From Bryobacteraceae bacterium (GTDB lineage: Bacteria > Acidobacteriota > Terriglobia > Bryobacterales > Bryobacteraceae), in the NCBI GenBank assembly GCA_028275505.1, contig JAPWUP010000006.1:1-53589 (forward strand): a stretch of 53,589 nucleotides of DNA, read 5' to 3'. Below, piece by piece: positions 1-53,589 of this stretch; the first letter of the stretch is position 1; each line of letters begins with the position of its first letter. A program made the translations under genes and the position numbers. The notes below the pieces were generated by a model. It saw only the letters and a program-made list of their open reading frames with translations, was not told the DNA's origin and made no database searches.

Positions 1-633
1 GATCGGCACATGGCGGAGGAAATCTTGAACCTGCTTGCACGCCGCCATCTGCCGTTCCGCGTGCTTCGCAAAACGGACGACAAGTCGCAGTTCGAAGGTC
101 TCAAGGCGATCATCTACCCCGATGCCCAGCCTCCGGCCACGGAAGTCGAGCAGCGGCTGCTTGACTTCGTGCGCCAGGGCGGGCTGTTGATCGCCAACGC
201 GGGTTGGCGCGTCCGCGAAGGCACTCCCGGGCCTGAAGACGTTCACCGGCGCTTCAATGTCTTCCTGCTCGGCAAGGGCCGCCTCGCCGTTGCGCGGGAG
301 CCCTTCAGCGACCCGTACCTTGTTGCTCTTGACGCCCACCTTTTGCTCGGACGGCGGCACGATCTGGTCCGGCTTTGGAACGGGGGATCCCTGAACGTTC
401 GCTACACTGGGCAGCCGGGCGGCAGGGGCGCCGTGGTTCAGCTTGTGAACTATTCGACGCGGCACCCCGCCCACGAAGTGACTCTGGGCGTCACGGCGCG
501 CTACCGTCGCGCCTGGTTCTGGGAATTGGGCGCCAACAAGCCCCGGGCACTCGAGGTTCGGCCGGCGCCCCAGGGCATCGAATTGCCGTTGCCGGAGTTC
601 GCGATTTATGGCGCCGTGGAACTGGAGGCGTGA
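1..633 (+). CDS. hypothetical protein, C-terminal part (start lies before the window)
   Basis: The reading frame is open to the left edge, so the in-frame ATG at 10 is probably internal and about 210 C-terminal residues are visible. I recognise no named family. The region around residues 30-65 has the pattern of the protein at 31822-33186: an 'L..A...V...D' strand, a helix with 'E..L..F.R.GG.LL', then a GW motif. Both genes sit immediately upstream of a DUF362 gene, so this looks like a diverged copy of the same first cassette member. The stop is 3 nt before the DUF362 start, implying co-transcription. The full-length relative has a signal peptide, so this protein is probably exported too (inference). 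Confidence 0.6.
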   Translation, partial: DRHMAEEILNLLARRHLPFRVLRKTDDKSQFEGLKAIIYPDAQPPATEVEQRLLDFVRQGGLLIANAGWRVREGTPGPEDVHRRFNVFLLGKGRLAVAREPFSDPYLVALDAHLLLGRRHDLVRLWNGGSLNVRYTGQPGGRGAVVQLVNYSTRHPAHEVTLGVTARYRRAWFWELGANKPRALEVRPAPQGIELPLPEFAIYGAVELEA

Positions 634-636
634 AGC

Positions 637-1761
637 ATGACCGGTCGAATCACTCGCCGCGAAATGCTGGGTGCTCTGGTCGGCTCGGCTGTAAGCCCCC
701 GGCGCACGGCGCCGACGGCCCCTGTATCCGTGGTTCGCTGCCGTAGCTATGACTCCGAGTTACGACCCGCGCTCGAGCGCCTGTTCGACCAGCTCGGCGG
801 CCTCGGGCGACTGGTAAAGGGCAAGACCGTCGCCATCAAGCTCAATCTCACCGGCAGCCCGACCTACCGGCTGGGCCATCGCCCGCTCGGCATGGCGCAG
901 TGGGTTCACGAAAACGTCGTAGGCGTGGTTGTCCATCTCTTGGGGAAGGCCGGTGCCAGACGGATCCGCCTGCTCGAGAGCCCTTGGTCCACGGCGGAGC
1001 CGCTCGAAGAGTACATGCTCGCCGCCAACTGGGATCCGCAAGCGCTGGCCAACGCCGCTCCCTGTGTCGAGTTCGAGAACACGAACTATCTCGGACGACG
1101 CAAGGCCTACGTGCGCTTCCCGGTGCCCGGCGGCGGCTCCATTTATCCGGCGTACGATTTGAGTCCGGCCTATCAGGAGTGCGACGTTTTCGTGTCTTTG
1201 GCCAAGCTGAAGGAACACGCCACCGCGGGCGTCACCCTTTCCATGAAAAACTGCTTCGGCATCACTCCCTGTACGATCTATGGCGATGGCGCGCCTGAAG
1301 ACGAACCGGGCCTGTTTCCTCGCGGCGGACGCACCATGTTCCATCACGGCCATCGCCAGCCACCCAAAAGCTGCCCGCAGGAAATTGATCCGCGCTCGCC
1401 CCGCGAAGGAGGCTACCGTGTGCCGCGGATTGTCGCGGACCTGGTGGCTGCGCGGCCCATTGATCTGGCGATCATAGACGGCGTCGAGTCCATGGCCGGC
1501 GGCGAGGGACCCTGGATCCGGCGTTCGCGTCCAATCTCACCGGGCTTGCTGATCGCGGGAACGAACCCTGTTTGCACGGACGCCGTTGCCACCGCGCTGA
1601 TGGGCTTCGATCCGATGGCCGACCGGGGCACGCCGCCCTTCGAAACGTGCGACAACACGATGCGCCTGGGCGAAGAGCTCGGCATTGGCGTCCGCGACCT
1701 CAGCCGCATCGAGGTTCGCGGCACACCGATTCAGGAAGCGGTCTGCCGTTTTCGCGCCTGA
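637..1761 (+). CDS. DUF362 family protein, Tat-type N-terminus (cassette copy 1)
   Basis: A 374-aa protein with the DUF362 core ('GKTVAIKLNLTG' near residue 63, 'DVFVSLAKLKEHATAGVT' near 185, 'KNCFGITP' near 204, 'DGVESMAGGEGPW' near 280). The family's biochemical role is not settled; some members carry ferredoxin domains, but no CxxC cluster is present here. The N-terminus 'TRREMLGAL' resembles a twin-arginine signal, suggesting export after folding, possibly with a cofactor. It follows the upstream gene by 3 nt and converges with the gene at 1765. It is closely related throughout to the protein at 33183-34298, sharing the 'FDQLGGLGRLVKGKTV' block, so the two arose by duplication. Confidence 0.85.
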   Translation: MTGRITRREMLGALVGSAVSPRRTAPTAPVSVVRCRSYDSELRPALERLFDQLGGLGRLVKGKTVAIKLNLTGSPTYRLGHRPLGMAQWVHENVVGVVVHLLGKAGARRIRLLESPWSTAEPLEEYMLAANWDPQALANAAPCVEFENTNYLGRRKAYVRFPVPGGGSIYPAYDLSPAYQECDVFVSLAKLKEHATAGVTLSMKNCFGITPCTIYGDGAPEDEPGLFPRGGRTMFHHGHRQPPKSCPQEIDPRSPREGGYRVPRIVADLVAARPIDLAIIDGVESMAGGEGPWIRRSRPISPGLLIAGTNPVCTDAVATALMGFDPMADRGTPPFETCDNTMRLGEELGIGVRDLSRIEVRGTPIQEAVCRFRA

Positions 1762-1764
1762 GGG

Positions 1765-2784
1765 CTACCAGCCAACTTCCACTTCGTAACGGTCCGAGCC
1801 GCCCCGACTGTCCTCGATCTCGAAGACAAGCCTGTAGCCGTTGCGTGCAGACGGGTATTCGATAATCTCGACGCGGCCCCGACCACGGATCTTGCGCACT
1901 GTCGCTTCAGGCAGATTGCGCGCAGGCAGCGGCCGCAGAAAGTGGGCCTGCTCCTCTTCCACGGGGGCACCGCTGATGACCTCCGTCGTCGCTTGGTTGC
2001 TCTGGATGGTGACGCGCACGACGCCGTCCACCCGGCCTGACCACACCATGCCTCGCCGCGCAATGGGCGGCTCCGCACGAGACGGCGGATTCCAGCTCAG
2101 CACGAACGAATACTCCCCGGCGCCTCCCTGCGGATCGCGGATCAGTACGCGGGCCGTGTAATTGTTGTCCTCCCGCGGCTGCTCGAGCAACCTGACTTCG
2201 CCCCTGCCGCGGGTCTCCTCCAGACTGACGATCACGCGCTGGGCTGGCAAGGGACGGGTGAGACGATAACGGTCGCGCGTCACCGGCCGCCCGCGGAGCG
2301 TCTGTGGTTCGCACGTCTCGCCGCGGCATTCGATCACGGCTTCATCGTCCACCACTCCGCTCCACCACAACTGTTCCGCGCGGCCGCCCCGGCCCCACGC
2401 CGTCTCCGGTCGCACCGTGCGCCCGCGGACGGGCCAGTAGAACGCCAGCGAGTAAAATGCGCTGCCACCCTGGTAATCGTTGATCTCGACGCTCAGCGTG
2501 TAGTTGTTCTCCGGGCGTGGCTGTTCCAGGATCCTCACGCGCCCCCGCCCTTCCAGCACCTGAAGCCGCACATACTGCCGCGTCTCCGGAAGCCGCTCGA
2601 AGAACTGGACCCTTTGCCGCTGCACCGGCAGCCCGCGCACGTCCTCGATGTCCACCTGGCCACCCCGGATCCGCAGGATGCTCACGCCGTCCACTTCGCC
2701 TTCCCAGATCATCTGCGGCTCACCTTGCGAGATGGCAAAGGCCGTCGTCGCCAACAATAGCCCGATGCCAGCCCAAACCGCCAT
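1765..2784 (-). CDS. secreted protein with three tandem ~95-aa repeats
   Basis: A 339-aa protein with a signal peptide (residues 1-19, 'GIGLLLATTAFA') followed by three homologous repeats at about 25-118, 138-232 and 245-339. Each repeat begins 'W.G.VD', has a central 'RGRG.V..LE.P' turn, then 'N.Y' and an aromatic 'Y....W' ending, typical of a beta-sandwich or beta-roll. I do not recognise a named family. The start codon has an AGGAGG ribosome site 5 nt upstream. It is divergent from the large secreted gene now at 8149, but the defence island separates them. The first 36 codons are duplicated at 7981-8087. Periplasmic or surface location is inferred from the signal peptide; function is unknown. 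Confidence 0.75.
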   Translation of the reverse strand: MAVWAGIGLLLATTAFAISQGEPQMIWEGEVDGVSILRIRGGQVDIEDVRGLPVQRQRVQFFERLPETRQYVRLQVLEGRGRVRILEQPRPENNYTLSVEINDYQGGSAFYSLAFYWPVRGRTVRPETAWGRGGRAEQLWWSGVVDDEAVIECRGETCEPQTLRGRPVTRDRYRLTRPLPAQRVIVSLEETRGRGEVRLLEQPREDNNYTARVLIRDPQGGAGEYSFVLSWNPPSRAEPPIARRGMVWSGRVDGVVRVTIQSNQATTEVISGAPVEEEQAHFLRPLPARNLPEATVRKIRGRGRVEIIEYPSARNGYRLVFEIEDSRGGSDRYEVEVGW

Positions 2785-2935
2785 GCCGGCCTCCTGTGCG
2801 CTCTCTTGCCGGACGCCAACTCAGCTAATATAGCCGCAACCGGAGATGGCCATGCAACGCTCGCTCGTGGTCCTGTTGCTGTCGCTTGTTTTGGCTGTCC
2901 ACCCGCGAAAGCGCGCACCCGCAATGAACGTTGAA
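2678..2935. repeat. left copy of ~260-bp direct repeat flanking the defence island
   Basis: Aligns without gaps, at a constant offset of 5303, to 7981 onward; one 3-nt gap appears near the right end. It covers the first 36 codons of the three-repeat gene (8 mismatches in 107 nt by eye), the 61-nt divergent intergenic region (1 mismatch), and about 90 nt of the start of the 993-aa gene (about 20 mismatches). The intergenic core includes a possible plus-strand promoter, TTGCCG at 2806-2811 and TATAGC at 2829-2834 with 17-bp spacing. That promoter would leave a very short leader, so it is a weak call. Confidence 0.9.
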
Positions 2936-2941
2936 CCGTGA
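2846..2941 (+). pseudogene. truncated 5' remnant of a homologue of the 993-aa secreted protein
   Basis: A 31-codon frame starting with the same 'MAM' and ribosome site (CCGGAG) as the gene at 8149. It encodes a diverged version of its signal peptide ('SLVVLLLSLVLA' against 'SLVLLLLSPLLA') and 'APAMNVE' against 'VPAINDVE', then stops. Similarity ends at 2935 where island DNA begins. It is the broken half of the divergent gene pair on this side of the island and is unlikely to make a functional product. Confidence 0.8.
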
Positions 2942-3103
2942 CGCCAAAGTCCGAGGATAACAGGCCCCATTTCTTCAGCCCAATTCGGGGGACCCCAAGC
3001 CGAGGCCGCGTCCCACACCCGCGGACATACTGTTCCCCTGACGGGCAATACTAAGCCATGAGAAGGACGCGCGATCTCGAGCTTAACCGAGAACCTCGGA
3101 CAA

Positions 3104-4771
3104 TTACTCCTTCAGTCGCTTACCCAGTTCGCTCCCTTTGGCAACGACCGAGTTGCCTCCCAACTCCTTGTAAAGGGGCTCAACAAGGCCAATAGCTTTG
3201 CTCACCAGTTCATCCTTGATTTCATCGCGCCGAAGGTTGGCTATTTTTTCCGGACTAGGCGTACGTTGACGACAAGCCAAAGCGGCAATGGCCATCGCTA
3301 CGTAAAATTTCATATTGACCACGTCCTCCGGCTTGAAGCTGCCTGCGGCTCTCAGCCTCTCCTCAACTAGCCTGACTAGCTCAATGGCGATGCGGTAAAC
3401 CTCAATCGGGAACCGTTCGTCAAAAACCCGGCGATAATCGTCATCCCTGTTCAAGAGCGACGAGGGCCTGGCGCGCGCTGCGCCCGGCTCCTGCAAGACG
3501 ACCGCCATCACCGCCTGACCAAGCTCGGAAATGCTCACGATACTGTTCAGAGGCTTCCCTTGGTTCTTGTAGAAATTTTTCCTCCGCTCATAAAACCAGC
3601 CGCATGTTGATAAGAACTGCTCGATCTTCCACTGAATCTCGTCCGTCGCGCGCAGAGAGGCAGCAGGGAGGGTGGTTTGGCTGTTTGTAGCCTTGATAAT
3701 CCTGTCCCGACTTTCCGGTCGCTTCGGGGTCACAATTCTGACCAAAATCTTGCGTTTGTCCTCAGGAACGCCCGCCCGAAAATATTCGAAAATCTCCCGC
3801 GAGGTTTGCAATCCGTTGACTATCTGTGGGTCCTGCAACGTCAACTTTTTACCGGTCGGCATCACCCTTTCCGCGACGACGGTGATGCCATTATTCAGCC
3901 ACCAGAAATCCTCCTCCGGGCGCTCGATCAGCGTTCTCCTTATTTCCGAGTTGACTGAGGTTTTGCCTTGATAGTCGCGGACATTCGCCTCGAACAAACT
4001 GTGTCGGAACTCGCCGTTCTCATCGGTGATAAAGCGATAGAACTCGTGCAGGGTGGCCAACGCCACAACTGCGCCATCTTCGAGGATCAACAAGTCCGTA
4101 CAGCAGAGCTCGGACTGTGACGGCTCTCTCATTCGGGCCAATTCCAGGAGTTCCTTCGCGCCCAAAAGCCTCACTGAGGTTCGCTGGCGCGAGGGGAACA
4201 ACCGCAGAAGTTCTTCCTCGAGATCTTTAGCCTTACCTAGGACCTTTCTGTTTGGGCCCGAGCCGAGCGTAGCATAATGGACCCGAACGGAAATCTGGGG
4301 ACAAAGTCGACTTAGCTGGTCCACTGTGTCCCGAAAGCGTTTGGCTGCATCCCGCAGGCGCTCGTTGTATAGTTGCGAAACCCTCCCGAGCGGCCGCTTG
4401 AGATCAAATAGCCGTGGAACAGTATTCAGTAGTAAATCTAAAGGTCTTTCACGGAAGGACTCCTCCAGCTTGGCCTGGAAGATGATCACATCGATGGTTA
4501 GTCCGTTGGGTAGGAACCGTTTGGACTCTGTAAAGTCCGGGTCTTCCGATATGAACGCGTTGCCAGCCAGAATGTAAAATCCGTCCACGCCGCCGTCGTC
4601 CGGACCGTCAACGAGACCGGCCTTAATGTCATCCGTCGAGGGGTCGTGGATCTTTAGGACCTGATCCGCAACAAACCAGTTGAAGTACTCCTCGGGCTTT
4701 AGTTCGGGAGCAAGTTCCTTCTGTCGTTGCTCCACCATTTTCCGTAAAAGGTAGGCGTCGCTGGACTTCAT
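3104..4771 (-). CDS. AIPR family (abortive infection phage resistance) protein
   Basis: A 555-aa protein matching the AIPR family named after lactococcal abortive infection. The diagnostic stretch lies near residues 275-340: 'FEANVRDYQGKTSVN', 'FWWLNNGITVVAE', 'QIVNGLQTS', then 'ILVRIV...N.Q' near 360. The start chosen is the ATG at 4771, overlapping the vsr stop in an ATGA junction; a longer frame back to 4858 would run into vsr. AIPR proteins occur in restriction-modification neighbourhoods, and its biochemical activity is not established. As last gene of a five-gene translationally coupled operon it is probably the effector or accessory arm of this defence cluster (inference). Base composition is visibly less GC-rich than the flanks. 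A short CCGAG/CTCGG hairpin at 3087-3099 follows the stop. Confidence 0.85.
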   Translation of the reverse strand: MKSSDAYLLRKMVEQRQKELAPELKPEEYFNWFVADQVLKIHDPSTDDIKAGLVDGPDDGGVDGFYILAGNAFISEDPDFTESKRFLPNGLTIDVIIFQAKLEESFRERPLDLLLNTVPRLFDLKRPLGRVSQLYNERLRDAAKRFRDTVDQLSRLCPQISVRVHYATLGSGPNRKVLGKAKDLEEELLRLFPSRQRTSVRLLGAKELLELARMREPSQSELCCTDLLILEDGAVVALATLHEFYRFITDENGEFRHSLFEANVRDYQGKTSVNSEIRRTLIERPEEDFWWLNNGITVVAERVMPTGKKLTLQDPQIVNGLQTSREIFEYFRAGVPEDKRKILVRIVTPKRPESRDRIIKATNSQTTLPAASLRATDEIQWKIEQFLSTCGWFYERRKNFYKNQGKPLNSIVSISELGQAVMAVVLQEPGAARARPSSLLNRDDDYRRVFDERFPIEVYRIAIELVRLVEERLRAAGSFKPEDVVNMKFYVAMAIAALACRQRTPSPEKIANLRRDEIKDELVSKAIGLVEPLYKELGGNSVVAKGSELGKRLKE

Positions 4772-5178
4772 CGCCGCCTGCCAAGGAAATGCACGATGGC
4801 CGCTTGGATGCGCCGGAGATCGCGGATTTCGCACTCCCATATCACTAGGCATTTCCACCCGAGCGCACGGAGTCGCCTCAGCTCTAGCTTGTCCCGGGCT
4901 ACGTTGCGGGCAATTTTGGCCTGCCAGTAGTCCCTGTTATGGACGGGCATTCTCGCCCCTCGCGGACAGTTGTGGCCGTGCCAGAAGCAGCCGTGAACGA
5001 AGATGACCTTGCGCAGGCAGGGAAAGACCAAATCCGGCTTGCCAGGGAGCTCCTGCCGGTGCAGGCGAAAGCGATACCCCATAGCGTGAACTAGGCGCCG
5101 CACGGCCATTTCGGGGGAGGTGTCCGTCCCCTTGACGGCCCTCATGATGCGACTTCGAAGCTCCGGGGTCTCTCTCAT
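4768..5178 (-). CDS. vsr: very short patch repair endonuclease Vsr
   Basis: A 136-aa protein of full family length. It nicks next to T:G mismatches that arise when the methylated cytosine made by a Dcm-type enzyme deaminates. Visible family features: 'RSRIMRAVKGTDTSPE' at 8-23, the catalytic-core 'GKPDLVFP' with D49, 'RKVIFVHGCFWHGHNC' at 56-71 supplying H62, C64, H67 and C71 of the zinc/catalytic centre, and 'WECEIRD' near 114. The start overlaps the upstream gene's stop (ATGA) and its own stop overlaps the AIPR start, so it is coupled on both sides. Its presence implies that the upstream methyltransferase makes 5-methylcytosine. Confidence 0.95.
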   Translation of the reverse strand: MRETPELRSRIMRAVKGTDTSPEMAVRRLVHAMGYRFRLHRQELPGKPDLVFPCLRKVIFVHGCFWHGHNCPRGARMPVHNRDYWQAKIARNVARDKLELRRLRALGWKCLVIWECEIRDLRRIQAAIVHFLGRRR

Positions 5179-6122
5179 CGGTGAAACGTGATCTGTAAAC
5201 TGCGATCGCCCTCGACTTCCTCAACGATCCGGTTGTACCTCCTGACGAACTCCTCGATAGCGGCCTTGCGTCCCGCTTGTTCCCGTCTCCGCAAGCCCAG
5301 CTCGTACAGGTTAAGCGCGATGAACTGTTCGATTCCGAAAACGTCAACGCGCGCCTCCAAGCCGGCCCTCTCGGCATAAAACGCGGCAGTCGACACGGCC
5401 TTTCCGGAGGTAACAATAACCGGCCGATACCCCGCTTCGATATTCTCCTTACACTTCGCGATCAACGCCTCGCCCGGAGACGTCGTTACGTGAAAGACGA
5501 CGTCTTGCACGCAGAAATCCCCCGGGCGGCCAGTCGAGGCATCGGCCGCGGAAAACCGATTGTGTCGGACCGCCTCTTCGCCAAGCGCGCACTCGAGCTT
5601 CGCACCGACGAGATGCTGAAGCACGGCCCCGGCATAAGCAGCGCCGCCCGCGGTCTTCTGGCGCTCCTCCGCTTGCTCCAGAACATGGCGCACCAGCGCC
5701 TGCAGGCCGAGCGCCGGGTCGAGTTTGATTTTGAAAGGCCCCTGTGCGAAATATTCTTGGACGCGCTCGATCCAGAACCGCATCACCAGCTCCAAATCCA
5801 CATCGCCCTGTTCTTTTAGCTCGTTCAGGAAGGCAACGTACTGCTGCATTTTCCCGATGCTGCCCCGCGACGTTCGGCCGCCCTCCTCCGCCAGAACGCG
5901 GTCAATGCCATATTTCGCAAGGATCGCTTGAACCGTCGCCTTACCCAAACCTTGGACTTGACCACCGCTTTTCGTTAGGAGTTGCGCAGGATCCAGAGGC
6001 AGACCTTTTTCCTGCGCGTGTTTGGTGACAACCAAGGCTACTGCAAGCGGCCCTTTCTGCCGGAATCGGTGTGCGCGGGCAAACCCCTCCAGCTTTTGCA
6101 GTAACCGCTCGCTACTAGTCAA
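5175..6122 (-). CDS. DUF4928-like protein, probable restriction endonuclease partner of the methyltransferase
   Basis: A 315-aa protein when started at TTG 6122, which overlaps the dcm stop in a TTGA junction; the frame continues upstream but inside dcm. The N-terminal half is helical ('GPLAVALVVTKHAQEKGLPL', then 'GGQVQGLGKATVQAIL'). The C-terminal half has a GD..V..V..HVT-like strand near residue 215 ('PGDFCVQDVVFHVTTSP'), then 'N...GYRPVIVTSG'. It resembles the DUF4928 family found beside C5 methyltransferases, which I recall from memory. The strand could be a modified PD-(D/E)XK nuclease core, but no canonical motif is visible. Position between dcm and vsr makes it the best candidate for the cognate restriction enzyme (inference). 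Confidence 0.6.
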   Translation of the reverse strand: MTSSERLLQKLEGFARAHRFRQKGPLAVALVVTKHAQEKGLPLDPAQLLTKSGGQVQGLGKATVQAILAKYGIDRVLAEEGGRTSRGSIGKMQQYVAFLNELKEQGDVDLELVMRFWIERVQEYFAQGPFKIKLDPALGLQALVRHVLEQAEERQKTAGGAAYAGAVLQHLVGAKLECALGEEAVRHNRFSAADASTGRPGDFCVQDVVFHVTTSPGEALIAKCKENIEAGYRPVIVTSGKAVSTAAFYAERAGLEARVDVFGIEQFIALNLYELGLRRREQAGRKAAIEEFVRRYNRIVEEVEGDRSLQITFHR

Positions 6123-7270
6123 GCCGCCTCCCGTTCGGCCCCTGTCTCCGTATCGCAGGCGAGCAACGGCTCTAGTAACTGTTGGGCCAGGAACCGCACC
6201 ACCGGCACGACCACGCCGTCCGCTAGGAGATGGTATGCTTCGTTGTAACGACTGGGCAGTCTGTACGTGTCGGGCAAACCCATCAGGCGGGCAGCCTCCC
6301 GTGGCGACAGCAATCGTGACCGCACGTGATCGCCCTCCACCACGATCACGATTTGGCGACTGGAACCGCCTACCGGCGTCCGCAAGCATCCGGAGACGTC
6401 GTCAAATCGGACTTCGGCACGCTGGAGACGACCCCCATTTCCGTCGCTTCGCGTTCGCCGATAAACCGTGCCGATAATCCGCCGCCCCATGCGCTTGGCG
6501 AGCTCGACCTTTTTCCGGTTGACCGGACTCATCATTCGCAACAGCTCACGCGTCTCTTGGGGGGTGTGCCACTCTACGCCGAGCGGCTGCTCCTCGAGCA
6601 GATCCCGAAGCCTCACCTCCCGACGGGGCGGCATGGGAAGCCCCCACCACACCCATCCCTCCTTCAGCGCGTCCGGAAGCCCGCCATACGCCCTTACGAG
6701 ACTACGGGGATGCCATAAGGGGGATGGCCCCGCACCGATTAGGGCTGCCGGCACCGGGGAACAAGCCCGGACGGCCACTATGAAGAGCCTCGGGCGGGAC
6801 TGCGGCACGAAATGGATCGCGTCAATGACAAGAGCGCCATAGCGATAGCCTCCTTCCAGAAGCGCCCCGCAAATCGCAGCAAAGTCCCGGCCCCCATGAG
6901 ACGTGATCGCCCCGCAGACATTTTCCAGAACGACCTGCTTCGGCGCGCGTCCCTCTCGCACCAGGGCCCCGATGAGGTTCCAGAAGGGCCAGAACGTGCC
7001 GGAACGCTCCCCGTCCAGGCCGGCATGGTTGCCCGCCAAGGATAAGTCCTGACATGGGAACGAAGCCCACGCCAAATCTGCCTGACCGGGCAAATCTGCC
7101 GCGGTTAGCTTCCGCACGTCCTCCACCTTTAGGACGTCGTCACCCCAGTTCGCCCGGTAACTCGCGGCTTTCTTGGGATCAATGTCGTTGGCGAAGAGGC
7201 ACTTCCACGCTTGGCCGAGACCCGCGCGGACCATCCCGCCACCCGCGAAGAACTCATAGAAGGTCGGCAT
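6119..7270 (-). CDS. dcm: DNA (cytosine-5)-methyltransferase, Dcm type
   Basis: A 383-aa C5 methyltransferase transferring methyl from S-adenosylmethionine to cytosine in a specific DNA site. Motif I is 'FFAGGGMVRAGLG' at 7-19, motif IV 'FPCQDLSLAGN' at 71-81 with catalytic C73, motif VI 'LENV' at 116-119, and motif VIII 'QSRPRLFIV' at 157-165. The variable target-recognition region spans roughly 185-300, followed by motif IX ('LSPREAARLMGLP') and motif X ('LLADGVVVPVVRFLA'). The ATG at 7270 lies 2 nt after the RHH gene's stop; the alternative start at 7306 would overlap that gene. Recognition site cannot be read from sequence. It protects the host from the presumed endonuclease encoded next and generates the substrates Vsr repairs. 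Confidence 0.95.
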   Translation of the reverse strand: MPTFYEFFAGGGMVRAGLGQAWKCLFANDIDPKKAASYRANWGDDVLKVEDVRKLTAADLPGQADLAWASFPCQDLSLAGNHAGLDGERSGTFWPFWNLIGALVREGRAPKQVVLENVCGAITSHGGRDFAAICGALLEGGYRYGALVIDAIHFVPQSRPRLFIVAVRACSPVPAALIGAGPSPLWHPRSLVRAYGGLPDALKEGWVWWGLPMPPRREVRLRDLLEEQPLGVEWHTPQETRELLRMMSPVNRKKVELAKRMGRRIIGTVYRRTRSDGNGGRLQRAEVRFDDVSGCLRTPVGGSSRQIVIVVEGDHVRSRLLSPREAARLMGLPDTYRLPSRYNEAYHLLADGVVVPVVRFLAQQLLEPLLACDTETGAEREAA

Positions 7271-7272
7271 TG

Positions 7273-7482
7273 CTATGCAACCCCGCCGCTTCGGAACAGG
7301 GGCCACCTCTCGGCAAGGTACCGCTCGGCTGCGTCCCTGACTACCCAGGCCACCGATACCTTCTTTTGTTTGGCGATCTGGGCTAGCGTTCCGTAGACTT
7401 CAGCCGGGAAGCTGATGGAAGCTCGAACGACCGACGGCCGGCTCGGCTTCGCTTTAGACAGCGCGGTTGTTTTGCTCTTCAT
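7273..7482 (-). CDS. ribbon-helix-helix (CopG/Arc-like) regulator, first gene of the defence operon
   Basis: A 69-aa protein when started at ATG 7482, which has GAGGA 7 nt upstream; a GTG at 7518 lies inside the promoter -10 and is rejected. A basic lysine/serine tail is followed by 'VRASISFPAEVYGTLAQIA' (the DNA-reading beta strand and helix A) and 'VSVAWVVRDAAERYLAE' (helix B), typical of a MetJ/Arc fold dimer. Such proteins often repress their own operon. A TTCACC/GGTGAA inverted repeat spans the -10 upstream, a fitting operator. In a restriction-modification operon it could set methyltransferase/endonuclease timing (inference). Confidence 0.75.
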   Translation of the reverse strand: MKSKTTALSKAKPSRPSVVRASISFPAEVYGTLAQIAKQKKVSVAWVVRDAAERYLAERWPLFRSGGVA

Positions 7483-7503
7483 CGCCGGATCCTCGTGGTT
7501 TCG

Positions 7504-7538
7504 TTCACCACCATACACCAGATCGGTGAAATGATCAA
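7504..7538 (-). promoter_or_regulatory. promoter and candidate operator of the defence operon
   Basis: On the minus strand, TTGATC (7538-7533) and TATGGT (7515-7510) are separated by exactly 17 bp. An inverted repeat TTCACC (7504-7509)/GGTGAA (7525-7530) brackets the -10 element. The predicted start of transcription near 7503 leaves about 20 nt before the ATG at 7482, with room for its GAGGA site. Autorepression by the RHH protein is inference. Confidence 0.5.
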
Positions 7539-7782
7539 GCCCCTTTAGGCGCGAAATGCCATTCCTCCCCCGCCGCGCTCGCCCGAGCTTCGCAGCACAC
7601 TTCTGCCGTCAAGCCAATCCGGGCCAGGCCCTACCGAGGTAGGGAGATGCTGGATCGCCTCAAACGGTGACTCCGGTCCCATGGGGCTCTCTCGGGTGCC
7701 GTCTCGCGTCTCGAAGACCCCGGGAAGCCCCTTAACCCAAGCGCCTTGGATCCCTCACCCAGAGGCCGCGAAGTCGCACGCC

Positions 7783-7980
7783 TCAACCATGCTCGAGTCG
7801 ACCGAACGCCGAACAACGGCAGCCCTCTGCGTCCACAATTAGGAGATCCGAAAAACGTCGCGGCCCACACCCGTGATGCAGGTTCGTGTACAGGAAGGGC
7901 TCTTCCGCCGCCGACCGCAACGACGAGGCCTCCCTGTACGATTTGAACAGCCGCCGCAGTTCCCGGCCCCAGGCGTCCCA
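7783..7980 (-). pseudogene. orphan coding fragment abutting the right repeat; rest of 7539-7782 shows nothing recognisable
   Basis: On the minus strand, codons beginning exactly at the repeat edge (7980) read 'WDAWGRELRRLFKSYREASS' and onward for 65 residues to a stop at 7783. There is no start of its own. Across the first ~37 codons nearly every third position is G or C (only about four exceptions by eye), the signature of real coding DNA in a high-GC genome; this decays further in. No family recognised. It looks like the interior of an unrelated gene cut at the recombination boundary. From 7539 to 7782 I see no gene, tRNA or strong hairpin. Confidence 0.35.
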
Positions 7981-8087
7981 ATGCTCACGCCGTCCACTTC
8001 GCCTTCCCAGATCATCTGCGGTTCATCTTGCGAGATGGCGAGGGCTGTCGTCGCCAACAATAGCCCGATGCCAACCCAGACCACCAT
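7839..8087 (-). pseudogene. truncated 5' remnant of a homologue of the three-repeat secreted protein
   Basis: The first 36 codons (8087 down to 7980) match the gene at 1765-2784 with five amino-acid changes ('GIGLLLATTALAISQDEPQ' against 'GIGLLLATTAFAISQGEPQ'). They keep the ribosome site, then run into unrelated sequence and an out-of-context frame to 7839. The reading frame stays open only by chance. It is the right-hand broken partner of the divergent pair split by the island. Confidence 0.8.
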
Positions 8088-8241
8088 GCCGGTCTCCTGT
8101 GCGCTCTCTTGCCGGACGCCAACTCAGCTAATATAGCCGCAACCGGAGATGGCCATGCGAAGCTCCTTGGTGCTCTTGCTGCTCTCACCTCTTTTGGCCG
8201 CCCAGCCGCAAAAGACCGTACCCGCAATCAACGACGTTGAA
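7981..8241. repeat. right copy of ~260-bp direct repeat flanking the defence island
   Basis: Same orientation as the copy at 2678-2935. The central 61-nt intergenic segment (8088-8148) is nearly identical (1 mismatch), while the arms on both sides are diverged. On this side the arm belonging to the three-repeat gene is truncated and the arm belonging to the 993-aa gene continues into the intact gene. Confidence 0.9.
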
Positions 8242-11130
8242 GCCTGGCAGCAAGTGGGCCAGCAGCCGTACGAGATGACCTGGACCCAGCGTCAGGAGCA
8301 TCCCAAGACTCTGGTGGACTTCGAAGACCTGACGGGCTGGACCCTCGAGCTTTACGACGGCGCCGAGGGCGAGCTGCGCCGCAGCCGCGAACAACAGATG
8401 TGGGGTATGTATGTGGCAAAGTTCTGGTACCGGGGCACGGCCTCCGGTAGCCGCATTGTCGCACGTCCCCCCAAACCCGTTCCTATCCCCGAGCGATTCG
8501 ATTCCATCGAGCTTTGGGGATACGGGAACCGGTGGGCCTGGGTGCGCGATGAAACGACGCCGCCCGCTGTCGTCTCCGTGATCATCAACGACGCCCGTGG
8601 CCGCGAGTTCACGATCCAGCTCACCGATATCAACTGGAAGCAGTGGTGGCTGATCCACCGCCGCGTGCCCAAGGAAACCCTGGAGCAGATCGTATGGCCC
8701 GCCAGTTTTGCCGGCCTGGAAATTTCGAAAATCCGCCACACCGAGCCGCGCTATTTCTATTGCGACTCGCTCGCCTTTTACACCGAACAACTCGGGCCGC
8801 TCGAATTCAAGCCACAACCGCAAAGAAACCTCCGACCCTATCGGGGACAGATCGCGGGTCTGAACACCGGGACCGGCAAGCTTCCGTTCCCCACGCGCGA
8901 AGAGACCATCCTGCCGGAGAACTTCGAACGCGAGTTCCGGACGCGGGTGCGGCAACTCGGTCCGCGGACGTTTGAATTCGTTTACGAAGGCCGCGACGCG
9001 CGGGTGGTGTACCAGTACGCCCCTGGTACGGCGAACTTGGGTGAAATCACCGCCAGCGTAAACGGCGGCGCCCCGCTCAAACCGATGGACGGCGGCGGCG
9101 TTCGCTTTGCTGACGCCCCGGAAAAAGCTGCGCCTTCGTGTGAACTGTTGTGGGCGGCTTTGAGCGGGGAAGTCGTAGAGGCGCGGTTCCGTTGCGGCTC
9201 GCGTCTGGTCGAGTACAATCTCCAGCTCTGGCAAAAGTCGCTCGTACTCGACGTTTGGTGCGACGGCGGCGAGGCCACTGAGCTGTCCTTCGGGCGCGTC
9301 AGCGGCCTGAGCAACCCGCGCCTCATCACGATCCCTTATCTGACTTACGGAAGCTCGAATCCGCGCGTCGCCATGGCTGGTTCGCCCGACAAACCGATTT
9401 TCATTTCCGTCTGGTTCGACTGGTACCGCTCCAATGCATCCGAACCCTACTTCGCTGCGGAACCCAAGGTGACCGCCGACAGCGCCGAGATCAACGGCGG
9501 CATGCGTTACATCCCGAAAACCGACGGGCTGCGCAACAACCTCTACGAGCGCATCTTCATCACCGTATCGCCGCGGTACGAAGAAACGCTGCCCACGATC
9601 CCCAATCCGCCCTCCCTGCGACAACAAGAGGGCAAACAGGTCGTCTGGACCGTCACCGAGCCGCGATCGTTCCGCCAAGACCACGAGCGCTCGCGCCGCA
9701 TACGCTCTTACGGCCTGGACAAGATCATGCAACACAGCCATGAAGTGACCTGGCGCGACGAGGGCGACAGCTTCACCATGCGCCTGCGCGCTGCCCCGCA
9801 GAAAGGCGGTGACGCCATGCTGGCCTGGTACATTCGTGCGCAGAACGAGCTGGGTTGGCTCCAGGGCGTCTACACCAACTACACCGACTTTTCGCCCACC
9901 AACACCAACTGGAATCCGGATTTCGTCCAGCGGACCCCCGAAGGTGAATGGCGGCGCGCCTGGCCACGCAATTACGCCTTGAAGCCGGCCAAGGCGGTGG
10001 AAATGGATGAATATTACGCGCCGCGCATCAAGCAGAAGTTCGGCGTGCGCATGTCCTACACCGACGTGCACACTGCGGTAGCGCCGTGGCGTTACTGCGA
10101 TTACGATGCGCGCGTGCCCGGCGCCGGCACGTTCGCCGCCACGTTCTATGCCTACGGTCAGCTCCTGCTCAACGACCAGCGCATCTACGGACCCACGCAA
10201 TCGGAAGCCACTTACCAATGGATGTACGCCGGGCTGGAGTCGGGCAGTTACGGCTGGGTTTATACCAACGTCAACCTGCTAACCCACCCGCCCGATCCCG
10301 CTTTTAAGCTTTACAAGATCCATCCGCTCGAGGCTAGCTACGGGATGGGATACACGCATTACTATCTCGACCGTCTGGATCCCAAGTGGAAGGAATCGCC
10401 CAGGCGGCGCGACTATGTGGACTTGTTTCTGGCGACGACCATCGCCTATGGCAACCTGGGCTGGCTGGTGACGGACTGGGGCCTCGACGATCCTTTCGGA
10501 GTAGAGGTGATGACCCGGTCCTATTACATGCTCCAGCAGCTCCAGCAGCAGTACGCTTTCGTCCGTCCGCGCCGGATCGAGTATGCGGGACCAGACGGGC
10601 GCATGCTCGACCCCAGCCACGCTCACTCCACAGGGGCGATCGCCGGCTCGCGGATCCATGTCGAATACGAAAACGGTACACACGTCTGGGTGAATCGCGC
10701 TTCCCAGGGAACGTGGACGGTCCGCGACAGCGCGGGCCGCGACTTCCGGTTGCCGCCGTCGGGATGGCTGGCGTGGAATACCGCCGTCGGTCTGCTCGAG
10801 TTCTCCGCTGAGATCGAAGGACGCCGCGTGGACTACGTCCGTGCGTCTGAGTACGAGTTCCTGGACGGGCGTGGTCAGTGGACCGAATACGGGCGGCTTG
10901 GCGCCACGGGGAGCGTCGTGCGCCGGGACCGGGAGGGAGGCGTCATCGAGCTGATTGACATCTATGGCAACCAGCAGATCGCTTTCGAAGCGCCCGCGGG
11001 TCGGCTCCTCGCCTACGATGCCGAGGACAAGCTCATCGGCCCGGTTGCCACGCGTACATTGCGTCCCGGGTGGCTCGAGTTCGAACCTGCCGCGGGGGCT
11101 CGCCGGTATGTGTTCACACCGGCGCCGTGA
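8149..11130 (+). CDS. large secreted protein, possible carbohydrate-active enzyme
   Basis: A 993-aa protein with a clear signal peptide (residues 1-19, ending 'LLAAQ'). The N-terminal ~200 residues look like a jelly-roll module (W/Y-rich beta strands, 'FDSIELWGYGNRWAWVRD'). A middle beta-rich part (250-480) is followed by a putative barrel region near 560-800 with 'WYIRAQNELGWLQGVYTNY', 'GVRMSYTDVHTAVAPWRYCD' and 'QSEATYQWMYAGLESGSYGW'. Acidic residues D/E at strand ends there could be catalytic. The C-terminal ~150 residues form another beta domain. The organisation is like large glycoside hydrolases, but I cannot assign a family; this is a weak inference. It uses the divergent promoter duplicated at both ends of the island. 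The start ATG has CCGGAG directly upstream. Confidence 0.65.
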   Translation: MAMRSSLVLLLLSPLLAAQPQKTVPAINDVEAWQQVGQQPYEMTWTQRQEHPKTLVDFEDLTGWTLELYDGAEGELRRSREQQMWGMYVAKFWYRGTASGSRIVARPPKPVPIPERFDSIELWGYGNRWAWVRDETTPPAVVSVIINDARGREFTIQLTDINWKQWWLIHRRVPKETLEQIVWPASFAGLEISKIRHTEPRYFYCDSLAFYTEQLGPLEFKPQPQRNLRPYRGQIAGLNTGTGKLPFPTREETILPENFEREFRTRVRQLGPRTFEFVYEGRDARVVYQYAPGTANLGEITASVNGGAPLKPMDGGGVRFADAPEKAAPSCELLWAALSGEVVEARFRCGSRLVEYNLQLWQKSLVLDVWCDGGEATELSFGRVSGLSNPRLITIPYLTYGSSNPRVAMAGSPDKPIFISVWFDWYRSNASEPYFAAEPKVTADSAEINGGMRYIPKTDGLRNNLYERIFITVSPRYEETLPTIPNPPSLRQQEGKQVVWTVTEPRSFRQDHERSRRIRSYGLDKIMQHSHEVTWRDEGDSFTMRLRAAPQKGGDAMLAWYIRAQNELGWLQGVYTNYTDFSPTNTNWNPDFVQRTPEGEWRRAWPRNYALKPAKAVEMDEYYAPRIKQKFGVRMSYTDVHTAVAPWRYCDYDARVPGAGTFAATFYAYGQLLLNDQRIYGPTQSEATYQWMYAGLESGSYGWVYTNVNLLTHPPDPAFKLYKIHPLEASYGMGYTHYYLDRLDPKWKESPRRRDYVDLFLATTIAYGNLGWLVTDWGLDDPFGVEVMTRSYYMLQQLQQQYAFVRPRRIEYAGPDGRMLDPSHAHSTGAIAGSRIHVEYENGTHVWVNRASQGTWTVRDSAGRDFRLPPSGWLAWNTAVGLLEFSAEIEGRRVDYVRASEYEFLDGRGQWTEYGRLGATGSVVRRDREGGVIELIDIYGNQQIAFEAPAGRLLAYDAEDKLIGPVATRTLRPGWLEFEPAAGARRYVFTPAP

Positions 11131-11190
11131 AAAGATGACTCTCTCCTTTCACCAGGCCGCTCCCTCCGCTGGGACTGACGCCCGTCAACC

Positions 11191-11421
11191 CTATTCCACC
11201 GCGACTTTCGTGCCCTTGGTCTCGGTGCGCGACAATTGCGCGATGCGTTCGTCAATCAGGGAACGGATGGCTTTCAGGAACTCGATGCGCGAATTGCGCA
11301 GATGCTGCCGCGTCGGCTCGGGGAGCCGGAACATCTGCTCCACCAGCCGCTGGACCTCGCAGCAAAGGCAGGTGTGCGGGCCCGCAGCAGGGCGGGCCTC
11401 CGTTGCGGGGGCTTCGTTCAT
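11191..11421 (-). CDS. small protein with CLCC motif, coupled to the ArsA-like ATPase gene
   Basis: A 76-aa protein starting with an ATGA overlap on the upstream ATPase gene. The N-terminal ~18 residues are flexible, then 'HTCLCCEVQRL' gives a CxCC group that could bind metal or form disulfides. It is followed by a long amphipathic helix ('RLPEPTRQHLRNSRIEFLKA') ending in a charged tail. I recognise no named family. The strict coupling suggests a partner, client or chaperone of the ATPase. No membrane segment is visible, so it is not itself a tail-anchored client. Confidence 0.6.
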   Translation of the reverse strand: MNEAPATEARPAAGPHTCLCCEVQRLVEQMFRLPEPTRQHLRNSRIEFLKAIRSLIDERIAQLSRTETKGTKVAVE

Positions 11422-12614
11422 GCCTGCACCTCCTCTCTCAGTTCCACGGTAAGAACGCCGTTCTCCAGTCGGGCGCGCGCCGGCGTCAGGGCCGCCATGG
11501 ATGTCGGCAGCCCGATGTGGCGCCGCAGCGTGCCCACTTCGATCACCAGTTCATCCCCTTTCTTGAATACCCCGACTTCGCCCTTGGTCGCGAAAGGCAG
11601 AAGAACCCGGACCTCGTGAACCCCGTCCCGCTTGTAGAAGCTGTAGGGACGTTCCCGACGCCACACCGTCGCCGGATCCTCGCCCTCGGCGTACAACGCG
11701 CGCGCCAGCTCCCGGAGTCTGTCCAGCCCCAGAACTTCGTGGCGGAAGAGCGGGACCTGGCGCACAGGCACCGGCGCGAAATAGTCTTCGATCTCGCGCA
11801 GGATGGCGGCCTGCCATTGCCGCCACTCGGCGAACCAGCCGTCCCCCGCGGCCTCCGGCAACACGCGGTTGACGATCACCATGTCCACCGTCAGGCCGTG
11901 CAGCGAGAAGTACACGAAGGCGCGCTGCGTTTCGCGCAGCACCATGCGCTCGGGATTCGTCACCAGGCGCACGCTGGTAATCTCCGGATTCTCCAGCAGC
12001 TCGTCCACTCCCTCCAGCTTCTCGAAGAGCGCCTGGATGTTCGCGAAATAGCTATCCGACGGCATTTCGAAGGGGGCCACGCGGTTGGCGATCGGCCGCA
12101 CCGCCTTGAGCAGGCTCCGCTGGAAAGGAAAGATGTGCTTCATGTACCAGTCCAGCGTGGTGGGCATGGCCACGAAGCGCATGGATTCGGCGGTCGGTGC
12201 GGCGTCCAGCACCACCACGTCGTAGCGATTCTGTCGCCGGTACTGATTGATGTACATCATGGCGCTCAGTTCTTCCATGCCGGGCAGGATGGCCAGCTCC
12301 TCGGCTTCCACATCGCTGACGCCGGTGGTGCGCAGCACCGAGACGATGTAGGAGGAGATCTCCTTCCAGTGGCGTTTGATCTCTTTCTGGATGTTGACCT
12401 CCTGGATCGAGAGGCGCTCGGCGACCGGGTAAGGATCGGCCGTCTGGCCATGAAAGAGATCACCGCCCAGATCGAAAGAGTCCCCCAGACTATGGGCGGG
12501 ATCCACGCTCATGACGAGAGTGCGGTAGCCCAGCTCGGCCAGGCGCACCCCGGTGGCCGCCGCCAGGCTGGTTTTCCCCACGCCCCCCTTGCCGCTGAAC
12601 AGCAGGATTCGCAT
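11418..12614 (-). CDS. ArsA/Get3 (TRC40) family ATPase with C-terminal HSP20-like domain
   Basis: A 398-aa protein started at ATG 12614; an upstream TTG adds 19 unconserved residues. It has the deviant P-loop 'GKGGVGKTSLA' at 8-18, a switch region 'VMSVDPAHSLGDSF' and 'VVLDAAPTAESMRF'. The family includes the arsenite-pump ATPase and the Get3/TRC40 tail-anchored protein targeting factor. A single ATPase domain is followed from about residue 320 by a beta-rich module resembling the ArsA HSP20-like domain ('KGDELVIEVGTLRRHIGLP'). No arsB, arsC or arsR is near, so arsenic export is unlikely. A role in protein targeting or folding with the coupled CLCC protein is inferred. Confidence 0.85.
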   Translation of the reverse strand: MRILLFSGKGGVGKTSLAAATGVRLAELGYRTLVMSVDPAHSLGDSFDLGGDLFHGQTADPYPVAERLSIQEVNIQKEIKRHWKEISSYIVSVLRTTGVSDVEAEELAILPGMEELSAMMYINQYRRQNRYDVVVLDAAPTAESMRFVAMPTTLDWYMKHIFPFQRSLLKAVRPIANRVAPFEMPSDSYFANIQALFEKLEGVDELLENPEITSVRLVTNPERMVLRETQRAFVYFSLHGLTVDMVIVNRVLPEAAGDGWFAEWRQWQAAILREIEDYFAPVPVRQVPLFRHEVLGLDRLRELARALYAEGEDPATVWRRERPYSFYKRDGVHEVRVLLPFATKGEVGVFKKGDELVIEVGTLRRHIGLPTSMAALTPARARLENGVLTVELREEVQA

Positions 12615-12789
12615 ACCTTTATTGTACGGGCGGTTAGCCGACCTCCGTGCTCCAATTCGGGGGAAACGCAATCCGGCGGCGCGTCGTTATACTTAGTGAG
12701 CGGGGACGCAGGGACCGCCGGTCCGGCACGCGGCGTTCCCCGTGTCCCGACGCTCCAGGTCAGCAATTCCCATCAGGAGGTGAGGTCCG

Positions 12790-13110
12790 ATGCGTGCCAA
12801 GTATCTGATCGCCATCCTGTTGGTATGCGCTAGCCTGTTGCTGGCGAAGACCTACACCATCACCCTGTCGGAACCGTCCAAGGTTGCCGGCACTGAACTG
12901 AAACCCGGCAGCTACTCCCTGAAGATCGAGGGCGACAAGGCGATCTTCCTCGATCGGACGCGCAAACCGGTCGTGGAGACGCAGGTCAAGATCGAAAACG
13001 CCAACCGCAAATTCGACGCCACAGCCATTGAGTTCCGCAAGGAAAGCGGCGGCAATCGCATCCAGGCGATTTCTCTCGGCGGCAGCAAAATGAAGCTGGT
13101 GTTCGACTAG
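12790..13110 (+). CDS. small secreted beta-rich protein
   Basis: A 106-aa protein with a signal peptide (residues 1-19, 'YLIAILLVCASLLLAK') and an all-beta remainder with regular short strands ('TYTITLSEPSKVAGTELKPG'), the style of a small periplasmic beta-sandwich. Small secreted proteins of this type are common in Acidobacteriota; I know no function. The ribosome site AGGAGGTGA lies 6 nt before the ATG. It is a single-gene unit: a strong terminator follows and the upstream gene is divergent. A TATACT -10-like element lies at 12688-12693 but with no good -35. Confidence 0.7.
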   Translation: MRAKYLIAILLVCASLLLAKTYTITLSEPSKVAGTELKPGSYSLKIEGDKAIFLDRTRKPVVETQVKIENANRKFDATAIEFRKESGGNRIQAISLGGSKMKLVFD

Positions 13111-13126
13111 CTCCGCATTCCTTCCG

Positions 13127-13167
13127 GGTCCGGAGGCCGACGGCTTCGTCGCTCCGGACCTCTTTTT
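13127..13167 (+). terminator. rho-independent terminator after the small secreted protein gene
   Basis: Stem GGTCCGGAG (13127-13135) pairs with CTCCGGACC (13152-13160). An inner CGACG/CGTCG pairing closes a GCTT loop, and the hairpin is followed directly by TCTTTTT. This is the cleanest intrinsic terminator in the window. Confidence 0.9.
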
Positions 13168-13221
13168 GTGTCCGCGAACGCCCTGAGCCGGCGGCGGTAG
13201 AATGAAAGCAAGCCCCCTCTT

Positions 13222-16079
<2,858 letters not shown>

Positions 16080-16095
<16 letters not shown>

Positions 16096-17057
16096 CAAAG
16101 GGGCTGTTGGGCCTGATCGGCGTTTCGAGCTGGCTGGCCTGGGCACAATCCGCGTTGTGGCCGGACCAGTTCGGGACATTCGAGAAAGTGGCCTCGCGAC
16201 CGGTTGCCCTGAGCGACCAAGCGATCTGGGACGAGTACGGTTTCCAGCAGGCGGAAGAGGCCGACTACAAATCCGCGGCGGCCGCGTTCCGCGCCCGCGC
16301 CTATCGGCTCAGAGATCCCACTGGCGCTTTGGCGGCGTTCCAGTGGCTCCGACCGGCGAAAGCCCAGCCTTCGAAGCTCGGCTCGCTGGCCGTGGAGACT
16401 GCGGACGGAGCCATGCTGGCCTACGGGAACTACCTGTTCGACTTCCGCGGCTACAAGCCGCAACTTCCTGAGCTGGAAGCCCTTTTTGACCGCCTGCCCC
16501 GCTTGGATCAATCCGCTGTCCCGACGCTTCCCGGGTACCTGCCCACGCGCGACCTGATCGCCAACTCCGAGCGATACATTCTGGGGCCCGAATCGTTGGC
16601 GAAATTCGTGCCAGGGGTTCCCCCGTCGGTGGCCGCCTTCCACTTGGGGGCAGAAGGGCAATTCGGGCGCTACCGCAGCCCGAAGGGGGAAATGAGGCTC
16701 GCCATTTTCTCTTATCCCACCCCGCAGTTGGCCCGGGATCGTGCGGAGGCCTTCCGAGGCCTTGCGGGCACCATGGTGAAGCGGGCGGGGCCGCTGGTGG
16801 CCGTGGTGTTCTCGCCCCCCGATCCCGATGCTGCGGAAAGACTTTTGGCAGCAATAAGATACGAGGTCTCCGTGAGCCTCAGTCAGTACGTTCCCACCCG
16901 CAAGGATCTTTGGTGGGACCTGATTCTCAACATTTTCATCCTGATCGGGATCCTTTTGCTTTTCTGTGCGATAGGTGGCCTGGCCGTGGCTGGGTGGCGG
17001 GTGCGGCGCTCGGCAGGCGAGCCAATGATTATGCTCCACCTGGAGGATCGCCACTGA
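16080..17057 (+). CDS. DUF6599-like secreted/membrane-anchored protein
   Basis: A 325-aa protein with a signal peptide (1-23, '[16 protein letters not shown]') and one C-terminal membrane helix at about 277-302 ('[20 protein letters not shown]') followed by a short basic tail. The body, with '[21 protein letters not shown]' and '[20 protein letters not shown]', matches a protein type I associate with Acidobacteriota (DUF6599); the name is from memory and unverified. It overlaps the end of secA by 16 nt, so it is translated from secA mRNA. Topology would place the body in the periplasm. Function unknown; a link to envelope protein export is only suggested by position. Confidence 0.65.
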
Positions 17058-17224
17058 TCCCGCCGTTCGATTAGCTCCCTGTTTTGTGGGAGTTGGACAG
17101 GAACAGCACGCTGCAGACCGGCCTCGGCGGCGCGACCCCGGTCCCGTGATTCCCGTGACGGACCCGCCGTAAGTCACGATATTTGAATCGCTTTCCCCCG
17201 ACCGCGGACGCCCTGCATTTGCTC

Positions 17225-17253
17225 TTGATTTGAAGCCCGAGCTGGACTAAGAT
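17225..17253 (+). promoter_or_regulatory. promoter of the candidate leader RNA
   Basis: TTGATT (17225-17230) and TAAGAT (17248-17253) are separated by exactly 17 bp, close to sigma-70 consensus in an otherwise GC-rich window. It would start transcription near 17260, just before the structured segment and about 230 nt upstream of the radical SAM gene. Confidence 0.55.
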
Positions 17254-17275
17254 GCAAATCACAAACGGGTTTTGG

Positions 17276-17381
17276 CGGTTGCGTTTCCGTCGAAGCCGAT
17301 TCTCCCATTGAACGAGCCCCTATGGGGGCCGAGAATGCCTGCCTTGTTCAAGAGGTGGGCATTTCTCTTTTTGGGCAACCG
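17276..17381 (+). ncRNA. candidate structured leader RNA or small RNA with alternative hairpins
   Basis: Within the 435-nt gap 17058-17492. A closing stem CGGTTGC (17276-17282)/GCAACCG (17375-17381) encloses two structures. One is ATTCTC (17299-17304)/GAGAAT (17331-17336), holding an inner GCCCC/GGGGC hairpin. The other is AATGCC (17334-17339)/GGCATT (17358-17363), followed by a T-rich tract at 17362-17372. The last two share three bases, so they exclude each other, as antiterminator and terminator do. A third alternative is TTGAAC (17308-17313)/GTTCAA (17346-17351). I cannot match it to a known riboswitch class. From 17382 to 17492 nothing else is evident beyond a repeated ATTCTCCC at 17388-17395. 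Confidence 0.4.
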
Positions 17382-17492
17382 TTTTCCATTCTCCCGCGTC
17401 CTCTGCCTGCTGAACCTTCCCTTTTCGCCATTGAGCGGAACCGACTTGTCTGTCAGTATGAGGCTCGATTATCCTGAGATTGGCGCAGAGCC

Positions 17493-19040
17493 ATGTACGT
17501 AGACAACTCTTCGCGCAGAATTAAGACTTATCAACGTCCCCAAGTCCCCAAACTCACGGTTCGCCCACCCGGACCCCGCCACGTGCTGGAAGACGTGCTC
17601 AGCCACCCCTTGACGCGCAAGGTGTTGGGGTGGATCACAGTTCCAGGCGATGATGGGAAGTGCTTCTTCGAGCGCCTGTGCGAGAACTATGACCGCGACT
17701 GGCGCCTGGCCACCTGGCTGATTGATACTTTCTGGATCAAGCGCGCGGGCCTGGACAAAGAGTACATGAAGTTCAAGCTTTTCCATCACAGGCCCACCGT
17801 TCGCGCCCTGGCCCTGACCGCGCGAAGCATCGCGCGCTACGGTCTCACCGTGCCGCAGCGTTTCGCGGCGCCTCTCTTCGTGGTCTGGAACTTCACCCAG
17901 GCCTGTAACCTCAGTTGCGAGCACTGTTATCAAAACGCCCGCCACAAGCCCGATCCGGACGAACTCACTCTCGAGGAAAAGATTTACCTGGTGGATCAGC
18001 TCGCCGATAACTTCGTGCCCTTCCTTGCCATTGCCGGCGGCGAACCCCTGGTGCATCGCGACCTGTTTCCCGTGCTCGAACACGCCAACCGCCGCGGCAT
18101 CCATCTCACGCTGGCCACCAACGGAACGCTCCTCAAGCCCGAGACCGCGGCCCGCCTTAAGGAAGTTGGCGTCAAATACATCGAAGTTTCCATTGACAGC
18201 CTCGATCCGGAGCAGCACGACGCCTTCCGCGGCCAGAAGGGCGCCTGGCAGCGCGCTGTCCAGGGAATCAAGAACTCCGTTGCGGCGGGCATCCGCACCG
18301 GCCTGGCGACCTGCTTCACGCGCCACACCGCTCATCTGGTGGACGACATGGTGAAGTTCGCTATTGACCTCGGCTGTCAGACTTTCTCCCATTTCAACTT
18401 CATTCCGGTGGGCCGCGGCCGCGAAATTATTGACGCCGATCTTACTCCCGGCCAGCGCGAGATACTTTTGCGCCGACTTACTTATCATTTGCAGCAAGGC
18501 TATATCAACGTGATTTCCACTGCCCCCCAGTTCGGGCGTTCTTGCGTCATTTACGCCCCTCAGGACGGTATCTTCGCCACCGGACACGCTGGGCGCGGCG
18601 AGGGGCGCAAGACCATGGTCCTCTCCCGGTATATCGGCGGTTGCGGCGCGGGCCGCTGCTATTGCTCGGTGCAACCGAACGGCACGATTACGCCCTGCGT
18701 TTACATGTCTTCGGAGAAGGTCGGTAACATCCGCGAGGCCACGCTGGCGGAAATCTGGAACAACCGCCTGTTCGCAGTTCTCTCCGACCGTGAGGATCGT
18801 GGGGACCACTGTGGCGTCTGCGACTACCGTGCTTACTGCGGCGGGTGCCGCGCTCGCGCACTGGCCTACACCGGTGACGTAACTGCCGGCGATCCAGGCT
18901 GCTCCTTCAACTACCACCTCTGGAACGAGATTTGCCAGACCACGCCCGAGGCCTTCGTGATTCTCAACAACGTGGCAGCCGCAGCCGGCGCCGACGGGCG
19001 CGTGGGAGTAGCTGCCCGAGCCGCAGAGAGGGTGCAATGA
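17493..19040 (+). CDS. radical SAM/SPASM domain protein
   Basis: A 515-aa protein. The radical SAM core begins at about 128 with the CX3CX2C cluster 'CNLSCEHC' (C138, C142, C145) and the glycine-rich 'IAGGEPL' SAM motif. A C-terminal SPASM-type region holds further cysteines: 'CGAGRCYCSVQPNGTITPC' near 390-410, then 'CGVCDYRAYCGGCRARA' near 450 and a final 'GDPGC'. It generates a 5'-deoxyadenosyl radical and probably carries two extra FeS clusters. Relatives modify peptides, enzymes or heme-like cofactors; no obvious precursor peptide lies beside it. It has a ~120-residue N-terminal extension. It is preceded by a candidate regulatory RNA and coupled (ATGA) to the next gene. Confidence 0.85.
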   Translation: MYVDNSSRRIKTYQRPQVPKLTVRPPGPRHVLEDVLSHPLTRKVLGWITVPGDDGKCFFERLCENYDRDWRLATWLIDTFWIKRAGLDKEYMKFKLFHHRPTVRALALTARSIARYGLTVPQRFAAPLFVVWNFTQACNLSCEHCYQNARHKPDPDELTLEEKIYLVDQLADNFVPFLAIAGGEPLVHRDLFPVLEHANRRGIHLTLATNGTLLKPETAARLKEVGVKYIEVSIDSLDPEQHDAFRGQKGAWQRAVQGIKNSVAAGIRTGLATCFTRHTAHLVDDMVKFAIDLGCQTFSHFNFIPVGRGREIIDADLTPGQREILLRRLTYHLQQGYINVISTAPQFGRSCVIYAPQDGIFATGHAGRGEGRKTMVLSRYIGGCGAGRCYCSVQPNGTITPCVYMSSEKVGNIREATLAEIWNNRLFAVLSDREDRGDHCGVCDYRAYCGGCRARALAYTGDVTAGDPGCSFNYHLWNEICQTTPEAFVILNNVAAAAGADGRVGVAARAAERVQ

Positions 19041-19429
19041 TGACGGGGCTTTCGTGGCCGACGACCGCGCTGCTGCTGCTCCTGCTCGTGGCTGTCTGGC
19101 GCTGGAATCACTGGAAGGCCCGCGCCCGGTCTCATCGTGAGGAGCTGGCTGCGCTTCGCGAGGCGATTCACGCGCTGGCGTACGAGTCTACAAACGCGGC
19201 CAACGCCATCCGTGCTCACCTCGGCGACTTTCGACAAGCCAACCCGGCACCCGCCATGCCCGAACACCTGGAGCAGATTGCCGAGGGTGTGGAGCGCATC
19301 GCGCGCATCGTTCGCATCGCGGACGATCCCGTCGCCTGGTATCGTGATCGGAAGCGGACGCCCGGCCAGCGCCCACAACCAACCGCCCAGCCCACGGCGC
19401 CCATGATCGGCGACCTTACGCAACGGTAG
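19037..19429 (+). CDS. membrane-anchored protein resembling a histidine-kinase dimerisation domain without its histidine
   Basis: A 130-aa protein starting at ATG 19037, overlapping the radical SAM stop. Residues 5-22 form one membrane helix ('WPTTALLLLLLVAVWRW'). The cytoplasmic part, 'ALAYESTNAANAIRAHL' followed by 'EHLEQIAEGVERIARIVR', has the spacing of a HisKA two-helix hairpin. The usual H-E/D pair is Y-E here and no ATPase domain follows; the protein ends in a proline-rich tail. This family resemblance is my reading by eye and uncertain. If right, it could dimerise or compete with a kinase. Otherwise it is simply a coiled-coil membrane protein of unknown role. Confidence 0.55.
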   Translation: MMTGLSWPTTALLLLLLVAVWRWNHWKARARSHREELAALREAIHALAYESTNAANAIRAHLGDFRQANPAPAMPEHLEQIAEGVERIARIVRIADDPVAWYRDRKRTPGQRPQPTAQPTAPMIGDLTQR

Positions 19430-19523
19430 CCCCCGGAGCGTCTGCGCCCATCCCTTGCGCTCACGGTTTGGTTGATCCCGAGGCGCGAAGGTGCCATCAT
19501 AAGGGCAGGCCCTCGGCCTTCCC

Positions 19524-20894
19524 ATGACCCTCTCGGAAAAATACGAGCTTCTTGACCTGATTGCCGAAAACGAGACGCGCACGTACCTGGCGCGCGAGCG
19601 GGCCACGGTCCGCATGGTGATGGTCCACCTGCTCCTGCCCAGGCCGGACCGCATCAGCCTGCTCGAGATGGTCCTGCGAACACGCCTCATCCCTGCATCG
19701 CCGGGCCGCCTTCAGATCCTGGATCTCGGTGAGCACGAAGGGAACCCGTACGTGGTCACCGAGATCATCCCGGGCTTCACCACGCTGCGCAACTGGCTCG
19801 AGGCAGAGTTGGCTTACGCGAGCGCGCCGAGGCCAGCCGCGCCTCCGCCCCCGCCCGCTCCCAAGACTCCCCCGTCCGCACCCAAGCGAGATCCCGGCGA
19901 GTTCACGCAGCTGTTCCAAGTGGTCATGTCCGGGATTGCTGGACCACGAGACGTGAGCATCCAGCCCGCAGGGCCAGCTCCCGACGAAACACCCAAGCCC
20001 GAGCCGCTCCAGCCACCTCCTCCGCCACCACCGCCGGCGGCTTCACCCGAACCGGGCGAGTTCACGCGAATGTTTCAGGCGGGCTGGTCGCAGCCGCCAG
20101 CGCCCGCCCCGCCCCCCACCCCCTCTTCCCAAGGACTCCCTCCACCTCCTGTCCCGGAACCCGGGGAGTTCACGAGGATGTTCCAGAGCCCGGTTGCTCA
20201 GCCGCCTCCTCCACCGCCTTCCGGCGCACCGGTGTTTCCCGTGCCGGAGCAAGCCCAACCCATTCGCGAGCCCGGGGAATTCACGCGAATGTTCCAGCAG
20301 GGTATGCCTGCAACTCCCGCGGCGCCAGACGCGACTTCTCCTGGTCCTCCCTTGCCCCCTCCGCCCGAGCCGGGGGAGTTCACGCGGATGTTCCAATCCC
20401 CGTTGGCGCCGCAGCCTATGGAGACCCAGCCGCCGCTCGGCGTTCCGCCGGCCAGCCCACCGTTTCCCACAGTTGCCCCAAGTCCACCGTGGGGGCTGCC
20501 CGTGACGCCGGCTCCGACCGCGCCTGACCTGAGCGGCGGTCCCGGTGGCTCTTCGGCAGGCGAATTCACCCGCCTCTTTGGTGCTCCCGGACCCGCGCCC
20601 GCTGCGCCAGCACCGCCCGTGGGCTCGGCACCCGGCGGCGCTACCCAGCTCTTTTCGGCGGCCCAAGCGCCTCCTTCCCCGCCCCCGGCGGAAGCCTCAA
20701 CCGGGCCGGGGGAGTTCACGCGAATTACCTCCACGGCGCCGTTCGAACCGCCTCAGCCCGCTCCTGCTCAGGCTGCTCCACAGCCGATCCCTGCGCCCGC
20801 AGCAAAACCGGCGAACTTTCCCCTCTGGATCATCGCAGGGTCCATCCTGGTCATCGTGATCTTGCTCGTCGTGTATTTCCTCGTGAGGCGCTAA
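19524..20894 (+). CDS. tail-anchored proline-rich protein with GEFTRMF repeats
   Basis: A 456-aa protein. Residues 1-96 form a folded head with 'EKYELLDLIAENETRTYLAR' and 'GRLQILDLGEHEGNPYVVTE', like the N-lobe of a protein kinase but lacking the catalytic lobe. Residues 97-431 are proline/alanine linker carrying a short repeated peptide GEFT(R/Q)(M/L)F at about 125, 178, 214, 251, 284 and 346, with decayed versions at 371 ('GGATQLF') and 396 ('GEFTRIT'). Residues 432-453 are a C-terminal membrane helix followed by RR. The design suggests a membrane-tethered array of docking peptides for a partner. I recall similar repeats in Acidobacteriota proteins, but no function. It ends 12 nt from the convergent tssK. 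Confidence 0.7.
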   Translation: MTLSEKYELLDLIAENETRTYLARERATVRMVMVHLLLPRPDRISLLEMVLRTRLIPASPGRLQILDLGEHEGNPYVVTEIIPGFTTLRNWLEAELAYASAPRPAAPPPPPAPKTPPSAPKRDPGEFTQLFQVVMSGIAGPRDVSIQPAGPAPDETPKPEPLQPPPPPPPPAASPEPGEFTRMFQAGWSQPPAPAPPPTPSSQGLPPPPVPEPGEFTRMFQSPVAQPPPPPPSGAPVFPVPEQAQPIREPGEFTRMFQQGMPATPAAPDATSPGPPLPPPPEPGEFTRMFQSPLAPQPMETQPPLGVPPASPPFPTVAPSPPWGLPVTPAPTAPDLSGGPGGSSAGEFTRLFGAPGPAPAAPAPPVGSAPGGATQLFSAAQAPPSPPPAEASTGPGEFTRITSTAPFEPPQPAPAQAAPQPIPAPAAKPANFPLWIIAGSILVIVILLVVYFLVRR

Positions 20895-20906
20895 GGAATC
20901 CGCGGT

Positions 20907-22262
20907 TCAGGAAGCCTGGGGCAGCAGGATGATGAGCTCGAGTTGCGGATTGGGGAAGTCGGCAGGCACGTAGGCGGCGAAGTTGCGCGCGCGGCAGATC
21001 GCTTCCCAGGCCCCGCCCGATTGGTTCAGCGCAAAGTATTGATAATTCAGCTTGATGGGAATCGAGCTCGGTGGTTGCGGAGTGTGGATCAGCTTGACGC
21101 CGGGCAAGGCCTGCCGCACCAGATGCTCAATGTGAGTCGCCGAGCAGACTTTGATGAGCAGAGGCGCCTTGGTGATCAGGTCGGCCTCGTTCATTTCGGC
21201 CTGAATGGCTAGATACATTCGGGTGTTGACCAGATACTTCTCCTCGGCTAGCGCTGTGGCGTAAATGGAAGGCTCGACCAGTTTCAGGGGCAGCGATACG
21301 AAGTTGGCCGGTACAACCGTCTCCAACAAGTAACGCAGTTTCTCGTCCAGGTCGGCGAAGCACCGGCCCAGATCCTCGTGATCGTACAGCGGTAAATCGC
21401 GAGGCTGGATCTTCAGAGAAAAGGTCGTCAGCGATCCAGCCAGCGAGGTCATGATGTCGAAGAGCTTCTCGGGGTGACCTCGGCGCGTCTCGAACAGGTG
21501 CCTCAGCAGGGGGAAGTGGGAATTGATCGTGTAGAGGAGCCAGAAGTTGGCGATGTCCGCGGAAGTGAAGTCAGCCAGCGTCTGGTTCTTCTGCCTTCGC
21601 GTGCCCGCCAGCATGCTGCTCCGCGCCGCCAGGATCTCGATGAGCCGGCGCAAAATGGACATCAAGTAGTCGCTGGCCGCGATGTCCAGCAGAGGCGGCA
21701 CGAAGTGCGGATCGAGCTCGAAGACCCCGGCCGGCGTCCGCCTCACGCGGGCCATGCGCAGGAAGCTGGCGCCCTGACGGGTTTCGGATTCCGCCAGCAC
21801 GCGGAAATTTTTTCGGGCGATCTGGATCGGGCGCTCGGTGCGATCCCAGTTCTCGTCACGGACCACCGCGACTTCCGCGACGTATCGCGCATCGGCCGAC
21901 TCTGCGTCGGGCGCAATGTTCAGGCCGCGCTCGCGGTAGTGCGGAATGGCGAGGTAAAAATCCACCGATTCGGTTTCTTCCTCGAAGTACTGTGCCAGCG
22001 GCTTGGGCGCCGGCGCCGGGTCGGAATCGGGAATGTCGAACAGCAGACCGTCGGGCAGAATGCCCTCGGCGCGCGAGATCACCAGCAGGCCGGATTGCAG
22101 CGCTTCCTGGTTGACGGCAAAGCGCCGGAAGCCCCAAGGGCGAAAGTTCAGGGCCTCGATGCGAAACTGGAGCGTCTGCTCGAAGAACAGATCCTGCGAC
22201 TGCAAGTGCTGGGGGGTAAGAAAAGTTCCCTTGCTCCAGATGACAGGTTGCAGCCGCCTCAT
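20907..22262 (-). CDS. tssK: type VI secretion baseplate protein TssK
   Basis: A 451-aa protein starting at ATG 22262; longer frames upstream run into leuD. The N-terminus 'VIWSKGTFLTPQHLQSQDLF' is the family hallmark, and later conserved parts include 'PHFVPPLLDIAAS' near 205 and 'LPGVKLIHTPQPPSSIPIKL' near 390, with 'QYFALNQSGGAWEAI' close to the end. TssK trimers link the T6SS baseplate to the TssJLM membrane complex. No other type VI gene lies within the window, so this is either a detached part of a cluster elsewhere or serves a different assembly. It is convergent with the GEFTRMF gene and separated from leuD by a terminator-like hairpin. Confidence 0.85.
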   Translation of the reverse strand: MRRLQPVIWSKGTFLTPQHLQSQDLFFEQTLQFRIEALNFRPWGFRRFAVNQEALQSGLLVISRAEGILPDGLLFDIPDSDPAPAPKPLAQYFEEETESVDFYLAIPHYRERGLNIAPDAESADARYVAEVAVVRDENWDRTERPIQIARKNFRVLAESETRQGASFLRMARVRRTPAGVFELDPHFVPPLLDIAASDYLMSILRRLIEILAARSSMLAGTRRQKNQTLADFTSADIANFWLLYTINSHFPLLRHLFETRRGHPEKLFDIMTSLAGSLTTFSLKIQPRDLPLYDHEDLGRCFADLDEKLRYLLETVVPANFVSLPLKLVEPSIYATALAEEKYLVNTRMYLAIQAEMNEADLITKAPLLIKVCSATHIEHLVRQALPGVKLIHTPQPPSSIPIKLNYQYFALNQSGGAWEAICRARNFAAYVPADFPNPQLELIILLPQAS

Positions 22263-22302
22263 GCCGTTGTTTTCCAAGCTAGCAAGAATGGGGGCAAAAC
22301 GC

Positions 22303-22332
22303 AAAGCCGGCGTGAGGGCCGCTTCCGGCTTT
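22303..22332 (-). terminator. terminator-like hairpin at the end of the leu operon
   Basis: AAAGCCGG (22303-22310) and CCGGCTTT (22325-22332) form an 8-bp perfect stem with a 14-nt loop. Read on the minus strand it begins 1 nt after the leuD stop codon and is followed by GCGTTTTG. The loop is long and the T-run short, so efficiency is uncertain. Confidence 0.5.
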
Positions 22333-22333
22333 C

Positions 22334-22945
22334 TCAGACCCCGAGCGTGTTCACGGCGACCGGGTGGGCCTGCTCGAAGGCCCGGATATCGGCCTCTTGC
22401 AACAGGATCCAGCCCAGCTCGTCCACTCCCTTGAGCATGCACTGCTTGGCGAACGGATCCACCGGAAACTCCACGCGCCTGCCGTCCGGCAAAACCAGCG
22501 TCTGGCTGGCCAGGTCTACCTCGTATTCGGCCTCGGGATGTTCTTCGGCCAGACGGAGCAGCTCGGCGTGGATCTCGCACGGGACCACGATCGGCAGCAG
22601 CCCGTTCTTGAGCGCGTTCTGGCGGAAAATATCGGCGAAGGATGTCGAGATGACGGCGCGGAAGCCGAACTCGAGAAGCGCCCACGGTGCGTGCTCGCGC
22701 GAACTCCCGCAACCGAAGTTGTCGCCCGCGACCAGGATTTGCGCGCCTTGCGCCTGCGGCTGATTGAGAACGAAGTCGGGCCGCGGGCGGCCTTCGGCGT
22801 CGTACCGCCAGTCGTAGAACAGTTGCGCGCCCAGCCCTTCCTTGGAAATCGTTTTCAGGAAGCGGGCAGGAATGATCTGGTCCGTGTCAATGTTGTCCAC
22901 CGGGAGGGCGACGATGCGACTGCGAATTTTCGTGAACGGCTTCAT
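22334..22945 (-). CDS. leuD: 3-isopropylmalate dehydratase small subunit
   Basis: A 203-aa small subunit of isopropylmalate isomerase, which with LeuC converts 2- to 3-isopropylmalate in leucine synthesis. '[15 protein letters not shown]' at 16-30 and '[17 protein letters not shown]' near 75-91 are the family swivel-domain motifs. The start ATG overlaps the leuC stop (ATGA), which sets equal subunit production. Normal family length. Last gene of leuA-B-C-D. Confidence 0.96.
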
Positions 22946-24342
22946 AGGTACATCCTGGGATCGGCGATCGCGCCCGCGACGGCGCTGGCGGCTGCCGTCA
23001 GCGGGCTGGCCAGAAAGGTGCGGCCGCCTTTGCCCTGGCGGCCCTCGAAGTTGCGGTTGGAAGTGGAAACGCAGTACTGGCCGGGTTCGAGCTGGTCGCC
23101 GTTCATGGCGATGCACATCGAGCACCCCGGCAACCGCCACTCTGCCCCGGCCGCCCGGAAGATTTCATGGAGACCCTCGGCTTCGGCCTCTCGCTTGACC
23201 TGCATGGAGCCGGGCACGACCAGCATCCGCACACGCGGATGAACCTTCCGGCCCTTCAGGATCTGCGCCGCCGCGCGCAGGTCCGTCAGTCTTCCGTTCG
23301 TGCAGCTCCCCACGAAGACTACGTCCACAAGGTGGCCCAGCAAGGGCTTGCCGGGTTCCAGCGCCATGTAGGCCAGCGCTTTCTCCAGAGCGGTCCGCGA
23401 CCTGGCGTCGGGCGCTTCGGACGGCTTGGGCACCGGCGCAGTGATCGGAATCCCCATCCCCGGGCTGGTGCCGAACGTGATCATAGGTTCCAGCGCGTCG
23501 GCGTCCAGCGTGACCGAGCGGTCGTAACGGGCGCCTTCATCGCTCGGCAACTGGCGCCACCGCTCTACCGCCGCTTCCCAGGCAGCGCCTTTGGGAGCAA
23601 AGGGACGGCCCGCAAGATACTGGAACGTCACATCGTCCGGCGCCACCAACCCCGCCCGCGCGCCGGCCTCGATGGACATGTTGCAAACCGTGAGCCGTTC
23701 CTCCATGGAAAGCGACCGGATCGCGCTGCCGGTGTATTCGAACACGCAACCGGTGCCGCCGCCGGTCCCGATTTTGGCGATGAGCGCGAGGATGATGTCC
23801 TTGGCGCTCACTCCCGGCCGCAGCCGGCCCTCCACCCGCACTTCGTACGTCATGGGCTTGCGCTGGAGCAGGCACTGCGTGGCCAGCACTGTCTCGACCT
23901 CGCTGGTGCCGATGCCAAAGGCCAGCGCGCCCAGCGCCCCGTGCGTGGCCGTGTGGCTGTCCCCGCAGACAATCGTCATGCCCGGTTGCGTCAGCCCCAG
24001 TTCCGGACCGATGACGTGCACGATGCCCTGCCGTTCGCTGTCCAGGCTGTAGCAAGGCACGCCGAACTCGCGGCAGTTGGCCTCGAGCTGGCGGACCTGC
24101 TGCGCGGAGACCGGATCGGGGATGGGTACCCGCGGCTCCACCGTGGGTACGTTGTGGTCCGCCGTGGCCAGCGTACGATCGGGGCGGCGCACACGCAGGC
24201 CGCGCCGCCGCAACCCTTCGAACGCCTGCGGAGAAGTGACTTCGTGCACCAGGTGCAAGTCAATGTAAAGCAGCGTGGGAGCGCCGGGAACCTCTTTGAC
24301 CACGTGCGCGTCCCAGATCTTTTCGATGATTGTGCGAGGCAT
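22942..24342 (-). CDS. leuC: 3-isopropylmalate dehydratase large subunit
   Basis: A 466-aa aconitase-family subunit that carries the [4Fe-4S] cluster. Visible motifs are 'ATADHNVPT', '[21 protein letters not shown]' split across residues 130-150, 'FVGSCTNGR' near 345 (first cluster cysteine) and 'PGCSMC' near 410 (the other two). ATG 24342 is chosen, 14 nt after the leuB stop; a TTG at 24360 overlapping that stop is a possible alternative adding six residues. Works with LeuD, encoded next. Confidence 0.97.
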
Positions 24343-24356
24343 TGCTTTACCGCTTC

Positions 24357-25439
24357 TCAAATCTCTGCGATCAGTGCGTCCCCGACCTCGCTTGTCGTAG
24401 CAGGCTTGCCTGCCGGACGCAAATCCGCCGTCACCACGCCTTTCTCCAGCACTGTTTCGATGGCGCGATTGACCGCGGCCGCTTCCTCCTTGAGTCCGAA
24501 GCTGTACTCCAGCATCGCCGCCACCGAGCCGACCGCGCCCAGCGGGTTAGCGCGGTTCTGTCCCGCGATATCCGGCGCCGAACCGTGCACAGGTTCGTAG
24601 AGTCCCACCCACGCGCCGGACGGTCGCTGCCCCCCGAGGGAGGCGGAAGGCAGCATGCCGATCGAGCCGGCCAGCACCGCGGCCTCGTCCGAGAGAATGT
24701 CGCCGAACATGTTCTCGGTCAGCACCACGTCGAAACGCCGCGGGTTCAGGACCAACTGCATGGCGCAGTTGTCCACCAGGATGTGCTCGAGTTCCACGTC
24801 GGGATACTGTGTGGCCACTTCGCTGACCACGCGACGCCAGAGCTGAGAGACTTCCAGCACGTTGGACTTGTCCACGCTGGCCAGTTTGCGACGCCGGTTG
24901 CGCGCCAGCCGGAATGCCACGTGAGCGATGCGCTCGATTTCCGCGCGCGTGTAGACCATCGAATTCACGGCGCGCTCCTCGGGTCCCGAGCCGAAGATGC
25001 CGCGCGGCGTGCCGTAGTACAGTCCGCCGGTCAACTCGCGCACGATCACCAGGTCGGTGCCCTGGACCCGGTCATTCTTCAAAGGTGAGGCATCCAGCAG
25101 TCGCGGATAGGCGCGCACCGGGCGCAGGTTCGCGAACACTCCCAGGGCCTTGCGGATGCCGAGCAAGCCCTTTTCGGGCCGCTGGTCGGGAGGGGCGTTG
25201 TCGAACTCGGGCAAACCCACGGCGCCGAGCAAGGTGGCGTCCGCGGTCAGCGCTGCTTGCAGCGTGGCTTCGGGCAGAGGCGAACCCGTACGCCGGATCG
25301 CCTCGCCGCCGATCAGACCTTCCTGCAACACCAATTCATGGCGGAAACGCTCCGCCACCCGCTGGAGGACACGAACCGCTTCGCGCGTTACTTCCGGACC
25401 GATACCGTCGCCGGCAAGGACAAGCACCCTGAGCTGCAT
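24357..25439 (-). CDS. leuB: 3-isopropylmalate dehydrogenase
   Basis: A 360-aa NAD-dependent beta-decarboxylating dehydrogenase that oxidises 3-isopropylmalate to the leucine keto acid precursor. '[11 protein letters not shown]' at 6-16, substrate-binding '[15 protein letters not shown]' near 138, '[13 protein letters not shown]' near 193 and the nucleotide-binding '[20 protein letters not shown]' near 278. It lies 33 nt downstream of leuA in the same operon. Full length, all key residues present. Confidence 0.97.
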
Positions 25440-25472
25440 CGAAACCAGCGTGACAGAAATGCCGCGGCCTTT

Positions 25473-26642
25473 TCAATCGGCAGCCAGCAGCGGACGCTCC
25501 AGCACCTGTTCGATGATGGCCACGATCTCCTCGTTGCGCACGCCCTTCTTGCGGTCCGCAAAGGCGATGAAGCGCTGGTAGACTTCTTCGAGCTGCTCAC
25601 GGGTGAGGTTGTAGCCGAGGTCCTGGCAGCGTTTGGAAAGCGCGTGACGCCCGCTGTGCTTGCCCAGGATGAGCTTGGATTCGGGCACGCCCACCGTCCG
25701 CGGGTCCATGATCTCGTAGGTGGTTCGCTCCTTGAGGAAGCCGTCCTGGTGAATGCCGGCCTCATGCGCGAAAGCGTTGTCGCCCACGATCGCCTTGTTG
25801 GGCTGCGGGCCGAAACTGATGAGGGAGGCAAGCAGCCGACTGGCCGGGTAAAGCTGCTCAGTGACGATGCCGGTCTCGTAGGGCAGCAGGTCATGCCGCA
25901 CCTTCATCGCCATGACCACTTCTTCCAGCGCGCAGTTGCCGGCCCGCTCGCCGATCCCGTTAATGGTGCACTCGATCTGACGCGCCCCGGCGCGCACGCC
26001 GGCCAGCGAGTTTGCCGTGGCCAGTCCCAGATCGTTGTGGCAGTGGACGCTGATGATCACAGAATCGCCGAGCGCCTGGGCTACCTTGGCGACCAACGCG
26101 CCGAACTCCTCGGGCAGCGAGTAACCCACCGTGTCCGGCAGGTTGATCGTGGTGGCGCCCGCTTCCACCGCGGCGCGGCACACCTCGATCAGGTAGTCCG
26201 GCTCGGTGCGCGTGGCGTCCTCAGCGGAAAATTCCACGTCCTCGACGTACCGCCGTGAAAGCGCGACCGCGGCCGCGGCCTCCTCCAGCACCTGCTGGCG
26301 CGACTTGCGGAGCTTGTAGCGCAGGTGGATGTCACTGGTAGCGATGAAGGTGTGAATGCGCGGCCGGCGGCAGGGTTCCAGAGCGCGGGCGGCCCGTTCC
26401 ACGTCCAGAGTGCAGGCGCGTGCCAGAGCCGCCACCCGCACGTCGGGAAACTCGCTGGCAATGGTTCGCACCGCCTCGAAATCGCCGTCGGAGGCGATCG
26501 GGAAGCCGGCCTCGAGAATGTCCACGCCGAGCTCCACCAGCTTGCGAGCCATGCGCAGCTTTTCGGGAACGGTCATCGAGCATCCGGGCGACTGTTCGCC
26601 GTCACGGAGCGTGGTGTCAAAAATAAAAACGCGATTGCTCAT
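25473..26642 (-). CDS. leuA: 2-isopropylmalate synthase, short form without the LeuA regulatory domain
   Basis: A 389-aa Claisen-condensing enzyme joining acetyl-CoA and 2-oxoisovalerate, the first committed step of leucine synthesis. '[14 protein letters not shown]' at 7-20, '[14 protein letters not shown]' near 200 and '[16 protein letters not shown]' near 235 mark the metal site and barrel, followed by the linker region ('[13 protein letters not shown]'). It ends after about 60 residues of the linker/communication domain, whereas classical LeuA continues for over 100 residues of the leucine-binding domain. The neighbouring leuBCD genes favour leuA over homocitrate or citramalate synthase. 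Start ATG 26642; longer frames lack conserved sequence. Confidence 0.9.
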
Positions 26643-26779
26643 CGTTGCCGCTTTTTCCACCGGGGTACGGCGCGAGCGGCCGTTATCGGCCGCCCGCGCT
26701 CTGCGTTCGGAATCCCGGCCACGGCCTGTTGCTCCTGACCGGGAACCTTCATTATGGAGCCACAGCCGTGCATTTTGCA

Positions 26780-26824
26780 AATTTATTGTTTTCTTGATTC
26801 CAATCAAAAAATGTGATCTAATAA
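26780..26824. promoter_or_regulatory. divergent promoters and palindromic LysR-type site between leuA and lysR
   Basis: The palindrome TTGATTCCAATCAA (26794-26807) sits in an AT-rich island between the divergent genes. Its right half, read on the minus strand, is a -35 (TTGATT) with TAAATT 16 bp further (26785-26780), pointing to leuA. Its left half is a plus-strand -35 with TCTAAT at 17 bp (26817-26822), pointing to the regulator. One bound LysR-type protein could therefore govern both genes. A second palindrome, TTTGCAAA, lies at 26774-26781. Confidence 0.55.
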
Positions 26825-26865
26825 AAAATGCTTATCGCCATCGCGATTTCCATAAGGAGCCCGCA

Positions 26866-27750
26866 GTGGAGTTCTACCTCTTCGAAACCTTCCTCCATGT
26901 CGCTACCGAGCGCAGCTTCTCCCGGGCGGCGGAAAAGCTCTCCCGCACTCAGCCCGCCGTTTCCCTGGCCATCCAGCGGCTGGAGAACGAGCTGGGCGAA
27001 AAGTTGCTGGACCGCTCGGGACGCGAACTGCTGCTGACCGACGCCGGCCGGCTGGTGCTCGAGTACGCGCGCCGCTTCGAGAACCTGCGCCGCGAGATGT
27101 CGGACGCCCTGGCCGAGTTGCGCGACAAGGGCGCCGGGCGGCTGATCATCGGGGCTAACGAGTCCACCGCGCTGTACCTGTTCGAGCACATTCAGAACTA
27201 CCGGCGCCGCTATCCGCGCATCAAGGTCCAGGTGCGCCGCTGCCTGTCCAGCCGGATCCCTTCCCAGTTGATTGACGGCGATCTCGAGCTGGGCGTGATC
27301 AGCTACGATCCGGCGGATGATCGGCTGACCAGCACGATCATCTACACCGATCATCTGGCGTTTGTCGTTTCCCCCCGTCACCGCTTCGCCGGGCGCAAGT
27401 CGGTTTCGATCACCGAGCTGGGCATGGAGACCTTCATCGCCCACAGCGTGGTCTCGCCCTACCGTGAGATCGTGCTGAAGGAGTTCCAGCGACACAAGGT
27501 CCCGCTCAACATGGACGTGGAGATGCCCACGATCGAGACGATCCGGCGCATGGTGCAGCGCAATGAAGGCGTGGCTTTCCTGCCCCGGATGTGCGTAGAG
27601 CAGGAGCTGCGCCAGCGCACTCTCTGCGAAGTGCAGGTGCGCGAGCTATCCAACATCCAGCGACCCATCCGGCTCGTTTATCCCGCCCGTCGCGCTCTCA
27701 GCCATGCCGCCCAGGCCTTCGTCGAGCTGGTGGCGGAAGGCAAGCGTTGA
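26866..27750 (+). CDS. LysR family transcriptional regulator, probable leu operon regulator
   Basis: A 294-aa regulator started at GTG 26866 with AAGGAG 6 nt upstream. The N-terminal winged helix is clear: '[20 protein letters not shown]' at 8-27, then '[20 protein letters not shown]'. A linker helix and two-part effector domain follow ('[19 protein letters not shown]', '[15 protein letters not shown]', '[16 protein letters not shown]'). The family binds a T-N11-A dyad near its own divergent target, and such a palindrome lies between it and leuA. The closest functional guess is a leucine-pathway regulator or a CysB/Cbl-like protein; the effector is unknown. The downstream epimerase gene is convergent, 18 nt away. 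Confidence 0.88.
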
Positions 27751-27768
27751 TCGCTGAAGAGCTGTCCC

Positions 27769-28764
27769 CTACAAGAGTCCCGCCTGCCGGTACCAGGCGA
27801 GGGTGCGCGCCAGCGCCTCGGGCAGCGGCGTGCGGGCTTGGAAGCCCAGCTCGGCACGAGCCCGCGCCACGTCGCAAATCCATTCGCCGGCGCGGGCCTC
27901 TGCGACCTTGTCGCGCGAAATGATCGAGGGCTTTCCGCGCAGGCGCGCCGCGGCTTCCCAACCCAGCGCCGCGATCCAGGCTGCCGGCCCGGGCACGCGC
28001 AACAAGCGAGGCCGACGGCCCAGGATCTGGCCCGCAAGTTGCACGAACTGCGGCCACGACGCCGGCGTCGGATCCGCCATGAAGTAGGTGCGCCCCGCCG
28101 CCTTCTCGGCCGCGGCCGCCTCGAGCAGGCCCTCCACCAAATCCTCGACGTAGATCAGGCTGAACCGCGCCGTCGGGTCACCGACCACCAGCGCCCATCC
28201 GCGCGCCACCATGCGGAAAATCTCGAGTACGTCCGTATCGCGCGGGCCGAAGACCACGGGCGGGCGGACGATCACGGCCCGCCCGGCCCACGCTGACTCC
28301 CGAATCGCCCGCTCGGCTTCAAGCTTGGACCGTCCGTAGCAGGATACGGGCCTCGGTTCCGCACCCTCGCTCACTGGCGAACCGTCCCGGCTGGGACCCA
28401 CCGCAGCGAGGCTGCTGACGTGCACTAATCGCCGGCATGATTCGCCCAGCGCCTCGACCAGGTGGCGCGTGGCGGCGGCGTTGCCCTGTTCGTAGTCCGC
28501 GCGCGAGATCGCCTTGGTCACGCCGGCCAGGTGAAAGACGAGTACCGCGCCGCGCACGGCGTCGCGCAGTCCTTCGCCCGTACGCAAATCCCCCAAGGCT
28601 AGCGTCACCCCGTCCGGCAGAACGCTGGTGCGGCTGGTCCGCCGCACCAGACAGCGCACGCGCGCCCCCAAAGCGACGAGCCTTTCGACAAGGTGACTCC
28701 CGATGAACCCGGTTGCGCCAGTGACGAGGACGGGCAGGCCTCGAAAGAATTCCTGGTAGCTCAC
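27769..28764 (-). CDS. NAD(P)-dependent epimerase/dehydratase, extended SDR
   Basis: A 331-aa Rossmann-fold protein. 'VTGATGFIGSHL' at 14-25 is the dinucleotide-binding motif and 'CYGRSKLEAE' near 143-152 the YxxxK catalytic pair with an upstream serine ('HVSSLAAVG'). Later blocks are 'VIVRPPVVFGPRD' and 'RFSLIYVEDLVEGLLEAA'. It belongs to the atypical/extended SDRs that include GalE-like epimerases and dihydroflavonol-reductase-like enzymes; the substrate is not readable. The GTG start overlaps the galK stop (GTGA), so it is cotranscribed with galK and may act on a nucleotide sugar, possibly as a GalE substitute (inference). Confidence 0.85.
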   Translation of the reverse strand: MSYQEFFRGLPVLVTGATGFIGSHLVERLVALGARVRCLVRRTSRTSVLPDGVTLALGDLRTGEGLRDAVRGAVLVFHLAGVTKAISRADYEQGNAAATRHLVEALGESCRRLVHVSSLAAVGPSRDGSPVSEGAEPRPVSCYGRSKLEAERAIRESAWAGRAVIVRPPVVFGPRDTDVLEIFRMVARGWALVVGDPTARFSLIYVEDLVEGLLEAAAAEKAAGRTYFMADPTPASWPQFVQLAGQILGRRPRLLRVPGPAAWIAALGWEAAARLRGKPSIISRDKVAEARAGEWICDVARARAELGFQARTPLPEALARTLAWYRQAGLL

Positions 28765-29903
28765 AGCTCACCGGCGCCGGCGGAAGGCACGCAGGGGTAG
28801 ATCTGAGGCGTCAGGCCGAAACGTCGCTGGTAGGCATCCTGGATCGCAGGCGCGAAACCTTCGGCTGCATCCTTGCGCACAAGATTCACGGTGCATCCGC
28901 CGAAGCCGCCGCCCGTCATTCGTGCGCCGAGCACGCCGGGGATGCCCAGCGCCGTCTCCACGAGAAAATCCAGTTCCTCGCAGCTCACTTCGTAATCGTC
29001 GCGGAGGCTGCGATGGGAGTCCACCAGGAGGCGTCCCATGCCGGTCAGGTCCCCGGCTTCGCAAGCACGGATGAAATCCTCCACGCGGCGGTTTTCGGTG
29101 ATTACGTGGCGTGCGCGCCGGTACTGGTTGTCCGGCAGCGACTCGCGCCGACGCTCCAGTTCCGCCAGCGTCGCGTCGCGCAGGCTCTCGACGCCCAGCG
29201 CCGCGGCCGCCGAGCGGCATTCCTGGACGCGGACCGGATACGCCGACTGGCCCAGCTCGTGCTTGACCATACTGTTGACGGCGAAGATGGCCACATCCTC
29301 AGGCAGCCGGACCGCGCGATGTTCGAGGCTGCGGCAGTCTATGCAGATCGCTGCGCCTTCGCGGCCGAACACGGCCACGTACTGATCCATGATCCCGCAA
29401 GGGGCCCCGACGAACTCGTTCTCGGCGCGGCGGCACAACCTCACCAGTTCCAGCGGCTCGATAGCGCGCCCGTCGAGCAAAGCCAGGGCCACGGAAACCT
29501 CCAGCGCGGCCGAGCTGCTCAGACCGGATCCAGGCGGCACCGTGCTCCAGACCAGCAGGTTCATCGGACGCACCGGGTAGCCCGCGCGCACCAGCTCCCG
29601 CGCCACGCCGAGCGGGTAGTCGCTCCAGTGCCCGGCAGGCCGCGCTTCGCTAACCTCCTCGATCCGCCACTCGCGCGCTTCGCTATAGTTCTCGGAGAAA
29701 ACGCGCAGGCGCCCGTCACTGCGCGGCGCAGTGGCCGTGTAGCACGCCAGATCCAGCGCCATGGGGAGCACGAACCCGAGGTTGTAATCCGTGTGCTCGC
29801 CGATGAGGTTCACCCGGCCCGGGGCGCGCCAGATTCGCATCGAGGCGACCGGGCCGAAGACCCGCAGGAACGCCTGCTTCAGGAACGCCTGAGTCCCAGC
29901 CAC
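28761..29903 (-). CDS. galK: galactokinase
   Basis: A 380-aa GHMP kinase phosphorylating galactose at C1. 'RAPGRVNLIGEHTDYN' is the galactose-binding signature, 'PPGSGLSSSAALEVS' the ATP loop and 'GARMTGGGFGGCTVNL' the C-terminal GHMP motif. GTG 29903 is chosen because it has GGAG 7 nt upstream and keeps the 'FLRVFG' helix found ahead of the signature in GalK proteins. It overlaps the small upstream gene by 25 nt. ATG 29840 would delete that helix, and a CTG at 29882 forms a CTGA overlap. With the SGLT-like symporter upstream it forms an uptake-and-phosphorylation unit. Confidence 0.93.
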   Translation of the reverse strand: MAGTQAFLKQAFLRVFGPVASMRIWRAPGRVNLIGEHTDYNLGFVLPMALDLACYTATAPRSDGRLRVFSENYSEAREWRIEEVSEARPAGHWSDYPLGVARELVRAGYPVRPMNLLVWSTVPPGSGLSSSAALEVSVALALLDGRAIEPLELVRLCRRAENEFVGAPCGIMDQYVAVFGREGAAICIDCRSLEHRAVRLPEDVAIFAVNSMVKHELGQSAYPVRVQECRSAAAALGVESLRDATLAELERRRESLPDNQYRRARHVITENRRVEDFIRACEAGDLTGMGRLLVDSHRSLRDDYEVSCEELDFLVETALGIPGVLGARMTGGGFGGCTVNLVRKDAAEGFAPAIQDAYQRRFGLTPQIYPCVPSAGAGEL

Positions 29904-30064
29904 AGCATGACTCCGCCAAACGCCAGCATGCCTGCCCCTGCGTACAGGTTCACGTTCACATCCGTCAGCGGGGCCGGATGCGTCGGACCTGCCAGCCCGG
30001 TTGCGCACAAAATCAGCCCGATCAGCGTGAAGAACAGTCCCGAAGGCAGCCGCAAATCCCACAT
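29879..30064 (-). CDS. small two-helix membrane protein between symporter and galK
   Basis: A 61-aa protein with two hydrophobic segments, about 8-26 ('SGLFFTLIGLILCATGLAG') and 39-57 ('NLYAGAGMLAFGGVMLWLG'), joined by a short polar loop with TDVN, and ending RRS. It starts 5 nt after the symporter stop and overlaps the galK start, so it is a genuine member of the operon. It may be a small accessory subunit of the symporter; no family is recognised. Confidence 0.65.
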   Translation of the reverse strand: MWDLRLPSGLFFTLIGLILCATGLAGPTHPAPLTDVNVNLYAGAGMLAFGGVMLWLGLRRS

Positions 30065-30069
30065 AGGCT

Positions 30070-31722
30070 TTATCCGAACCAGATGTTCAGCAACAGGCAG
30101 CTAATGCCAACGACCACGGCCAGCACAGCCGGACGCTGGTACCAGCGGGCCTGCGGTTCCGGAGGCGGCAGGCGCGTGATGCCGTAAACCAGGTTGACCA
30201 GCTCGGACTCGGGTCGCGGCCTGGTAAGCAGGCTGACCACGATGGTTGCCAGGAAGCAGGTCGTCCACGCCACGATCGCGATCCAGAAATTCTGCGCCAT
30301 GGTGGAGGGAAATTCGTGCAACCGGGCGATCCAGGCGCCCTTGCCCTCGGCCAGCGTCAGTCCGTGCGTCAGCGCAGCCGCCCCCGTTCCCGCCAGCAGG
30401 CCGGTGAAAGCGCCGTGCCCGGTGGCGCGTTTCCAGAACATCCCCAGCAGGAAGGTTGCAAACAGCGGAGCGTTCACGAACCCGAACACGAGCTGGAGCA
30501 GATCCATGATGTTGTTGTAAAGCTGGGCCAGGTAGGCGGTGGCGATGGAAAGCCCGGTGCCCACGATCGTTGTCAGCCGGCCCACCATGAGGTAGTGACT
30601 GTCGGGGGCGCCCTTGCGGATGTGGCCCTGGTAAATGTCGTAGGTCCAGACCGTGTTGAGCGCGGTGATGTTCCCCGCCATGCCGCTCATAAAGGATGCC
30701 ATCAGAGCCGTCAATCCCACGCCCAGCAAGCCGGAGGGATAGAACGAAGCCATCAGCGTGGTGAGCGTCAGGTCGTAGTCATAGCCGGAACCCTTGGGCG
30801 GAAGCGAGTAACCCACGTTCATCTGCATCAGCGCCATCGCGGCAATGCCGGGTACGATGACGATGAACGGGATCAGCATCTTGGGGAAGGCAGCCACCAG
30901 CGGCGTGTTGCGCGCAGCCGTCATGGAGTTGGCAGCCAGGGCGCGCTGGATCACCAGAAAGTCCGTGCACCAGTAACCAAAGGAAAGCACGAACCCGAGG
31001 CCCATAACCAGGCCGAACACTTCCACGCCCATGGCGTTGGCCGAAGGGCTGTACGTGTAGGCCCACGAGTGCGTCATCATCGCGGGCAAGCGCGAAGATA
31101 TGCCTTCCCAGCCGCCCGCGCGGTGAACGGCAAGCATGGCCAGCGGTGTGAAGCCCAGCACGATGAGAAAGAACTGCAGCACTTCGTTGTACATCGCGCT
31201 GGTCAGCCCGCCCAGGTAGGTGTAGGCCAGCACGATGCCGGCTGAAAGCAGCACAGAAGCCGTGAAGCTCCAGCCCAGCACGAGCTGAAAGAGCCGCCCC
31301 AGCGCGTACATCGAGATCCCCGAACTGAACACTGTCATCGCCGCAAACGTCACGGCATTGAAGGTGCGCGTCTTCTCATCGAAGCGCAGGCGCAGATATT
31401 CGGGGACGGAACGGGCGCGGCTCCCGTAGTAGAACGGCATCATGAACACGCCCACGAAAATCATGGCCGGGATGGCGCCGATCCAGTAAAAGTGGGCGGT
31501 CATCAATCCGTACTTGGCCCCCGAAGCGCACATGCCGATCATTTCCTGCGCGCCCATGTTCGCGGCGATGAAGGCCAGGCTCGTGATCCACAGGGGCACC
31601 GAGCGGCTGGAGGTCAGGAAATCCTCGCTGGAGGCGACACGCTTGCGGATGAGCCATCCGATGCCCAGAACAAAGGCGAAGTAAAGAGCGATGATCAGAT
31701 AGTCTACGGGTGCGAGTCTCAA
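30070..31722 (-). CDS. sodium/solute symporter, SGLT-like (probable galactose/glucose)
   Basis: A 550-aa SSS-family transporter with about 13-14 membrane helices, opening with 'YLIIALYFAFVLGIGWLI'. 'ANMGAQEMIGMCASGAKYG' near 55-75 and 'FSYGW/FGYWCTDFLVIQRALAA'-type sequence near 265 are characteristic of the vSGLT branch, which carries sugars. TTG 31722 is chosen since it gives the normal family N-terminus 'MRLAPVDYL'; upstream codons are unconserved and no ribosome site is obvious. Downstream are a two-helix membrane protein and galK, so galactose is the most likely substrate (inference). It is divergent from the hypothetical gene at 31822 across 99 bp. Confidence 0.9.
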   Translation of the reverse strand: MRLAPVDYLIIALYFAFVLGIGWLIRKRVASSEDFLTSSRSVPLWITSLAFIAANMGAQEMIGMCASGAKYGLMTAHFYWIGAIPAMIFVGVFMMPFYYGSRARSVPEYLRLRFDEKTRTFNAVTFAAMTVFSSGISMYALGRLFQLVLGWSFTASVLLSAGIVLAYTYLGGLTSAMYNEVLQFFLIVLGFTPLAMLAVHRAGGWEGISSRLPAMMTHSWAYTYSPSANAMGVEVFGLVMGLGFVLSFGYWCTDFLVIQRALAANSMTAARNTPLVAAFPKMLIPFIVIVPGIAAMALMQMNVGYSLPPKGSGYDYDLTLTTLMASFYPSGLLGVGLTALMASFMSGMAGNITALNTVWTYDIYQGHIRKGAPDSHYLMVGRLTTIVGTGLSIATAYLAQLYNNIMDLLQLVFGFVNAPLFATFLLGMFWKRATGHGAFTGLLAGTGAAALTHGLTLAEGKGAWIARLHEFPSTMAQNFWIAIVAWTTCFLATIVVSLLTRPRPESELVNLVYGITRLPPPEPQARWYQRPAVLAVVVGISCLLLNIWFG

Positions 31723-31821
31723 GGGAGAATCGAGTCTACCGCGAAAGCGTGGTTCTCCGCAAACCGGCCTGCGGACGGCCGGGAGCGCCGGATCGTTTCG
31801 GGGCGGCGCTACATTGGAAAT

Positions 31822-33186
31822 ATGCTGCTTGCGCTGCTGGTGGCCGCCGCTTCCGCCTGGGTTCCGGCTCGCTGGAGCAGTACGGATCCCCGTTCGCTGG
31901 AACTGCTGGCGAATACCCCCGTCAACTGCCTCCTGCTCGAGCGGGTGTCCCGGGACTTTGTGGCCGCGGCGAGTGACCGGCAAATTGCCGTGTTACGGGT
32001 GGTCCGTCCGGGCGAGGATTCTGGCGCCATCGTGAAAGAGGCCACCGAAGCGGGAGTCGCCGGGCTGGTTCTCGAGGGCGCCTTCGCGGACGAGGTCGCC
32101 CAGCAATTCCGAGACGCAGCCCGGCAGGCCAACTGGACCGTCGTAGAGCTGCCGCCTCGCGCGCGCCTGCGCCTGAACACGGACGCTCCCATCATCGGGA
32201 CCTACGAAGGACTGTGGCCGGGTATCCGCGCCCTGGAAGGCGATGCCGCGCGCGCCGCTCCCACCGGCGGTCCTTGGGTGGAAACCAACACAGGCTTTCT
32301 CCGTTACGTACGCGCCGTCACCGACGCCGCGGTGTGGATCGCCAACAAGCCGCCTTCCGGCTCTGTGTTGCCCGTGCAGCGCTACCTGAACGCCATCGCG
32401 GACGCAGCCCTTGCCGGAGCCCGCTGGGTGGTTGCGCTCGATCCCGATTTCGATCGTCGGTTGCATGGGCGCGATGCCAAGGCTCTGGATGCGTGGACGC
32501 GCATCGCCGCCCACCTCAAGTTCTACGAAGACCACGCAGAGTGGCGACGTTGGAGGCCCGCCGGACGGCTCGCTCTGATCCAGGATGAATCCAGCGGCGC
32601 TCTGCTTTCGGGCGGCATTCTCGACATGATCGCTGTGAAGCACGCACCCGTGCGGCCCCTGCCCAGGACGCGACTGACGGCCGCAGCGCTCAAAGACGCG
32701 CGGCTGGTGGTCAACGTGGATCCGTCTTCGTTGGGTGAGGCCGAAAAAGAGGCTTTGCGAAGCTTCACCCGTTCCGGCGGCACCCTGCTTTCGGGACCGC
32801 CCGGCTGGAAATTTCCTCCACCCCAAGAGGGCCGCATCACATTGGAGGAAAAGGACCTCGAGCGCCTCAACGAAATCTGGCGTGAAGTGAACTCGCTCGT
32901 CGGTCGTCGCAACCTCGGCGCACGCCTGTTCAATGCCGCCGGAATGCTCTCCAACCTGCTGGCCAGTCCCGATGGCAAGCAGATCCTGTTGCACCTGGCC
33001 AACTTCACGGACTACCCGGCGGAGAACATCACCGTACACGTCGCCGCCGCCTGCCACGCCGCACGCCTGCTCGCGCCCGGCGAACCGCCCCGCACGCTCT
33101 CACCCTACCCCATCGAAGAGGGCGTCGCCGTGGAGATCGAGCGAATCGCGACCAGCGCCGCCCTCCTGCTAGACTGTAAGCCATGA
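31822..33186 (+). CDS. secreted hypothetical protein, first member of the DUF362 cassette (copy 2)
   Basis: A 454-aa protein with a short signal peptide (1-14, 'MLLALLVAAASAW'). The middle contains 'AAVWIANKPPSGSVLPVQRY' and 'LNAIADAALAGARWVVALDP', suggesting a TIM-barrel or glycosidase-like alpha/beta fold. After about residue 250 comes a glutamine-amidotransferase-like segment ('FTRSGGTLLSGPPGWKFPPP'), then a beta domain ('HLANFTDYPAENITVHV'). This layout is reminiscent of beta-galactosidase trimerisation-type domains, but no confident family call is possible. Its stop overlaps the DUF362 start (ATGA). The partial gene at 1-633 appears to be its paralogue. Confidence 0.65.
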   Translation: MLLALLVAAASAWVPARWSSTDPRSLELLANTPVNCLLLERVSRDFVAAASDRQIAVLRVVRPGEDSGAIVKEATEAGVAGLVLEGAFADEVAQQFRDAARQANWTVVELPPRARLRLNTDAPIIGTYEGLWPGIRALEGDAARAAPTGGPWVETNTGFLRYVRAVTDAAVWIANKPPSGSVLPVQRYLNAIADAALAGARWVVALDPDFDRRLHGRDAKALDAWTRIAAHLKFYEDHAEWRRWRPAGRLALIQDESSGALLSGGILDMIAVKHAPVRPLPRTRLTAAALKDARLVVNVDPSSLGEAEKEALRSFTRSGGTLLSGPPGWKFPPPQEGRITLEEKDLERLNEIWREVNSLVGRRNLGARLFNAAGMLSNLLASPDGKQILLHLANFTDYPAENITVHVAAACHAARLLAPGEPPRTLSPYPIEEGVAVEIERIATSAALLLDCKP

Positions 33187-34298
33187 CTCGGAGGGAACTG
33201 CTGGGATTGTTTGCCGGCGCAGCTCTGGGACCGGCTGCGCAACCGCCGGCCGCTCCCGTGGCCATTGCACGGGTGGCCGGTTATGACTCAGGACTCGAGG
33301 AAGCCGTCGCCCGCCTCTTCGATCAGCTGGGCGGCCTGGGCAGGCTGGTCAAAGGGAAGACCGTGACCATCAAACTGAACCTGACCGGGAGTCCGGCGCT
33401 GCGTTTCGAAGGCCGGCCGCTCGGCACGACCCACTACGTGCACCCGCGCGTGGTGGGCGCCGTGGTGCGGGCGATGGGACAGGCGGGCGCCCGGCGTATC
33501 CGCTTGGTGGAAAGCTGCTGGGCCACCGGCGGGCCGATGGAGGAGTTCTTGCTCGACAGCGGCTGGCCCGTCCGCGCTCTGGCCAGCGCCGCCCCGGGCG
33601 TCGAGTTCGAAAACACGAACAACCGTGGCAAGTTCGGGCGCTACGTACGCTTCAAAGTGGCTCGAGGCGCATGGATCTATCCGGCTTACGATCTTAACGC
33701 CGCCTACGAGCAGACGGACGTCTTCGTCAGCCTGGCCAAGCTCAAAAATCACGAGACTTGCGGCGTCACGCTTTCGCTCAAGAACTGCTTCGGCATCACG
33801 CCCGCTTCGATTTACGGTGACGATGCCGGACGTGATGAGCCGAATGAAAATCCGACCAAGGGCCGCGCCGACGTCTTTCATTTCGGAAAGCGTCCGCCAT
33901 CGCGCAGCGCGCCGCAGGAGCTGGATCCTTCCTCCAGCCGGGACCCCGGCTATCGCGTGCCGCGAATCACAGCCGAGCTGGTCTCGGCCCGCCCGGTGGA
34001 TCTGGCGATCATTGACGGGATCCAGACCGTGACGGGCGGGGAAGGTCCCTGGATTCGCGGCCTGAAATTCGTGGAGCCGGGACTGCTCATCGCGGGACTG
34101 AATCCTGTGTGCACGGACGCGGTGGCCATGGCCGTCATGGGCTATGATCCGCAGGCGGGTCGCGGCGCTCCTCCCTTCCGCCGGTGCGATAACACGCTCA
34201 AGCTGGCCGAGAGTCTCGGGGTCGGCACCACGGATCTGCGGCGCATCGAAGTTCGTGGTCTCACGATCGAGCAGGCTCGCTTCCCCTTCCCGACCTGA
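33183..34298 (+). CDS. DUF362 family protein, Tat-type N-terminus (cassette copy 2)
   Basis: A 371-aa protein aligned along its length with the one at 637-1761, including 'LFDQLGGLGRLVKGKTV', 'DVFVSLAKLKNHETCGVTLS', 'KNCFGITPASIYGDD' and 'INPVCTDAVAMAVMGYDP'-type C-terminal sequence. The N-terminal 'TRRELLGLFAGAALG' is a twin-arginine-like signal. No ferredoxin cysteines are visible. The start overlaps the upstream gene's stop, and murB follows 5 nt after its own stop, so three genes are probably read together. The function of DUF362 is unknown; conservation of both partners in duplicate argues that they act as a pair (inference). Confidence 0.87.
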   Translation: MTRRELLGLFAGAALGPAAQPPAAPVAIARVAGYDSGLEEAVARLFDQLGGLGRLVKGKTVTIKLNLTGSPALRFEGRPLGTTHYVHPRVVGAVVRAMGQAGARRIRLVESCWATGGPMEEFLLDSGWPVRALASAAPGVEFENTNNRGKFGRYVRFKVARGAWIYPAYDLNAAYEQTDVFVSLAKLKNHETCGVTLSLKNCFGITPASIYGDDAGRDEPNENPTKGRADVFHFGKRPPSRSAPQELDPSSSRDPGYRVPRITAELVSARPVDLAIIDGIQTVTGGEGPWIRGLKFVEPGLLIAGLNPVCTDAVAMAVMGYDPQAGRGAPPFRRCDNTLKLAESLGVGTTDLRRIEVRGLTIEQARFPFPT

Positions 34299-34302
34299 GC
34301 TG

Positions 34303-35313
34303 ATGCCGACGACCTCAGCGCGTTCGCTCGCCCGGAAACTGGCCGAGTTGCCGGGCGTCGCCGTTGCGGAAGATCTGCCCCTGGCGGAAAAGACGCGCTT
34401 CGGCATCGGCGGTCCCGCGGACCTGTACCTGGAAACGCCCTGCGAAAGCTCTCTCGTCGAGGCGCTGCGCCTTCTCGATGCGGCGAGCATCCCGAGGGCG
34501 ATGCTCGGCGGCGGCACCAACGTGATCGTGGCCGACGAGGGCTTCCGCGGTGCGGTCCTGCATTATACGGGCGCGCGCATGGAAAGGTCGGGTTTGAGCA
34601 TCCACGTTGACGCCGGCGCTGAGCTCCAGAGGCTGGTGGACGAAGCGAATGCGGCGGGCCTGAAGGGCTTGGAAACGCTGGCCGGCATACCCGGCACCGT
34701 CGGAGGTGCAGTCTACGGGAACGCCGGGGCCTACGGTCACTCGATCTCCGAGTGCGTGCGCGAGGTCCGTGTCTGGGATGGAGAACGGGTCGGGTGCCTG
34801 ACGGCTGAGGCGTGCGCTTTCGATTATCGCGAGAGCGTGTTCAAACGCCAGCGCCGGTGGGTCATCCTTGCCGTGAGCCTGGAATTGCAGCCGGGCGATC
34901 CCGCAGAGCTGACCCGGCGCAGCGCCGAGCTGGTCGCTTTGCGCCGCGAGAAATACCCCCCCGAGATGAGGTGCGCGGGCAGCATTTTCAAGAACCTGAT
35001 TTACGATCGCCTGCCGCCGCGGGCCCGCGCGGCCTTCCCGCCCGAGCTGGTGCGCGAGGGGAAGGCGCCCGCCGCGTGGTTTCTCGAGCAGGTCGGCGCC
35101 AAGGGGATGCGGTGCGGCGACATTGTCGTCGCCGCCCATCACGCCAATCTGATTTACAACGCCGGAGCGGGCACCGCGCGTCAGCTCTGCGAACTGATTG
35201 CCGAACTGAAACGGCGCGTGCGGGAGCGCTTCGATCTAGAGCTGGAGGAGGAGGTCCAGTTCCTCGGGCCGCATCCGGGCGGCGGGCTTACGAGCAGCCT
35301 CTGCCCAGCTTGA
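34303..35313 (+). CDS. murB: UDP-N-acetylenolpyruvoylglucosamine reductase
   Basis: A 336-aa FAD enzyme making UDP-N-acetylmuramate for peptidoglycan. 'KTRFGIGGPADLYL' near 27-40, 'MLGGGTNVIVADEGFRG' near 67-83 and 'GIPGTVGGAVYGNAGAYG' near 129-146 bind FAD. 'CAGSIFKN' near 226 holds the catalytic serine, and 'GDIVVAAHHANLIYN' follows. ATG 34303 is taken because it lies just after the DUF362 stop and the residues before it are unconserved. The 3' end overlaps the convergent rhodanese gene by 26 nt. Its place behind a secreted DUF362 cassette is unusual for a cell-wall gene. Confidence 0.95.
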   Translation: MPTTSARSLARKLAELPGVAVAEDLPLAEKTRFGIGGPADLYLETPCESSLVEALRLLDAASIPRAMLGGGTNVIVADEGFRGAVLHYTGARMERSGLSIHVDAGAELQRLVDEANAAGLKGLETLAGIPGTVGGAVYGNAGAYGHSISECVREVRVWDGERVGCLTAEACAFDYRESVFKRQRRWVILAVSLELQPGDPAELTRRSAELVALRREKYPPEMRCAGSIFKNLIYDRLPPRARAAFPPELVREGKAPAAWFLEQVGAKGMRCGDIVVAAHHANLIYNAGAGTARQLCELIAELKRRVRERFDLELEEEVQFLGPHPGGGLTSSLCPA

Positions 35314-35935
35314 GCTTGCGCGGAGCCCCGGGGCCGGGTGAGGGCGGTGCGGGCGTCGGCGCGGGCGTGATGGGTTTCGCCGATGGTTCCGACGGCCCGC
35401 CCATGAACTGCTCGCGCAGCGCCTTTGCCTGCCGGTATCCGGAAGGCGTCCGGTTCTCTCCGCGCAGGCTTTGCGGCGTCATCACCTGATCCCACCAGGC
35501 GCTGATGCCTTCCTTGAGCGAAAGGGCGCGGTAGCCTTTCATGCTCAACAGGAGCTGGGTCTGTGCGGCGTGCCCCGCCCCGAGGCCGTAGACGACGATG
35601 ATCTTGCTGCGATCGAGCTGCTTCAATCCTTCCGCCGTGAAAAGCTGGCTCAGCGGAATGTTGATCGCGCCCGGAATGTGATAGTCGTCGTATTCCCAGG
35701 GTTCCCGCAGGTCAACGAGCTGATAGTCCTTGCGCTTTTCCAGGATCCAGCGGGCCAGCTCGAGCGGCTGGACGTGGTCCTTTTCGGCCAGCATGGCCTC
35801 CACAACGGCTTCGGGAGAAGCGGGATTCCACCCCGCGGCAGATCCAAGAGCGGAGGCTGCCGCCAGCGCGCCCGCCACAACAAGCACTGCAGCCGCCGCC
35901 AGAGTTTTGCCTCTCAGCTCGATTTCGATTCTCAT
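35288..35935 (-). CDS. membrane-anchored rhodanese-like protein lacking the catalytic cysteine
   Basis: A 215-aa protein with an N-terminal membrane anchor (residues 12-32, 'AAAAVLVVAGALAAASALG'), a rhodanese domain at about 60-155 ('YQLVDLREPWEYDDYHIPGA', 'GYRALSLKEGISAWWDQV') and a proline-rich tail. Active rhodaneses have Cys in the loop after the central strand; here that strand and loop read 'IIVVYGLGAGHAAQ', so the persulfide-forming cysteine is missing. It may bind a sulfur anion or act as a structural partner rather than as a transferase. Last gene of the molybdoenzyme/YeeE operon, 21 nt from the YeeE gene; its 3' end overlaps murB. Confidence 0.85.
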   Translation of the reverse strand: MRIEIELRGKTLAAAAVLVVAGALAAASALGSAAGWNPASPEAVVEAMLAEKDHVQPLELARWILEKRKDYQLVDLREPWEYDDYHIPGAINIPLSQLFTAEGLKQLDRSKIIVVYGLGAGHAAQTQLLLSMKGYRALSLKEGISAWWDQVMTPQSLRGENRTPSGYRQAKALREQFMGGPSEPSAKPITPAPTPAPPSPGPGAPRKLKLGRGCS

Positions 35936-35956
35936 TTCGCCCTCCCGTTGGTCTTC

Positions 35957-36613
35957 TCAAACGAGCGCAGCTTCATCCTGCGACGGAGCGGGGCTCGCGG
36001 GGGCGCCGCTCCTGCCCCTCGCGTAGGTCTTCTCGTACAAGCGCCAGCGGCTCTCGCTCATCTCTGCGACCCAGAAGGCACCGAGGGCCACCAGCGTCAC
36101 CAGGAAAGCCACGACGCCTGCAGGGAGGTTCAACACCTGGGGCAGGGTGAGTACGCCTCGCGCGCCGCTCTGATGAAACTCATGCAAGGCCGGCTCTGCC
36201 GCTCCAAAGATCCAGATTCCACCGAAAATTCCGGCCAGAAAAAACAGGGCGTCCAGTTTGCCAGTAACCGCGGCCACCACTCCGGTGCCCGGACAGTATC
36301 CGCCGAGGATGAAACCGGCGCCCAGCAGAAGTCCGCCCACGAGCTGCGGCCACAGGTACGTCTCCGGCACGTAGATCGCGCCGAAATCCAAGACACCGGC
36401 CAGCGACAACCACGCCAGTCCCAGCATGGCCACCACGATGGCGCCGAACATGACTTTCAGCACGCTCCAATCGCGGAAATAGAACTGGCCGGTAAGTCGG
36501 ATCGCACTGGAAAAACCGGCTCTCTCCAGAAAGAAACCGAAAAAGAAACCCAGCAGGAGAGACACCACGATAAAACTGGCGCCCGACAAATCGAGCGGGA
36601 AAGTAGCCGTCAT
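35957..36613 (-). CDS. YeeE/YedE family (sulfur transport) protein, half-size
   Basis: A 218-aa membrane protein, half the length of the classical YeeE/TsuA thiosulfate permease. About five helices are visible, with the signature 'GFILGGYCPGTGVVAAVTG' near 98-116 supplying a conserved cysteine. The ATG overlaps the upstream gene's stop (ATGA) and has AGGAGG in front. The other half of the permease is fused to the cytochrome b upstream, so the two should assemble as a pseudo-dimer pore (inference from two-gene YeeE/YedE systems). A basic C-terminal tail lies in the cytoplasm. Confidence 0.85.
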   Translation of the reverse strand: MTATFPLDLSGASFIVVSLLLGFFFGFFLERAGFSSAIRLTGQFYFRDWSVLKVMFGAIVVAMLGLAWLSLAGVLDFGAIYVPETYLWPQLVGGLLLGAGFILGGYCPGTGVVAAVTGKLDALFFLAGIFGGIWIFGAAEPALHEFHQSGARGVLTLPQVLNLPAGVVAFLVTLVALGAFWVAEMSESRWRLYEKTYARGRSGAPASPAPSQDEAALV

Positions 36614-37896
36614 AACCAGATCCTCCTGAGCAGGTACGCGCCTGCGAACGCGGCAGCGAAGACACTCAGCATGAACACGAACGCGCCCGCGGAAAGTGTC
36701 GCGCCGCCGCTCAGCGCCAGTCCGGACGTGCAGCCGCGCGCCATGCGCGCTCCGAAGCCCGAGAGCAAACCGCCGGCAAAAGCCAGCGCCCACCTGGCGC
36801 GCACCGGGACGGACGGTCCGCGGTCCGTCGTCCAGCGCAACCGGCCTGCCAGCCAGCCTGAGACCAAACCGCCGAGGGCCACGCCGATCAGTTCAAGGGC
36901 CAGGAAATCCATCAACACCGGGCGGCCCGCTTGGACGTAGTTGCTCCAGTACGGGTGCGAGGCGGCGTAGCCGGGTGCGACCAGTTGGATCAGGAACGCC
37001 AGGTAGCGCGTGAAGCCGCCGGACGCGCCCAGTCCCTGCCCCACGAGCAGGAAGGCGGCAAGTAGCGTCAACCCCAAACCCAGAGCGGCCCAGTAGGCCG
37101 GCCAATACTCCCGTGCGCGCAACGCCGCCCAGACCCGGGACGAAGCCTGCGGCGCCGCCTCTTCCAGCTCACCTGCGGCTCGCTTGCGCTCCAGCATTTT
37201 CACTTCCTCCCACCATTTCCGGTGGTGCCTGTAAGCGTAACTTTCCGGCACCATTCCCGTGATCATCGAAAAGAACGCAGGCTTTTCCTCTGGGAACACA
37301 GCGCCCATGTAGACGTGAATCATGAGGCCGCTCACCACGACGGCGACCGCCAGGAAGTGAACGACCACGGCCCAGCCCACCACGCTGGCCGGCCCCCAGT
37401 GAAAGGCCATGATGAGGCCGGAGATGGCGATCAGCGGGACCATCGCGTAGACGGTCAGGGCGAACAGCTTCTGGCCCGCGTTGTAAATGCCCTGGGGAGG
37501 CAGCGGCTCATTGCTGCGGCCCAGCAGCCGAAGAATGCGGATCCTGAGCCAGTTCACGTCATCGCGATCCAGGGCGATTTCCCGTTTCAGTACTTCCTCG
37601 CGCAGATACGTCCTCCAGCCGAAGATGCCGTAGACTGCCAGCACCACGATCCACGTCAATCCCACGGCAATGTGGAAACGCAGCATGTTGGCTCGCGTGC
37701 CGAAAACGCCGGTGACCAGCTCGACGTACCACTGCGGCGCGAAACGGAAACGGTCACTTTGAATCAGCGCGGCGCCGGTGGTCAGTTCCGCCAGCCACAC
37801 GAACGCGTTGAACCAGTGCAGCAGCATGATCGCTACGTGGTGCTTCTTGATCATGCGCTCGGAAAACGCAGGAAGGTAGGTGGCCTGCTCACTCAT
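36610..37896 (-). CDS. cytochrome b fused to a YeeE/YedE half-transporter
   Basis: A 428-aa fusion. Residues 1-230 are a di-heme cytochrome b of the formate-dehydrogenase gamma/b561 type, with candidate heme histidines in 'KKHHVAIMLLHWFNAFVW', 'RFHIAVGLTWIV' and 'VVHFLAVAVVVSGLMIHVYM'. A charged linker follows (about 230-260). Residues 265-428 are a YeeE/YedE half with 'GARMARGCTSGLALSGGAT' near 380-400. The cytochrome would exchange electrons between the quinone pool and the FeS subunit. Fusing it to a sulfur-permease half physically links electron transfer to movement of a sulfur species. It overlaps the ferredoxin gene by 8 nt and the second YeeE half by 4 nt. I know no named family with this architecture. 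Confidence 0.85.
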   Translation of the reverse strand: MSEQATYLPAFSERMIKKHHVAIMLLHWFNAFVWLAELTTGAALIQSDRFRFAPQWYVELVTGVFGTRANMLRFHIAVGLTWIVVLAVYGIFGWRTYLREEVLKREIALDRDDVNWLRIRILRLLGRSNEPLPPQGIYNAGQKLFALTVYAMVPLIAISGLIMAFHWGPASVVGWAVVVHFLAVAVVVSGLMIHVYMGAVFPEEKPAFFSMITGMVPESYAYRHHRKWWEEVKMLERKRAAGELEEAAPQASSRVWAALRAREYWPAYWAALGLGLTLLAAFLLVGQGLGASGGFTRYLAFLIQLVAPGYAASHPYWSNYVQAGRPVLMDFLALELIGVALGGLVSGWLAGRLRWTTDRGPSVPVRARWALAFAGGLLSGFGARMARGCTSGLALSGGATLSAGAFVFMLSVFAAAFAGAYLLRRIWL

Positions 37897-38620
37897 CGAA
37901 CTGGCTTTCTCCTTTCCTGAGCTGGGTGAAGAAAGCGATGGCCTGACCGAGGAAGGTCGCGCCGGCCATCAGGAACGCGAGCGGCTTGAAGACCCGCTCC
38001 CACCATTGCCCAGACGAGGGGATTTGCGGCGGGTGCGGAGCAAATTTCTCCCGCACCAAGGCGGGCTCGCCTCGCGTCCCCAGATAATACACGTTCGGCC
38101 CGATTTTCACTTCGTCGCTTTCGATGCGCTCAGCGCCCCGCCCGTAGACGAGCCGGTAGACCTCGCTGTTGGGATCCTCCAGATCGCCGAAGAATTTGGC
38201 GTGCGCGGTGCACGTGGTGACGCAAGCCGGAAGCTGGCCGCGCTCCAGGCGGGCCGCGCAAAAGTCGCACTTGTCCACCTTCTGCGTGACCGGATTCAGG
38301 TAGCGAGCATCATACGGGCAAGCCGGAATACAGTAGCCGCATCCGATGCAGAGTTTGGGATCAATCTTGACAATGCCGTCCGGCCCCTGGAACGTGGCGC
38401 CGGATGGGCAGGCCTCGACGCAAGGCGGGCGGTCGCAATGGTTGCACTGGGCAACGTAGAACGCGGCGCGCAGCCTGGGAAACTCGCCGACGGGGCCTGT
38501 GGGCAGCACGCGGGTGCGAGCGTGGCCCGGGGGCACGTCCCATTCCGCGCTGCAGGCCGCGGTGCAAGCCTCGCAACCCACGCAGCGGGTCAAGTCCGTA
38601 ACCATCGCATAGCGGGCCAT
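37889..38620 (-). CDS. four-cluster [4Fe-4S] ferredoxin subunit of a molybdoenzyme (PsrB/TtrB-like)
   Basis: A 243-aa electron-transfer subunit. Four cysteine groups are visible: 'CVGCEACTAAC' (13-23), 'CNHCDRPPCVEAC' (near 59), 'CIGCGYCIPACPYDA' (near 91) and 'CDFCAARLERGQLPACVTTC' (near 118), the DmsB/PsrB/TtrB pattern. A C-terminal hydrophobic segment (about 207-230, 'PLAFLMAGATFLGQAIAFF') anchors it to the membrane, unusual for the soluble type. It begins 3 nt after the molybdenum subunit gene and overlaps the cytochrome b gene, so the complex is made from one mRNA. Confidence 0.92.
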   Translation of the reverse strand: MARYAMVTDLTRCVGCEACTAACSAEWDVPPGHARTRVLPTGPVGEFPRLRAAFYVAQCNHCDRPPCVEACPSGATFQGPDGIVKIDPKLCIGCGYCIPACPYDARYLNPVTQKVDKCDFCAARLERGQLPACVTTCTAHAKFFGDLEDPNSEVYRLVYGRGAERIESDEVKIGPNVYYLGTRGEPALVREKFAPHPPQIPSSGQWWERVFKPLAFLMAGATFLGQAIAFFTQLRKGESQFDE

Positions 38621-38623
38621 GGC

Positions 38624-40825
38624 TCAACTCTCCTCGGCGGGCAGCGGGCGCACGAAGTTCACGTGCATCCCTGTGGCGCCGGTCAGCGGGTCAGTCGCGA
38701 CGCGGCTCAGCAGTGCGTTGTCAGAGGCGCCGCGCCCGTTGGCCCGACGCAGTCCTGGTGCTCGCAAGCCGAAACCGTGCACCATGAAAGCGCAATCGGG
38801 ACGGATGCCTGGCGTCGTCCGCACGGTGACAGGCAGGCTTTTCCGTCCGTCCTGGTTTTCGAGAACCACGCGCTGGCCATCGTGCAGGCCGAAGGCGCGG
38901 GCGGTTTGCGGGTTGATCCAGACCGCGTTTTCCGGCATCAGGCCGGCGAGCAAAGCGTTGTTCTGGCTGCGCGCGAAGCTGTGCACGGGCGCGCGTCCAT
39001 AGAGCAAACGGAGCCAGCCCGGAGGCGGGTCCGCCGGAGGACGGTATACGGGCAGCGGGTCATGGCCCAGTTCTTTCAGTAGCTTCGAGTAGAGCTCGAT
39101 CTTGCCGCTTTCGGTGGGAAACAGCGGACCGTCTTCAGGCTTTCTCGACTCGATGTAAGGCCGGCCCTCAAACGAGACAGCGCCACGAGCCTTCAGTTCC
39201 TTCAGGCTGATGCCCAGCGGCTCGATGATTTTCGCCAGATGCTCGTCGGGCGTTCGCCAGGGGAACCAGGCTTCCAGGCCGAGCCGGCGCGCGAGCTCGC
39301 GCGCAATCCACCAGCCGGGCCGGGTATCGTAGAGCGGGGCCACCACGGGCTGGCGCACGGCTATGAAAGGCCGGGCAGCGGTTTCGACAATATGCGGCGG
39401 ATCGTAACGCTCGAGGTAGGTGGCTTCGGGCAAAACAAGATCGGCGTAAAGCGTTTGTTCGACGGGCAGGATATCCACCACCACCATCAGCTCGAGGCGG
39501 GCGATGGCGGCCAGCGTACGTTCGCGCTGGGGCAGCGACTCCAGCACATTCTGGCCGTAAACGATCCAACCTTTGATGGGATAAGGCCGCCCGGTCAGGG
39601 TCGCCTCGACGAGCCCGGTCGTGATGCCCTGTTCCTCGCTGGCCAGGGGGTAGCGGTCGCCGGCGCCATCGGCCCGGCCGCGCTTGGGTTCGGGAAACGG
39701 CGGCAGATCGAAATGGCCCCGAGGAACGGGGGTCCGCAACAGGATGCCGCCCTTGCGACCCCAGGCGCCCAGCAAAGCAGTGAGTATGGCCATGGCGCGC
39801 GCCCGCTGCGTGTCGTCTCCGTACCAGGTCACGTGGCGCCCGGGATGGATGACCACCGCGGGTTTGGCGGCGGCTATGGCGCGAGCGGTCTCGCGAATCA
39901 GGCCGGCAGGCAGCTCCGTCTCCCGCGAGGCCCATTCCGGCGTGAAGTTGCGGACGTGCTCCCGCAACTGGTCCAGGCCGGTTGCGTAGGCGGCCAGATA
40001 CGCCTTGTCTTCCAGGCCTTCGGAAAGGATCACGTGCATCCAGGCGAGCAGCAGCGCGATGTCGGTCCCAGGGCGGATCGGCAGCCACCAGTCCGCCTTG
40101 GACGCCGCCGTGGAGAACCGCGGGTCCACGACGATCAGCCTCGCCCCGCGCGCCAGCCCCTCGGCGAACTGGGTGATCTGCGACGTGAATACGTTCTCGC
40201 CCAGATGCGAGCCGATCAGCACGATGGCCCTGGCGTTGGCCAGGTCCAGCGGTTCGGGCGAGCCCAGCGGACGTCCAAAGGTGAGCGCATAGCCGACGTC
40301 GCGCGGCCCCCGGCATTGTGCGAAGGACGGCTCCGCTGAATTCGGGGTGCCGTAGGCCTTCATGAGGGTGGCGAAAAAGCTGGAGCCGACCCCGTGAGGG
40401 AAGAAGGCCACCGATTCGGGGCCGTATTTCTCCTTCAGCTCGGTCAGCCGCGCCGCCAGCCAGTCCAGCGCTTCGTCCCATGAAATCTCGCGGAAACGTC
40501 CTTCACCGCGCTCGCCCACGCGCAACTGCGGACGCTTGAGCCGGTCGGGATCGTAAAGCGTGAAGTGGCCCGCATTTCCGCGCGCGCACAGGCGGCCTTG
40601 CGTGAGCGGATGCTGCGGGTTGCCTTCGATGCGGGTAACTTTTCCGTCCTGAACCTTGGCGAGGATCCCGCAGCGCCAGAAACACATTTCGCAATTGCTG
40701 GCGACTTGGAGTGCAGGCTTGCCGGCCCGCTGGCCCGGCGTGGGCGTGGCCCCGGCTTCCCGGGATGCTCCGGCCAGGGTTGCAGTGCTCAGCAACCAGT
40801 CCCTGCGGCTGATGCGACTGCTCAC
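38624..40825 (-). CDS. Tat-exported molybdopterin oxidoreductase catalytic subunit (PsrA/PhsA-like)
   Basis: A 733-aa DMSO-reductase superfamily enzyme started at GTG 40825 with GGGAG 8 nt upstream. The N-terminus 'SRISRRDWLLSTATLAGA' is a twin-arginine signal. The first cluster is 'CEMCFWRCGILAKV' with a fourth cysteine in 'GRLCARGN'. 'YGTPNSAEPSFAQCRGPRD' near 165-183 is where this branch carries its molybdenum ligand, here probably cysteine, as in thiosulfate, polysulfide and tetrathionate reductases. C-terminal molybdopterin-binding sequence 'PENAVWINPQTARAFGLHDG' is present. The substrate is not readable; the YeeE and rhodanese partners favour a sulfur compound (inference). Confidence 0.9.
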   Translation of the reverse strand: MSSRISRRDWLLSTATLAGASREAGATPTPGQRAGKPALQVASNCEMCFWRCGILAKVQDGKVTRIEGNPQHPLTQGRLCARGNAGHFTLYDPDRLKRPQLRVGERGEGRFREISWDEALDWLAARLTELKEKYGPESVAFFPHGVGSSFFATLMKAYGTPNSAEPSFAQCRGPRDVGYALTFGRPLGSPEPLDLANARAIVLIGSHLGENVFTSQITQFAEGLARGARLIVVDPRFSTAASKADWWLPIRPGTDIALLLAWMHVILSEGLEDKAYLAAYATGLDQLREHVRNFTPEWASRETELPAGLIRETARAIAAAKPAVVIHPGRHVTWYGDDTQRARAMAILTALLGAWGRKGGILLRTPVPRGHFDLPPFPEPKRGRADGAGDRYPLASEEQGITTGLVEATLTGRPYPIKGWIVYGQNVLESLPQRERTLAAIARLELMVVVDILPVEQTLYADLVLPEATYLERYDPPHIVETAARPFIAVRQPVVAPLYDTRPGWWIARELARRLGLEAWFPWRTPDEHLAKIIEPLGISLKELKARGAVSFEGRPYIESRKPEDGPLFPTESGKIELYSKLLKELGHDPLPVYRPPADPPPGWLRLLYGRAPVHSFARSQNNALLAGLMPENAVWINPQTARAFGLHDGQRVVLENQDGRKSLPVTVRTTPGIRPDCAFMVHGFGLRAPGLRRANGRGASDNALLSRVATDPLTGATGMHVNFVRPLPAEES

Positions 40826-40961
40826 GCCAGGATCTCCCGCGTAACTGGATGCAGTTTCGCGCAACAGGTGACAAAAAGAGCTGGAATACCGGCAACCCTG
40901 CTGTCCGCGAGTCTGCCTGGCGCGTACCCGCGCCCCCTATAATGGTTCGTAGTAGGGGCGC

Positions 40962-42284
40962 ATGGGCCGAAAGACCTTCTATCTGGAGACCTTTGGCTGC
41001 CAGATGAATGTCCACGACTCCGAAAAGGTGGTCGGGACATTGCTGGCGCAAGGCTACGAACAGGTAGATTCTCCCGAGGAAGCCGACCTCATCCTGTACA
41101 ACACGTGCAGCGTTCGGGAGAAAGCCGAGCAAAAGGTTTACAGCCGGTTGCAGCAATTCCGCCGTGAGGCGGGCGCCGGCAAGGTGTTCGGCGTGCTGGG
41201 CTGCGTGGCCCAGCAGGAGGGGGAACGTATTTTCGAGCGCGCCCCGCACGTGGCCTTGGTCTGCGGTTCGGCCAGCTACCGTCGCTTGCCGGAGCTGCTG
41301 GCTCGCATCGAAGCCGGCGAGCGGCGCGTAACCGGGCTGGAGCTGGATACGGACGAGACGTTTGAAACGCCGCTGACGCGCCGCGACAATCCCTATCGCG
41401 CCTACGTGACGATCATCGAAGGGTGCGACAAACATTGCACGTTCTGCGTGGTGCCGTTCACGCGCGGGCGCGAGCGCAGTCGCCCCAGCGAAAGCATCAT
41501 GCGCGAGGTCCGGGATCTGGCGGCGGCCGGTTACACCGAGATCCAACTGCTCGGACAGAACGTCTCCAGCTACCGCGATCCCTCGCCGGCGGGATGGGAT
41601 TTCGTCACGCTGCTGGAGCAGGTAGCCCGGGTCCCGGGTTTGCGACGCGTGCGTTTCACCACATCGCACCCCCGGGAATTCGACCGTCGAATCGTGCGCG
41701 CCATCGAAGAGAATCCGGTCTTGGCCAACCACGTCCACCTGCCGGTGCAGTCCGGCTCGGATCGCGTGCTCGAGCGCATGCAGCGGCAGTATACGCGCGC
41801 GGAGTACCTGGAAAAGATCGAATGGATCAAGAGCGCGCGCCGTCCCATCGCCATCTCGACCGACATCATCGTGGGTTTCCCCGGCGAAACCGAAGAGGAT
41901 TTCCAGCAGACGCTGTCGTTGCTGGACGAGGTCGGCTACGACTCGGTGTTCAGCTTCAAGTACTCGCCGCGTCCCAACACCGCAGCGTTGACGCTGGACG
42001 GGCATCTGCCGGATGAGGAAAAGGGCCGCCGCCTGGCCATCCTGCAAGAGAAGCAGCGCGCCATCCAACTGCGGCGCAACAGCCAGTGGATCGGTCGGAC
42101 GGTCGAGGTGCTGGTAGAAAGCTTCAATCCGGGGACGGGGCAGTGGGTCGGACGCACCTCGGAGAACCGCGTGGTGAACTTCACCTGCCCGGAGGGAGTC
42201 AAGGAATCCCTGGCCGGGCGTTACGTCCACGTCCATGTCACGCGCGCCGGCCCGAACTCGCTGGCCGGCGAGCTGGCGGCTTGA
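40962..42284 (+). CDS. miaB: tRNA-2-methylthio-N6-dimethylallyladenosine synthase
   Basis: A 440-aa radical SAM methylthiotransferase modifying i6A37 of tRNA. The N-terminal MTTase domain shows 'ETFGCQMNVHDSEK' (C13), 'YNTCSVREKAEQK' and 'GVLGCVAQQEGE', giving the three auxiliary-cluster cysteines. The radical core follows with 'EGCDKHCTFCVVPFTRGRE', and a C-terminal TRAM domain ends the protein ('GRTVEVLVES', 'YVHVHVTRAGPNSLAGE'). Motif spacing separates it from RimO. A perfect TATAAT lies at 40938-40943 but no good -35 stands 17 bp before it. AGGGG precedes the ATG. Confidence 0.96.
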   Translation: MGRKTFYLETFGCQMNVHDSEKVVGTLLAQGYEQVDSPEEADLILYNTCSVREKAEQKVYSRLQQFRREAGAGKVFGVLGCVAQQEGERIFERAPHVALVCGSASYRRLPELLARIEAGERRVTGLELDTDETFETPLTRRDNPYRAYVTIIEGCDKHCTFCVVPFTRGRERSRPSESIMREVRDLAAAGYTEIQLLGQNVSSYRDPSPAGWDFVTLLEQVARVPGLRRVRFTTSHPREFDRRIVRAIEENPVLANHVHLPVQSGSDRVLERMQRQYTRAEYLEKIEWIKSARRPIAISTDIIVGFPGETEEDFQQTLSLLDEVGYDSVFSFKYSPRPNTAALTLDGHLPDEEKGRRLAILQEKQRAIQLRRNSQWIGRTVEVLVESFNPGTGQWVGRTSENRVVNFTCPEGVKESLAGRYVHVHVTRAGPNSLAGELAA

Positions 42285-42337
42285 GCACCCCGCTTGGTGC
42301 GAGCGCGTGATCTAATGGTGCTAGGAAGGGAGACGCC

Positions 42338-42823
42338 ATGGAAGTCGAGATGAAGATCCGCGGCCTGATGATGGACCCGGTCACCAACATGCCGATTGTC
42401 ATCCTCAAGGATGTCAACGGCAACACCATCCTGCCCATCTGGGTCGGGATCTATGAAGCCAACGCGATTGCGTTGGAGATCGAAAAGGTCTCGACGCCGC
42501 GCCCCATGACCCACGATCTGCTCAAGAGCATTCTCCAGGGACTGAGCGCGACCGTGCGCAAGGTCGTGGTCAGCGAGCTGCGCGACGACACCTTTTACGC
42601 AGTCATCTGGCTGGAGAAGGACGGCCAACTGATCAGCGTGGATTCCCGCCCGAGCGATGCCCTGGCCCTGGCGCTGCGTGTGGACTGCCCGATCTATGTC
42701 GAGGATTCCGTACTGAAGTCCTCCCGCATGGCGGCCGCGGTCTCCGACAAGGTGAACAACGAGGAACTGCGGCGCTGGCTCGAAGGCCTCAACGACGAGG
42801 ATCTGGGGCGCTACAAAATGTAA
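42338..42823 (+). CDS. bifunctional nuclease family protein (DUF151/BFN)
   Basis: A 161-aa protein with the complete DUF151 core: 'MMDPVTNMPIVILKD', 'LPIWVGIYEANAIALEIE' near 36-53, 'PRPMTHDLLKSIL' near 57-69, then 'ISVDSRPSDALALALRVDCP' near 100-120. Plant and bacterial relatives have been described as DNase/RNase; the physiological role in bacteria is poorly known. The ribosome site GGGAG lies upstream, and it probably shares the miaB transcript (53-nt gap holding only a small GCACC/GGTGC hairpin). Confidence 0.9.
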   Translation: MEVEMKIRGLMMDPVTNMPIVILKDVNGNTILPIWVGIYEANAIALEIEKVSTPRPMTHDLLKSILQGLSATVRKVVVSELRDDTFYAVIWLEKDGQLISVDSRPSDALALALRVDCPIYVEDSVLKSSRMAAAVSDKVNNEELRRWLEGLNDEDLGRYKM

Positions 42824-42856
42824 GCGCCGGTCGCACGCTCGCGCGTGCGCCGGCGC
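42824..42856. terminator. strong hairpin between convergent genes, possible bidirectional terminator
   Basis: GCGCCGG plus CGCACGC pair with GCGTGCG plus CCGGCGC around a TCGC loop: 14 base pairs with one bulged T at 42831. It begins directly after the BFN stop and lies between two converging genes. No T-run follows on either strand, so it may rely on stem strength or Rho. Confidence 0.45.
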
Positions 42857-42874
42857 CAGGTGATTCTCCCGCAA

Positions 42875-44182
42875 TCAGCCTTTCTTGACCGCCTTCTTGG
42901 CCGGCGGAGCCTTTTTGGGTGTGGGCGCGGGCCACCCCTTGATCTGGTCCTTCTCCGCCTCGAAGACCAGCATGAACGGCTCGCGCGTGAACTGCTTGGG
43001 GACGCCGCGGAACTCGATCACGGTGCCCGGGGGCGCTGCGCCCACCAGCGCTTCCTCCAGCCGGATCGTAACCTCCGGCGTGGTATCGTCGGAAAGCGCC
43101 AGCACCAGCTCTTTGGGATTCTTGGCCGGGCTGTGACGGATGAGCTTGCCCCGCAGCGGCCGTTCGTTCTCAGGCGGCACCAGCGCATCTTTCATGCCGG
43201 TCTCGAAGTACTGTTCTCCATTGGGCTCCTTCAGGGCGTCGCGAAGCTTGATCCAGAAGGCCAGTTGGGGATCCTTCTCGCGCAGTTCCTTTTCTTTCAG
43301 CTCGGCGATTTCGGCAACGCTCAGAATGTTGAAGCCGGCAGGTGGCAGGGCGTGCTGGCGCGCCAGGTCGCATACGTGCTGCATCCCTTCGCTACTGCCG
43401 TGGTACTTGGTGTACGCCTTCTCGAAGTAGGCGTGCATCTGCTTGCGTCGGGCCGGATCCAGGGCTCCGGGCCCCTCATAGCAACCTGCCCGGGCGAAAT
43501 GGAACAGCGCCTGGGGGTAAGTGTCCACTTTCTTGGCGCCCACGATGGCCGTGCCGAGCCACATCGAGGCCTCGGCGTCGTTGGGGTTCAGTTTGAGGTC
43601 CTCGAGCAGTTGTTTTTCGGCCTCCTCGTAATTCTTCCGCGACAGCGCAACCCAGCCCAGGGTTCGGTGCGCCAGAGCCGCCATGTCCGACCGTGCCTTC
43701 TGCCAGTCGGCATCGCTGGTGCCGGCAGGCTTCTTTTCCGGCGCGAAGAACTCGTTGAGATTGGCCAGCAGGCTCTTGGCGGCCGATTCGCTAACGGCCA
43801 GAGCCTCGGCCGAGGTGTCATTGAGGCTTGGGGTCAGCAGGCAGATGTAGTACAGCGCCTGGATGCTCTTGGGATTGATGGCCAGCCATTCCTTGGCTGC
43901 GGCCATCATGCCCGCCGCATTGTTGAGTTTGCGCTGGGTCTCGATCGTCCAGCGGAGGCGCTCCTCCACAAACTGCGAGTCCGGGTATTTCTGTTTCCAC
44001 TGATCCAGTAACGCCAGAGCCTTCTTGGGATCTGCCTCTTTGGTGATGGAGATGTACAGATCGTACTCGGCGCGATCCTTCCACTGGGGTTGTTTTTGCT
44101 GAGCCTGCGCCCAGGCAAGGGGTACACCCAGCGCAAGGCAGATCGCGGTTGCCCTCCAAATGTGCGCGAGCTTCGCCACCAC
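42875..44182 (-). CDS. secreted TPR-containing hypothetical protein
   Basis: A 435-aa protein started at GTG 44182 with GAGGAGG 6 nt upstream. A signal peptide (1-26, 'ATAICLALGVPLAWAQ') is followed by helical pairs of tetratricopeptide type: 'EYDLYISITKEADPKKALAL', 'WLAINPKSIQALYYICLLTP', 'RTLGWVALSRKNYEEAEKQL', 'LKLNPNDAEASMWLG'. The C-terminal third is beta-rich ('RPLRGKLIRHSPAKNPKELV') and ends in a basic lysine/proline tail. Probably a periplasmic scaffold; function unknown. It has its own promoter-like sequence upstream and faces away from the symporter gene. Confidence 0.75.
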   Translation of the reverse strand: MVAKLAHIWRATAICLALGVPLAWAQAQQKQPQWKDRAEYDLYISITKEADPKKALALLDQWKQKYPDSQFVEERLRWTIETQRKLNNAAGMMAAAKEWLAINPKSIQALYYICLLTPSLNDTSAEALAVSESAAKSLLANLNEFFAPEKKPAGTSDADWQKARSDMAALAHRTLGWVALSRKNYEEAEKQLLEDLKLNPNDAEASMWLGTAIVGAKKVDTYPQALFHFARAGCYEGPGALDPARRKQMHAYFEKAYTKYHGSSEGMQHVCDLARQHALPPAGFNILSVAEIAELKEKELREKDPQLAFWIKLRDALKEPNGEQYFETGMKDALVPPENERPLRGKLIRHSPAKNPKELVLALSDDTTPEVTIRLEEALVGAAPPGTVIEFRGVPKQFTREPFMLVFEAEKDQIKGWPAPTPKKAPPAKKAVKKG

Positions 44183-44278
44183 GGGTTGCCTCCTCAATTG
44201 CCGATTGCTGTCTTCTTCCGGCGGCCGGAGCCGCTGGCTGCCGCGGCCTCCCCGCTCACCACGGAAGTCGCAATGCGG

Positions 44279-44308
44279 AGTATAACGGAAACTCACCGGG
44301 GGCCGCAA
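44279..44308 (-). promoter_or_regulatory. promoter-like sequence for the TPR protein gene
   Basis: Minus-strand TTGCGG (44308-44303) and TATACT (44284-44279) are separated by 18 bp, about 100 nt upstream of the GTG start. A TAGAAT at 44391-44396 could be the -10 of the divergent symporter gene, with no convincing -35. Confidence 0.4.
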
Positions 44309-44409
44309 CCGGTTGGACGCAACAGGCTGGAGCATTGTTTCGGTCAGGTCCGGGGCAGTGCTGCCGGAATGGTTCGTGCCGAGCCTGTGCTAGAATCCGG
44401 CTTTCCCCG

Positions 44410-45873
44410 ATGCGGTACGCGGACCTGGCGGTCATTCTGGTTTACCTGGTCGGCATCACGCTCTTCGGGGCGCACTTTCGCCGCACGCAGAAAGACCTGC
44501 GGGATTATTTCCTCGGCGGCCGTCGCGCGCCCTGGTGGGCGATTGCGCTTTCCATCGTATCTGCCGAGACCAGCACGCTGACCATCATCGGGACGCCGGC
44601 CCTGTCGTTTGCCGGCAACCTCGGCTTTCTTCAGGTGGTCTTGGGATACCTGCTGGCGCGCATCGTCATCTCCGTGCTCCTGCTGCCGCATTACTTCCGC
44701 GGCGAAATGTTTACCGCTTACGAACTCATGGAAAGGCGCTTCGGTCCGGGGCTGCGCAAGCTGACGGCAGGAACGTTCTTGCTCATCCGCTCCCTGGCGG
44801 AAGGCGTGAGGGTGTTTGCCATTTCCATCGTGATCTCGGTGATCCTGGGCACAGGCGAGATCGCCTCCATCCTGCTGATCGTCTGCCTGACGCTGTTCTA
44901 CACCTTCGAAGGCGGCATGACGGCAGTCATCTGGACCGAAGTCGTGCAGATGAGCCTTTACCTGTTCGGCGCCACGGTCAGTCTCATCGTGATTTTGCAG
45001 CACATTCCGGGAGGATGGTCCGAAGCGGCGGCGCTGGCTTCGGCGGCCGGAAAGTTCCGGATCTTCGATTTCACTTTCGAGCTTTCACCGGAGTTTTTCT
45101 CCCGGACCTACACCTTCTGGGCGGGCATCATCGGCGGATGCTTTCTGACCACAGCCAGTCATGGCACGGAGCAATTGATGGTCCAACGACTGCTGGCGGC
45201 GCGCAGCGAGAAGGAAAGCCGGGCCGCATTGCTTGCGAGCTGGCTGGTGATTTTCGTCCAGTTTTCACTCTTCCTGCTGATCGGCGTGCTCCTGTACGCC
45301 TATCACGCCATCACCCGCGTTCCTGCGCCGCCCATCCCGGATCGCATTTATCCCGAGTTCGTGTGGAAACACCTGCCGACGGGCATCGCGGGTCTGGTTA
45401 TGGCTGCGGTGCTGGCAGCGGCAATGGCCAATCTGAGCGCGGCCCTGAACTCGCTGGCCTCGACTACGGTCATGGACTTCTATCGCCCCTTGGCCGCAAG
45501 ATTCGGCCTTGGCAACCCGACAAGCAGCGGCTCGCTCAAGCTCGCGCGATGGGCTACGGTCGTCTGGGGCGTGGTGCTGGTAGCGATCGGAATCCTGGCG
45601 CGGCGCTGGGGATCCGTGCTCGAAGCCGGCCTCTCGGTGGCGTCCGTCGTCTACGGAGCTCTGCTAGGCGTGTTTTTGCTCGGCGTCCTGACTCGAAGGG
45701 TGAGCCAGCGTGCCGCTGGCGCGGCCATGATGGTGGGACTGGCGACCATGCTCTATGTCCGGTTCGCCACTTCGATCGCCTGGACGTGGTACGTGGTCAT
45801 CGGGGCCAGCGCGACGTTTTTGAGCGGCCTGTTGTTCTCTGTCCTGCCCATCGAGGAGTCCAAACGTGCCTGA
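44410..45873 (+). CDS. sodium:solute symporter (SSS family), substrate unknown
   Basis: A 487-aa membrane protein of about 13 helices. 'YFLGGRRAPWWAIALSIVSA' at 36-55 and 'ETSTLTIIGTPALSFAGN' just after are the SSS helix-1/2 region that binds Na+. 'FYTFEGGMTAVIWTEVVQMS' near 166-185 and 'GLVMAAVLAAAMANLSAALN' near 335 are further family blocks. It lacks the vSGLT-specific sequence seen in the symporter at 30070, and sialic acid, organic acids or amino acids are all possible. The final 8 nt overlap the following permease gene, a pairing of two importers. Confidence 0.88.
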   Translation: MRYADLAVILVYLVGITLFGAHFRRTQKDLRDYFLGGRRAPWWAIALSIVSAETSTLTIIGTPALSFAGNLGFLQVVLGYLLARIVISVLLLPHYFRGEMFTAYELMERRFGPGLRKLTAGTFLLIRSLAEGVRVFAISIVISVILGTGEIASILLIVCLTLFYTFEGGMTAVIWTEVVQMSLYLFGATVSLIVILQHIPGGWSEAAALASAAGKFRIFDFTFELSPEFFSRTYTFWAGIIGGCFLTTASHGTEQLMVQRLLAARSEKESRAALLASWLVIFVQFSLFLLIGVLLYAYHAITRVPAPPIPDRIYPEFVWKHLPTGIAGLVMAAVLAAAMANLSAALNSLASTTVMDFYRPLAARFGLGNPTSSGSLKLARWATVVWGVVLVAIGILARRWGSVLEAGLSVASVVYGALLGVFLLGVLTRRVSQRAAGAAMMVGLATMLYVRFATSIAWTWYVVIGASATFLSGLLFSVLPIEESKRA

Positions 45874-47257
45874 AACAGCGATCGGCTTGCGACGGGAGCT
45901 GGGAATTTGGGCCGCGACCGCCATCGTGGTGGGCACGGTGATCGGCAGCGGAATTTTTCTGGTCCCGAAAGACATGATCCTGCACGTGGGGTCGCCTGCC
46001 ACCGTGCTCGCCGTGTGGGTTGCCGGCGGTCTTCTTTCTTTGGCCGGCGCGCTCAGCTACGCCGAGCTGGCCGCGGCCATGCCCGAGGCCGGGGGCGAAT
46101 ACGTCTATCTGCGCGAGGCCTACGGACCTCTGTGGGGATTTCTTTATGGCTGGACGCAAATGTGGGTAGCGCGCGGGGGATCCATCGCCACGCTCGCCAC
46201 GGCATTTTTTCTCTACCTGGGAAATTTTTTCCCGCGCCTCGAGTCAGTTTTCTACACATTGCCTTTGCCCATCGGGCCGGGAGGCGGGCCTCTAGAACTG
46301 CGGTACGGCCAGCTCCTCGCCGTGGCCGTCATCCTGCTCCTGGCGGCCATCAATTACCTGGGCGTACGGTTCGGGGCGGGGGTTCAGGTGGCGGTCACCA
46401 TCCTCAAGGTGGCCCTGATTGCTGCGCTGGTGGTGGCCGGACTGGGCGCCGGCAGGGGTGGCTTCGGGCATTTTGCCACGGCCATCCCAGCGCCAGGCGG
46501 GATCGCAGGATTCTTTGGCGCGCTCGTCGCCGCGCTGTGGGCCTACGACGGCTGGAACAACGTCAGCATGGTGGCGGCGGAAATCCGCCGTCCGCAGCGG
46601 AATTTGCCGATCGCCCTGGTGGCGGGAACCTGCCTGGTGATGGCAATTTACCTGCTCGCCAACGTGGCGTACTTTTACGTGCTTCCGGCGGCTGAGGTTG
46701 CCCGCAGCGATCGTGTGGCGGCGGAAATGATGCGGGCGGTAGCCGGGGAGTGGGGGGCAGCGGCAGTTTCGGTGGCGGCCATGGTCTCGATTTTCGCCGC
46801 ACTCAACGGTTCCCTGCTCTCGGGCGCCCGTGTGCCGTACGCACTGGCGCGCGGCGGCCTCTTTTTCCGCAGCTTCGGCTACATTCATCCTCGGTACCGC
46901 ACCCCGGCGGTTTCCATCTTGGGCCTCGGTCTATGGGGGTCGGTGCTGGTGTTCAGTGGGCGGTACGAGGAACTTTTCCGGTACGTGATCTTCGCCAGCT
47001 GGATCCTGTACGGCATGACGGCGGCAGCGGTCCTGGTGCTGCGGTGGAAGCGGCCGGATCTGGACCGCCCTTATCGGACCCCGGGTTACCCAGTGCTGCC
47101 GGCGCTGTTCGTTGCCGGCGCGGCTGCGGTGACCTGGTCGTCGCTGTGGAATTTCCCGCGTGAGTCGCTGCTGGGGATGGCACTAATTTTGTTGGGTTTA
47201 CCGTACTACTGGTGGATGCGACGCTCGGGAGCGGCGTTGAGGGAAGCGGGGCGGTGA
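45866..47257 (+). CDS. amino acid permease, APC superfamily
   Basis: A 463-aa permease with about 12 helices. 'VVGTVIGSGIFLVPKDM' at 21-37 is the unwound helix-1 substrate/ion motif, 'GALSYAELAAAMPEAGGEYV' at 61-80 is the second APC hallmark, and 'ALWAYDGWNNVSMVAAEIRR' near 226-245 lies in helix 6. Started at GTG 45866 with GAGGAG in the end of the symporter gene, so it is translationally coupled. It resembles LAT/SteT-type exchangers; the substrate is not readable. Confidence 0.88.
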   Translation: MPETAIGLRRELGIWAATAIVVGTVIGSGIFLVPKDMILHVGSPATVLAVWVAGGLLSLAGALSYAELAAAMPEAGGEYVYLREAYGPLWGFLYGWTQMWVARGGSIATLATAFFLYLGNFFPRLESVFYTLPLPIGPGGGPLELRYGQLLAVAVILLLAAINYLGVRFGAGVQVAVTILKVALIAALVVAGLGAGRGGFGHFATAIPAPGGIAGFFGALVAALWAYDGWNNVSMVAAEIRRPQRNLPIALVAGTCLVMAIYLLANVAYFYVLPAAEVARSDRVAAEMMRAVAGEWGAAAVSVAAMVSIFAALNGSLLSGARVPYALARGGLFFRSFGYIHPRYRTPAVSILGLGLWGSVLVFSGRYEELFRYVIFASWILYGMTAAAVLVLRWKRPDLDRPYRTPGYPVLPALFVAGAAAVTWSSLWNFPRESLLGMALILLGLPYYWWMRRSGAALREAGR

Positions 47258-47273
47258 GCGGGCTTGCTTAAAA

Positions 47274-47328
47274 TTTGTTCCGAAAACAGAACAAACCTCT
47301 TGAAATCCGCAAAAATTTGCGGTAAAAA
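47274..47328 (+). promoter_or_regulatory. promoter with palindrome inside the -35/-10 spacer, plus upstream inverted repeat
   Basis: TTGAAA (47300-47305) and TAAAAA (47323-47328) stand 17 bp apart. The spacer is almost wholly the perfect palindrome CCGCAAAAATTTGCGG (47307-47322), the classic place for a repressor. Just upstream a second inverted repeat, TTTGTTC (47274-47280)/GAACAAA (47289-47295), ends 4 nt before the -35. Together they suggest two regulated inputs to the small AT-hook gene. Confidence 0.55.
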
Positions 47329-47414
47329 GGAACGAGCACCGTCATGCGATCCACGGTTCCGTTCCGGATCCAGAACAGACGGCGCCGATCGAGCACTCTC
47401 TCCAGGAGAACGCT

Positions 47415-47633
47415 ATGGATGTCACCAAGATCCTGGCCGAATTGCGCCAGGAACGCGAACTGATCGAGGACGCCATTATCAGTCTCGAGCGCCTGGCTCG
47501 CAGCCGGGGCAAGCGCCGCGGTCGCCCGCCCGCCTGGCTCGCCATGGCCAAAAAGCGGTCCCGGACCGCCGCTTCCAAACCCAAGGCTACCCAAGCCAAA
47601 ACGGCCTCGAGCAAACCGACCTCGACGGATTGA
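47415..47633 (+). CDS. small basic AT-hook protein
   Basis: A 72-aa protein. Residues 1-30 form an amphipathic helix ('KILAELRQERELIEDAIISL') likely to dimerise. Residues 33-40 are an AT-hook-like 'KRRGRPPAW' that would enter the DNA minor groove, and the rest is a lysine/alanine/serine/threonine tail like histone H1 or HU tails. I recall comparable small proteins in Acidobacteriota but no named function. It probably acts as a nucleoid-associated factor (inference). It stands alone behind the palindromic promoter and ends 9 nt from the convergent AmiE-NamZ gene. Confidence 0.7.
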   Translation: MDVTKILAELRQERELIEDAIISLERLARSRGKRRGRPPAWLAMAKKRSRTAASKPKATQAKTASSKPTSTD

Positions 47634-47642
47634 TCTTTCGGG

Positions 47643-49967
47643 TCAACGGTAGAGCAGGTAAGCGTCCCGGCGCCCCAGGAAGTCTTGGAGCGCATCCTGT
47701 TGCTCCTCCAGGATGCGGCGGGGATCCTCCCCTTTGGCCAGAGCCTCCAGGACGGCCCGGTTGCCGATCAGACGCGCGTTCCGCCCGAGGTCGAGCTTGC
47801 CCGGGTACAGGCGGAGGAGCGCGGCGGCCAGCTCCAAGCCCAGCCGTGAAGAATTGAAACTCTCCCGGTCCGTGATCACGAACCGAACTCCTTCAATGCA
47901 CTGGCCGGCGAAGCGCGAGGCGGTGGGGCAGAACCGGGTCGGGTATACGCGGACGCCGGGGATGAACCGGCGGTTCAAATACGCGGCCAGCTCAGCGCCG
48001 CGGATCCAGTCCGCCCCGACCTGCTCGAACGGGGCGTCGGTTCCCCGCCCCACCGAGTAATTCGGCGAATACTCCAGCAGCGCCACGCCGGGATAGAGCA
48101 GAGCCGCGTTGAGGCTGCGCATGTTCGGCGAGGGGTCCACCCAAGTCAGCCCTGTGGAATCCCACCAATCGCCCCTTTGCCAGCCTTCCATGGGGACCAC
48201 CGACAGATCGGCCCCGATCTTGTTCTCCGCGTTGAAGTAACGGGCCAGCTCGCCGACCGTCATGCCGTGGCGCAGCGGCAGCGGATAGTAGCCAACGAAG
48301 CTGGTCAGCTCGGGGTCGAGCATCGGCCCTTCCACGTGAGTGCCCGTAATCGGATTGGGCCGGTCCAACACCACAAAGGGGATCTTGCGCCGGGCCGCCT
48401 CCTCCATGGCATAGGCCATCGTCGTGATGTAGGTGTAGAAGCGTGCGCCGACGTCCTGGATGTCAAAGACCAGCACGTCCACGTCGCGCAGCATTTCATC
48501 CGTCGGCCTTCGCTGCTCGCCCAGGTACAGGCTGAAAACGGGCAGGCCCGTGGTCGCATCGCGCGCGTGACCGATTCGCTCCTGTTCCTCCTTGCCCGCG
48601 ATGCCGTGCTCAGGTGAGAAAAGCGCCGTCACCCGGATGCCGGCTTCCAGCATTCGGTCCACGTTGCGCCGGCCCTCGCGATCCACGCCCGTGTGATTCG
48701 TGATCAGGCCCACGCGTTTGCCGGCCAGCCGCGCGAATTTCTCGCGCACGAGCACATCCAGCCCGGTGAGCACCTGCCCGTTGCGGGCCACCACACGGCG
48801 CCGGCCCGCGCTCACCATCGCCTCGTTGTACCCGGTGATCTGGATGCCGGGCGTGCGGATGTCCAGCGCCGCCGCCACTACCGTCGCCACGCGGCCGCGC
48901 AGCGAAGTGATCGCTGGCCGCAAGTACGGGTGGACGCTGTTGGTCAGCAGGATGACGTAGGTGCGGCTCACCGGGTCTATCCACAGCGAGGTGCCGGTAA
49001 ATCCGGTGTGCCCGTAGGAGCCAACAGGGAAAAGCTCGCCGCGGTTGCCCGAATAGGGCGACTCGATATCCCAGCCGAGGCCGCGCAGAATAGGCTGGTC
49101 GGGCGGCGATTGCGGCGTGGTGAACTTGCGGACGGTCAAAGAGCTGAACAGGCGGACGCCCTCGCGCTCGCCCTCACCCAGCATCATTTCCGCAAAGCGC
49201 GCCAGATCTGCGGCCGTGGTGAACATGCCGGCGTGGCCCGCGACGCCGCCCATGAAACGGGCCGTGGGATCGTGCACGACGCCGCGCAACAGCGCGCCGT
49301 CCACGATCTCGGTTGGAGCGATCCGTGGCGCCAGCGATGCCGGCGGGCAGAACATGGTGTCCTTCATGCCCAACGGCTGCCAGATCTGCTCGCTCACGAA
49401 TTTCTCCAGCGGTTGCCTGCTCAAGCGCTCCACAATCTCGCCGAGCAAAAGAAAATTGATGTCGCTGTAAATGAACCGGACGCCGGGAGGCTCCACCGGC
49501 GGATCAATCAAAGCCAGGTAGATGCCTGTCCGCCGCCCGCTCCAACGCGGCCGCAGATCGAGGTCGGGCCTGAGTCCGGAGAAATGGGTGAGCAGATCCC
49601 GCACCGTGATTGGACTCTCGCCGCCCTGAAATTCTGGCAGATATTGGGTGAGGCGGTCGTTCAGTCTCAATTTGCCCCATTCGAACAGCTTCATGATCGC
49701 AGGCGTGGTCGCCACCACTTTGGTGAGCGAGGCGGCGTCGAAAATCGTATCCACGGTCATCGTTTCCCGCGCCGGAACCAGCGCTCGCCAGCCATAGGCT
49801 TTCAGGTGGAGAATCTGACCGGGCTGTCCCACCAGCAGAACGGCCCCGGGAATTTGATCCTGTGCGATGGCTTCCTCGATCAGGGCGTCCAGGCGATCCG
49901 AAGCCTGAAACCTTGGCTGGGCGGCGATGCCGCCGGCCAGGACCAACACAGCAGCCAGCATCCTCAT
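47643..49967 (-). CDS. AmiE-NamZ fusion: serine-hydrolase (beta-lactamase-like amidase) plus exo-N-acetylmuramidase (DUF1343)
   Basis: A 774-aa exported bifunctional protein. Signal peptide 1-16. Residues 22-385 are a class C beta-lactamase-like hydrolase with catalytic 'SLTK' at 80-83, a YSD motif ('FIYSDINFLLLGE') and 'GHTGFTGTSLW' in the KTG position. Residues about 398-774 are DUF1343, the NamZ exo-beta-N-acetylmuramidase family (GH171), with 'GLITNHTGVDREG', 'FSPEHGIAG', 'DIQDVGARFYTYI' and 'DRPNPITG'. In Bacillus the two activities come from separate neighbouring genes for peptidoglycan recycling. ATG 49967 follows GAAGG by 5 nt; ATG 49979/49982 give slightly longer signal peptides. Divergent from ppiC. 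Confidence 0.88.
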   Translation of the reverse strand: MRMLAAVLVLAGGIAAQPRFQASDRLDALIEEAIAQDQIPGAVLLVGQPGQILHLKAYGWRALVPARETMTVDTIFDAASLTKVVATTPAIMKLFEWGKLRLNDRLTQYLPEFQGGESPITVRDLLTHFSGLRPDLDLRPRWSGRRTGIYLALIDPPVEPPGVRFIYSDINFLLLGEIVERLSRQPLEKFVSEQIWQPLGMKDTMFCPPASLAPRIAPTEIVDGALLRGVVHDPTARFMGGVAGHAGMFTTAADLARFAEMMLGEGEREGVRLFSSLTVRKFTTPQSPPDQPILRGLGWDIESPYSGNRGELFPVGSYGHTGFTGTSLWIDPVSRTYVILLTNSVHPYLRPAITSLRGRVATVVAAALDIRTPGIQITGYNEAMVSAGRRRVVARNGQVLTGLDVLVREKFARLAGKRVGLITNHTGVDREGRRNVDRMLEAGIRVTALFSPEHGIAGKEEQERIGHARDATTGLPVFSLYLGEQRRPTDEMLRDVDVLVFDIQDVGARFYTYITTMAYAMEEAARRKIPFVVLDRPNPITGTHVEGPMLDPELTSFVGYYPLPLRHGMTVGELARYFNAENKIGADLSVVPMEGWQRGDWWDSTGLTWVDPSPNMRSLNAALLYPGVALLEYSPNYSVGRGTDAPFEQVGADWIRGAELAAYLNRRFIPGVRVYPTRFCPTASRFAGQCIEGVRFVITDRESFNSSRLGLELAAALLRLYPGKLDLGRNARLIGNRAVLEALAKGEDPRRILEEQQDALQDFLGRRDAYLLYR

Positions 49968-50058
49968 ACGCGCCTTCATCATAGCGGAGCACCGCGCCTG
50001 CCAGCCGGGCGCGCATGTTAGACTGGCGTTAAGCCTGTTGAGAGCAAGGACTCCTTCC

Positions 50059-50973
50059 ATGAAACTTCGCTTGGCGATTTCTGTGTTGTGGGCGCTGGTG
50101 GCTTGGAGCCAGACGGCGCCTGCTCCTGCCCCGGGTTCCCCGGCCCTCTCGCCTGACACCGTGGTCGCCACGGTGGACGGCAAGCCGGTCACAGTTGCCG
50201 AACTGCAAGGCTTGTACCGCACGGTGGGTCCGCAGGTTCAGCAGAACGCGGCCAGTGATCCCGCGGGCTTTCTGCGGCAGTACGCAATGCTGAAGCGGCT
50301 CTCCGAGTACGCGGAAAAGCAGAAGCTGGATCAGGTAAGTCCCTACCGGGAAGCTCTCGCCGCGGGCCGCATGCAGATTCTTTACCAGGCCGCCATACAA
50401 CATACCTACGAAAACATCCCGGTTTCCGCGGAGGATCAGAAGAAGTTCTACGAGGCCAACCGGGATCGCTGGGTGCAGGCTCGGGTCAAGGTCATCTATA
50501 TTCCTTTCAGCGACAACCCCACGGCAGCCAGCAGCAGCAAAAAACCGCTTTCCGAAAAGGAGGCTCGGGCCAAGGCCGAGGAAATCGTGAAGCAGCTCCG
50601 CGCCGGCGCCGACTTCGTCAAGATGGTCCGCGAATATTCCGAGGATCCCACCTCAAAGGCCAAGGACGGCGACTTTCCCGTCATCAGCAAATCGGATCAG
50701 ATTCCCGACAACATCAAGCAGGCGGTTTTTGCGCTGAAAAACGGGGAGATCAGCGATCCGGTTCGCGCCCCGAATGGCTTTTACATCTTCCGCGCGGAGG
50801 AAATCGGCGTCAAGCCCTACGACGCCGTCAAGGATGAGATCTTCAATCAAATCAAGCTGGCGCGCCTGCGAGAGTTTCTCGATTCCATGCAGAAAGGCAT
50901 TGAGGTGAAAGTCGAGAACGAGGCCTTTTTCCGTCAGGCGAAGCCTGCCGATGGCAAGACGGGTCAGCCCTGA
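50059..50973 (+). CDS. exported PpiC-type (parvulin) peptidyl-prolyl isomerase
   Basis: A 304-aa SurA/PrsA-like foldase. Signal peptide 1-18. An N-terminal chaperone region ('VVATVDGKPVTVAELQGLYR' at about 35-54, then long helices) precedes the parvulin domain at about 140-255: 'QARVKVIYIPFSDNP', 'ADFVKMVREYSEDPTSKAKD', 'DNIKQAVFALKNGEISDPVR', 'NGFYIFRAEE'. A C-terminal helix returns to the chaperone part. It would help outer-membrane or secreted proteins fold in the periplasm. The end overlaps the HExxH gene by 23 nt. Confidence 0.9.
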   Translation: MKLRLAISVLWALVAWSQTAPAPAPGSPALSPDTVVATVDGKPVTVAELQGLYRTVGPQVQQNAASDPAGFLRQYAMLKRLSEYAEKQKLDQVSPYREALAAGRMQILYQAAIQHTYENIPVSAEDQKKFYEANRDRWVQARVKVIYIPFSDNPTAASSSKKPLSEKEARAKAEEIVKQLRAGADFVKMVREYSEDPTSKAKDGDFPVISKSDQIPDNIKQAVFALKNGEISDPVRAPNGFYIFRAEEIGVKPYDAVKDEIFNQIKLARLREFLDSMQKGIEVKVENEAFFRQAKPADGKTGQP

Positions 50974-51547
50974 GGGATTGCTCCGGGTCAAGCCACGGGA
51001 GGCGGCCAAAGCGGTAGCACAGGCTCTCACCGGGTTGCCCGCGCTCGAGGGCAAGGCGGTTCAGGTGGTGTTTCGCCCGGCGCTTTGGGCTTGCCGCGGA
51101 CGACTCCAGGCCCGTCCTCCGGGAGTGGAAGTTTACGCGGCCTCTTTTTTGCGCCGCCGACGGATTTACTTGGAAAAGAACTTGCTCGGTGACCCGAGCG
51201 AGCTGCGCCGCATCCTCATTCATGAGATCTTTCATTTCGTCTGGCTGCGTCTTGGCAACGGGCGTCGCCGGGAGTGGGAGGCGTTGCTGGCGGCGGAGCT
51301 GCGCCAGCGCGCCCGGGGCGAACTCGGTCATTCCTCGCAGTGGCGCAAGCAGGCGTTGAAGCCGGGCGCTATCCGGGCCCGCAGCCGACGATGGCGCGAG
51401 TACCTGTGCGAGAGTTTTTGCGATTCGGCCGCCTGGTATTTCCTGCGGTCCGCATCGCATCCGGAGTTTACGCTGAACAAAGAGTGCCGGCAACGCCGCG
51501 AGCGGTGGTTCGCCCGACTGATGGCGTGCGCCCCGCTGCCGGTATAA
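50951..51547 (+). CDS. HExxH zinc-metallopeptidase-like protein
   Basis: A 198-aa protein with 'LIHEIFHFVW' (H91, E92, H95), the zincin metal site, and 'YLCESFCDSAAWY' near 150-162 offering a downstream glutamate ligand of the gluzincin kind. No signal peptide is visible; the N-terminus is basic. The fold resembles minimal metallopeptidases (SprT or DUF-type), but family is not certain. It overlaps the ppiC end by 23 nt and so depends on that transcript. A target within envelope protein quality control is a possible reading of the context only. Confidence 0.7.
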   Translation: MARRVSPEGLLRVKPREAAKAVAQALTGLPALEGKAVQVVFRPALWACRGRLQARPPGVEVYAASFLRRRRIYLEKNLLGDPSELRRILIHEIFHFVWLRLGNGRRREWEALLAAELRQRARGELGHSSQWRKQALKPGAIRARSRRWREYLCESFCDSAAWYFLRSASHPEFTLNKECRQRRERWFARLMACAPLPV

Positions 51548-51575
51548 TCGAAACATAGCCGGCCAGGAGAGATTC

Positions 51576-52172
51576 GTGTTCCGTGCCTTTCGTCGCGCGC
51601 TGGGCGTGCATGCTGTAGCCCTCGCTCTGGTCCTTTCTGCCTGTTCCTCAGGCGTCAACGTGGCCCGCTCGTCCGTGAAGCCGGAGAGTCAACGGCGCAA
51701 GGCGCCGGACTTCGCGCTCCGCGACGCCGACGGCAAACTCGTGCGCCTGTCGGACTATCGGGGCAAGGTCGTATTGTTGAACTTCTGGGCCACGTGGTGC
51801 GCGCCGTGCCGGCTCGAGATCCCCTGGTTCATCGAGTTTCAGAGAAAGCACAAGGATCGCGGGCTGGCCGTTCTCGGCATTTCGATGGACGAGGACGGCT
51901 GGGAAGTGGTCAAGCCCTTCATCGAGCGGCTGGGCGTGAACTATCGCATTCTGATGGGAGACGACTCCGTAGCCCAGCTTTACGGCGGCGTGGATTCGTT
52001 GCCCACGACCTTCCTGATAGACCGCGAAGGGCGCATTGCCAGCGTCCACATTGGTTTGGTCAGCAAGAGCCGTTATGAAAAAGATCTTGCCGAATTGCTC
52101 GGCCTGGAGCAGGAGAGCGCTCATGGTGCTGCTCAGCCTGCTCCCGGTGTCCTGCTTGCTGGCGCAAGATAG
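51576..52172 (+). CDS. TlpA-like thioredoxin-fold lipoprotein
   Basis: A 198-aa protein started at GTG 51576 with AGGAG 6 nt before. A lipobox 'LVLSAC' places the lipidated cysteine at 23. The thioredoxin fold follows: 'APDFALRDADGKLVRLSDYR' at about 43-62, then 'LLNFWATWCAPCRLEIPWF' with active-site C75 and C78, and 'LPTTFLIDREGRI' with the cis-proline. Typical of TlpA/ResA reductants that keep periplasmic thiols or cytochrome apoproteins reduced. Its last 50 nt overlap the DsbD-N gene, an intimate coupling that suggests electron exchange between the two. Confidence 0.92.
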   Translation: MFRAFRRALGVHAVALALVLSACSSGVNVARSSVKPESQRRKAPDFALRDADGKLVRLSDYRGKVVLLNFWATWCAPCRLEIPWFIEFQRKHKDRGLAVLGISMDEDGWEVVKPFIERLGVNYRILMGDDSVAQLYGGVDSLPTTFLIDREGRIASVHIGLVSKSRYEKDLAELLGLEQESAHGAAQPAPGVLLAGAR

Positions 52173-52572
52173 CCAGCCGGTCAGCCTCCGGCCGCTGGAA
52201 AAGCTCCGCATTGCGCGGGGTGAGCGGGCAGAAATCAGGCTCGTGGTGGAAATCAAGGCCGGTTATCACATCAACAGCCACGCGCCGATGGAGGCCCATC
52301 TCATTCCGCTCCGCCTAAGCTGGGAAACCAGGCCTTTCCGGATCCTCGAAGTGCAATATCCCAAGCCATCGCTCGAGAAATACGACTTCGCCGAGAAACC
52401 GCTCTCGGTTTTCAGCGGCCCGGTGACGATCGTCACGCGTCTGGAAGCGCCGCCGGAGGCGCCGCGCGGCCCCGGCATCTTGCTGGGCACACTGCGTTAC
52501 CAGGCCTGTACGGACAAACTCTGTTTGCCGCCGCGGACCCTTCAGGTCCGGCTGCCTTACGAGATCCGCTGA
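52123..52572 (+). CDS. DsbD N-terminal-domain-like exported protein
   Basis: A 149-aa protein started at ATG 52123 (AGGAG 7 nt upstream). Signal sequence 1-14 ends '...SCLLAQ'. The rest is a beta-sandwich like the N-terminal periplasmic domain of DsbD ('EIKAGYHINSHAPMEAHLIP', 'RYQACTDKLCLPP'), whose paired cysteines pass electrons to periplasmic clients. The transmembrane and C-terminal thioredoxin parts of DsbD are absent, so reducing power must come from another membrane protein. It overlaps tlpA by 50 nt. Confidence 0.85.
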   Translation: MVLLSLLPVSCLLAQDSQPVSLRPLEKLRIARGERAEIRLVVEIKAGYHINSHAPMEAHLIPLRLSWETRPFRILEVQYPKPSLEKYDFAEKPLSVFSGPVTIVTRLEAPPEAPRGPGILLGTLRYQACTDKLCLPPRTLQVRLPYEIR

Positions 52573-52573
52573 C

Positions 52574-53389
52574 GTGCGACGGCTCGTCATTCGCCCGGGC
52601 GGCATCGGGGATTGTCTGCTCGCCCTGCCCGCCATCGAGGCTCTCCGCGAGGACTATCTCGAGGTCTGGGTTGCGACGCAGAACGTGCCGCTGGTGCGCT
52701 TTGCCGATCGCGTGCGTGCCATTCAGGAGACCGGGTTGGACTGGCTCGGCCTGCCTGATCGCGAACCGCCCGCTCCCCTGATCGAGGCTCTCCGCAGCTT
52801 CGATTCGATCGTCTCCTGGTACGGCGCCAACCGGCCCGAGTTTCGCGAGGCCGTGAGCCGGCTGGGCCTGCCGTTCCAATTCTTCAACGCATTGCCGGAC
52901 GAGCCGGGCGTCCATGCCGCAGACTATTTCCTGCGCCAAGTGGGGCGCGCCGATCTGGCAGGCTTTCCGCGTCTGGATTGCCCGCGCTGGGACGGCGGCT
53001 TTGCCGTCATCCATCCCTTTTCGGGCAGCCCGCGCAAGAACTGGCCGCTCGAGAACTTCCGACTTCTGGCGCGGTGGCTCGAGCAACGCATGCCGGTCCG
53101 ATGGTGTGCAGGCCCCACCGAGCCGCTGGAAGGTGCGGTTCGCTTCGATAATCTTTACGAGCTGGCATGCTGGCTTGCCGGCGCTCGCCTGTACGTCGGC
53201 AACGACTCCGGCATCACCCATCTGGCGGCTGCCGTGGGTGCGCCCGTCATTGCTATTTTTTTCACTACGGACCCGGTCGTCTGGGCCCCACGCGGCGAGC
53301 GCGTGCGCGTGGTCACGGGCGGCGCGCTGGAGGACGTGGTGGCAGCCGCCGTTTCGCTTTTAGGCTGGTCCAGTCTGCTCCCCGGCTGA
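52574..53389 (+). CDS. glycosyltransferase family 9 protein (ADP-heptose:LPS heptosyltransferase-like)
   Basis: A 271-aa protein started at GTG 52574, one nt after the previous stop. 'IRPGGIGDCLLALPAIEAL' at 6-24 and 'VGNDSGITHLAAAVGAPVIA' near 207-226 are the family 9 hallmarks, the latter near the nucleotide-sugar pocket; 'HPFSGSPRKNWPLENF' is the central block. It is shorter than typical WaaC/WaaF, losing part of the N-terminal acceptor domain. It points to lipopolysaccharide core or other surface glycan assembly. Confidence 0.88.
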   Translation: MRRLVIRPGGIGDCLLALPAIEALREDYLEVWVATQNVPLVRFADRVRAIQETGLDWLGLPDREPPAPLIEALRSFDSIVSWYGANRPEFREAVSRLGLPFQFFNALPDEPGVHAADYFLRQVGRADLAGFPRLDCPRWDGGFAVIHPFSGSPRKNWPLENFRLLARWLEQRMPVRWCAGPTEPLEGAVRFDNLYELACWLAGARLYVGNDSGITHLAAAVGAPVIAIFFTTDPVVWAPRGERVRVVTGGALEDVVAAAVSLLGWSSLLPG

Positions 53390-53528
53390 TCGCGCGAGGA
53401 TCACGGGCATTTCAGGAAAGGTAGCCTTGCGCTCGCCCACACGTCGCTTCTTGTTGATCTCTCTTTAGCTCGCCCCGCAACAAGCTGCGGGCCTGCCGGC
53501 GTTGATTAAGAAGGCTACTATAGATGCC

Positions 53529-53589
53529 ATGATGTGCAGGATTCTGTGTTCATGGCTGGTAGCGGCGGCCCTCGTCTGGTCCCAAGCCG
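53529..53589 (+). CDS. start of a secreted protein (3' end beyond the window)
   Basis: An ATG at 53529 (or the adjacent ATG at 53532) opens a frame reading 'MMCRILCSWLVAAALVWSQA', a clean signal peptide with an Ala-rich cleavage region, and it is open to the window edge. Only 20 residues are visible, so nothing can be said of the mature protein. The 139-nt gap before it holds a CCCGCA/TGCGGG hairpin (53474-53491) without a T-run. Confidence 0.55.
   Translation, partial: MMCRILCSWLVAAALVWSQA

What the first reader, a model, noticed from the sequence alone, without database searches (positions are those of the whole stretch)
35288..40825. Sulfur-linked molybdoenzyme operon with a cytochrome b-YeeE fusion
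Five tightly packed genes encode an exported molybdopterin oxidoreductase, a membrane-anchored four-cluster ferredoxin, a cytochrome b fused to half of a YeeE/YedE permease, the separate other half, and a rhodanese-like protein. In known Psr/Phs/Ttr enzymes the quinone subunit is NrfD- or b-type and no permease half is attached. Here substrate or product transport seems built into the respiratory complex. It could reduce or oxidise thiosulfate, polysulfide or a related ion and pass sulfur inward for biosynthesis.
Basis: partly seen in the sequence, partly recalled or inferred. Interest (0 to 1): 0.7.

Follow-up and report, generated by a model that had tools for sequence, protein, structure and literature searches.

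The report
Sulfur enzyme fused to sulfur-import half
A soil acidobacterium carries a five-gene respiratory sulfur enzyme whose membrane electron carrier is fused to half of a sulfur importer and which comes with a protein ending in a conserved cysteine 'arm', suggesting that sulfur chemistry outside the cell is physically coupled to sulfur import; this has not been tested in the laboratory.

Summary
On the minus strand, 35288-40825, lie a PsrA/PhsA-type Mo enzyme, a four-cluster ferredoxin, an FdnI-like cytochrome b fused in one frame to the C-terminal (PmpA-type) half of YeeE, the N-terminal (PmpB-type) half and a rhodanese-like protein. The fusion recurs in 18 of 80 loci of a genome scan (Acidobacteriota, Aminicenantes, Ignavibacteriales). 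New here: (1) the 'rhodanese' has lost its catalytic Cys (40 of 40 tail proteins aligned) but ends in a conserved GC/GGC tail; 33 of 35 YeeE-half pairs with enough sequence are followed by, or fused to, such a tail protein. (2) Fusion protein, PmpB half and tail protein of the window have one Cys each; two align with TsuA Cys293 and Cys91, so a thiol relay is plausible. (3) In 4 of 18 fusion loci, not in the window, the Cys91 codon is TGA, probably selenocysteine. (4) The permease/tail module also accompanies multihaem cytochromes. (5) Some close relatives have no YeeE beside the enzyme, so it is not needed for catalysis. Best reading: a periplasmic sulfane-sulfur redox enzyme coupled by a carrier arm to sulfur import. 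Direction and substrate are unknown.

The parts
38624..40825 (-). Mo-bisPGD-type catalytic subunit, PsrA/PhsA kind, with a twin-arginine-like leader (SRRDWL)
   Evidence: PF00384, PF01568, PF04879; best PDB match Thermus PsrA 2vpw_A, E 4.1e-231; NCBIfam PhsA model 527 bits, below its cut-off 694; leader read from the sequence
37889..38620 (-). ferredoxin subunit, 16 Cys (room for four 4Fe-4S clusters), one C-terminal hydrophobic helix (214-232)
   Evidence: PF13247; hydropathy and Cys list
36610..37896 (-). cytochrome b (FdnI-like) fused to the C-terminal (PmpA-type) half of YeeE; its only Cys is C389
   Evidence: PF01292 + PF04143 in one frame; C389 aligns with TsuA C293; H180 and H194 fall on FdnI residues 155 and 169 (my count on the alignment; that these are haem ligands is recalled)
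35957..36613 (-). N-terminal (PmpB-type) half of YeeE; its only Cys is C107 (GGYCPGT)
   Evidence: PF04143; C107 aligns with TsuA C91; Ser in the place of TsuA C22 (my count on the alignment)
35288..35935 (-). rhodanese-fold protein with N-terminal hydrophobic helix, no catalytic Cys, Pro/Ala-rich linker and C-terminal KLKLGRGCS tail; its only Cys is C214
   Evidence: PF00581 E 9.7e-16; alignments; hydropathy and Cys list

Best explanation
A periplasmic, quinone-linked sulfane-sulfur oxidoreductase coupled to sulfur import. Shown by sequence: a PsrA/PhsA-like Mo subunit with a Tat-like leader, a four-cluster ferredoxin and an FdnI-like cytochrome b, which in known enzymes form an electron path between Mo and quinone; the cytochrome carries the PmpA half of a YeeE permease, whose PmpB half is the next gene; a protein with a hydrophobic anchor offers a flexible C-terminal Cys arm. 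Inferred: the arm Cys (C214) picks up zero-valent sulfur as a persulfide at or near the Mo site and hands it to C389 on the outer side of the permease, from where it passes to C107 (selenocysteine in some relatives) and to a cytoplasmic acceptor, while electrons pass through the cytochrome b. The fusion would hold the permease next to the enzyme so that sulfur is channelled rather than lost. Direction is open: reduction of thiosulfate/polysulfide with part of the sulfur imported (slightly favoured, from the relation to Psr/Phs), or oxidation of sulfide to carrier-bound sulfane sulfur with quinone reduction.
For: Domains and residues. Conserved fusion. Gene order and other fusions (PmpB half fused to the tail protein; ferredoxin fused to cytochrome b in Myxococcota) link neighbouring steps. 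Tail: 33 of 35 pairs against 119 of 7346 background ORFs; a 92-aa anchor+tail protein without Pfam or NCBIfam match in the Ignavibacteriales fusion operon. Catalytic Cys missing in 40 of 40 tail proteins aligned. TGA at the Cys91 codon in 4 of 18 fusion loci, with SelB and tRNA-Sec over cut-off in 3 of those 4 genomes. Published: the split pair YedE1E2 facilitates uptake of zero-valent sulfur in E. coli and formation of GSSH inside (PMC10812762, abstract and passages); PmpB and PmpA match the two YeeE halves, with Cys91 and Cys293 (PMC11582611, passages); in TsuA the relay C293, C91, C22 is proposed (PMC11073785, passages).
Against: Nothing biochemical is known. The third TsuA Cys is Ser here. 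The window's genome and 5 of the 9 others searched have no TusA (YeeD) match, the other 4 have one. Close relatives have no permease next to the enzyme. The three Aminicenantes fusion operons long enough to show it have a short canonical rhodanese with catalytic Cys and no tail; L105 has both catalytic Cys and a GC end; L171 shows no tail protein. SelB and tRNA-Sec are also over cut-off in genomes that use Cys at this site, the window's included, so they permit but do not prove selenocysteine. The YeeE half did not fold confidently.
Confidence: 0.5

Rival explanations
1. A plain Phs/Psr-like respiratory reductase; YeeE halves and tail protein are an independent sulfur importer that merely shares the operon, and the fusion is a fixed read-through without mechanistic meaning.
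For: Relatives with Mo subunit, ferredoxin and cytochrome b but no YeeE beside them, some nested among the fused ones; the pair also occurs with other genes.
Against: The fusion is kept at 41-77% identity over three lineages; a cytochrome b gene lies directly before the PmpA half also in L063 and L071 and in Myxococcota L106 and L112.
Confidence: 0.25
2. The enzyme runs oxidatively: sulfide (or sulfide plus sulfite) is oxidised at Mo, electrons reduce quinone, and the sulfane product on the tail Cys is imported. This is one of the two directions left open in the best explanation and overlaps with it.
For: SoxY-like tail (SoxY motif recalled; SoxY belongs to sulfur oxidation); an ArsR-type regulator gene follows the operon in L078, a family in which sulfane-sulfur repressors of sulfur oxidation are described (PMC12423496 and PMC10451225: titles and abstract openings in listings).
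Against: No DsrA and no TusA match in the genome (the DsrA search had no true positive among its controls); the nearest characterised relatives are named reductases.
Confidence: 0.35
3. The tail protein supplies its Cys as an electron or thiol donor (disulfide exchange) rather than carrying sulfur, for instance reducing the permease cysteines after each turnover.
For: A single terminal Cys fits either role; Sec in the permease half of relatives fits redox chemistry.
Against: Only the rhodanese domain was found in P0005, no thioredoxin-type domain.
Confidence: 0.15

Closest known systems
Polysulfide/thiosulfate reductase Psr/Phs (Thermus PsrABC 2vpw; PhsA of enterobacterial plasmids)
   Same: Mo subunit alignable end to end with PsrA, Mo-ligand Cys aligned (role recalled); four-cluster ferredoxin
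   Different: FdnI-like cytochrome b, not NrfD; fused permease half; tail protein; below the PhsA model cut-off
YeeE/TsuA thiosulfate importer and split PmpA/PmpB (YedE1E2)
   Same: Both halves match PF04143; Cys91 and Cys293 kept
   Different: Halves on two chains, one fused to a cytochrome b; C22 replaced by Ser; no TusA match in the genome
SoxY sulfur carrier
   Same: C-terminal GGC-type arm (SoxY motif recalled, not tested against SoxY sequences)
   Different: Rhodanese fold; in the window GRGCS rather than GGCGG; no Sox genes in the operon
Formate dehydrogenase-N FdnGHI
   Same: Ferredoxin with C-terminal helix (FdnH feature recalled) and FdnI-like cytochrome b
   Different: PsrA-like catalytic subunit; YeeE half added to the cytochrome
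Sec-containing YeeE (motif GUxSG in PMC13188914, passages seen)
   Same: Selenocysteine in a YeeE-family protein
   Different: That motif resembles the Cys293 site; here TGA is at the Cys91 site of the other half, and only in relatives, not in the window

Membership tests
Psr/Phs Mo-enzyme family | Molybdopterin, Fe4S4 and dinucleotide-binding domains; end-to-end similarity to PsrA | tested here: met
Psr/Phs Mo-enzyme family | Mo-ligand Cys and neighbouring His/Arg aligned with Thermus PsrA (residue roles recalled) | tested here: met
   alignment
Psr/Phs Mo-enzyme family | NCBIfam PhsA equivalog cut-off | tested here: not met
   527.3 bits, cut-off 694
Psr/Phs Mo-enzyme family | NrfD-type membrane subunit (Psr) | tested here: not met
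   PF01292 cytochrome b instead
Psr/Phs Mo-enzyme family | Reduces thiosulfate or polysulfide | not testable with these tools
   needs an enzyme assay
YeeE/TsuA | Both PF04143 halves above cut-off | tested here: met
YeeE/TsuA | Cys91 and Cys293 | tested here: met
YeeE/TsuA | Cys22 | tested here: not met
   Ser in the alignment (my count)
YeeE/TsuA | TusA/YeeD partner | tested here: not met
   no PF01206 match in own genome; 4 of 10 genomes searched have one
YeeE/TsuA | Fold of solved TsuA | tested here: inconclusive
   low-confidence models, no PDB match for the YeeE half; P0004 was not modelled
PmpA/PmpB pair | Two half-size proteins, one conserved Cys each, matching C- and N-terminal YeeE halves | tested here: met
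   one half is fused to a cytochrome
Rhodanese | PF00581 domain | tested here: met
Rhodanese | Catalytic Cys | tested here: not met
   Gly in the window; 0 of 40 tail proteins have it
SoxY | SoxY domain | tested here: not met
   only PF00581 found at E up to 0.1
SoxY | C-terminal GGC arm (motif recalled) | tested here: inconclusive
   GRGCS in the window; GGCG, GGCGG, GGCGS, GGC, EGC in relatives
Selenoprotein (relatives only) | TGA at an invariant Cys, with Sec machinery in the genome | tested here: met
   4 of 18 fusion loci; SelB and tRNA-Sec over cut-off in 3 of these 4 genomes, but also in others that use Cys
Selenoprotein (relatives only) | bSECIS hairpin | tested here: inconclusive
   short hairpin with GGUC loop in the four loci and also in Cys-using L076; energies not unusual (z -0.17 to -1.09), for 3 of 4 the 42-nt optimum is another structure; no Rfam SECIS match

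The most novel reading that the evidence does not exclude
A previously undescribed mobile module for redox-coupled sulfur translocation: a split YeeE permease plus an anchored Cys-arm carrier, plugged into unrelated quinone-linked periplasmic sulfur enzymes (Mo enzymes with NrfD or cytochrome b, and octaheme-type cytochromes), in which sulfane sulfur is handed covalently from enzyme to arm to a Cys/Sec permease relay, and in one branch the permease is covalently part of the electron-transfer subunit.
Probability: 0.35. Interest if true: 0.9.

Novelty: new variant of a known kind. Interest (0 to 1): 0.68.

Why it matters
Periplasmic sulfur enzymes and cytoplasmic sulfur use are usually drawn with a gap between them. 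This operon offers a concrete, testable bridge: a carrier arm and a permease tied to the enzyme. It would change how Psr/Phs-like genes in soil Acidobacteria are annotated (reductase alone, or enzyme plus importer), would give the Cys-less rhodanese-like proteins a role, and suggests a second selenocysteine site in the YeeE family.

Tried and rejected
Considered and dropped: chance match or gene-calling artefact (one open frame, both halves over cut-off, recurrent fusion). Canonical rhodanese sulfurtransferase (catalytic Cys absent). Frameshift or decay as the cause of the TGA in relatives: four assemblies share it at exactly the Cys codon with conserved sequence on both sides. A pattern scan of the loci then held found TGA at the two YeeE Cys sites only in these four. 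Of the matches that one search flagged with a TGA I fetched five places: in three the PmpB motif is there with a Cys codon, in two my pattern did not find it. A SECIS significant by folding energy or in Rfam: not found. Fold match of the YeeE half to TsuA: not obtained. One origin of the fusion: the YeeE-half tree allows it but does not support it (support 3, long branches); the cytochrome and Mo-subunit trees mix fused and unfused. The trees were quick ones, the Mo-subunit tree without the mixture model. P0004 against plasmids gave 2 records only.

Literature: on a tail-bearing rhodanese with YeeE I recognised nothing in the listings (15 of 57 listed; 9 of 9); on octaheme tetrathionate reductase with YeeE nothing (12 of 56 listed), but PMC11237559, which holds both terms, was seen in the listing only and not read. 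I read passages (and abstract text where it came up), no whole paper: PMC13047784, PMC11582611, PMC13188914, PMC9312934, PMC12142623, PMC11073785, PMC10812762, PMC8780430.

Caveat on scripts: may have taken P0003 from an alignment file with gaps, so the cut between cytochrome and YeeE query pieces was shifted by some residues; the assignments do not depend on it. The tail count finds PmpB genes by a motif and misses diverged ones; the 40 tail proteins were chosen by hand for having a tail.
Full report
What is there. The window (contig C180 of a 4.66-Mb, 392-contig genome estimated 98.9% complete; closest fusion proteins in Bryobacteraceae/Bryobacterales and other Acidobacteria MAGs) holds a five-gene minus-strand operon between a convergent murB-type gene (34144-35313) and a divergent radical-SAM gene (40962-42284). 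The Mo subunit matches Thermus PsrA over nearly its whole length (2vpw_A, phmmer 772 bits, E 4.1e-231); the listed PhsA proteins of enterobacterial plasmids reach about 33% identity and 345-352 bits by tblastn (20 of 1282 records listed). The ferredoxin has 16 Cys and one C-terminal hydrophobic helix. The fusion protein is a cytochrome b561/FdnI-type domain followed by a YeeE half; the predicted structure of its first half resembles FdnI. The next gene is the other YeeE half. The fifth is a rhodanese-fold protein with an N-terminal helix.

How common the layouts are. A scan of genome contigs with an alignment of four fusions kept the best 80 of 107 relatives; 18 of the 80 loci encode the fusion in one frame: 13 Acidobacteria (L074-L085, L087), one Ignavibacteriales (L086) and four Aminicenantes (L095, L098, L100, L101). 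In all 18 the PmpB half follows. Other layouts: (I) Mo subunit, about 180-aa ferredoxin, a subunit of about 320 aa (NrfD by Pfam in L073; similar to it in L086; not tested elsewhere), separate PmpA half, PmpB half, tail protein; (II) Mo subunit, ferredoxin and cytochrome b with no YeeE beside them (for example L057, L088; for L091, L092 and L093 the contig ends too soon to tell); (III) the fusion; (IV) Myxococcota, with cytochrome b before a separate PmpA half, and in L112, L115 and L116 the ferredoxin fused to the cytochrome. In four further loci (L063, L064, L067, L071) the PmpA half and the PmpB-tail fusion follow a PF11783 multihaem cytochrome c (a family that, from memory, includes octaheme tetrathionate reductase); in L063 and L071 a PF01292 cytochrome b gene lies between (L064 and L067 not tested).

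History. In the YeeE-half tree the window and 13 other Acidobacteria fusions form one clade (support 96); the Aminicenantes and Ignavibacteriales fusions stand apart on long branches. In the cytochrome tree and the Mo-subunit tree the Ignavibacteriales fusion is sister (91, 92) to an Acidobacteriota group (98, 100) that mixes fused and permease-less operons, and in the Mo-subunit tree four Terriglobia permease-less operons lie inside a branch with 12 fused ones (support 97). The simplest reading is that some lineages lost the permease; repeated fusion is not excluded. L058, without YeeE beside it, still has a tail protein (KLKLGVGCS), which fits loss.

The tail. In 14 of 14 Acidobacteria fusion operons (window and 13 loci) the rhodanese-like protein ends in [KR]LKLG[RKH]GC[ST]. 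Elsewhere the ends are EGC, GGC, GGCG, GGCGG, GGCGS and the like. Of 41 distinct PmpB-type genes found by motif, 40 have a PmpA-type motif just upstream; of the 35 pairs with at least 700 nt of sequence after them, 33 are followed by or fused to an ORF that ends in GC plus at most two residues. Background: 119 of 7346 stop-to-stop ORFs of at least 80 aa in the same loci, a count that includes these 33. The two exceptions are L101 (Aminicenantes) and L171; L055, also Aminicenantes, had 693 nt and was not counted, and has no tail either. In an alignment of 40 tail proteins the catalytic position is Gly 18, Ser 11, Ala 11, Cys 0; the five controls have Cys, but one of these, L105, ends in GC too. 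Of the rhodaneses elsewhere in the window's genome, the three proteins that I could read keep the catalytic Cys and have no such tail (the match L160 was not resolved). In L086 the slot is taken by a 92-aa protein with one hydrophobic helix, a basic linker and DSQDEGC, and no Pfam or NCBIfam match: there the tail is kept without the rhodanese fold.

Thiols. P0003, P0004 and P0005 have exactly one Cys each. C389 and C107 are invariant in the alignments of relatives and align with TsuA C293 and C91. In TsuA, C293, C91 and C22 lie in line across the membrane and are proposed to relay thiosulfate (PMC11073785, passages); C22 is Ser here. In L078, L080, L082 and L083 the C91 codon is TGA with the frame open on both sides. 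SelB over the family cut-off and tRNA-Sec over the gathering score were found in the genomes of L078, L080 and L082; the genome of L083, 2.0 Mb, has neither over cut-off. In all, SelB is over cut-off in 10 and tRNA-Sec in 12 of the 19 genomes searched, the window's own among both, although it uses Cys here; of 14 control genomes 2 and 5 were over the cut-offs. The Sec YeeE in the review PMC13188914 has the motif GUxSG (passages), which looks like the C293 site. A short hairpin with a GGUC loop can form after the TGA in all four, but folding energies are unremarkable, in three of the four the 42-nt optimum is another structure, and L076 has the same hairpin sequence after a Cys codon.

Function. 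The pair YedE1E2, homologous to PmpA/PmpB, facilitates uptake of zero-valent sulfur and formation of GSSH in the cell (PMC10812762, abstract and passages). [quoted passage not shown] author name recalled). Together with the single-Cys pattern this makes covalent hand-over of sulfane sulfur from tail to permease the most economical model. [quoted passage not shown] TusA is not found in 6 of 10 genomes searched, the window's among them, so a TusA-type YeeD is not a general partner.

What is not shown. No activity, complex, direction or localisation has been measured. The structural model of the YeeE half is unreliable. Counts rest on loci chosen by similarity, many of them MAGs, and related loci are not independent.

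Noticed in passing
L078 7734-7736, L080 7752-7754, L082 7665-7667, L083 7734-7736: In-frame TGA exactly at the invariant Cys (GGYCPGT) of the PmpB-type half; probable selenocysteine at a YeeE site other than the one seen in a recent review.
   Followed up: yes
L086 8090-8368: 92-aa protein with one helix, basic linker and C-terminal DSQDEGC in the slot of the rhodanese-like gene; no known domain.
   Followed up: partly
L063, L064, L067, L071: The split-YeeE/tail module follows a PF11783 multihaem cytochrome c instead of the Mo enzyme; L071 also has a FadL-like outer-membrane protein gene nearby.
   Followed up: partly
L082 8176-9441: FadL-like outer-membrane protein gene between the PmpB half and the tail protein gene.
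   Followed up: no
L086 2215-2823, L095 2025-2900, L101 2379-2915: Nitrate-reductase-delta-type (TorD-like) chaperone gene directly upstream of the operon; in L095 the frame also matches helix-turn-helix domains.
   Followed up: no
L191 (Gemmatirosa kalamazoonensis plasmid): PmpA half, PmpB half and a rhodanese-like protein ending RLRRRGC in Gemmatimonadota.
   Followed up: partly
L116: Anaeromyxobacter oryzae carries two such operons close together, one with cytochrome b and one whose Mo subunit groups with layout I.
   Followed up: no
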